A stretch of 40,260 nucleotides of DNA, taken from contig DUMM01000124.1 in NCBI GenBank assembly GCA_012839845.1, positions 1 to 40,260 on the forward strand. The letters run 5' to 3'. Below, one piece after another: positions 1 to 40,260 of the stretch (position 1 is the first letter of the stretch; each line of letters opens with the position of its first letter). The position numbers and the translations under genes are program-made. This DNA is from Bacillota bacterium. GTDB taxonomy: Bacteria > Bacillota > Limnochordia > DTU087. The notes below the pieces were generated by a model that was given only the letters and a program-made list of their open reading frames with translations, was not told the DNA's origin and made no database searches.

Positions 1-1079
1 AATGCCACTACCTCTGCCAGAAGCTCACTATCAGGCCCAGCTCCCGGCACAGCGGAGAGCTGCTGGAGGGTATTGGTGAACATTGTGCCGTATTCCTTGG
101 TTGCCAAGAAACGGATAAACTCAAGGGCTGCTTCTTGGTGTTTGGTTGCGGCATTGATGCCGTAAGAACCGTCTACGTACATTGTGATGTACTTTGGCTG
201 GTCAGCAGTTTCACCCGGCACTACAAACAATCCGACTTCCAGGTCAGGGTTCATCTGGGCAAGGGTACCCAGCTCGTAGATACCGGCCAAGAACATGGCT
301 GCCATCTCTTGGGCGAACATCATCTGCATATCGGTATAGCCGACGCCCATATACTGATCCGGCAGATACGGCCTAAGTTCCAGCATCTTTTCAACGGCGG
401 CCTTGAAGCGGGGATCAGTAAAGGTGGTTTTGCCGGTTGTCACCTCTTCGAAGAAAGTGTTACCGCCGTAGAATGTCGGTGCCACCGCACCGAAGAATGT
501 CTCCAGGGTCCAACCCTCTTTACCCCCATTGGCAAAGGGAATATATCCTGCCTCTTTAACCTTGGCTGCCAGCTGCAGGAATTCATCCCAAGTGGAAGGC
601 TCCTCTAAGCCCAGCTCCCTAAAGATGGCTTTGTTGTACAGCACCTGCACCGTCTGGACGGCAAAAGGCACTCCGTAAACCCTGCCGTCAGCCCGGTTGG
701 TTGCTCCCAAGAGCACATCGCGGCTGAAGTTGGCAAGTTCGGGCACTTTGTCATCTAAAGGCATCAAGTAGCCGGCTTTGGCCAAGGGTTCCATACCGCC
801 GTAGGCCCGCAGGTGGATAATGTCAGGGCCCGAACCAGCTTGCAGCGCCGTTGCCAGAATGGTGTTGTACTCGGTGTTCCTATATGCCACAAACTCTACA
901 TTGATGTCTGGGTACTTGGCGTTAAACTCTCTGATGAACCGGTTATACGCATCGATGTCCTCTGTTCTCCAGCTCCAAAAGGTCAAATTGACCTTTTCCG
1001 CCACGGCCGCCGGGGTCAGCATCAATCCCAGGCAGGCGATGACCGTCAAGACAACCAGAGCTTTTCTTGTCATCATCAT
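1..1079 (-). CDS. ABC transporter extracellular (sugar-type) solute-binding protein, partial (C-terminus beyond window start)
   Basis: Open minus frame to the window edge, not in ORF track because no stop is inside the window. Translation MMMTRKALVVLTVIACLGLMLTPAAVAEKVNLTFWSWRTEDIDAYNRFIREFNAKYPDINVEFVAYRN... has a signal peptide and SBP_bac_1-like motifs; AGGAGGAG RBS upstream. Confidence 0.9.
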   Translation of the reverse strand, partial: MMMTRKALVVLTVIACLGLMLTPAAVAEKVNLTFWSWRTEDIDAYNRFIREFNAKYPDINVEFVAYRNTEYNTILATALQAGSGPDIIHLRAYGGMEPLAKAGYLMPLDDKVPELANFSRDVLLGATNRADGRVYGVPFAVQTVQVLYNKAIFRELGLEEPSTWDEFLQLAAKVKEAGYIPFANGGKEGWTLETFFGAVAPTFYGGNTFFEEVTTGKTTFTDPRFKAAVEKMLELRPYLPDQYMGVGYTDMQMMFAQEMAAMFLAGIYELGTLAQMNPDLEVGLFVVPGETADQPKYITMYVDGSYGINAATKHQEAALEFIRFLATKEYGTMFTNTLQQLSAVPGAGPDSELLAEVVA

Positions 1080-1363
1080 CGACTCTCCTCCTCACCTTCT
1101 TAAGCTGACCTTCGTGCCGAAAACCCCATAGCCAAGCTTCGTACTGCCCCATCACCTCCTGAATGTTGGCAATCACTGTGCATTTTCACTACTATGTTCA
1201 CCGCGTCTTTGGTTAATCCTTCTTACTTTTGTCATTTTCGTTAGAAGGTTTTTTAACCCCCGCGTCGAATTATTCGCTGTAGTATTCGCAGAAGGCGCTG
1301 CAGTACTGCTGAATTGCTCAAAACCCTTGGCCGACCGGTGGCAGCGCAAACACACAGAAAGCG

Positions 1364-2233
1364 GTGATGGACGTGAAAGACGCCTTTGAACAGAGCAGCT
1401 GCTTGATCAGACTCCGGGGACTTCTTCCCAACTTAAGACCCTCTGAGCAAAAAGTAGCGTCATATATACTTTCCCATCCGGAGAAGGTAGTTTATCTGTC
1501 CATTACTGAACTGAGCCAAATTGTCGGCGTCAGCGATGCAGCTATCGTCAAGTTCGCTCAGCGGATCGGGTACAAGGGATACCAAGATTTGAAGATCAGC
1601 TTGGCCCAGGAGCTGCCTCAGACTGGCGAACCGGTGTACGGAGAGATCGAGCTTGATGACAGTATCGGCCAGGTGAAGGAGAAGCTCTTCCACGCAAACA
1701 TCGCCGCCTTGCAGGACACCAAAGAAGTTCTCGACGACCGGGCTCTGGAAGCTGCCATAGATGCGATCCTCGGCGCCCAGCGCATCGATTTCTACGGCCT
1801 GGGTGCTTCAGGAATTGTGGCCCAAGATGCACAGCACAAATTCCTCCGCATCGGCTTCAACTGCAACGCCTATATAGACACCCACATGCAGGCCTCCATG
1901 GCTGCACTTCTGAAAAAGGGCGATGTAGCTGTAGGGATCTCCCATTCGGGCCAGACGAAGGATATCGTATCAGCCATAAGAATAGCCAACGCGGCCGGAG
2001 CTACCACCATCTGCATCACCAACTACCCGGCCTCACAAATAGCTCAGGAATCAAAGATTAAGCTGTTTACTTCTTCCCGGGAAACCACCCTGAGAAGCGG
2101 CGCTATCGCCTCCCGCATCGCTCAGTTAAGTGTCATCGACGTTCTGTATATAGGAGTGGTACTGAAAAAATACCAGACAGCCATGGAGTGCCTAGAAAAG
2201 ACCAGAAAGGCAGTATCTGACAAGCGCTTTTGA
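1364..2233 (+). CDS. RpiR/MurR-family transcriptional regulator (HTH + SIS domain)
   Basis: N-term LRPSEQKVASYILSHPEKVVYLSITELSQIVGVSDAAIVKFAQRIGYKGYQDLKISLA (HTH_6) followed by a SIS domain (GISHSGQTKDIVSAIRIANAAGATTICITN). Confidence 0.95.
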   Translation: MMDVKDAFEQSSCLIRLRGLLPNLRPSEQKVASYILSHPEKVVYLSITELSQIVGVSDAAIVKFAQRIGYKGYQDLKISLAQELPQTGEPVYGEIELDDSIGQVKEKLFHANIAALQDTKEVLDDRALEAAIDAILGAQRIDFYGLGASGIVAQDAQHKFLRIGFNCNAYIDTHMQASMAALLKKGDVAVGISHSGQTKDIVSAIRIANAAGATTICITNYPASQIAQESKIKLFTSSRETTLRSGAIASRIAQLSVIDVLYIGVVLKKYQTAMECLEKTRKAVSDKRF

Positions 2234-2260
2234 AAAAGTCACCGGAAAGGGGACCCAGCA

Positions 2261-3214
2261 GTGAAGGAATTGAAAAAATGCGGCTGCGGCGTGGAGCCGC
2301 TTGCAGACAACAGCCCCTTGACAACAGAGGCCCGCAATGAGAACTCTCTGCAGCTGGACACTATGACGACAAGGGAGATCCTGACCTTGATCAATGCCGA
2401 AGATCATAAAATCGCGCCGGCTGTAGCGGAGGTCATTCCTCAGATCACTCAGGCAGTAGAGCTCATCACCACCCGCCTAAAGGCAGGAGGGCGCCTGTTT
2501 TATGTAGGAGCCGGCACCAGCGGCCGACTTGGCATCCTGGACGTTGCGGAAATTCGGCCTACCTTCGGCATCGGATTGGATACTGTCGAAGCAATCATCG
2601 CGGGGGGAGCCAAAGCTATCACCGAAGCGGTCGAGGAGGCAGAAGACGATTTTCATCAAGGCAGCAAGGAACTGAAACGCCGAAGCATTGATGGGAATGA
2701 TGTAGTAGTGGGTATCGCAGCCAGCGGCAGTACTCCCTTTGTCCTCGGCGCTTTAGCTGCAGCCAGAGAGGTGGGAGCAGCCACCATCGGCATAGCCTGC
2801 AACTGCAACAGCCGCCTGCGGGATTACAGCGACATAACCATCGAAGTGGTGGTAGGTCCAGAGGTCCTCACCGGTTCCACCCGCATGAAGGCCGGTACAG
2901 CCCAGAAGATGGTGCTCAACATGATCAGCACCGCCACCATGGTGAAACTCGGGCAGGTTTATGAGAATCTCATGGTAGGAATGCAGATCACCAACACGAA
3001 ATTGGTACAGCGGGCCATCAGAATAGTGTCTGCCGCTGCTGGGGTATCTGCCGCTGAAGCGGTGGATTTGCTGGAAGCATCCGGAAAGGACATTAAAACA
3101 GCTATCGTCATGGGAAAACTCAAAATCGATGCTGCCTCTGCTAAGGAGCTTCTGGAACAAGCCGACGGCTATGTTCGCAAAGCCATTGCCCTTGGCTTAA
3201 ATAACCGGCGTTAG
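2261..3214 (+). CDS. murQ: N-acetylmuramic acid 6-phosphate etherase
   Basis: Characteristic FYVGAGTSGRLGILDVAEIRPTFG, AASGSTPFVLGAL and GPEVLTGSTRMKAGTAQKMVLNMISTATMVKLGQVYENLMVG motifs. Confidence 0.96.
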   Translation: MKELKKCGCGVEPLADNSPLTTEARNENSLQLDTMTTREILTLINAEDHKIAPAVAEVIPQITQAVELITTRLKAGGRLFYVGAGTSGRLGILDVAEIRPTFGIGLDTVEAIIAGGAKAITEAVEEAEDDFHQGSKELKRRSIDGNDVVVGIAASGSTPFVLGALAAAREVGAATIGIACNCNSRLRDYSDITIEVVVGPEVLTGSTRMKAGTAQKMVLNMISTATMVKLGQVYENLMVGMQITNTKLVQRAIRIVSAAAGVSAAEAVDLLEASGKDIKTAIVMGKLKIDAASAKELLEQADGYVRKAIALGLNNRR

Positions 3215-3240
3215 TTCAAGTGAGAGCGACAGGTGATCAT

Positions 3241-4254
3241 ATGAAATACATACTGGGCATCGACGGCGGTGGATCCAAGACAACGGCTATCCTGGCAGAT
3301 GAAACCGGGAAGATCCTGGGTAAGGGGAGGGGCGGGGCCAGCAACTACCAGACCATCGGTCTAGAAAATGCCGGCCAAGCCATCAAGTTCGCCGCTGCCG
3401 CTGCCGTTGAGCAGGCTGCGGAGAATTTGTCTGTCTCATGGGCCGATCTAGAAGGCAGCGTAGCAGTCGTCGCCGGACTTGCCGGGGCTGACCGGCCCCA
3501 AGATAGAGAGCGCCTCAGGGCTGCTCTTCTAGCCCAGATGCCCGTAAACCCGATTGGACTCCGCGTGGAACATGATGCCTTGGTCGCCCTGGCAGCCGCC
3601 ACAGGAAACAAACCGGGTATTATTCTCATCGCAGGCACCGGCTCCATAGCCTTCGGCATTGATAGGAACGGCCGACAAGTTCGCGCCGGAGGCTGGGGTC
3701 CCATCTTGGGCGACGAAGGAAGCGGGTATTTTATCGGCAGGGCTGCGCTCACGGCGGTGCTGTGGGAATATGACGGCCGGGGCAAACCCACCTCGCTTAC
3801 CAAAAGAATTACCTCCTACCTGCAGGTCACCCAGCCCGATGAGATAGTTCCCCTGGTTTATCAGGGACCTCTTCAAAGACCGGAAATTGCGAGGCTCGCG
3901 GAAATAGTCCTGGAGGAAGCTGCCGGCGGCGATGAAGTAAGCTGCCGCATCATTGCCGACGCTGCCGACCACCTGGTGAAACTCATCAGCGCGGTGTTAA
4001 GCAGGCTGGACTGGTGTGAGCCGGGGATACCTGCCGCTGGCACGGGAGGGCTGCTGCAGCCCGAGAATATGTTGTGGACAAACATTGCCAAAGCTCTAGC
4101 TGGAACCCATCCTCAAGTGGTGTTCGCTCCTCCAATGCTGCCCCCGGAGTTGGGTGCTGTACTGTTGGGGCGGGAAATGCTGGATACGGCCGTTGGCCAA
4201 GAAGAGTTTATTGCCAACCTCAGATGGTCCATTGAGGAAACCTCCCAGTCATAA
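3241..4254 (+). CDS. BadF/BadG/BcrA/BcrD-type ATPase, putative N-acetylglucosamine/N-acetylmuramic acid kinase
   Basis: MKYILGIDGGGSKTTAILADETGKILGKGRGGASNYQ; AGTGSIAFG; GGWGPILGDEGSGYFIGRAAL. Start placed at ATG 3241 (AGGTG upstream) rather than GTG 3220. Confidence 0.88.
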   Translation: MKYILGIDGGGSKTTAILADETGKILGKGRGGASNYQTIGLENAGQAIKFAAAAAVEQAAENLSVSWADLEGSVAVVAGLAGADRPQDRERLRAALLAQMPVNPIGLRVEHDALVALAAATGNKPGIILIAGTGSIAFGIDRNGRQVRAGGWGPILGDEGSGYFIGRAALTAVLWEYDGRGKPTSLTKRITSYLQVTQPDEIVPLVYQGPLQRPEIARLAEIVLEEAAGGDEVSCRIIADAADHLVKLISAVLSRLDWCEPGIPAAGTGGLLQPENMLWTNIAKALAGTHPQVVFAPPMLPPELGAVLLGREMLDTAVGQEEFIANLRWSIEETSQS

Positions 4255-4472
4255 TATTGGCGCAATGCTTCACAACGGCACACACAGCTATAGGGTGAAA
4301 TATCATGCCTTGCCCCGCAGCAATCTCCCACCACACAGACCGACTCTACCAATGGTGAAAAACGGCCAAATTCGTCGAAAGCGAACATCGACTCCACCTT
4401 CCTGCGGAAGTAGAATGTCAATGATTATAGGCACTTGCGAGTGCTATTTCACCGTAGATGAAGGTGGTCTCT

Positions 4473-5501
4473 ATGGGCCTGAGGGTCGGTCTCACTTATA
4501 ATCTCAAGGCAGACTGCCCCCCGGAAATGCAGACAATTGAAGATGCCGGTGCAGAGTATGAGTCGGAAGAGACAGTTGCAGGCATCGCCACGGCCTTAGA
4601 GCAGCTGGGGCATGAAGTCATCCTCTTGCCTTACAATAGGCTCTTGCCGCGGCGGCTGGCGGAAGTGCATGTTGACATCGTCTTCAACATCGCGGAGGGA
4701 TGGGTAGGGCGCAACCGAGAATCGTTGGTACCAGCCTTGTTGGAGTTTTACAATATTCCGTATACCGGTTCGGATCCCCTCACCCTCGGATTAACCCTGG
4801 ACAAGGCGCTCTGCAAACAGGTGGTCAGTGCCGCCGGAGTGCCGACTCCCAAGGGTGTGGTAGTGACCAACCCTGCCGACAGCAGGTTGGATGAACTGGA
4901 GTATCCGGTGTTTATCAAGCCAAACGCTGAAGGATCCAGCAAAGGCATCCGCAGTTGGTCGAGGGCGCACAATCCTGTTGAACTAAGGGAAAAGCTCGCT
5001 TGGGTACTGGAACACTATCGTCAGCCGGTCCTGATAGAAGAGTTTCTGCCGGGCCGAGAGTTCACCGTTGCCCTTATCGGTAACGAGAATCCCCGGATTC
5101 TGCCGGTAATGGAGATACTGCCTGGAGACCAGTGCCTGCAGGATACCGCTTTTGTCTATTCCTTCGAAGTTAAAAGCGGCAATCTGGAGCGGTTCTCCTG
5201 TCCAGCGGCTGTTGATCCCCCATTGCTGGCCCAAATCCAGCAGATTGCTCTGCAGGTTTTCACCGCAGTGGAGTGCCGAGATGTTGCGAGGATTGACATT
5301 CGTCTGGATGGAGCAGGCAACCCCAAGTTTCTAGAGATCAACCCGCTGCCGGGCCTTTCCCGAGTGAGCCTGCTGCCGTTGGAGGCTCACGCTGCAGGAA
5401 TGAGCTTCGCGCAGCTTGTGGGAGCGATTCTCTCCGCAGCCGTCAGCCGTTATCCCCATTTGAACGATAGGATCTTCTTGAAGGAGGCTGCCCTCAGCTA
5501 A
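4473..5501 (+). CDS. ATP-grasp ligase related to D-alanine-D-alanine ligases
   Basis: FNIAEGWVGRNRESLVPALLEFYNIPYTGSDPLTLGLTLDKALCKQ, PVFIKPNAEGSSKGI, RIDIRLDGAGNPKFLEINPLPGLS. AAGGTGG RBS before ATG 4473. Confidence 0.88.
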   Translation: MGLRVGLTYNLKADCPPEMQTIEDAGAEYESEETVAGIATALEQLGHEVILLPYNRLLPRRLAEVHVDIVFNIAEGWVGRNRESLVPALLEFYNIPYTGSDPLTLGLTLDKALCKQVVSAAGVPTPKGVVVTNPADSRLDELEYPVFIKPNAEGSSKGIRSWSRAHNPVELREKLAWVLEHYRQPVLIEEFLPGREFTVALIGNENPRILPVMEILPGDQCLQDTAFVYSFEVKSGNLERFSCPAAVDPPLLAQIQQIALQVFTAVECRDVARIDIRLDGAGNPKFLEINPLPGLSRVSLLPLEAHAAGMSFAQLVGAILSAAVSRYPHLNDRIFLKEAALS

Positions 5502-5502
5502 A

Positions 5503-6603
5503 ATGGAACTGATTGACGATTGGCAATGGCAAATGGCCAACAGGATCACTGATGTCGCTGCCCTGTCCCAATACGTAGACCTAACTGAAGCAGAAGCTTC
5601 GGAAATCAACACCGTCGGCAGTAAATTCCGGTGGGCTATTACCCCTTACTACGCCTCCCTCATGGATAGGCGCAATGTCAACTGTCCCATCCGCAAGCAA
5701 GCGATTCCTTCTATCTTGGAACTGAGGTGCTTCAGAGGCCTGCAGGATCCTCTGCATGAGGAGACTCAGTCTCCTGCTCCTGGACTGATTCACCGCTATC
5801 CGGACCGGGTAGCGCTTACGGTCAGCTCTGTCTGTGCAGTGTACTGCCGCCACTGCACCCGCAAACGCTTCGTTGGTCAGCCGGTACCTCGCACTACTTG
5901 GAGTGCTGTCAGTGCTGGGATCGAATATATAAGGCAAACCGAGGCAATTCGAGACGTGCTCATTACCGGCGGAGATCCTTTCATCCTCCCCGATGAACGC
6001 CTAGAACGCATCCTAAAGGAGCTGCGGTCCATTGACCATGTGGAAATTATCCGCTTTGGAACAAGGACCCCTTGCACCATGCCTCAGCGCATCACGACAA
6101 AGCTGTGCGACATGCTGGCCAAGTATCATCCCGTGTGGGTCAATACCCATTTCAACCATCCCCGGGAACTGACGGAAGAAGCCGCGCAGGCTGTAGATAG
6201 GCTGCTGCGGGCAGGTATTCCGGTGGGCAATCAAAGCGTTTTGCTGCGGGGGATTAACGACGATATAGATACAATGAAAAAGCTGCTTCACGGGCTGCTG
6301 AAAATGCGGGTAAGACCGTATTACCTTTACCAGTGCGACCCGGTCATCGGAACAGAGCACTTCTGGACCCCCCTAGAGACAGGTCTTGACCTCATCGACC
6401 AACTTCAGGGTTACACTACAGGATTCGCCGTTCCCCAGTTCATCGTCGACAGCCCTATCGGGAAAATCCCCGTCAGCCGCTCCCGGCTGCTGGAACTAAC
6501 CGAGGATCATGCTGTGTTAAGAAACTACGAAGGGAAAACCATTACAATCTCTTACCCTATGCAGCTTCACTCCCACAGTATCCTGCCTGCAGCGTGTCAG
6601 TGA
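5503..6603 (+). CDS. KamA-family radical SAM aminomutase (lysine 2,3-aminomutase-like)
   Basis: VCAVYCRHCTRKRF (CxxxCxxC radical SAM), GGDPFILPDERLERIL, RPYYLYQCDPVIGTEHFWTP, PQFIVDSPIGKIPV. Starts 1 nt after the stop of the upstream gene. Confidence 0.92.
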   Translation: MELIDDWQWQMANRITDVAALSQYVDLTEAEASEINTVGSKFRWAITPYYASLMDRRNVNCPIRKQAIPSILELRCFRGLQDPLHEETQSPAPGLIHRYPDRVALTVSSVCAVYCRHCTRKRFVGQPVPRTTWSAVSAGIEYIRQTEAIRDVLITGGDPFILPDERLERILKELRSIDHVEIIRFGTRTPCTMPQRITTKLCDMLAKYHPVWVNTHFNHPRELTEEAAQAVDRLLRAGIPVGNQSVLLRGINDDIDTMKKLLHGLLKMRVRPYYLYQCDPVIGTEHFWTPLETGLDLIDQLQGYTTGFAVPQFIVDSPIGKIPVSRSRLLELTEDHAVLRNYEGKTITISYPMQLHSHSILPAACQ

Positions 6604-6648
6604 GGCGAGAATCTTAGCAGTCCAGGAGTGGAACTAGCGGAGAATACA

Positions 6649-6676
6649 AGGGGTGTGCCTCTGCACACCCCTGTGT
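6649..6676 (+). terminator. Hairpin/putative terminator downstream of the aminomutase gene
   Basis: AGGGGTGTGC-CTCT-GCACACCCCT perfect 10-bp stem followed by GTGTTT (weak T-tract). Confidence 0.55.
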
Positions 6677-6841
6677 TTCAATGCAATCCGCTTGAGTTCC
6701 CGGGTATACGGAATAGGATTGAGACACAAATCTGCTGTCCCGATGCGCATTGCCGGATCAGTCCCAGTGAAGAGGAAATCACCGCCCTATGCAGAACTAT
6801 GATTGTACCTAATGAACCTATAAGACAAAGGGGGTTCAACG

Positions 6842-7360
6842 ATGGCCGACCAGAAGCGCGTTGCGGTGTTGGTTGAGCGGGACTATGAGGATCTTGAGCT
6901 TTGGTATCCCTATTTGCGCCTCGTTGAGGCGGGATGCAATGTCAGTATCGTCGGTCCTGAAGCTGACAAGGAGTATCTCAGCAAGCACGGCTACCCCATC
7001 AAATCTTGCACCTGTATGGTAGATGCCAATAAACAGCAGTGGGACGCGGTAGTCGTTCCCGGCGGCTGGGCACCGGATCGGCTCCGCCGCTATCCCGAGA
7101 TGGTAGAACTGGTCCGGAAAGTCAACCAGCAGGGAGGCATTGTTGCTGCAATTTGCCACGGCCCATCACTACTTGTCTCCGCCGATATAGTACGGGGCAA
7201 GAAGGTGACATCTTACGACGCCATTAAAGATGACCTCATCCACGCCGGGGCCAATTGGACTGATGCGGAAGTGGTAGTCGACGGGAATTTGATCACCTCC
7301 CGCACCCCTGCGGATCTAGTCCCCTTCATGAAGGCAGTCCTGGCGGGGTTAGGACTGTAG
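6842..7360 (+). CDS. DJ-1/PfpI family protein
   Basis: KRVAVLVERDYEDLELWYPYLRL..., VVVPGGWAPDRLRRYPEMVELVR, GGIVAAICHGPSLLVSADIVRGKKVTSY (nucleophile elbow AICHGP). Confidence 0.93.
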   Translation: MADQKRVAVLVERDYEDLELWYPYLRLVEAGCNVSIVGPEADKEYLSKHGYPIKSCTCMVDANKQQWDAVVVPGGWAPDRLRRYPEMVELVRKVNQQGGIVAAICHGPSLLVSADIVRGKKVTSYDAIKDDLIHAGANWTDAEVVVDGNLITSRTPADLVPFMKAVLAGLGL

Positions 7361-7363
7361 AAA

Positions 7364-7405
7364 AAAAGGGGTGCCGGGAAACCAAAAGTTCCCGGCACCC
7401 CTTTT
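7364..7405. terminator. Bidirectional intrinsic terminator between convergent PfpI and rtcB genes
   Basis: AAAAGGGGTGCCGGGAA-ACCAAAAG-TTCCCGGCACCCCTTTT, perfect 17-bp inverted repeat with A-tract/T-tract flanks. Confidence 0.9.
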
Positions 7406-7416
7406 GTCCACCGGTT

Positions 7417-8640
7417 CTAGCCTTTTACCACCGCAACTGTCCTCAGTCTCAGCACCGGTTCGACAAGGTCCAGTTGGTACTTCAGCACCTCATTGATATC
7501 CTTATACGCCCATCTCGACTCTTCTGCCACATCAGACCGCTTCCGCTTGCCCAGCACTACATTCTGCGACTTAAGATCCTCAATAACGTCCTGCACGCTG
7601 AACTGCTTAAGAGCTTCATTTCTGCTCATCACCCGGCCGGCGCCGTGGGAACAGCTGCAGAAGGATTCGGGATTGCCCTTTCCTTTCACTATATAGCTAA
7701 AAGAGCCCATGGCACCGGGGATGATACCGTATTCGTCCTTACCAGCCCGAATGGCACCTTTGCGGTGAACCCATACATCCCTGCCGAAGTGGTTCTCCAG
7801 GACGGCGTAGTTGTGATGAGCATCAATTTCTAAGATTATGCGCACATCATCGACAGCGGCATACCTAAACAGGTTTTCAAAAACAATCTCCTTCAGCCGC
7901 TGCATCATCAGCGCCCGATTCTCTTTGGCAAACCCCAGGGCCATGTTCATCCAAGCGATATACGCCTTTCCCTCCGGCGTATCAGTAGGCAGATATGCCA
8001 GCTGCCATTCCCGGGGTATCGGAGACTTGAGCTGAGCATTGAGGGTCTGTGCCCGTTTGTCAAAGGCACGGCAGATCTGCAGTCCCAAGTTGCGGGACCC
8101 CGAATGCACCATGAGCCCCAATCTGCCTTCATCGTCGACCTGCAGCTCTATAAAATGATTGCCGCTGCCTAAGGTGCCCAACTGGTAATAAGCCCTCTCG
8201 ATTTCCTTCTCCAGTTCCGGCATGGGATAAGCCGGCGGTTTGAACCCATCCAGAACCTTGGAAGGCTGCGGCGTCTTTTGGTGATCAAAACCGGTGGGAA
8301 TGCTTCTCATAATGTCTCCCACGATCTTTTCAGCCAAAGTACCGTTATTCACTTTCACTTCATTGAGGAGATCTGCAGGCAAGTCAATATGGACAAAGGA
8401 TACACCGCAGCCAATATCATTGCCGACCGCGTTGGGAATGATGGCATCTTCTGCAGCCAGCACCCCTCCAATAGGCATTCCGTAGCCGGCGTGGCAGTCC
8501 GGCAAGAGGACCACATGGCGGAAAGCACAGGGCAAGTTGGCCAAATTGATCGCCTGTTGCATGCAGGTTGGCTCAACTTGAGCAGGGTCCTCCAGCCAGA
8601 CCCTAATAGGTTTGTTGGCTACAGCTTTCAGTACAAACAT
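7417..8640 (-). CDS. rtcB: RtcB family RNA ligase
   Basis: GYGMPIGGVLAAEDAIIPNAVGNDIGCGVSFV, MVHSGSRNLGLQICRAF, HRKGAIRAGKDEYGIIPGAMGSFSYIVKGKGN, SCSHGAGRVMSRNEA. Confidence 0.95.
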   Translation of the reverse strand: MFVLKAVANKPIRVWLEDPAQVEPTCMQQAINLANLPCAFRHVVLLPDCHAGYGMPIGGVLAAEDAIIPNAVGNDIGCGVSFVHIDLPADLLNEVKVNNGTLAEKIVGDIMRSIPTGFDHQKTPQPSKVLDGFKPPAYPMPELEKEIERAYYQLGTLGSGNHFIELQVDDEGRLGLMVHSGSRNLGLQICRAFDKRAQTLNAQLKSPIPREWQLAYLPTDTPEGKAYIAWMNMALGFAKENRALMMQRLKEIVFENLFRYAAVDDVRIILEIDAHHNYAVLENHFGRDVWVHRKGAIRAGKDEYGIIPGAMGSFSYIVKGKGNPESFCSCSHGAGRVMSRNEALKQFSVQDVIEDLKSQNVVLGKRKRSDVAEESRWAYKDINEVLKYQLDLVEPVLRLRTVAVVKG

Positions 8641-8682
8641 TTCACCACCCCTTGGCCAATGATACCCGCCAGGAGTTTTGGT

Positions 8683-9486
8683 CTATAAGTTGTTCTTCAA
8701 CCACTCCCAACCTTTACGGAAACCTTGGGCATGATCGGTTTTGCCTTCATATTCTACACACCATACGCCTTGGTAATTTGCCCTCTTCAAGCATTCTACC
8801 GCCCAGCGGAGGTCCAACTCGCCTTCACCCAGCGCCGTTCCTTCGTATTCCGCCAAACTGTTCCTGCCATCTTTCATATGGACGTGCAGCACCCAGGGTG
8901 CAATTTTCTCGTAGAATTCGTTAACCTTTTCCAAAGGATGTCCCGCCCAGCGGTAGTTCATGGTATCCAGATTTGCACCCATGTTCTTGCTGTCTACAGC
9001 TTTCAGCAGTTTAACCTGAAGATCCGCATCATTGGTTACCAGCCCGTGATTATCCAAGGCAAATTTGAAGTCTTCCTGCTCGACAAAATCCCGGCAGCGG
9101 CTGAAACCTTCAATCATGAGATCCAGCCATCGCTCCTCGGGTACGCCCTCTTTGGGCCAGCCTCCATCTACCCGCAGCAGTCTGGTACCGAGTACAGCCG
9201 CCAATCGGCACACGTGCTTTAGGCGCTCCACTTGAAACTCCATGGCCTCTTGGTTGGCAACCAAGAAATCATTTTGCGCAGCCAGAGCGGAAACTCTTAT
9301 TCCTCGGCGGTCCAACTGGGTACGAACCCGTTGAGCAGCGGCCAAGGCCTCTTCATAGCTCTGTCCCTCTTCCCAAATGTCTTCAGCCAAAAGTTCCACA
9401 TATTCAAACCCAACCTCAGCAGCAAAGTCTAAGAAAGCCTCCAAATCTCCCGGAAAGTTGTAGTGGACTGCCCCTATCTTCGCCAT
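8683..9486 (-). CDS. Sugar phosphate isomerase/epimerase (AP endonuclease family 2 TIM barrel)
   Basis: FLDFAAEVGFEYVELLAEDIW, FALDNHGLVTNDADLQVKLLKAVDSKNMGANLDTMN, VLHVHMKDG, GEGELDLRWAVECLKRANYQGVWCVEYEG. Confidence 0.88.
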   Translation of the reverse strand: MAKIGAVHYNFPGDLEAFLDFAAEVGFEYVELLAEDIWEEGQSYEEALAAAQRVRTQLDRRGIRVSALAAQNDFLVANQEAMEFQVERLKHVCRLAAVLGTRLLRVDGGWPKEGVPEERWLDLMIEGFSRCRDFVEQEDFKFALDNHGLVTNDADLQVKLLKAVDSKNMGANLDTMNYRWAGHPLEKVNEFYEKIAPWVLHVHMKDGRNSLAEYEGTALGEGELDLRWAVECLKRANYQGVWCVEYEGKTDHAQGFRKGWEWLKNNL

Positions 9487-9650
9487 TGTGGAGTCTCCCC
9501 TTTGCAGTTGCTGTTTACTCCCTTTTTCGGCGTCCCGCAGCGGTAACCTCTTTTGCCCAATAATCCCTGGTCTCAGTCCTGCAGTTCTTCAAAGTACTGA
9601 TTCTTTTTGGCAGCAACCGCCTCTATCCCCCGAGATCCCTCCGGAGAAAA

Positions 9651-9684
9651 GGAAAAGCCCCAAAACCCAACGGCCATGGGGCTT
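9651..9684 (-). terminator. Intrinsic terminator downstream of tRNA-Arg
   Basis: Minus strand AAGCCCC ATGGCCGTTGGGTTTT GGGGCTT followed by TTCCTTTT. Confidence 0.6.
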
Positions 9685-9690
9685 CATGCC

Positions 9691-9767
9691 TGGCCCGCCC
9701 GGCAGGACTCGAACCTGCGGCCTTCTGGTTCGAAGCCAGACACTCTATCCAGCTGAGCTACGGGCGG
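9691..9767 (-). tRNA. tRNA-Arg (anticodon TCG), CCA encoded
   Basis: Minus strand CCGCCCG-TA-GCTC...; anticodon arm TCTGG-CTTCGAA-CCAGA (TCG); T-arm GCAGG-TTCGAGT-CCTGC; acceptor CGGGCGG pairs perfectly with CCGCCCG; discriminator G then CCA. Confidence 0.96.
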
Positions 9768-9849
9768 TTGATTGACTCAGTCGGTCATATTGTACCATAA
9801 AGGTACTGCCGAAACAACCGCTACCAAACCCCAGCTGCGACCGCTTTCT

Positions 9850-10401
9850 TCAGTCTACAGCATACCCCATAAGGAGAGCATCATAGAACTTGCCCTGGAG
9901 CAGAAACTGCCTGGTGATCATGCCTTCTTCCTGAAAACCCATTTTCTTGTACAGCTGAATGGCTCTGAGATTGTCTGCACGTACACGGAGATTCACCTTG
10001 CGGATGACACCTGATTCCCTACACCACTGGAGCAGACAGCGGATCAGCTCGGTGCCGATGCCTTTGCCCCAGTGGCTCTTCAGAACGCTGACCCCAAATT
10101 CGCCGATATGGGCTGTTCGAGGTCGGGAACCGCCTGCAAAACTCAGGCTGCCAACTATGCGCCCGTTGAGAACAGCCACAATGTAAAGCGCGTTGTTCTT
10201 AGAGGCAACCCCCGCTAAGTAGGCCTTTTCCTGTTCCAGTGTTATGCCCAATTCCCCCGGTCCAAATGTGAGAAAATCCGATTCGCCTGCAATTTTCTCA
10301 GTATACTTAAGGAGCTCTGGGGCGTCTTCAGCAGCTGCTTCCCTTATCACCAGCAGTTCTCCGCTTCTTAGCTTGACCTGGACAGCTGGAATCTTCCCCA
10401 A
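9850..10401 (-). CDS. GNAT family N-acetyltransferase
   Basis: RIVGSLSFAGGSRPRTAHIGEFGVSVLKSHWGKGIGTELIRCLLQWC...KVNLRVRADNLRAIQLYKKMGFQEEGMITRQ. Confidence 0.92.
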   Translation of the reverse strand: MGKIPAVQVKLRSGELLVIREAAAEDAPELLKYTEKIAGESDFLTFGPGELGITLEQEKAYLAGVASKNNALYIVAVLNGRIVGSLSFAGGSRPRTAHIGEFGVSVLKSHWGKGIGTELIRCLLQWCRESGVIRKVNLRVRADNLRAIQLYKKMGFQEEGMITRQFLLQGKFYDALLMGYAVD

Positions 10402-10642
10402 CTTTGTTCACCTGCTCTTGTCTACAGTTTCCATGGCTTCCGGAGATACAGCCAACTTGCATTTCTAGTACTGGACTTAAGCTTCAGTATTCCTCTTAAG
10501 CAGCAAGGAACCCGCAAAAGGGGCATAGAATTTAAGGTAGCCGGCACCTGCATGCAGCGTCTCCGGGCAGTACAGCATGTTAAGCGTATCATGCCTTTGG
10601 GGTAAGAATGACCCTGCTGAGCGGCTTCCGGAGGGAGAATCA

Positions 10643-11389
10643 ATGAAAAAGGCCAAGCCTTCCTTAACCAGCTTTCAACTAAAATGCATTGCCGCACTGC
10701 TGATGGTCTTAGATCACCTGCGGCAGTTCTTTCCCGCGTTTCCCCTCTGGTTCCGGTATCTAGGCAGACTGTCTGCACCCATCTTCTTTTTTCTAACAGT
10801 CGAGGGATTTTTCCATACCCGAAATAGGGGAAGGTACGCTGCTCGGCTTCTGGGTGGAGGCATCATTATGGCGGTAGGTTCGCGCATTCTCACTTATCTA
10901 TTCCCCAGCGACATGGCGCTGTACAACAACATCTTTTTCTCCCTTGGACTTGGGGTTGCACTGATGTCTGCCTGGCAGCAGCTGGAGGAGACTAAAGATG
11001 AAGGGCTGTTCAAGCCCGTCATTCTTCTCATTCTCATCGCCATGCTTTTTACAGAAGCCAATATATATGGAATTATGGTGGTTCTTGTCTTTTACCGCTT
11101 TCGGGAAAGAAAGAACCTTTTAGCTTCCCATTACATCCTGTGCTCACTACTTCCCAGCCTGCTGAGCCCTTTGAGCATCAAGCAGCCTTTCGGCATCAGC
11201 TACAACCTCAGCCTCCACCAGTTTTTCGTTGTGGACTATCAATGGATGATGGTCCTCGCCCTGCCTTTCTTCTTCATATACAACGGTGAGCTGGGAAGCA
11301 GAAGTCCTGCAGCTAAGTGGTTCTTCTACCTCTTCTACCCAGCTCACCTCTGGCTGTTGTATCTGGCCAGGTATTGGTCAGCGGCCTAG
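10643..11389 (+). CDS. TraX family membrane protein
   Basis: LTSFQLKCIAALLMVLDHLRQFFPAFPLWFRYLGRLSAPIFFFLTVEGFFHTRNRGRYAARLL is TraX-like; multiple hydrophobic segments; GGAGGGAG RBS before ATG 10643. Confidence 0.82.
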   Translation: MKKAKPSLTSFQLKCIAALLMVLDHLRQFFPAFPLWFRYLGRLSAPIFFFLTVEGFFHTRNRGRYAARLLGGGIIMAVGSRILTYLFPSDMALYNNIFFSLGLGVALMSAWQQLEETKDEGLFKPVILLILIAMLFTEANIYGIMVVLVFYRFRERKNLLASHYILCSLLPSLLSPLSIKQPFGISYNLSLHQFFVVDYQWMMVLALPFFFIYNGELGSRSPAAKWFFYLFYPAHLWLLYLARYWSAA

Positions 11390-12354
11390 TACCCGATCTC
11401 CAGATCAACTATGTTCTTCATCTCAGTTTCACGGCCGGCCAGCCACACTTTTAGATTGTGGCAGAAGATCTCCGTTATCCGGCGGTTGGCTTCGGGTGTC
11501 ACTCCTCCAGAATGGGGGGTAATAACCACATTGGGCATCTCCCATAGAGGGCTAGTTGGAGGCAGCGGCTCTTCTTCAAAGACATCTAAGCCAGCTCCTG
11601 CCAAACGTCCCGCCCGGAGGGCATTGATCAAGGCCTGTTCGTCTATGATGGGCCCACGGCCCACATTAATAAGCACAGCATGAGGCTGCATCCAGCCCAG
11701 CTCCCTCTCACCGATGAGCTTTTCCGTCTCCCGGGTCAGCGGCAGAGCGATCACGACATAGTCACTGACCGTCAAGAGTTCTCTGAGTCCTTCTGAGCCG
11801 GAAACCAGATGATCTACATAAGGGGGCTTTTCCGTCATTCTGCGCTTGTATCCCCAAACCTCCATGCCGAAGGCCTTAGCTCTAAGGGCAATTTGGGTGC
11901 CTATGTCCCCCAGACCGAGGATCCCGATGGTCTTGCCGTAGAGCTCACCGGAATCGGGCAGTTTTTGCCAGCGTTTTTCTTGCTGGAAGCGGGCATAGCG
12001 GTAGAGGGTCCGGCTGAAAGCCAGCATCAGAGCAAAGGCATGTTCTGCCATGGGCACCCCATAGACCCCGCTGGAGTTGGTTACAATCACTTGTGAGTGA
12101 GCGTAAAGCCCGGGATCTGCGTACCCATCCGCCCCTGCACTGGGAAGATGGATCCAGCTGAGCTGCGATGCACCCTTAAGAAACCTTCGAGGCGGCCAGC
12201 CGAGAAAGATCTCAGCCCACTGCACGTCTTCTGCCGTAACGTCCTCCCGATTCTTGGTCTGCAGGTTCGCATTCGGTGCTGCCTCTTTTATCTCGGCCAG
12301 CAAGCTGTCATCTAAGCCGTACGCAATCAAGATATTTGGCCGTTCATGACCCAC
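11386..12354 (-). CDS. D-2-hydroxyacid dehydrogenase (NAD-binding)
   Basis: GKTIGILGLGDIGTQIALRAKAFGMEVWGYKR, INVGRGPIIDEQALINALRAGRLAGAGLDVFEEEPLP, NVVITPHSGG. GTG start at 12354 after AAGGAGGAG RBS. Confidence 0.93.
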   Translation of the reverse strand: MGHERPNILIAYGLDDSLLAEIKEAAPNANLQTKNREDVTAEDVQWAEIFLGWPPRRFLKGASQLSWIHLPSAGADGYADPGLYAHSQVIVTNSSGVYGVPMAEHAFALMLAFSRTLYRYARFQQEKRWQKLPDSGELYGKTIGILGLGDIGTQIALRAKAFGMEVWGYKRRMTEKPPYVDHLVSGSEGLRELLTVSDYVVIALPLTRETEKLIGERELGWMQPHAVLINVGRGPIIDEQALINALRAGRLAGAGLDVFEEEPLPPTSPLWEMPNVVITPHSGGVTPEANRRITEIFCHNLKVWLAGRETEMKNIVDLEIGY

Positions 12355-12476
12355 GGCAGTCTCCTCCTTGCCAAGTCTGTCTCTCATTAGTGTTTGTACC
12401 TTGCAGCGCAGGATCGCTTAGGGTCTTCCTCTCGGCACTGCCTCTTAGTAGGGGGCTTGTTCTCGACATACTGCCC

Positions 12477-13937
12477 TCAATGATGGTTGTTATCCATGTA
12501 AGATGCCCTCAGTTCTCTAATCATATCGTGCTTGAGATGCCAGAGCTTATCGCTTAAATCGACGATGTACTTTTCGGGGTTGATTAAGCGCTTGTATTCC
12601 GGCCAGAAGCGCTCTAGTTGTCCAGCAGCATAAGCCTGAACCTCGTGCACAGATGGGCATTGGTAGACCTGCTCACCGTTGCGGAATATAGGTACCAGCA
12701 GCCGCTCCATTTCGTAATTCCGCAAGGTTTTCCGCTTCCAGGTATCTACCGGATCATATATGGTGAGGGGTCCATGAGGAGGAAGTTCCTCATCGGCGAG
12801 GATTATCAGGTCTGCTAGGGCTTTGCCGGTTTCTCTGCTGTAGAAGCGGACTACATCCTTAATTCCCGGGTTGGTAGTCTTCTCCGCGTTGTCGCTGACC
12901 TTGATCTTCGGGATCATCTTGCCGTTTTCCTCAATGGCAACCAGCTTATAGACGCCACCCAGAGAGGGGTTGTCATCACCGGTGATGAGCTTAGTCCCTA
13001 CCCCCCAGCTGTCTATCTTGGCTCCCTGAACCCGAAGATCTCGAATTATGTTCTCATCCAAATCCCCGGAACCCACGATGATCGCATGCTCCAGTCCTGC
13101 CTCGTCCAGCATCTTTCTAGCCACTTTAGACAAGTACGCCAGATCACCGCTGTCTATCCGGATTCCCACAAACTTCCGGCCTTTGGCCTCCAACTCTTTA
13201 GCAACTGTAATCGCATTAGGAAGCCCGCTTCTGATGGTATCGTAGGTATCCACCAGCAGCAGGCAGGCATCAGGGTAGGCTTCGGCATAAGCTCGAAAAG
13301 CAGTTAGTTCATCGGGGAAGCTCATGATCCACGCATGGGCTTGCGTACCCTTGACGGGAATGCCGTACAGCTGACCGGCCAGCACGTTACTGGTGGCCCT
13401 GCAGCCGCCAATGTAGGCTGCCCGGCTGCCGTACAGGCCGGCAAACAGCCCCTGGGCCCGCCGTAAGCCAAACTCCATGACTTCTGTATCCTCAGCAGCG
13501 CTTACAACCCGGGCTGCCTTGGTTGCAATCAAAGTCTGATGGTTGATAATGCTGGTCAAACTGGTCTCAATCAACTGCGCCTCAGCTATGGGAGCCGTAA
13601 TCCGCATGATGGGTTCATTGGGGAAAATGGGCGTCCCCTCCGGCACCGCATCCACATCCCCAGTAAACCTCAGTCTTCCCAAGTAGTCGAGGAAATCATC
13701 GGGGAACAGTCCCAGGCTTCGCAGATAATCCCGATCCTCTTTGGTGTATCGGAGTTCGTTAAGATACTCTATGGCCTGCTCCAGACCTGCAGCTATAGCG
13801 TATCCATTGTTCCAGGGCAGACGGCGGAAAAATAGATCGAATACCGCTTTGCGATGGGCAATACCGGACTTGTAGTATCCGTAAACCATCGTCAGCTGGT
13901 ACAGGTCTGTTGCCATAGATAGGTTTAGTTTACTCAC
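12477..13937 (-). CDS. pncB: Nicotinate phosphoribosyltransferase
   Basis: LSMATDLYQLTMVYGYYKSG, EFGLRRAQG, GTQAHAWIMSFPDELTAFRAYAEAYPDACLLLVDTYDTIRSG, GIRIDSGDLAYLS, SWGVGTKLITG. GTG start 13937 preceded by GGGAGGT. Confidence 0.95.
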   Translation of the reverse strand: MSKLNLSMATDLYQLTMVYGYYKSGIAHRKAVFDLFFRRLPWNNGYAIAAGLEQAIEYLNELRYTKEDRDYLRSLGLFPDDFLDYLGRLRFTGDVDAVPEGTPIFPNEPIMRITAPIAEAQLIETSLTSIINHQTLIATKAARVVSAAEDTEVMEFGLRRAQGLFAGLYGSRAAYIGGCRATSNVLAGQLYGIPVKGTQAHAWIMSFPDELTAFRAYAEAYPDACLLLVDTYDTIRSGLPNAITVAKELEAKGRKFVGIRIDSGDLAYLSKVARKMLDEAGLEHAIIVGSGDLDENIIRDLRVQGAKIDSWGVGTKLITGDDNPSLGGVYKLVAIEENGKMIPKIKVSDNAEKTTNPGIKDVVRFYSRETGKALADLIILADEELPPHGPLTIYDPVDTWKRKTLRNYEMERLLVPIFRNGEQVYQCPSVHEVQAYAAGQLERFWPEYKRLINPEKYIVDLSDKLWHLKHDMIRELRASYMDNNHH

Positions 13938-14046
13938 TTTTTGTACCTCCCGGCTATATGTAACCCCAGCGGGGTTGGCTGCAAACATGCCGCGCCTGGT
14001 AATCATAGACATTATAGCAGAAGTGTGATGAAATGTCGCTACAGGT

Positions 14047-14077
14047 AGGAACCCATCCTGTATCAGGATGGGTTCCT
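14047..14077. other. Perfect 14-bp inverted repeat hairpin (no T-tract)
   Basis: AGGAACCCATCCTG-TAT-CAGGATGGGTTCCT between pncB start and the CobW-like gene stop. Confidence 0.75.
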
Positions 14078-14138
14078 AGACAATCATCGGTTATGCAGTC
14101 AGAGCAGCCTCCGGCGTAGAGGGCACTCTGCTGTTGCC

Positions 14139-15035
14139 TCACATACTGATTTGCTCCCGCTTGAGATTGACTCCAATGACAACCAGCTGCCCCACAGGCT
14201 CTGCCTCATCTGCAGCCCCGGCAATCTCTGTCTCCCCCATAGTGTACTGAAGCAGATGGGGTCTGCCGGCGATGTTGACAAAGCCTTTAGCCCGCAACAC
14301 ATTAGAAGGCAGGGCTGCCGTCACTGCAGCACAGGCTTCGGCGGCGTCAGCAAAGGGCCCTATCGGGATGGTGATGGATACCAAGGGATCCCGGGCCGGT
14401 ATCCGTTCCCCCAGGTATCTGTGCCTGCCGGTCTCCGCCGGCAAGGACAAGATCATGTCCCACTCTGCTGGAGTTAAGCGGCCGTAGGGAGCTGTAAGCT
14501 GCACCGCGTCAGAGTTAAGTTCTTTTAGAACCTCCCGCAGCCTTGTCAACTGGTCTTCCTCAACCAGATCTGCCTTAGTGATCAAAAAGACATCCGCTGC
14601 TTGGGCCTGAGCTCTGGCAGCTTTCATGGTCTGAATCACCTTGGGAAAGTTGACGGCATCCACTACTGTTATAGTCCCAAACAGCCGGTAAGCTCCCTTT
14701 ATCTCCGGATAACCTAGGAAATCTCCCATTTCAAAGGGATCGGCAACGCCAGTAGCCTCAATGACAACCATATCCGGCTTTGGATCCCGGGTGAGCTTTT
14801 CCATGGCCGCCAGGAAATTATCCCTGATACAGATACAGAAAATCGATCCGTTTTGCAGCTCCACAAGCTCCGCGGCCTGACCATCTACCAGTCTGCCGTC
14901 AACACCCACGCTGCCGAACTCGTTCATTACCACGGCTACCCGCCGGTATCTGCGGGCAAGCACCGGCAGCATCTCATTGAGAAAGGTTGTCTTGCCGCTG
15001 CCGAGAAAACCGGTCAGCAAAATCACATCGATCAA
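14139..15035 (-). CDS. CobW/G3E-family P-loop GTPase (putative metallochaperone/activator)
   Basis: ILLTGFLGSGKTTFLNEMLPVLARRYRRVAVVMNEFGSVGVDGRLV, VVIEATGVADPF, LITKADLVEEDQL. Start codon TTG at 15035 overlaps the stop of the upstream gene. Confidence 0.9.
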   Translation of the reverse strand: MIDVILLTGFLGSGKTTFLNEMLPVLARRYRRVAVVMNEFGSVGVDGRLVDGQAAELVELQNGSIFCICIRDNFLAAMEKLTRDPKPDMVVIEATGVADPFEMGDFLGYPEIKGAYRLFGTITVVDAVNFPKVIQTMKAARAQAQAADVFLITKADLVEEDQLTRLREVLKELNSDAVQLTAPYGRLTPAEWDMILSLPAETGRHRYLGERIPARDPLVSITIPIGPFADAAEACAAVTAALPSNVLRAKGFVNIAGRPHLLQYTMGETEIAGAADEAEPVGQLVVIGVNLKREQISM

Positions 15036-16396
15036 GCTTTCAGCACCTTCTCAATTTCCTGCTTGTAGGTGGCAAGATCGGGAATGTAGGAGACAAAGGT
15101 CGGCTTGCCGTTGATTACAATGGTGGGGATGTTGGTAACACCCAACCGCTGCATTCGCACTATATTCTCCTTCTCGGTGATCTTGTACTCCACCCAATCG
15201 ACCTTGCCCTCGAATAACTTGGCCACTTGCTTGGTGGCATCAACCATGTACTTGCACGGCGGACAGGTAGCTGAATCTAGAGTCAGCACTTCGATTAGAA
15301 CTCCCGGTAAGCTGTCGTAGTCGGGCATCTCTATCTCAACGTCCGCCGCAGCGCTGTCATCCTTATTAGTCTCTACGAATACCCTGGCCTTCTCTGGGTC
15401 AAAGACCGCCAAGCTGATGGCACTGACATTCTCTGGAGGCACATTATAGGGTATATCGCAGCCCGGCGAGAGGATATAGCCCGGCCCCTTGTGGGCGTCC
15501 ATCAGTTCCAGTGCCTTCGCCATGTTATCGGCTTGGCTGCCCAGCAGCATCACTGTAGTAAGGGGAATGTTGCCGCCGTAGGATATCTGATACCTATCAG
15601 CGATCTCCTTCGCATATTCGAGATTTACATTTTCGTCTATCGAGATCCCATCGGGCCTGCACTGGGCCATCACTTCCAGCACCGGTGTTGCGTTGCCGCA
15701 CACAAAGAAGGATGAGCAGGCGCCTTTCTGCCTGATGAAATCGAAAATGTGGCTAGCAGCTTTGCTCACAAACTCCTGGAAATGGTCAGCAGATATTTGG
15801 GATATCATGGGATCGACAACGGCAATGACGTCCATGCCTGCATCGATGTAGTATTCAGCTACCTGCTCTGTCACCTGCCGGCAGAAATCTATCAATTCCT
15901 TGACGGTCTCCGGCTGATCAAACATGTCTAGGAACAGATTGGTACCCCGAAGGTGCAGTGCCAAGGTGAAGGGGCCCACCACTAAGCCGTATAGTGCAGT
16001 ATTGCGGCCGATCTCTTCCTTCAGGTTTCGCATAGCTTCTAGGATAATGGGAAGTCTTCCATCCTCCGGCCTCGGCAGCCGCAGCTCCTTCAGCTTTTCG
16101 TAACCATCAGCTAAAGGATGGGTTGCTACAGCAGGAGGCGCATCCTTTGCCCACTTAAGTTCACACCCGAGAATCTCCGCCTCCACCTGCAAATCGAAAA
16201 CCACCGGCTGTCCATCGGGCCGATACCGCTGGTTAGCCTCTACTCCACAGGCTGTCAACAGTTCGGCGCTTTTCAACAGCTGCTCAGCGTCAACTCCTTT
16301 GAGACTGCCGATGTGCACTCCAGTAAATGGTACCCAAGGCACCCGAGGCGTCGGCTGCCTTTTGAGTGCTGCCAATACCAGCTCTCTACCTGTCAT
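15032..16396 (-). CDS. Uroporphyrinogen decarboxylase/MtaA-CmuA-like methyltransferase domain fused to C-terminal thioredoxin-like domain
   Basis: N-term MTGRELVLAALKRQPTPRVPWVPF..., FVCGNATPVLEVMAQCRPDGISIDENVNL, YILSPGCDIPYNVPPENV; C-term VLTLDSATCPPCKYMVDATKQVAKLF...NIVRMQRLGVTNIPTIVINGKPTFVSY (thioredoxin-like with CPPC). Confidence 0.88.
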   Translation of the reverse strand: MTGRELVLAALKRQPTPRVPWVPFTGVHIGSLKGVDAEQLLKSAELLTACGVEANQRYRPDGQPVVFDLQVEAEILGCELKWAKDAPPAVATHPLADGYEKLKELRLPRPEDGRLPIILEAMRNLKEEIGRNTALYGLVVGPFTLALHLRGTNLFLDMFDQPETVKELIDFCRQVTEQVAEYYIDAGMDVIAVVDPMISQISADHFQEFVSKAASHIFDFIRQKGACSSFFVCGNATPVLEVMAQCRPDGISIDENVNLEYAKEIADRYQISYGGNIPLTTVMLLGSQADNMAKALELMDAHKGPGYILSPGCDIPYNVPPENVSAISLAVFDPEKARVFVETNKDDSAAADVEIEMPDYDSLPGVLIEVLTLDSATCPPCKYMVDATKQVAKLFEGKVDWVEYKITEKENIVRMQRLGVTNIPTIVINGKPTFVSYIPDLATYKQEIEKVLKA

Positions 16397-16504
16397 TACA
16401 TGACCCCCTTAGGGAAATACCTCTTGCAATCGCTGGCGTTATAATTATTGACTTAGACAGCAAGCACCTTGGAAGTTCCTTGCTCTGTTCCGGTGTGTTC
16501 TTGC

Positions 16505-17035
16505 TTATTCTACGATCTTCACTACCTCATTCAGGGGCCGTCTAGCGGGTGCCTTGGGCGGTTCCGCCAAATTGCTGTAACCCAAAGGTACTATAACCAC
16601 CGGCCTTAATCCGTTAGGTATATCCAAAACCTTCCTGACAGCTTCTTCGTCAAAGGCCCCAATCCAGCAAGTGGCAAGGCCCAACCCCACCGCCATCAGC
16701 ATTAAGTTCATAGCGGCAGCTGCTGTATCCTGCAGGCAGTACAGATTAGCCCCCCGTTCTCCATAGCGGGCAGCACTCCTAGCCGGCTCAGCGCAGATGA
16801 CAATCACCACCGGTGCCTCAGCCAAGAACTTCTGACCGAAGGCTGCTTCGGCAAGTTTCTGCCGGGTATCAGGGTTTTTTACCACGTAGAAAAACCACGG
16901 CTGGCGGTTACCGGCACTGGGAGCCAGACAAGCTGCTTCCAGCAGCCGAGACAAAGCAGCGTCCGGTATTTCGTCAGATGTGAAACGCCTAATACTCCGT
17001 CGTTCCCGGATGGCATCAGCAACATCCTTAGTCAT
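16505..17035 (-). CDS. Nitroreductase family protein
   Basis: DAIRERRSIRRFTSDEIPDAALSRLLEAACLAPSAGNRQPWFFYVV; AAAMNLMLMAVGLGLATCWIGAF. ATGA overlap with upstream kinase gene. Confidence 0.92.
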   Translation of the reverse strand: MTKDVADAIRERRSIRRFTSDEIPDAALSRLLEAACLAPSAGNRQPWFFYVVKNPDTRQKLAEAAFGQKFLAEAPVVIVICAEPARSAARYGERGANLYCLQDTAAAAMNLMLMAVGLGLATCWIGAFDEEAVRKVLDIPNGLRPVVIVPLGYSNLAEPPKAPARRPLNEVVKIVE

Positions 17036-18630
17036 TTTTCAACCTCCTCCTCATCCCACAGTCTGACTGTATTCTGCCTCAAAGGGGAGACAGGCGATTC
17101 TACCGGATCCGAAAGATTTTTCCCCCTGTAAACGGGAAGCCTGACAAAAAACGTGGTACCTTGTCCCGGAGTTGTCTCAAACCAGATCTCTCCGTGATGG
17201 AGTTCGCTGATGATTTGGGATGTGATCAAGAGCCCCAACCCTGTACCCCTGGGCTTGGTAGTAACCATCTCCTGAAAGATGCGGTTCCGGATCTCTTCAG
17301 GTATCCCCGGTCCGGTATCGGCGATCTCTAAACGTACTTGGCGCAGGGGTTTTTCGTAAATCAGGCAAATGGTAAGCTTTCCTCCGTCCGGCATGGCATC
17401 TAGAGCATTGGCTATAAGACTGCGCAAAGCCCTATTGAGCAGCTTGATATTTCCTCCGACCGGTGGGATTATCGGTTCTGCGCAGACCCGGCTTTCGATT
17501 CCCCGCCGTGTAAACTCTGGTGCCCACGAGGAAACCAACTCTTCCACCAGTACTCCAACATTGATGGGCTCCCACATCTCCGGCCGGTCCCAGCCTGCTT
17601 CCAGAGTAATGGAGACCAATTCCGCCAGCCGGTCTACCTCTGCTTCAATACGGCCAGTCACCTGCGCACGTTCTTTGCTGTCATCAAGGATAGCGGAAAG
17701 CTGCGCTGAAGCTCGGATGGCTGCCAAAGGATTTTTCAGCTCATGGGCCAAGTACCTCATCAATCGACCCAAAGTCCGCTGCCGCCGGGTCTGACGCAGG
17801 TGTATTTGAGCCCTATCTAGGCTAAGGTAAGGCCGCCTGCCGAAAGGCACGGCCAAACCATCATATATGTACCCCAGAACCAGCAGCTGATACACGTTGG
17901 TGACTAAGGAGCCAAACTGCCGCTGATGGTCAAAAAATAACAAGCCTGCCTGACTCAAAGCCCACACAGCTGCTATGATTACCACTTGTCTATGTAACCG
18001 GCTGCCCGTTCTTGAATATATGCCGGCATAGCGGAGCCCCGAAACCAGCGACAAGCAGCAAGCGGCTATGCCCAGGTAGAAACTAGTCCTGCCCACAGGT
18101 TCGTCCCCAATGAAGAATCTGGGAAGATACTGCTCATAGAAAAGAACAGCAGCTGCACAAACCCCTGTAAAAAGTAAGCCGGTTCCCAAAAGGAGGCGCC
18201 GCATTGACCTGTTTATTCTGCGAACCGGCAGGAATGAGATTGCCAGTATCAGGGACGGAACCAGCACCGAAGTTAGGGCAGCAAACAGCGCAGCTTTGTT
18301 GAAGCTGTTGGGGCTAAGCAGATAAGGAACCATGGGCAGAGAAAGGAGGTGGAATACATTGAGCAATCCCAAAGACAAAGAAGCGACAGTCAAGGTCAGT
18401 CCCTGCAGTGTTTGCCGTCTTATCCCTGCACTCCATCCTAAGAAAAACAGCAAGAATGCAGTATGGACACCCAAGACTCTTACCAAAATATGCAGTGAAG
18501 CTCCGAAGCTCGCGGAATACAGCGTGTCTATACTTGTTATCTTGATTAGCGCTAAACCCAAACCCGCAACTACCGCTGGCATCAGTGCAGCCGCTTCTCC
18601 CTTCAGCATTGGTGACAGACACCTCTGCAT
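17032..18630 (-). CDS. Membrane sensor histidine kinase
   Basis: Several N-terminal TM segments, then H-box LMRYLAHELKNPLAAIRASAQL, N-box LRSLIANALDAMPDGG, G-boxes IADTGPGIPEEI and GTGLGLLI. Start at ATG 18630 after AGGAGGT (ORF extends to 18747). Confidence 0.93.
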   Translation of the reverse strand: MQRCLSPMLKGEAAALMPAVVAGLGLALIKITSIDTLYSASFGASLHILVRVLGVHTAFLLFFLGWSAGIRRQTLQGLTLTVASLSLGLLNVFHLLSLPMVPYLLSPNSFNKAALFAALTSVLVPSLILAISFLPVRRINRSMRRLLLGTGLLFTGVCAAAVLFYEQYLPRFFIGDEPVGRTSFYLGIAACCLSLVSGLRYAGIYSRTGSRLHRQVVIIAAVWALSQAGLLFFDHQRQFGSLVTNVYQLLVLGYIYDGLAVPFGRRPYLSLDRAQIHLRQTRRQRTLGRLMRYLAHELKNPLAAIRASAQLSAILDDSKERAQVTGRIEAEVDRLAELVSITLEAGWDRPEMWEPINVGVLVEELVSSWAPEFTRRGIESRVCAEPIIPPVGGNIKLLNRALRSLIANALDAMPDGGKLTICLIYEKPLRQVRLEIADTGPGIPEEIRNRIFQEMVTTKPRGTGLGLLITSQIISELHHGEIWFETTPGQGTTFFVRLPVYRGKNLSDPVESPVSPLRQNTVRLWDEEEVEK

Positions 18631-18841
18631 AACCCGACCTCCTGGCACCAGAGAACCGCACATGTGATCCCACAGCCGCTTGTTCGGCGGTTTTTGGCTG
18701 TTGAGGATTAACGCCCAATCAAACGATCTATAAATTAAATAGAACAACTATTGTTATGAAATTAACGCACAAATCAGAAGTTCCTTCCGCCTTATTGCAA
18801 AAGGTGATAAAAGCTGGGGAACGGCTCCCGGTTAAGACAAA

Positions 18842-18868
18842 AAAGACGGCAGCGCCTGCCGTCTTCCT
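18842..18868 (-). terminator. Intrinsic terminator downstream of the aldo/keto reductase
   Basis: Minus strand AAGACGGCAG-GC-GCTGCCGTCTTTTTTGTCTT: GC-rich stem plus T-tract. Confidence 0.8.
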
Positions 18869-18886
18869 AAGTCTCTTGCAGTCAGT

Positions 18887-20011
18887 TCAGCCCAGCGCTG
18901 CCGCTGTTTCTCTCAGCTGCTTGCGGATCTCAATTTTCTGAGGACACTTGGTCTCGCAGATTCCGCACTCAATGCAGTCCTCGGCTCTCTTGCCCTTCAG
19001 TTCCTCAACAGTACCGATTTTCTTATACTGCTCTCTAGCATACTCGGTGAGGCCGTAAACCCGATGATAGTTCATCAGGCGGAAATTCAAGGGAATGTTC
19101 ACGCCATTGGGGCAAGGCATGCAGTAATCGCACCCGGTGCAGTAAAGGTCAGCTAGGCGCTGGTTCTCTTCCATGGCCTTATTGATCCGTTCCAGCTCCT
19201 CTTCCGTCAGCGGAGTGTCCAGTGAAGCGGCCGCTGCGTTCTGCTCCACCATTTCAATGGTGTTCATTCCCGATAAGGCACAGCTGACGTTCTTGTTGGC
19301 CAAGACAAAGCGAAGAGCCAGCTCTGGCGTGCTGACCGTCCGCCCCTCCAAGAGCCGCTGAATGACTGGAGAGGATGCCGCCAAACGTCCACCGGCCACC
19401 GGTCCCATGACTACAACCCCTACAACTTTTTTCTGAGCGTAAGCAATAGCCTCTTCATTGACTCTATCCAAGAGGTTGTACTGGCAGAGCAGCGACGAGA
19501 AGATCCCTACATCGACCAGCTGCTTCAAGACCTCCGGTCTGTCATGGAATGAGAAGGAGATGTGCTTAATCAATCCTTCCTCTTTAGCCTTTTGAGCTTC
19601 ATCCAGCAGGTTGTACTTGAGGACATAGTTTTCCCACCGCTCTTGATTCAAAGCGTGAAAATGATAAAAATCGATGTAGTCGACATCCAGTTTCCGCAGC
19701 TGCTCTTCGAGAAACCGGCGGTAGTCGCCCCTGTCCTTGACCAGCCAAGTCGGTATTTTGGTAGACAAGTAGACTTTGTCCCGCCAGCCCTTCAGAGCCT
19801 TCCCCACCACAATTTCGCTGTTGCCGTGACAGTAGCCGTAGGCGGTGTCGATATAATTGACACCAAGTTCAAAGGCCCTGGTGATTACGGCTAGCGCTCT
19901 TTCTTCATCCACCCGATATGTTCCGTTTTCCTCTATCTCCGGCAGCCGCATGGCTCCGAAACCCAAAGCGGAGATTCTTATCCCTGTGCTGCCAAACTCT
20001 CGGTACTGCAA
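18887..20011 (-). CDS. Aldo/keto reductase with C-terminal 4Fe-4S binding region
   Basis: MQYREFGSTGIRISALGFGAMRLP, GVNYIDTAYGYCHGNSE, DYIDFYHFHALN; C-term YCTGCDYCMPCPNGVNIP and DCIECGICETKCPQKIEI. Confidence 0.93.
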   Translation of the reverse strand: MQYREFGSTGIRISALGFGAMRLPEIEENGTYRVDEERALAVITRAFELGVNYIDTAYGYCHGNSEIVVGKALKGWRDKVYLSTKIPTWLVKDRGDYRRFLEEQLRKLDVDYIDFYHFHALNQERWENYVLKYNLLDEAQKAKEEGLIKHISFSFHDRPEVLKQLVDVGIFSSLLCQYNLLDRVNEEAIAYAQKKVVGVVVMGPVAGGRLAASSPVIQRLLEGRTVSTPELALRFVLANKNVSCALSGMNTIEMVEQNAAAASLDTPLTEEELERINKAMEENQRLADLYCTGCDYCMPCPNGVNIPLNFRLMNYHRVYGLTEYAREQYKKIGTVEELKGKRAEDCIECGICETKCPQKIEIRKQLRETAAALG

Positions 20012-20296
20012 ATCCCATACCCTCCTTCCTTCAAGACATATAACTTATATTATATGGACTTAACCCCTAATCCTTGTTCAAGAACAGGAAGCACTCAGAG
20101 TCCTCAGCTGATCACAGATACTAGTCTATCCGACCCAGGCGAAATCCAGTGTATTTCTAGCCCCTTCGCAGGATTTTCCAGCGGGCGGTGCGAATAACCC
20201 GGTAACTGCAGTCCCACCTCTGATACAAATTAACTGGGTGGCGCTGCGGTACTTTGAAACCAAAGTGATCTCAACAAAGGATGAAGATGGAGGTGT

Positions 20297-21424
20297 ATGA
20301 TGGGAAGAACCCCGGCACCAGCTGGAGGTTCCGCCTGGAGAGACATGGCACAGCAAAGAGCATCAACAAAGGCTAAGAGCCTGCGGCAACAAGAGAGCCG
20401 CAGCAGAGCAGCTGCTTCAGGAAGTCCTCTGCTGAATTACGCGGTCAATGTGTTCAACGCCATGGCTCTGGGACTGTTTGCCTCATTGATCGTGGGTGTT
20501 ATCCTGGAGCAGGTTGGTAAACTAGTCAATATAGATGTTTTAGTTCGGTTCGGCCAGTTTGCCAAGCTGCTCATGGGACCGGCCATCGGTGTGGCCGTTG
20601 CCACCGGCATCAAAGCCTCGCCTATGGTAGTCTTCGCATCGGCAGTAACAGGAGCCATCGGTGCCGGCAGCATCAGCATTGGCCCCGGTGCGTCATCTAT
20701 CAGTGTCGGGGAACCAGTGGGCGCGCTGGTGGCGGCTTTAGCGGGAGCAGAGGTGGGCAAGCGGGTTGCTGGTAGGAAGCTGGACATAATTTTTGTACCC
20801 ACCACGACCATCCTGGTAGGCGGCATAGTGGGAGAGAATATTGCACCCTTTATTTCCATGCTGATGAAAACCCTCGGAGCTATGGTCAACCAAGCGACCA
20901 TGCTCCATCCTATTCCCATGGGAATTGTTGTTGCCACTCTGATGGGCATGTTCTTGACACTGCCCATCAGCAGTGCGGCCATAGCCATCAGCTTGGGCCT
21001 CAGCGGACTTGCCGCCGGTGCTGCCACCATAGGCTGTTCGACCCAGATGATCGGCTTTGCCGTCATGAGCTACAGAGAAAACGGAGTGGGCGGCCTCTTG
21101 GCCCAAGGCTTAGGCACTTCTATGCTGCAGATGCCTAATATCATCCGCAACCCTCGCATCTGGATTCCACCTACCCTGGCCAGCGCTGTCTTAGGACCTT
21201 TGGGGACAAAGGTCTTCAAGATGGAGAATATACCCACCGGAGCGGGAATGGGAACCAGCGGCCTTGTCGGGCAGATCGGAACCATCGCCGCCATGGGAAC
21301 TGGGGTATGGCCGCAGATACTGCTGCTTCACTTCATCCTGCCTGCTGCAGTAACCTACCTGATAGCACTTCCCCTGCGCCGGATAGGGTGGATTAAAGAC
21401 GGTGATCTCCGGCTTGAACTTTGA
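20297..21424 (+). CDS. PTS EIIC-like membrane transporter (PTS_EIIC_2 type), orphan
   Basis: LLNYAVNVFNAMALGLFASLIVGVILEQVGKLV, GPAIGVAVATGIKASPMVVFASAVTGAIGAG, GCSTQMIGFAVMSYRENGVGGLLAQGLGTSMLQMPNIIRNPRIWIPPTLASA. GGAGGTGT RBS. Confidence 0.85.
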   Translation: MMGRTPAPAGGSAWRDMAQQRASTKAKSLRQQESRSRAAASGSPLLNYAVNVFNAMALGLFASLIVGVILEQVGKLVNIDVLVRFGQFAKLLMGPAIGVAVATGIKASPMVVFASAVTGAIGAGSISIGPGASSISVGEPVGALVAALAGAEVGKRVAGRKLDIIFVPTTTILVGGIVGENIAPFISMLMKTLGAMVNQATMLHPIPMGIVVATLMGMFLTLPISSAAIAISLGLSGLAAGAATIGCSTQMIGFAVMSYRENGVGGLLAQGLGTSMLQMPNIIRNPRIWIPPTLASAVLGPLGTKVFKMENIPTGAGMGTSGLVGQIGTIAAMGTGVWPQILLLHFILPAAVTYLIALPLRRIGWIKDGDLRLEL

Positions 21425-21430
21425 GCGAGA

Positions 21431-21476
21431 ACACCCCAGGTGCCGCTGCTGCAAACTGCGGCTCACCTGGGGTGTC
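21431..21476 (+). terminator. Large GC-rich hairpin, putative terminator, downstream of the EIIC-like gene
   Basis: CACCCCAGGTG-CCGC...GCGG-CT-CACCTGGGGTG; no strong T-tract. Confidence 0.5.
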
Positions 21477-21564
21477 TGCGCGTATTTCACCCTCAGCCAT
21501 ATAACCTCTCGCCCTGTCAGCGCACTCACTGCGGCAGGGATTTGTCTTTCGCGGTCACAGCCGC

Positions 21565-22311
21565 CTATAGATAGTACAGCATCGCAACCCCTACCGCTAC
21601 CCCCAGCACTCCGCCGAAGGTACCGCTGTGGCCCTCCGCATTTTCCTGGGCCTCGGGAATCAGCTCATCGAAGACAATATACAGCATGGCCCCCGCGGCA
21701 AAACTGGATGAGATGGCCAAAGTAGCCGTTGATACCCCTCCGATTAGGACCCCCAACAGGGCTCCGATACCTTCGGGGAGCCCGGCCACAACTGCTGCCG
21801 CTGCAACTCTCATACTGGCAATCCCTGCAGCTACCATGGGCCCCGCCATAGCCATACCCTCGGGGATGTTGTGGAGGAGAGTAGCCATCATCAGCCGCCA
21901 ACCCCGTGCCTGGGACGCGGCATATCCCGTTCCGATGGCTAAGCCCTCCGGTAAATTGTGCAGGGCAATCCCCAGGCTGAGCAAAATACTGAGCCGTAAG
22001 TAGCGGGCTCGCTGTTCCTCACCGCCAGCTACGTGCTGGTGGGGCACAACAAAATCCAACAAGAGGAGCAGCATGATGCCCAGCAGCAAACCGAAGAAGG
22101 TGTTGGTCGCCCCGCCGATGTGCAGGCTTTCCGGCAGCAAATCGACAAAAATCATGGCCAGCATCACACCGGCGGAAAATCCCAAGACAAAACTCAGAAC
22201 CTTTTTGCTCGGCTGACCAACACGAGCTATAATCAGTCCTCCAAGGCCTGTGCCGACGACACCAGCCAACAGCCCCAACAACGCAACCCGCCACACACTG
22301 TAGTCCATCGG
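21565..22311 (-). CDS. ZIP family metal transporter
   Basis: SILLSLGIALHNLPEGLAIGTGYA, MMATLLHNIPEGMAMAGPMVAAG, VVAGLPEGIGALLG: ZIP HNxPEG motifs. Start near MDYSVWRVALLG (ORF extends to 22392). Confidence 0.93.
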   Translation of the reverse strand, partial: PMDYSVWRVALLGLLAGVVGTGLGGLIIARVGQPSKKVLSFVLGFSAGVMLAMIFVDLLPESLHIGGATNTFFGLLLGIMLLLLLDFVVPHQHVAGGEEQRARYLRLSILLSLGIALHNLPEGLAIGTGYAASQARGWRLMMATLLHNIPEGMAMAGPMVAAGIASMRVAAAAVVAGLPEGIGALLGVLIGGVSTATLAISSSFAAGAMLYIVFDELIPEAQENAEGHSGTFGGVLGVAVGVAMLYYL

Positions 22312-22533
22312 CTTGTCCCACCCTCTTTCCCGATTTTCCAGACTGACTCCTAAAACCCAAAAGCTAACGTTTTTGGTCGACGGCTGCTGCATCTAGCCCT
22401 ATATTAGCATACTCTTCCAATTCCTTCTAGCAGAAGGATTCCGAGGCAACTGAGGGAAATAAAGACTAGCAGCTTTAGCCTGTGACTGAGGCTTTTCCTT
22501 CTAACACCTGACTAATTGTGAGGGGTCGTGAGA

Positions 22534-23133
22534 ATGAAAATACGTTTGATCGCGTGCTTAACCCTTTGTATACTGCTGGCCGGTCTGCCTGTGCTGGCCC
22601 AGGAGCCGGGCCAGAGAGTCTTGCGCCGCGGCTGCTGGGGAGAGGACGTGTTTTGGTGTCAGCGCAAATTGATGGATTTGGGCTTAATGAGCCAGGCCAC
22701 AGGCCTATTTGGGCCCGAAACAGAAGCGGCAGTCAAGAAGTTCCAGAAGCTTCACGGTTTGCCAGTTGATGGGATAGTAGGCCCCCTTACCTTCAGGGCA
22801 CTGAGCAGCATAGAGACCGTTCAAGTTCAATATTACACAGTCCAGAAAGGAGACTCCCTTTATACCATCGCCAAGAAGTTCGGAACCACAATGGAAGAAC
22901 TAGTCAATCTCAACAACTTGACTGATACCACGCTGCAGATAGGTCAGAAGCTGATGGTCCCTGCAAGTTTGCTGCCCCTGGTATATGTGGTAAAGCCCGG
23001 CGACAATCTCTATACCATCGCCCAGCGTTTTGATGTCACCGTTGAGGCGATTGCTAAACTGAACAATCTCAAGAACCCCAGTTTGATAAGGCCAGGCCAG
23101 GAGTTGATGATCCCGGCACCCAATAATTCCTGA
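22534..23133 (+). CDS. Secreted peptidoglycan-binding protein (PG_binding_1 + two LysM domains)
   Basis: Signal peptide MKIRLIACLTLCILLAGLPVLAQ; GLFGPETEAAVKKFQKLHGLPVDGIVGPLTFRAL; YYTVQKGDSLYTIAKKFGTTMEELVNLNNL and YVVKPGDNLYTIAQRFDVTVEAIAKLNNL. Confidence 0.94.
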   Translation: MKIRLIACLTLCILLAGLPVLAQEPGQRVLRRGCWGEDVFWCQRKLMDLGLMSQATGLFGPETEAAVKKFQKLHGLPVDGIVGPLTFRALSSIETVQVQYYTVQKGDSLYTIAKKFGTTMEELVNLNNLTDTTLQIGQKLMVPASLLPLVYVVKPGDNLYTIAQRFDVTVEAIAKLNNLKNPSLIRPGQELMIPAPNNS

Positions 23134-23327
23134 CGCCGCTTACTGGAAACTCCGTGCCGAAATAAATTGCGCCATATTTGTAGGTATTTCCAATAATGCA
23201 TAGAAATGATATGATTGAAAAGGGACGGCAGTATACTTATAGTAGCCGTCCGCCACATGGAGGAACCGATGCTGCCTGAGAAAAGATCTCCAATTTAAGA
23301 CTCTTAGTCTAGTGGAGGTGTAAGCCA

Positions 23328-23600
23328 ATGTATTGGGTAGTACTGATCATCGTTGGTTTACTCGTCGGTTGGGCAGTAAAAAGCTGGTTGGCCAAAGAGA
23401 AGACGTTGAAGGGCGAGCCCTGGATTCGCTTCATCGCCACACTCGTCGGAGCATGGTTGGGCGATGTTATCTTGGGTGACTGGGGCTGGATGCTAGCAGG
23501 CTATAACGTCATTGCTGGTATCATCGGTTCTTTCGTGCTTGGTTGGATTTGGACTGCAGTTGGAGCCGAGAAGTCTGCTTCGTCAACCACTGCAAGATAA
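23328..23600 (+). CDS. Small membrane protein, GlsB/YeaQ/YmgE-like
   Basis: 90 aa, three hydrophobic Gly-rich segments (VVLIIVGLLVGWAVKSWL; FIATLVGAWLGDVILGDWGW; VIAGIIGSFVLGWIWTAVGA); GGAGGTG RBS. Confidence 0.7.
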   Translation: MYWVVLIIVGLLVGWAVKSWLAKEKTLKGEPWIRFIATLVGAWLGDVILGDWGWMLAGYNVIAGIIGSFVLGWIWTAVGAEKSASSTTAR

Positions 23601-23646
23601 ATCCCTGGAGGAGCATTGGATTCCTCCATAACTGGCAATCGATGTC

Positions 23647-23677
23647 TGCCCTCTCCCAAAAGAGAGGGCCTTTTCTT
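23647..23677 (+). terminator. Intrinsic terminator downstream of the GlsB-like gene
   Basis: GCCCTCTC-CCAAAA-GAGAGGGC followed by CTTTTCTT. Confidence 0.75.
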
Positions 23678-23810
23678 GTGGCGGCCAAGTGCATACCGCC
23701 CTGAAACCGAATAAACCCGGATTGGATCTGATTGACCTAGCATAATCCTCCCTGCCCAAACCCATACTGTACCATGTAGGGGAATCAGCTCAGGGCAGGA
23801 GGGTCTCAAC

Positions 23811-23954
23811 ATGGCAGTACGAGTATCCGCGGCTGCTCTAGATGATGAGGTTAAGTCACTGATCATGCGGTATGTAACCGGCAAGTTGGAAGAGAGGCAG
23901 TTCTTGACAGCTTACCGCCGCCTAATGCGCCTGCGGTCACTCTTTAACCGCTGA
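23811..23954 (+). CDS. Small hypothetical protein (47 aa), not in supplied ORF track
   Basis: GGCAGGAGGGTCTCAAC-ATG (strong RBS); MAVRVSAAALDDEVKSLIMRYVTGKLEERQFLTAYRRLMRLRSLFNR stop TGA. Confidence 0.55.
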   Translation: MAVRVSAAALDDEVKSLIMRYVTGKLEERQFLTAYRRLMRLRSLFNR

Positions 23955-24046
23955 GGTCTTCTGTTGGTGACTCCATGGAAGGAAAATTCTGCTCCACAGC
24001 TAAGCTAACAAGAGAACCATCCGGCGGCAAAGAAGGAGCGAGTTCC

Positions 24047-24886
24047 ATGAGAGTCGATTACCATATGCACCTAGAAACGGGACCTCTAACCCTCGAATAT
24101 CTAGAGAGGTTCTGGCGGCAGGCGCAAAAAGCCGGGCTCGATGAGATCGGAATCAGCGAACACGGCCATAATTACAAGCAGTTCCGCAAGACCATGGAAC
24201 ACCTCTGGACAGGACAGAACACGTATCCTGAAGTCGTCCAGTGGCTGGAGAAGGATTTCTCGCGGGATTTGGATGAGTATGTAGCCCTGATCCAGGAAGG
24301 CAAGAAGCAGGGCTGGTCATTGAAACTCGGTCTGGAGGTAGACTATATCCCAGGCAAGGAGGCCGAAATAGCCGCCCTGATCGATGCCTATCCGTGGGAT
24401 TATGTCTTAGGATCTGTCCACTTCCTAGATAAGTGGGCATTCGACTTCTCCCCGGAAGTGGGTTGGCCCGAGAAAGATGTCAACAGCGCATATCAAGCGT
24501 ATTTCACCGCATTGACAAAGGCAGCTGCCAGCGGTCTATTTGACTCCATTACCCACCCCGATCTGATCAAGATCTTTCGCCACCGTCCCACCATATCCCT
24601 AGAGCCCTATTACGCAGAGCTGGCGGCAGCCTTGGCTTCGTCCGACACCTGTGTCGAGATCAACGCTGCAGGGCTGCGCAAACCGGTGGGACGAATTTAT
24701 CCAGAGCCGGAACTCTTGGTTAAGTGCCGGGAAGCTGGTGTACCCATTACCCTGGCTTGTGACGCCCACTATCCCGAGGACGTGGGTAAGGGCCTTGACG
24801 AAGCCATTGAGCTGGCCCGCTCCACAGGGTATACCCAAGTGGCCATCTTTACCGGCCGCCAGCGAACCCTTGTGCCCCTAGGTTGA
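24047..24886 (+). CDS. PHP domain phosphatase, histidinol-phosphatase (HisK/HisJ)-like
   Basis: MRVDYHMHLETGPLTLEYLERFW..., GISEHGHNYKQ, LGLEVDYIPGKEAEIAALIDAYPWDYVLGSVHFLD, ITHPDLIKIF, ITLACDAHYPEDVGKG. Start at ATG 24047 after AAGGAGCG. Confidence 0.9.
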   Translation: MRVDYHMHLETGPLTLEYLERFWRQAQKAGLDEIGISEHGHNYKQFRKTMEHLWTGQNTYPEVVQWLEKDFSRDLDEYVALIQEGKKQGWSLKLGLEVDYIPGKEAEIAALIDAYPWDYVLGSVHFLDKWAFDFSPEVGWPEKDVNSAYQAYFTALTKAAASGLFDSITHPDLIKIFRHRPTISLEPYYAELAAALASSDTCVEINAAGLRKPVGRIYPEPELLVKCREAGVPITLACDAHYPEDVGKGLDEAIELARSTGYTQVAIFTGRQRTLVPLG

Positions 24887-24969
24887 ACACAAACCAGATA
24901 ATGAAGGAAGTCACTCCCTCTTTGCAGAAAATTACACCGGAATCTGAACCAAGCTGCTGGGAGGGAGAG

Positions 24970-25974
24970 ATGGAAGTGTTGCGAATTGCTATGCTGAGCA
25001 GCTGGCACGTCCATGCCCCCGGTTACGCGCGGGATATCTTGGCCCGTTCTGATGCCAAGATCACGGCGGTGTGGGACGAGGATCCCCAACGGGGCGCGAA
25101 TTGGGCTGCAGAGCTTGGCGTACCCTTTGAAGAAGACTTGGACGCTGTGCTCGGCCGTTCCGATGTCGATGCAGTGGTTGTAAATGCCCCAACTAATCTC
25201 CACGCTGAGATTATGGTGGCCGCCGCCAATGCAGGTAAACACATATTCACCGAAAAGGTGATGGCCCCTACCGTCGAGGAATGTCGGGCCATCAGTGAAG
25301 CCGTGACTAAAGCAGGTGTGAGATTTTGCATATCCTTCCCCCAGCGGACCAGGCCCGTCAATCTGCTGGCCAAGAAGGTCATAGAGGACGGCCTGTTGGG
25401 GGATATAACAATGCTCCGGATCCGCAATGCCCATAACGGGGCAATAGCTGGCTGGCTGCCGGAGCATTTTTATGATCCTATCGCCTGCGGTGGAGGAGCG
25501 ATGATCGATTTGGGAGCCCATCCCATGTACCTTGCCCGCTGGTTAATGGGAGAGCCCCGGCGGATCGCCGCGCTGTTCAATTCCTTTACCGGCCGCCAGG
25601 TGGAGGATAACGCAGTGGCACTGATTGAATTTGCGAATAAAGCCATTGGTGTAATCGAAACTGGATTCGTATCCCACAACAGCCCCTTCTCCCTGGAGCT
25701 TTACGGCACAGAAGGGACATTCCTCGCGGGTGGACCGGAATCATCTGTGCGGATCAACTCCCGCAAACTGGAGCAAAGCGGCCATCAGGGCTGGTTCATA
25801 CCCACACGCTTGCCGGCACCCTTGCCCATGCCTTTGGATATGTGGATCCAGGGAATCTTGGAAGGCGAACCTATCCTTTTCGGCTTAGAAGAAGGCACTC
25901 AGCTTACAGAGCTCATGGAAGGTGCCGCACGTTCCTACCGGTCGGGTTCAGTTGTGGAATTCCCCCTGGACTGA
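24970..25974 (+). CDS. Gfo/Idh/MocA family oxidoreductase
   Basis: Rossmann N-term; DVDAVVVNAPTNLHAEIMVAAANAGKHIFTEKVMAPTVEECRAI; GGGAMIDLGAHPMYLARWLMG. Start at ATG 24970 after GGGAGGGAG. Confidence 0.92.
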   Translation: MEVLRIAMLSSWHVHAPGYARDILARSDAKITAVWDEDPQRGANWAAELGVPFEEDLDAVLGRSDVDAVVVNAPTNLHAEIMVAAANAGKHIFTEKVMAPTVEECRAISEAVTKAGVRFCISFPQRTRPVNLLAKKVIEDGLLGDITMLRIRNAHNGAIAGWLPEHFYDPIACGGGAMIDLGAHPMYLARWLMGEPRRIAALFNSFTGRQVEDNAVALIEFANKAIGVIETGFVSHNSPFSLELYGTEGTFLAGGPESSVRINSRKLEQSGHQGWFIPTRLPAPLPMPLDMWIQGILEGEPILFGLEEGTQLTELMEGAARSYRSGSVVEFPLD

Positions 25975-26080
25975 GGGCTTTTCCAGCAGCTGGCAGACAA
26001 AGAAAAGCAGCGGAACGGCAATGGTGAAAGGCGTTAACCCTTTGCTGCATCAGAGATCGACAGAAGTGGAGGCTGGGACT

Positions 26081-27064
26081 ATGTTAGCAGCTCGTTTTAT
26101 GAAAGTCGGGGATCTAAGGCTGGTGGAGGAGGATGTGCCGAAACCCGGGCCTGGGGAGATCCTGATTAGAGTCAAAGCAGCGGGAGTCTGCGGAACTGAC
26201 GCGCATATTATCAAAGGAGAGTCGGCATCTTCACCGCCGGTTATCCTCGGTCACGAGTATGCCGGCGAGGTTGTTGAACTTGGTGAAGGAGTAACCAACT
26301 TTCAGGTGGGCGATGGCGTTTGCGTCGATCCCAATATCTTTTGTCACAGCTGTTATTACTGCCACAACGGTAAAGTTCATCTCTGCTTAAACCTAACAGC
26401 TTTGGGCGTCAATATTGACGGCGGTTTTGCTGAATACTCGGTAGTTCCCGCTGCTCAAGCGCATCTACTTCCTCCCAACCTAAGCTTTGCCGCAGGAGCC
26501 TTCGTCGAACCGGTGGCCTGCTGTCTCCGGGGCCTAGAGCAGGCTCAAGTTCGTCCTGGAGATGAAGTGGCCATCCTGGGAGGCGGCCCCATCGGCTTAA
26601 TTCTGCTGCAGCTGGCAAAAGCTGCAGGGGGGCGGGTAACTCTCAGCGAGCCCATCCAGGCTAAGTGGGACTTAGCCAAAGAACTGGGGGCAGATCGCAC
26701 AGTACTCCCTGAAGAACTGCCCACCGATGCCTTTGATGTGGTCATTGAAGCAGCCGGTGCCAAGGCCGCTGTGGAGCAGTCGATTAGAATTGCCAGAAGG
26801 GGAGCTTCAGTGGTCTGGTTCGGCGTTTCACCCCAAGGCATGAAGGCAGAAATTGAGCCCCATGAAGTGTACCGCAAGGAACTCCGCATCGCCGGGTCCT
26901 TTATCAATCCCTTTACCAACGCCAGGGCCGTCAAACTGGTAGGGTCGGGGGCCGTCCGGGTAGAACCCCTTATCAGCCACCGCTTCTCGCTGAAAGATAT
27001 CCATGAAGCGTTAGCCGTACACTCATCCGGCAAAGCCAATAAAGTCATGATTGTCTTCGAGTAG
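26081..27064 (+). CDS. Zinc-dependent medium-chain dehydrogenase (sorbitol/threonine dehydrogenase-like)
   Basis: KAAGVCGTDAHIIKGE, VILGHEYAGEVVELGEGV, VDPNIFCHSCYYCHNGKVHLC, VAILGGGPIGLILLQLAKAAGG. GGAGG RBS before ATG 26081. Confidence 0.93.
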   Translation: MLAARFMKVGDLRLVEEDVPKPGPGEILIRVKAAGVCGTDAHIIKGESASSPPVILGHEYAGEVVELGEGVTNFQVGDGVCVDPNIFCHSCYYCHNGKVHLCLNLTALGVNIDGGFAEYSVVPAAQAHLLPPNLSFAAGAFVEPVACCLRGLEQAQVRPGDEVAILGGGPIGLILLQLAKAAGGRVTLSEPIQAKWDLAKELGADRTVLPEELPTDAFDVVIEAAGAKAAVEQSIRIARRGASVVWFGVSPQGMKAEIEPHEVYRKELRIAGSFINPFTNARAVKLVGSGAVRVEPLISHRFSLKDIHEALAVHSSGKANKVMIVFE

Positions 27065-27088
27065 TAGGGAGACAATCAGCAATAAACC

Positions 27089-27130
27089 AGGGGTGTTGGC
27101 CTGAGCAGTCCGACCAACACCCCTGTTTTT
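27089..27130 (+). terminator. Intrinsic terminator downstream of the Zn-dehydrogenase
   Basis: AGGGGTGTTGG...CCAACACCCCTGTTTTTT: stem plus T-tract. Confidence 0.85.
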
Positions 27131-27179
27131 TACTATACGGCAGTCTTGCCTAATTCGTACAACGTTGGGGCTGTGATTC

Positions 27180-27713
27180 TTAGTAATTCTCTGGTTTCTC
27201 CTGGAAATAAGCCCTTGGATGAGCACAGGCGGGGCATACCTGAGGCGGCTCAGTACCCTCGTACACATAGCCGCAGTTGCGGCACTGCCAGCGAATGGGC
27301 TCTGGACGTGTGAACACGGTGCCCTCTTCCACTCGCTTCAGGAGAGCCAGATACCTCTTCTCATGCTCCTCCTCCACCTCGGCTACCTCGTGGAAGAAAT
27401 CGGCGATTTCATCGAAACCCTCTTTCCTGGCGACTTCTTCGAAACTCCTGTACATCTCGCTCCACTCATAGTGCTCGCCGGCGGCGGCATCCTTGAGATT
27501 GTGGGCGGTGTTCCCCACTATGCCCAGAAAGCGGGCAATCCGCTTTGCATGCTCGAGCTCGTTCTCCGCTGTCTCCATGAAAATACCGGCAATCTGCTCA
27601 TACCCTGCTTTCTTCGCTTCAGACGCATACATCCAGTACTTATTGCGGGCCTGAGACTCGCCTGCAAAAGCAGTCCAGAGATTTTTTTCTGTTTGCGATC
27701 CTTTTATGTTCAT
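27180..27713 (-). CDS. Rubrerythrin
   Basis: [69 protein letters not shown]-terminal rubredoxin [29 protein letters not shown]. Confidence 0.95.
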
Positions 27714-27727
27714 GTACACCCCTCCTG

Positions 27728-27756
27728 TTATTGATAACCATTCGCTTTAACAATAA
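27728..27756. promoter_or_regulatory. Imperfect inverted repeat, putative operator at the rubrerythrin transcription start
   Basis: Plus strand TTATTGATAA-N9-TTAACAATAA: arms match as inverted repeat at 9/10 positions; lies directly after the -10 element and before the RBS. Confidence 0.45.
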
Positions 27757-27784
27757 TTCTACATGTCTGTAAAGGTCTTGTCAA
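27756..27784 (-). promoter_or_regulatory. Sigma-A-like promoter of the rubrerythrin gene
   Basis: Minus strand TTGACA-N17-TAGAAT (-35 at 27784-27779, -10 at 27761-27756), 43 nt upstream of the ATG at 27713. Confidence 0.75.
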
Positions 27785-27872
27785 ACCTCCAGACAGAGGC
27801 AGTACCATGACCAGCCCCGTAGATTATATACTGGAACACAGCGGATTAACCTCTTCAAGTCTAGAATTAACG

Positions 27873-29504
27873 TTAGTTTTCTTTGCTCCCAGCCTCGCCT
27901 TTTCCTTCACCTTCATCCTCATCGCCTGTCTCGATATTCCGCACCGAAGCCTCCAGATTGCTGGCGGTAACCGCTAACAGCTGCGAGGTGTTGCTGACCT
28001 CCTGTACTGTGGCCGACTGCTGCTGCGTAGCCGCTGCAATTTCTTCACTTCCGGCAGCTAGGCCTTCAGCAGCCCCCGCGATGGCCTGAATCTTGGAGCT
28101 CATAGTATCGATGGATTCGATGATCTGCCTCAGAAGCTCGGCGGCGTTCTCCACAGCACTGGCACCGTCAGCCACTGCCCGACTGCCCCGCTCCATGCTC
28201 TCCAATGTCTCATCGGACCGCTTAGCCACTCGAGAGATCAGCGCGGCGATCTCACCGGAAGCTTTGCTGGACCTTTCAGCCAGCCGCCGGACTTCCTCAG
28301 CCACTACTGCAAATCCCCGGCCCTGTTCACCAGCTCTAGCAGCTTCAATGGCAGCGTTCAGGGCCAGCAGGTTGATCTGATCGGCGATATCCGCGATGGT
28401 AGCGGTAATCGACTCTATCTTGCTGGTCTCCTGGTTCAGATCCCGCACCGAGTCAGCCAGCTGACCAACCACTGCCTCGATTTCGTCCATATGCTGCAGC
28501 ACATCATCCAGCTTTGCTGATCCCTCCCGGCCGGAGTTGGCGATGGATTCTGCGTTCTTGGCCATCTCGTTGGCATCGAAGCTCACCTGCTGCACGTGAG
28601 CGGCAAATTCCGATGCTGCCGAAGCCACTTCCTGGGTGGACGCAGTGATCTCATCCATTGCTCTGGCAACTTGGTGGCTGGTGTGGTTAATGCTCAGGGC
28701 CGACCGGCGGGCTTCAGCGACAATGCGCCGCACATGGGCAACAAACTCGTTGATGGCATCGGCCATTTTTTCACACTCATCCCCCGACTTGATGGATACC
28801 GAGCCAGTCAAGTCTCCACGGGACACTCTTTCTGCTAGGCCTAAGACGGCCTGCAGGGTGCGGTGAATACCCCTGGTAAAGCGCAGAACAAGGAGAATGC
28901 TGACCCCGAGGGAGATCAAGATAGCCGTCCAAAGGATCCTGGTAGTCTGAGCCTCCATCCTCTCTGCAGCCTTAACAGTGGCGGAAGCTGCTGACTGGGC
29001 ATCGACTCTCACATCTGCCAGTATTTGACGCACTTGGTTGAGGTTGGGTAACACTTTGGTCTGGTAATCAACGAGGATACCCTGCAGGGAGACACCGCTG
29101 TCCCTCAGTGCTAGGACTTCTCTTGCTCCTTGATGAAGCCGCTGGTGGGGAGTTTCCAGGCTGGCGATCTTCTTCTGCATGTTTTGGGGGAGCTGTAGGT
29201 ATTCGTCAGAGCCAACATAAGAGTAGAACCACCTGCCCAGGTTGCAGGCAGTGGGATCGAGCTGACCGGCGAACGGTTCTCCCAGGAGAATAGCGGTTAG
29301 GAGATCCACATCCCAAGCCAGATGATCAATTTCCCGCTCTGCCATAAAAGTGGCCAATTTCTCCTGGTCAATGGCTTGCCAATGCGCTGTCTTCCAGTTG
29401 TTCATCAACCGGAAAACAACACCGGTGCCAAAGAGCATTAGTGCGATTATAATACCAAAAGTGATCAGAAGCTTGCCTCTCATGGACGATAATCTGATTT
29501 TCAT
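27873..29504 (-). CDS. Methyl-accepting chemotaxis protein with CZB-like sensor segment
   Basis: TM1, HAMP region, signalling tip [48 protein letters not shown]-terminal DHLAW...[11 protein letters not shown]...HQRLHQGA. Start at ATG 29504 (AGGAAGG upstream). Confidence 0.93.
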
Positions 29505-29718
29505 GGCTAACCTTCCTAACCTCCTCACCAGTAAGAACCATCCTTGCACTTTTATACCCACAGAATTTAGAGTTTAATCGCAGGGCTTTGGAGAAATTGT
29601 TCGACCTGCAGTCTGCAAAGCAAGGCACTGTCATTCCACTACCGCATTAGGGGCATCAGCCTTGGGGCATACTGTGTTTATCGGCATAGAGTATTGGTGG
29701 AACCAAGGGTGATATGCG

Positions 29719-30771
29719 GTGGCAGACTTTCTCCAACAAGAACCCCATCAACCGCCGTTTCCACTGAACTTGCCCAAGTACCGTTTTGCCATCTACGGAT
29801 GTATCGCTGTTACTCTTGGACCGCTTACTCTGTGGTTCTTGAGGCGGATACTACCGGGCCGGTCAGTCTTACTGCCCCTAAGGAGTCTGGAATTTGGGCC
29901 GCTCCTGGCAGCTTCGATGCTCCTTGTCATCTCCTGGTCGGCGCGGGTTTTGCGAATATGGTGTCTAATCCAACCGTCAGCAAAGAGTGTTTCCCCCATG
30001 GATTTCGTCAAGACGTATCTGGCAGGGGTATTTGTCTCCCACATCACCCCCGGTGCCGTGGGGGGATTTCCTCTTTTCCTCTTCCTGCTCCATCAGCAGG
30101 GCGTGCCGGCCGCCAAATCCTTAGCCGCCAACCTCATAGACTCTCTCAACACCGGTGTGACCCTCGGGCTGCTCCTGGCAGCAGGGGCTGTCTTTTTCCA
30201 TGTTCATGGAGCTGCCGCCGGCAATTGGCTGCCGGCGGCAGCAATAGGGACCACGATCATGATTGTACCAGCGCTGTCCTTACTTCTTTTCGCCGGTAAG
30301 ATTTCACAGGCAGCCGCTGAGTTCCGTCGGAAGGACCTTGGTCAAAGGAGAAGAACGGCTCTTCTGGCAGCTCGGATTGCGGGGGAAATCGAGAGATTCG
30401 AAGCAGCCGTCAGCGAATTCTGGCGCGACCATCGGCCGCTTCTCCTGACCAACTTACTCCTCAACATCCTCTACTGGACTGCTTATCTTTCCACAGCCCC
30501 TCTGCTTCTCAATGCCGTGGGTGGCAGGGCTCCCTGGCCGGTGATGATGGGAAACCAGCTTGCTATCCAATTTGCACAATATTTAATTCCCACCCCAGGA
30601 GCCTCCGGAGGAGCGGAGGTGGCTATGGCCCTATTGGTGCGAAGATTTATTGCCCATGATCGACTCGTGACATTTCTATTCCTATGGAGAATCTACACCT
30701 ATTATATTAGCTTACTCGGGTCAAGTCTGACTATACCGTGGGCGATGAACCTTGTGCGAAAGTATCAGTAG
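29719..30771 (+). CDS. Lysylphosphatidylglycerol synthase TM region/UPF0104-like membrane protein (flippase-like)
   Basis: Multi-TM; KSVSPMDFVKTYLAGVFVSHITPGAVGGFPLFLFLLHQQGVPAAKSLAANLIDSL; LAIQFAQYLIPTPGASGGAEVAMALLVRRFI; RIYTYYISLL. GTG start. Confidence 0.85.
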   Translation: MADFLQQEPHQPPFPLNLPKYRFAIYGCIAVTLGPLTLWFLRRILPGRSVLLPLRSLEFGPLLAASMLLVISWSARVLRIWCLIQPSAKSVSPMDFVKTYLAGVFVSHITPGAVGGFPLFLFLLHQQGVPAAKSLAANLIDSLNTGVTLGLLLAAGAVFFHVHGAAAGNWLPAAAIGTTIMIVPALSLLLFAGKISQAAAEFRRKDLGQRRRTALLAARIAGEIERFEAAVSEFWRDHRPLLLTNLLLNILYWTAYLSTAPLLLNAVGGRAPWPVMMGNQLAIQFAQYLIPTPGASGGAEVAMALLVRRFIAHDRLVTFLFLWRIYTYYISLLGSSLTIPWAMNLVRKYQ

Positions 30772-31757
30772 CCATCGAGGGGCCAAGTGACCAATCTAGA
30801 TGCGGCACGATCCCCACCGGTGATGCCGTGAAATAGTTCACTGACATTGCTTGTACCTAGTCTTTTCAAGAGCCCGTCATTGTTTGTCCTGATCATAAGG
30901 CCGTGCTGCGCCTCCAGTGTGGCAGAAAAATCGGAAGCGATTGCCGTCGGGAAAACCGCTTCAACAGGCTCGCCGTTTCCTAGACTCCAAACGGCGTGCT
31001 GAATCAACTTCCGAAAGCTGAGGGCTTCATCGTCTCTGCAGGCAAAATCGCTGACAACGAGAGTATCGCTGCCCGCGTCCTTGGCTGCAGCAAGATAAGC
31101 TTGGATTTCCCCAGCCTCCACCAGTACCCAACCCCGCCCCCGCCCCTTGACAAACCACCAGCGGGATATTTCAGTCCTCACCCAGTCCTGCCAGTACTCC
31201 TGCTGGTCCCGGACGATCGGCCCGTTTAGCCGGCTGGAATAATGGTGATACAAATCCATCACCTGCTGGGCCTCCTGGGGATTCTGAAGATCCAGCAAAC
31301 GGACATCCGGACTTCTCTGCGGGAGAACTTGCGCACGCTTCCAATAGACGGGTACCTCTTCCCAGCCGAAACGGCTGTAGTGTCTAGGGCTTCCGGTGAA
31401 GAGCATAGAAAAGTCCATACCCTCTGCTTCCATGTAATCAATGGCCATCTCCAGCAGCCTTCCAGATAACCCCCGGCGCCGGTAGGGTTCTTTTGTGCTT
31501 ACCTCTCCGATGCCGCCCATGGTAAATACCTCGCCGGCTAGGTAGATGCGGCGGTGAAACACACGAACCGTACTCAGGATTTCCCCGTCTTCCACTGCCA
31601 CGAAGATTCCCCGGCGCTCCCGCCAAGGATCGTTATACCAGTGATTCATGAAATACTGCCTAGAGGCTTCGAAATGGTTGTATTGGTTAAAGACCAGGGC
31701 ACAGTGGTCAAACCACGCATTCATTTCCCATTCATTGAGAGAGCGAAACTCTACCAA
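30765..31757 (-). CDS. GNAT family N-acetyltransferase (Eis-like architecture)
   Basis: FVAVEDGEILSTVRVFHRRIYLAGEVFTMGGIGEVSTKEPYRRRGLSGRLLEMAIDYMEAEGMDFSMLFTGSPRHYSRFGWEEVP. Confidence 0.88.
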   Translation of the reverse strand: MVEFRSLNEWEMNAWFDHCALVFNQYNHFEASRQYFMNHWYNDPWRERRGIFVAVEDGEILSTVRVFHRRIYLAGEVFTMGGIGEVSTKEPYRRRGLSGRLLEMAIDYMEAEGMDFSMLFTGSPRHYSRFGWEEVPVYWKRAQVLPQRSPDVRLLDLQNPQEAQQVMDLYHHYSSRLNGPIVRDQQEYWQDWVRTEISRWWFVKGRGRGWVLVEAGEIQAYLAAAKDAGSDTLVVSDFACRDDEALSFRKLIQHAVWSLGNGEPVEAVFPTAIASDFSATLEAQHGLMIRTNNDGLLKRLGTSNVSELFHGITGGDRAASRLVTWPLDGY

Positions 31758-31778
31758 TGGGACTCCCCCCTACCACAT

Positions 31779-31813
31779 AAAAAGGACCGAACCCGGCCCG
31801 GGTTCAGTCCTTC
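31779..31813 (-). terminator. Intrinsic terminator downstream of the CCDD-tailed oxidoreductase gene
   Basis: Minus strand AAGGACTGAACCCGGGCCGGGTTCGGTCCTTTTTATG: long stem plus T-tract. Confidence 0.8.
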
Positions 31814-31830
31814 ACTGATACAGGGTCTAA

Positions 31831-33003
31831 TTAGGCATCACAGCAGTCCTTGTCATCGCTGCAGCATTCTTCATCATCACAGCATTCTTCATCGTCGCAG
31901 CATGCATCATCACAGCATGCATCATCAAAGTATACCGGCTTGCCAGTCTTGGCCGATTCGTAGATTGCCTCCAAGATCTGAGTGACAACATAAGCCTCCC
32001 TAGGCTTGACCAGCGGTTCAGTGTCATTGACAATGCAGTCAATGAAATGCTTGGCCTCGGCAAAACCGGCATCCTGATGCCTGGCCTCGTAGAAGGCTAC
32101 TCCCTGGCCGTACAAATCAGGCTTGGTTGTGTAGAGCTTGCTGAACTTCTCGCCGTTGATCCTCAAGCCGTCGAACATGTCAGCCCCTGCCTTCGTGCCG
32201 CAGAGAACACACATGGCTTCTCCTATCTGCAGTGTATTCAGAGCCCAGCTGGCCTCCAAAATCACCGTCATGCCGTTCTCGAACTGAATGAAACCGAAGG
32301 CAGAGTCCTCAGTGGTGAATTCCTTAGGATCCCAGGGACCCCAGGGGTTGGCTGCATTTTCTGTATCCGCCAGCTTCCTAAAGGTCACGCCCATAACGCT
32401 CTTCGGTTTGTAGTTGTTGGTGAGCCAGAGGGTGAGATCCAGAGCATGAGTGCCGATGTCGATGAGAGGACCGCCGCCCTGCCGCTCAGCATTTAAGAAA
32501 ATGCCCCAGGTCGGCACACCCCGGCGCCGGACGGCTAAAGCCTTGGCGAAATATATCTCGCCTAATTCGCCGGCATCGCACAGCTTCTTGAGGTACTGGG
32601 AATCAGGGCGAAAACGGTTCTGGTACCCTATGGTGAGCTTCTTGCCGGTCCGTTCCGCTGCTTCTACCATGGCCAGAGCCTGCTCAGAGTTGATGGCCAT
32701 GGGTTTCTCACACATGACGTGCTTGCCTGCTTCCAATGCTGCTACAGTCATCTCGGAATGCACATCATTGGGGGTTAGCACGTAGACAACATCGAGATCG
32801 TCCAGGGCGACAAGATCCCGGTAATCGGTGAAGACCTTGGCATCAGGAGTCCCGTATTGCTGAGCGCCTTTCTCTGCTCTTTCTTTGATGATGTCACAGA
32901 AAGCGACCATTTCTACATTGTCAAGTTTGGCTAAGCTAGGCATATGTTTGCCGTTAGCAATGCCGCCCACTCCAATTATACCGACCCTCAGTTTCTTGCT
33001 CAT
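31831..33003 (-). CDS. Gfo/Idh/MocA family oxidoreductase with Cys/Asp-rich C-terminal tail
   Basis: MSKKLRVGIIGVGGIANGKHMPSLAKLDNVEMVAFCDI, VYVLTPNDVHSEMTVAALEAGKHVMCEKPMAINSEQA, GGGPLIDIGTHALDLTLWL; ends in YFDDACCDDACCDDEECCDDEECCSDDKDCCDA. GGGAGGT RBS before ATG 33003. Confidence 0.94.
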   Translation of the reverse strand: MSKKLRVGIIGVGGIANGKHMPSLAKLDNVEMVAFCDIIKERAEKGAQQYGTPDAKVFTDYRDLVALDDLDVVYVLTPNDVHSEMTVAALEAGKHVMCEKPMAINSEQALAMVEAAERTGKKLTIGYQNRFRPDSQYLKKLCDAGELGEIYFAKALAVRRRGVPTWGIFLNAERQGGGPLIDIGTHALDLTLWLTNNYKPKSVMGVTFRKLADTENAANPWGPWDPKEFTTEDSAFGFIQFENGMTVILEASWALNTLQIGEAMCVLCGTKAGADMFDGLRINGEKFSKLYTTKPDLYGQGVAFYEARHQDAGFAEAKHFIDCIVNDTEPLVKPREAYVVTQILEAIYESAKTGKPVYFDDACCDDACCDDEECCDDEECCSDDKDCCDA

Positions 33004-33210
33004 TCCTGTACCTCCCCGCATTCTTATTAGCTGATAATTTTGATTGTTATACTTTGCCGTATTCTACAACTATGTTTCGCCACAGGGACAGAAGTTCCTC
33101 TTTATGGGAAGACTGCAAACTGCATCCGTTTTTGAATTCACGTTTACGCTGAAGGAGCGAAAGAGACTCTTCCCAGCAGCTGTCTGAAAGGCGCTTTTTC
33201 GACAGTCTGA

Positions 33211-33232
33211 AGGGCTGCCCGCAGGCAGCCCT
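33211..33232. other. Perfect hairpin downstream of the VWA gene
   Basis: AGGGCTGCC-CGCA-GGCAGCCCT; no clear T-tract on the minus strand. Confidence 0.6.
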
Positions 33233-33296
33233 AAGTCACCTTTGGTATCCAGCTGTTGTACCAGTGTCTGTTGTGCAGCCCGTTGCCGCAGCTCAA

Positions 33297-35636
33297 CTAA
33301 TCTTCGATCCGCCATTCCCATTCCCAATCGGCACTGTCACCCCATTCTTCGTAAGTCTCCCAGTCTTCCCGCAGATCTAGTACGATACCTCTACGGGTGA
33401 CAGTACCGGGCTCAACGGTGATTTCAAGCCTCTGTTCCCGACCATAGCCATCGGTGATCCGCATCTGGTATTTGCCTTCCCTTACTTCGCCCCGCCATAT
33501 TCCTTTAGCATCATCATACTCCAAATCACAGACATAGGTATCATATTCGCCCCACTGGCTGAATTCACCCACGGCGAACAGCATCACCCGCAGCCAGTCA
33601 TATCCTTCAGCTCCAGTCAGATCAACCTCAACGCGGCCTAACCCGCCCAGCTCAATTGTTTTTTGCGTGATTGCACCACTCTTAACCTCAATCCCGAGCA
33701 GCTCTTGGTCTCGGAACCCATCTCCTAAATTAATGACTTTAACGTCATATGTTCCTGCCTTGAGCACACCTTCGTAGACCGCCTGGGCCACTTGCTCAAA
33801 ATTAGCTACCCAAGCGTCGGGGTCGAACCCGGCACCGGCTTCGTAGACTATAACCAAGGGGCTGCCGGCTGTATGAGGCCTGCCATCGGAGCTAAGTCTT
33901 ATTTGCAGCTTGCCTGCTGCGCCGACCTCGATAATCGTCTCTGTGACCTCTCCTCCGACGATCTCGATGTCAAATCTTTCCTCATCAGGATAGCCGGCTC
34001 CCAGTTGGATTATCCGCAGATCATACTTGCCGTACCTAAGCTGCCTTTCGCAAACACCTTGAGCTACCATTTCTAGGTTAGCCACCCAAGCCTCGCTGTC
34101 GAACCCGGCACCCGCCTTGTAGACTGTAACCAGCGGTTGGCCGGCTACATGGGGCTTACCGTCTGCGGTGACTATCACCCGCAGTTTTCCTTCGGCTGCA
34201 AAGGGGACTGGTATCTGCTTGACTTCCCCGCCTGCCACCTCTACCTTGTCTAGGCGCCGCACCTGAGGCGGAGTACCTAGGTATTCGCAGCGAATCCCGT
34301 AAACGCCGCCCTTGACAACGGCGGTCAGCTTGCCGTTTTCATCGGCAAAACCTGCTTCAACGCCGGTACTATCGATGTACCAGGCACGCACCTTATCCGT
34401 CGGCACTGGTTCACCATCGAAGGTGGGCACCAGGACAATCTTTGCAGGCGCATCGATTGTCAGAGTGAGATCTGTGGTTTCTCCGGGACTCACATCGACT
34501 TCAGCCAGTTGACTTCTATTACCCTGGTACACCGCCTGAACCCCGTAGAAACCTGATGGAATCACTGCAGTTAAGAAATCACCTCTGGAGGCCAGCGGCA
34601 GCTGACGCTGGTCATCCCGCGCCCATGCCTCCGCCTGAGCTGTCACATCTCGGTTGCCTGACAAGACTCTAACCCGCAGGGTACCCAGCAAGTCGTCAAG
34701 TTTAACTGTCACTGAAGTTGTCTGTCCCTGCTCCAGCCTGATACCAGCTACCGATTTCTCAACTGGAACTGCGCCGAGATAAGTAACCTTTAGGTCCACT
34801 GTTCCTGCATCCCCGGAATAACGAAAGACTTGATTGCCGACATCAAAGACGGCAGCTGTGGTTGTATCCCTTATAACCTCCAGCCGGCAGTCGGCCGTGA
34901 TATCACTGTCCCGGTAAGTCACTTTGACCTGCAGGTTGGCCGGCCGAACCTCCGGTTCTTGCACAACCTCCTTCATGATCGAGCCCAATGCTTCACTCAA
35001 GCTTTTTCTGTCCTTAGCGCTGTAGTATGTACCGATACAGCGTACTTTGGCTTCCTCAGATGCTGTCATCGCGAATCCAACCACATAGGGCTTGTAAATA
35101 ATCCCTTCAGCCTGTAAGGCTGCAGAGACCAGACAAGGGTTGCCGCCGCAGCTTTCCTCGCCATCAGTGATCAAGACAATGACATTGCGGCTGTCTTTGC
35201 TGGGAAAATCTAGCGCGGCAAGCTCCAGGGAATAAGCAATAGGCGTCTTGCCCCTCGGTCTTAGAGAACGGACAATCTCAATGATCTTTGCCCTTGCCTC
35301 AGCCACCGGCGTGAAGTCCTGCATCAAGACAGTATCATCGCATTGCGTATTCCTTGCTCCATACACCCGAAGCCCGATCTCTAAGTCAGGCCGGTCCTCC
35401 AAATTCTGGATTAAGTCGATCATAACCTCTTTAGCCACATCCATGCGGGTCTTGTTTCTTTCTGCCTGTTCGTTCATGCTGAAAGACGAATCAAGAATGA
35501 ACTCTATATAGGTTTTTTCTGTTTCAGACGCAGCCGTACCGCCTATCCCCACCAGCAGTGTGACCATTGTCAATACAAGAGACAACAGCAGTATTCTCTT
35601 AAAGAAAGGTGCGGGTCTTATCATTTTAGCTTTCAT
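33297..35636 (-). CDS. Secreted von Willebrand factor A domain protein with C-terminal beta-rich repeats
   Basis: Signal peptide-like FFKRILLLSLVLTMVTLLVGIGGTAAS; MIDAS IEFILDSSFSMNEQ; NVIVLITDGEESCGGNPC; two internal homologous ~90-aa repeats near the C-terminus. Exact start uncertain (35636 or 35624). Confidence 0.9.
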   Translation of the reverse strand: MKAKMIRPAPFFKRILLLSLVLTMVTLLVGIGGTAASETEKTYIEFILDSSFSMNEQAERNKTRMDVAKEVMIDLIQNLEDRPDLEIGLRVYGARNTQCDDTVLMQDFTPVAEARAKIIEIVRSLRPRGKTPIAYSLELAALDFPSKDSRNVIVLITDGEESCGGNPCLVSAALQAEGIIYKPYVVGFAMTASEEAKVRCIGTYYSAKDRKSLSEALGSIMKEVVQEPEVRPANLQVKVTYRDSDITADCRLEVIRDTTTAAVFDVGNQVFRYSGDAGTVDLKVTYLGAVPVEKSVAGIRLEQGQTTSVTVKLDDLLGTLRVRVLSGNRDVTAQAEAWARDDQRQLPLASRGDFLTAVIPSGFYGVQAVYQGNRSQLAEVDVSPGETTDLTLTIDAPAKIVLVPTFDGEPVPTDKVRAWYIDSTGVEAGFADENGKLTAVVKGGVYGIRCEYLGTPPQVRRLDKVEVAGGEVKQIPVPFAAEGKLRVIVTADGKPHVAGQPLVTVYKAGAGFDSEAWVANLEMVAQGVCERQLRYGKYDLRIIQLGAGYPDEERFDIEIVGGEVTETIIEVGAAGKLQIRLSSDGRPHTAGSPLVIVYEAGAGFDPDAWVANFEQVAQAVYEGVLKAGTYDVKVINLGDGFRDQELLGIEVKSGAITQKTIELGGLGRVEVDLTGAEGYDWLRVMLFAVGEFSQWGEYDTYVCDLEYDDAKGIWRGEVREGKYQMRITDGYGREQRLEITVEPGTVTRRGIVLDLREDWETYEEWGDSADWEWEWRIED

Positions 35637-35997
35637 CCTTTCAGTTTTCTCCTCTAGCTGCGAACAATAACTGAAGTTCCCTTCTCCACCTCCTTATTAG
35701 GCCACACTAAGCCGGTGGAGTGGTCACAGCCCTCCCGCCACCTGGATAGTCTGCCGGTTTACTTCTTTTTCCTGCTTCAAGAATACTCCTAGCGGGTCAA
35801 TAAGTAAAGAACTGCATGACTTTTCCCTATAGTAATGACAACGACATCTTCGCCCTATTTAGCTGCATGCAGTCTGAGCAGTGGAAGAGAGCAACTGCTG
35901 CCCAGACTAGAGCTCCTGCCGCCCAGCCCATAGTTTATTTATTCTGTGAAGTGGAAACTATTAGACAGGACGAAGTAATCTAGCAGGAGGGATTGAT

Positions 35998-37089
35998 GTG
36001 GACAAGATATTAGCTGCTCCCGGCAGATACGTACAGGGTCCGGGAACACTAGAGCGGTTGGCAGAGTACGCAGGCAAGCTCGGCGATAGGCCGCTGGTTA
36101 TCGTAGACAAGAATGTCTTGGCCTTCTTGGAAGATAGGCTGAGGGAGGTAATGGCCGGTCAACTAGATCCAATAATGGAACCCTTCAGAGGGGAAACATC
36201 CCGTCAGGAAGTCATGCGGCTGCAGGAGTTGGGTGCCGGCAAAGCCAATGTGGTCATTGGCGTTGGCGGAGGCAAGACTATAGATACCGCTAAAGCTGTT
36301 GCTTATTACCTAAAGGTCCCCGTAGCAGTAGTTCCAACCATTGCAGCCACTGATGCTCCCACCAGTGCCTTATCGGTGCTGTACACAGAAGACGGCGTTT
36401 TCGATGAATATCTGCTTTTGCCCAGCAATCCCGACCTGGTGTTGGTAGACACGAAAATAATCGCCGCAGCGCCGGCCCGTTTTCTTTCAAGCGGGATGGG
36501 AGACGCCCTAGCAACCTACTTCGAAGCCGAAGCATGTGCCCAGTCCAATGCATCAGCTACAGCCGGAGGCGTCCAGACGCTGGCAGCTCGACAGCTGGCC
36601 CGTCTCTGTTACGAAACGCTGATGGAATACGGTGAACAGGCTTTGTGGGCCGCTGAACGCCATGTAATCACACCTGCGCTGGAGTATATAGTTGAGGCCA
36701 ATACCCTCTTGTCTGGGCTCGGTTTCGAAAGCGGCGGGTTGGCGGCCGCCCATGCCATCCACAATGGATTCACAGCACTAGAGGAAACCCATGCGGTTTT
36801 CCATGGAGAAAAAGTGGCCTTCTCCACCATTGTGCAGATGGTCCTGGAGGGCCGTTCCAGTGAGGAAATTGAAGAGGTAGTCAGCTTTTGCATCGCCGTG
36901 AATCTTCCAGTTACACTGGCTCAGCTGGGTATCAAGAAAGCAGATCCGCAAAGGCTCATGCTGGTGGGAGAGGCTGCTACCAAACCAGATGAGACTATCC
37001 ACAACATGCCCTTCCCTGTAACAGCAGAAATGGTTCGGGATGCCATCATAGCTGCAGACGCTATTGGAAGTGCTTTTCTGGGAAGCTGA
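35998..37089 (+). CDS. gldA: Glycerol dehydrogenase
   Basis: ILAAPGRYVQGPGTLERLAEYAGKLGDRPLVIVDKNV, VIGVGGGKTIDTAKAVAYYLKVPVAVVPTIAATDAPTSALSVLYTEDGVFDEYLLLPSNPDLVLVDTKIIAAAPARFLSSGMGDALATYFEA. AGGAGGG RBS before GTG 35998. Confidence 0.95.
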   Translation: MDKILAAPGRYVQGPGTLERLAEYAGKLGDRPLVIVDKNVLAFLEDRLREVMAGQLDPIMEPFRGETSRQEVMRLQELGAGKANVVIGVGGGKTIDTAKAVAYYLKVPVAVVPTIAATDAPTSALSVLYTEDGVFDEYLLLPSNPDLVLVDTKIIAAAPARFLSSGMGDALATYFEAEACAQSNASATAGGVQTLAARQLARLCYETLMEYGEQALWAAERHVITPALEYIVEANTLLSGLGFESGGLAAAHAIHNGFTALEETHAVFHGEKVAFSTIVQMVLEGRSSEEIEEVVSFCIAVNLPVTLAQLGIKKADPQRLMLVGEAATKPDETIHNMPFPVTAEMVRDAIIAADAIGSAFLGS

Positions 37090-37166
37090 AACAGCAGGCT
37101 GTGTGCCCAGGGGAGAATCGCTGAGGATGAATAAGTAGACCTGCAGGTTGAGGCATAACCTGCTCT

Positions 37167-37220
37167 GGACCATGGATAAATCCCTGCTCTCAGCAGAGAC
37201 CTGTCCTTGGTCCCTTTTTG
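37167..37220 (+). terminator. Putative intrinsic terminator downstream of gldA
   Basis: GGACCATGGA...(inner CTGCTCTCAGCAG)...TCCTTGGTCC with one mismatch, followed by CTTTTTG. Confidence 0.5.
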
Positions 37221-37370
37221 TCCTGTCCTTGAAATACTCCGCTTCATTTCTCCCTCCCGCTGTCAAGTTATAGCAAAGCTGCCGCGGAAGGATCTAGCAT
37301 CGATGCAGAGAAAAGGTTGTACTGCAAGAATTCGCAGCTGGCTTCCAGCTGCAGCGGGGTGTGTATTTGC

Positions 37371-38741
37371 ATGCGGGTACGCCAACATTGGTTTGTGCTG
37401 CTGGTCATGCTGGCCCTTTTGCTTGCCGGCTGCAGCCAGACTCCCAAGATAGTCAAGGTAGCCGGCACCGTAGTCAGTGAGAACGGAAGGCCGGTGTCAA
37501 ACGCGGCACTTCTTGTCGGCAGTTCTATGGCCAAGACCAGTCCAACCGGCCATTTCACCATCAGCGCCCCAACTGGTGAAAGCAAAGCAGTTTTGCTGGT
37601 GAAAGGCCACCGCCCCCAGGTTATACCTTTGGTATTGAGCGACGAGCCCCAAGCCCTCACGATAACTGCCAAACTGGATAAGCCCATCCGTAGAAGCGGC
37701 AGTACTGCTGATTATCTGCTCCTGATCGATTCCTTACACAAGACCGATATTCCCAGCGGAGCAGATTTCACTTACTTCACTGGAGCTGAGATGAAAGAGA
37801 CCGCTCTGGTCCACGCCGGCATCGCCGACTTGCAGAAAGCCGTTCAGTACCTGAGTCCCGCCGCCATGCGGGTTCTATGTAACACGCTGGGGGTTAGATA
37901 TATTGCTTGGATCCAGAAAGACTTGGACAACCATCTGCAGGTTTTTTCGGCAAGATCAGGCAGGATCACCAGCCTGCCTTTTGAAGAAAGCAGAGGAGTC
38001 CGCAAACTAGCTGCGCTGCTAAATGATTTTTCCAAAAACGAGAACCGCTTTGCCGAGGAGAGACTTCGGGGACTGGAAGCGAGCTTAGCCGAGGAAGTAA
38101 GGAGCTATATGGAGCAGCTCTATGATGTTACGTACACCGGACGGGACATTCGCAGGATTGAAAAGGTTGCGGAACCGGTAATAGCTGTATCTGAGCGGCC
38201 CAATCTGCAGTTTACCTTTGGTATTTTGGAGACCAATGAGTACAATGCCTACGCACTGCCTGGGGGGTTCATCTACATTACCCGGCCGCTTCTGGAGATG
38301 CTGGAGTCCGATGACGAGCTGGCTGCAGTACTGGCCCACGAGTCTGCCCACATTACCCATATCCATGCAATCAAGAGCTACGAACGCCAGGTTGCTCTGA
38401 CAGTGGCCGGCATTTTTCTTGCAGTGGCTACCGGCGATGCAGACACGAGCCTTGACCTGGTTAGACTTATTGGGAACATAATCACGGAAGGTTACAGCAA
38501 AGAACAGGAATATGATGCTGACCGCACAGGCCTGCGGTATATATCCAGGGCCGGCTATGAGCCCGAAGGCATGGTATCCCTCCTGATGAAACTCCGGGAG
38601 CTAGAATACCGCCTAACCGGCAGCCGATACAGCTACAGCCGTACCCACCCCGCCACCCAGAACCGGATCAACCAGGTAAAGGCTGAACTTCCCACCGTCG
38701 AATACTACCTGTTCTTGGATGAGTACCTGCTGTCTTTTTGA
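37371..38741 (+). CDS. M48-family metalloprotease lipoprotein with N-terminal carboxypeptidase-regulatory-like domain
   Basis: Lipobox LALLLAGCSQ; VKVAGTVVSENGRPVSNAALLVGSSMAKTSPTGHFTI; YALPGGFIYITRPLLEMLESDDELAAVLAHESAHITHIHAIKS (HExxH); EQEYDADRTGLRYISRAGYEPEGMVSLL. Confidence 0.92.
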   Translation: MRVRQHWFVLLVMLALLLAGCSQTPKIVKVAGTVVSENGRPVSNAALLVGSSMAKTSPTGHFTISAPTGESKAVLLVKGHRPQVIPLVLSDEPQALTITAKLDKPIRRSGSTADYLLLIDSLHKTDIPSGADFTYFTGAEMKETALVHAGIADLQKAVQYLSPAAMRVLCNTLGVRYIAWIQKDLDNHLQVFSARSGRITSLPFEESRGVRKLAALLNDFSKNENRFAEERLRGLEASLAEEVRSYMEQLYDVTYTGRDIRRIEKVAEPVIAVSERPNLQFTFGILETNEYNAYALPGGFIYITRPLLEMLESDDELAAVLAHESAHITHIHAIKSYERQVALTVAGIFLAVATGDADTSLDLVRLIGNIITEGYSKEQEYDADRTGLRYISRAGYEPEGMVSLLMKLRELEYRLTGSRYSYSRTHPATQNRINQVKAELPTVEYYLFLDEYLLSF

Positions 38742-38963
38742 ACAACCATCTTAAGCGTCAAGCTGCTGCACCTGTCCCCTGGTTCTGTAGAGTCTTACCA
38801 GCAGAGAACTCAGTATGCTCTTGTCCGGACCGCAGAGCCGGTGTATGCAGGCCCGCGGTATTTAGATTCCCTGGAGAGTGCAGCGGTGGAAAGGCCGGAC
38901 GTCGAAGAAGGTGTGCAGGCAAGTAAATTACTGTGCAGGAGAGAACTTCATTGGAGGGAATCA

Positions 38964-39092
38964 TTGAATTATTCAGCATACGAGCGGGTCCATCGGCCGG
39001 GTGTTGGGAGTGGAATTCGGCAGAAGATGGACCTAGATGACTGCAATGAAGCTCCTTGCGTTTGCGGAACGCGCGCTCTTACAGTCGGATAG
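38964..39092 (+). CDS. Possible small ORF (42 aa, TTG start)
   Basis: TTGGAGGGAATCA-TTG; MNYSAYERVHRPGVGSGIRQKMDLDDCNEAPCVCGTRALTVG. Only RBS-like spacing supports it. Confidence 0.25.
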   Translation: MNYSAYERVHRPGVGSGIRQKMDLDDCNEAPCVCGTRALTVG

Positions 39093-39153
39093 AACGTAAC
39101 GGCCCTTACAAACCCGTTCACTACTGTAGGGCGGGGGGATCAGGAGGGTAATA

Positions 39154-40164
39154 ATGCAAGTCAAGGTTGTCGAAAACTTGAGGAAAACTGGGATTCCCTT
39201 CATTGCTGACATATCGTGGGGCACCCACATCGCGGCGTTTTACGAAACGAAGCAGGATTATTTCGAGATTACGGTTCCGTATTTTGCCGCCGGGCTTGAG
39301 AACAACGAGTACTGCATGTGGATAGTCCCGGATCCAATACAGCCCAACGAAGCTGTTAAGGCTCTGAAAGCTGCCGTGCCGGATTTGGACACCTACTGGA
39401 CCCAAATCGAAATACTGACAGATGCTAAGTGGTATCACCAATACGGTCATTTCCAAGGGGAACAGGTGATTAGGAACTGGGTGAACAGGTGCAGTTTTGC
39501 TGAATCGCATGGTTACGAAGGCTTGCGTGTGTGTGGTTCCTCTAGCTGGATAGGCAAAAGACAATGGAAAGACTTCATGGATTACGAAAAGAAGATCGAG
39601 GATGTAATCCATTCGTTTAAGATGATTGCCCTCTGTCCGTACCAACTGAGTCAATGTGACTTACGCCAGATATTGGACGTTGCCAGTCACCACCAGTTTG
39701 CATTTGTTAGGAGCAAGTATGATTGGAAATATGCCAAGAGTATTGCCGAACTTGACCGAGTGAAAAATATGACCAAGATGGCGGCCGGCATCGTCCACGA
39801 AGTCAAGAATCCCTTGAGTGTAGCTAGAGCAATGATTCAACTGCTCCAAACCAAGCGCGAATTAGAATCCTACAGCCAATTCTTCTCGTCAATACTCGAT
39901 GAGCTGGATAGAGCAGACGGCATCATAACCGAGTACCTTTCTTTGGTCACCACCAAGGAGCAAGCACTTAAAGAATGCAACCTAAATGATATTGTAAGCA
40001 GTCTGTTGCCCTTACTGCGAGCGGAAGCATTGCAGGACCGCCATGACGTAGTCTTCCACCCAGGCAATATTCGCGAGATTTCTGTCGATGCAAGCGAAAT
40101 CCGTCAAGTCATTTTGAACTTGGTGCGCAATGGGCTGGAGGCTATGTCAGTTGAGTCCGTATAA
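39154..40164 (+). pseudogene. MEDS-domain sensor histidine kinase, 3'-truncated
   Basis: FIADISWGTHIAAFYETKQDYFEITVPYFAAGLENNEYCMWIVPD (MEDS); H-box MAAGIVHEVKNPLSVARAMIQLLQ; ends at N-box VILNLVRNGLEAMSVESV* with no G-boxes. Confidence 0.8.
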
Positions 40165-40260
40165 TGGTGTAAAAATGGTTTTCTAAAAAAATAGGAGAGC
40201 CATTAACAAATTCCTCAGTTAGAATAGAAGTTGGACAAACCAAAATTCTAAGAGGAGGAA
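40153..40260 (+). mobile_element. Putative end of an IS256-like insertion sequence (continues past the window)
   Basis: GAGTCCGTATAATGGTGTAAAAATGG resembles IS256-family terminal repeats as I recall them (TCCGTATAATTGTGTAAAA-type); abrupt AT-rich shift; AGAGGAGGAA RBS at the window end. Confidence 0.55.

Follow-up and report, generated by a model that had tools for sequence, protein, structure and literature searches.

The nearest characterised relative of the enzyme described here is DgpA, which oxidises the 3-hydroxyl group of C- and O-glycosides by means of a bound NAD in a ping-pong cycle, is apparently hexameric and requires no divalent metal (PMC11239390). Tails with repeated cysteine pairs occur in the plant HMA2 and HMA4 metal pumps, whose acidic C-terminal tails bind 3 Zn through 6 di-Cys motifs (HMA2) and ~10 Zn through 13 di-Cys motifs (HMA4), both with nanomolar affinity; when these CC motifs are mutated, function in planta is impaired (PMC6255694). 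Here, we analysed a 40,260-nucleotide stretch of DNA from a Bacillota bacterium (the window), which encodes a dehydrogenase with a DgpA-like core and a C-terminus of repeated cysteine pairs.

Enzyme core and C-terminal tail

The gene, a Gfo/Idh/MocA oxidoreductase, occupies 31831..33021 on the minus strand and reads as an ORF of 396 aa; because codons 2-4 resemble a ribosome-binding site, translation likely starts at M7, the ATG at 33003. Pfam identifies an N-terminal NAD-binding Rossmann domain at residues 11-133 (PF01408, GFO_IDH_MocA, E 3.8e-31) and a C-terminal alpha/beta domain (PF22725, GFO_IDH_MocA_C3, E 1.9e-20; PF02894, GFO_IDH_MocA_C, E 1.8e-18), with which the fold match agrees, and no NCBIfam equivalog scored above its own cut-off. 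The nearest solved structures by both sequence and fold, well ahead of the rest, are DgpA1 (9m3d; 60% identity, E 1.7e-137) and DgpA (7xr9/7xre; 49-53% identity, E 1e-118 to 7xr9), with TM-scores of 0.91-0.93 over the target. The catalytic EKP motif (E99 K100 P101) and the GGGxxxDxGxH motif (GGGPLIDIGTH, G176-H186), given in alignment numbering, are invariant in 36 orthologues. Since sequence and fold both lie nearest to DgpA and the catalytic motifs are conserved, the enzyme is likely an NAD-dependent, DgpA-like glycoside 3-dehydrogenase, an assignment that indicates a candidate substrate class only. Genes of the DgpB/DgpC C-deglycosidase type were not found adjoining it.

The original prediction, an oxidoreductase ending in five CC pairs encoded by an imperfect tandem repeat with synonymous variation between its units, agrees with our results on each of these points. 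The translation ends in ...KPVYFDDACCDDACCDDEECCDDEECCSDDKDCCDA*, the same C-terminus as ...TGKPVYFDDACCDDACCDDEECCDDEECCSDDKDCCDA. A tail of 31 aa (31834..31926 on the minus strand, residues 366-396, DDACCDDACCDDEECCDDEECCSDDKDCCDA) begins after the last core strand, KPVYF, and carries 10 Cys arranged as five CC pairs among acidic residues. The corresponding units form an imperfect tandem array in the DNA (GATGATGCATGCTGT, GATGATGCATGCTGC, GACGATGAAGAATGCTGT, GATGATGAAGAATGCTGC and AGCGATGACAAGGACTGCTGT), which Tandem Repeats Finder places at 31853..31927 (minus strand) with periods of 15-18, made of 15- and 18-base units, and the synonymous variation between units was found as described.

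To place this tail in its genome, we used a census of 1,404 non-redundant ORFs of at least 100 aa, drawn from sequence that covers 1.6 Mb (78%) of its 2.06 Mb. The tail has the highest Cys density per 30 residues of all of them, with 10 against 7 for the next best, and at the genome's Cys frequency of 1.1% the chance of 10 Cys in 29 residues is ~6e-13. A CC-x2-CC pattern gave 21 scattered matches over the genome; a looser search for Cys tails at the DNA level was swamped by thousands of chance matches and discarded as uninformative. In the AlphaFold model (pTM 0.85), the tail has a pLDDT of 34-42 against a core mean of 85, suggesting that it is probably disordered, and a disordered tail on an otherwise complete fold fits a ligand-binding appendage.

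Distribution of the tail among relatives

Our homologue search (E <= 1e-60, paralogues counted) returned loci in 57 of 101 genomes, and a species-level genome collection supplied 80 further loci. Within the window's own taxonomic family (f1), a Cys-rich tail of 3-10 Cys is present in nine of the ten orthologues, window included. The tails vary in length and in their linkers, and the cysteines remain clustered. Following KPVYF, the window species (G000) has DDACCDDACCDDEECCDDEECCSDDKDCCDA and its relative G001 has KNGEKCCDVQECCDDDKECCDDDKGCCDA; the shorter tails are NDKDCCCCDS (G002), NDKDCCCDC (G003), DDNCCCCGC (G004), GGNGCCKCC (G005), NENKGCDKCC (G006), SDKNCCTCK (G008) and NNDCCCCKDC (G010). 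The exception is G007, which ends in DN and has no tail, indicating that the core reaction can proceed without one. In G009, an eleventh member, all that is present is a distant paralogue (43% identity), and in G011, from the same order as the window species, the orthologue ends in ND.

None of the ~75 orthologues read outside the family, at 62-77% identity and mainly from Paenibacillus, Bacillus and relatives and other Bacillota, carries a Cys tail. A class-wide pattern search of 73 genomes confined C-termini of the type KPVYF..CC to f1, with the match in G021 counted by pattern alone; in-frame matches outside the family occurred in G012, G017, G021, G045 and G054, and in context those of G012, G017, G045 and G054 are not Gfo/Idh/MocA C-termini. 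Of the intact alignments obtained from 399 genomes sampled across the phylum, none outside f1 extended into the tail; a permissive search of the phylum for Gfo C-termini with CC was discarded because it matched too often by chance to be informative. With Gfo/Idh/MocA C-termini sampled almost wholly within Bacillota, these results agree with the original view that such a tail is no standard part of the Gfo/Idh/MocA family, and the prospect it had raised, that close orthologues might all lack the tail, is not what we found. The simplest reading of the sequences is that the tail is a vertically inherited trait of f1 that was lost in G007, and that the repeat is a later amplification.

Selection on the tail cysteines

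A tree built from the core pairs G000 with G001 as sister species (100% bootstrap) within genus g1. Their cores differ by a dN of 0.028 and a dS of 0.87, and their tails, over 26 codons only, by a dN of 0.166. All eight shared Cys are nevertheless kept in register, and every Cys in G001 has a counterpart in G000. When the CC units are numbered back from the C-terminal end, all four in G001 correspond to the final four in G000, down to the third base of each of the eight Cys codons. The common ancestor therefore probably had four units or more, and G000 has one extra. If the cysteines evolved neutrally at the core synonymous rate, the probability of retaining all eight would be ~7e-7, or ~7e-4 at half that distance; these values are approximate, as the tail alignment was anchored on Cys. 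That the cysteines are intact despite a dS of 0.87 and changed linkers argues against a neutral microsatellite.

The original prediction took the synonymous variation between units as expected of a peptide under selection. For the cysteines this view is supported by sequence comparison, through the eight of eight retained at high divergence, their presence in nine of ten orthologues and the parallel tail on a second enzyme (below). It does not extend to the acidic residues, which we rejected as a conserved feature: the linkers change freely, the short tails do not share the acidic character, charge is not kept in relatives (NDKDCCCCDS, GGNGCCKCC, NNDCCCCKDC) and only Cys is kept.

A second cysteine-tailed dehydrogenase

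Among the 1,404 ORFs, at least four Cys within the final 12 residues occur in just two: the window protein itself and a second protein, P0002, encoded at L207:1-801 (plus strand) on contig C67 of the same genome, with its N-terminus cut by the contig end. Both fall among the 10 Gfo/Idh/MocA ORFs (P 4.6e-5, in a test chosen after the data were seen). P0002 is nearest by sequence to PDB 3q2k and 3q2i and then to glucuronide-3-dehydrogenase; it belongs to a different subfamily from the window protein, with 27% identity over the aligned part. Its extension in the window species, PYVPGAPSCPERKGCCCSD, is basic, whereas the window tail is acidic, and follows a separate pattern, PYVPGAPSC-x4-6-CC. All 11 f1 genomes contain an exact match to the stretch YFPYVPGAP, which is absent from orthologues in the rest of the class, and the SC-x4-6-CC end was found in 8 of the 11. 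Alignments of P0002 orthologues outside f1 mostly end at about residue 250, where the extension starts. Thus, one bacterial family carries Cys-ended tails on two distant sugar dehydrogenases.

Genomic context

An intrinsic terminator read from the sequence (GGACTGAACCC..GGGTTCGGTCCTTTTT, 31779..31810 on the minus strand) lies ~20 bases past the stop codon, and all ten f1 members have a similar hairpin and T-run within tens of bases 3' of the stop, suggesting that the tail stops at the intended end of the transcript. With every frame intact in nine tailed genomes and a terminator directly 3' of the stop, we excluded a frameshift or assembly artefact. The terminator stem (GGACTG.ACCC..GGGTTCGGTCCTTTTT; also GGACTG.ACCC..GGGTTCGGTCC) is itself kept in most of the family, at window 31779-31810 (minus strand) and in the 3' flanks of L083-L091, beyond what a terminator apparently needs.

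The flanking genes encode a GNAT protein, a flippase-like protein, a VWA protein and a glycerol dehydrogenase-like protein, and the block of flippase, GNAT, Gfo and VWA genes is common to most of f1. No metal-handling operon emerges from the syntenic neighbours, which encode GNAT, flippase, VWA and chemoreceptor proteins. The tail-less G007 (L091, L003), the only such orthologue in f1, is also without the GNAT acetyltransferase gene, and a chemoreceptor gene adjoins its dehydrogenase. Elsewhere in the window, a ZIP-type zinc transporter (21565-22392, minus strand) and a chemoreceptor whose CZB domain is of the zinc-binding type (27873-29561, minus strand) lie less than 11 kb from the Cys-tailed enzyme, a proximity that is probably coincidental. 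The plus-strand genes at 23975-27064, which encode a PHP-domain protein, a Gfo/Idh/MocA protein without a Cys tail and a zinc-type alcohol dehydrogenase, possibly form a sugar or inositol pathway. On contig C101 of the same genome, a 776-aa ORF (L241:5505-7835, plus strand) ends in SCSLPGHVHQCC, a possible metal-binding C-terminus; its product is perhaps a heavy-metal P-type ATPase.

Possible functions of the tail

We infer, at about even probability and by sequence analogy, that the tail is a flexible ligand for a thiophilic metal (Zn, Cd, Cu or As). An otherwise ordinary DgpA-like dehydrogenase would have acquired a flexible tail with clustered Cys in one Bacillota family, and the cysteines would then have been amplified to five CC units in the window species and four in its sister. 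In the cytosol of an anaerobe, the reduced Cys pairs would bind the metal, probably helped by neighbouring acidic side chains; Zn(II) is the most likely ion, with Cd(II), Cu(I) and As(III) possible. By the ratio seen in the di-Cys tails of HMA2 and HMA4, ten Cys could hold ~2-3 ions on each subunit, and a hexameric enzyme of the DgpA kind could carry about a dozen. In that case the tail could buffer or accept metal, or it could form a metal-dependent clasp that joins subunits and makes assembly or activity respond to metal. Against this proposal stand the absence of a metal-handling operon among the neighbours, the tail-less orthologue of G007, the fact that DgpA needs no divalent metal (PMC11239390), and the possibility that short tails of 3-5 Cys serve other thiol chemistry.

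One such chemistry, which we consider unlikely, is thiol redox, in which vicinal Cys form intra- or inter-subunit disulfides that lock the oligomer or protect or regulate the enzyme under oxidants. Clustered vicinal cysteines on a flexible tail are chemically suited to this, and the C-terminal CC of mercuric reductase is a precedent for vicinal-Cys thiol chemistry. As the nearest characterised relative is hexameric (PMC11239390), six tails would also meet on one particle. However, the closest named records, biogas-type MAGs to judge by their isolate codes, make a reducing, anaerobic cytosol likely, and 8-10 Cys exceed the need of a redox pair.

It is more doubtful that the tail serves in docking, with the Cys cluster holding another protein either by itself or by way of a bridging metal, and so channels 3-keto sugars or electrons. 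The second Cys-tailed Gfo/Idh/MocA enzyme is a possible partner, given that Cys tails occur on two distant f1 enzymes of this type, acidic on one and basic on the other in the window species. However, the second enzyme and its tail are present in G009, where a close orthologue of the first is missing, the first tail is present in G010, where no CC end was detected on the second enzyme, charge is not conserved among relatives, and the two genes lie on different contigs.

A functionless, neutral or nearly neutral extension by replication slippage was already disfavoured by the cysteine retention and is quite improbable. It would account for the imperfect repeat of 15- and 18-base units, the five versus four units in sister species and the one tail-less relative, but eight of eight Cys persist at high synonymous divergence while the linkers diverge, the short, non-repetitive tails of other relatives indicate that the cysteines are older than the repeat, a second enzyme bears a parallel tail, and all frames are intact and end just before a terminator. 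Ligation of an iron-sulfur cluster that passes electrons from bound NADH to a ferredoxin-like acceptor is very improbable: the number of Cys would suffice and the lineage is probably anaerobic, but the CC/CCCC spacing differs from the CxxC patterns of known Fe-S sites and the tail is variable in length and predicted to be disordered.

A broader and rather doubtful proposal is that the family fitted at least two distant sugar dehydrogenases with independent Cys tails, either to make carbohydrate oxidation or enzyme assembly directly responsive to thiophilic metal inside the cell or to use abundant metabolic enzymes as a metal buffer. If the tails do bind metal, they would tie sugar oxidation to metal status or store metal on metabolic enzymes, and soluble carbohydrate enzymes with lineage-specific di-Cys metal tails would apparently be a new case. 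We found no paper in the open-licence literature that describes a Gfo/Idh/MocA protein as Cys-rich or as having a C-terminal tail, a result that speaks weakly for novelty. Neither the enzyme nor the chemistry is of a new kind; their combination, its restriction to f1 and its occurrence in two subfamilies appear undescribed in the incomplete open literature searched. The natural series of no tail, 3, 4, 5, 8 and 10 Cys on a near-identical core suits tests of how a disordered Cys tail gains function, and the tails could be probed cheaply, as their CC-x3-CC and CC-x4-CC units resemble biarsenical-dye tags (CCPGCC).

Comparison with known systems

The whole core of the window enzyme is like that of DgpA and DgpA1 (7xr9, 7xre, 9m3d), but the solved chains have no counterpart of the tail within the matched part, which ends at query residue 364 or earlier. 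SlyD is a soluble enzyme with a flexible C-terminal tail of metal ligands, His-rich and handling Ni; the layout is similar, but the window tail contains no His. Bacterial metallothioneins reach a similarly high Cys density as small stand-alone proteins, whereas the window tail is a 31-residue appendage on a 365-residue enzyme, and neither Pfam nor NCBIfam gives a metallothionein match in the window protein. The window tail is also like those of the plant Zn/Cd P-type ATPases HMA2 and HMA4: in each case CC pairs recur along a C-terminal extension of acidic character whose evolution outpaces that of the core, and in the window protein this extension is predicted to be disordered. The window protein has no P-type ATPase domain, as Pfam and NCBIfam give Gfo/Idh/MocA-type domains only. 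The HMA tails are of much greater length, with 470 residues in HMA4, and the zinc binding that we propose for the window tail has been measured for theirs; their host is a membrane metal pump, whereas the host of the window tail is a soluble sugar dehydrogenase.
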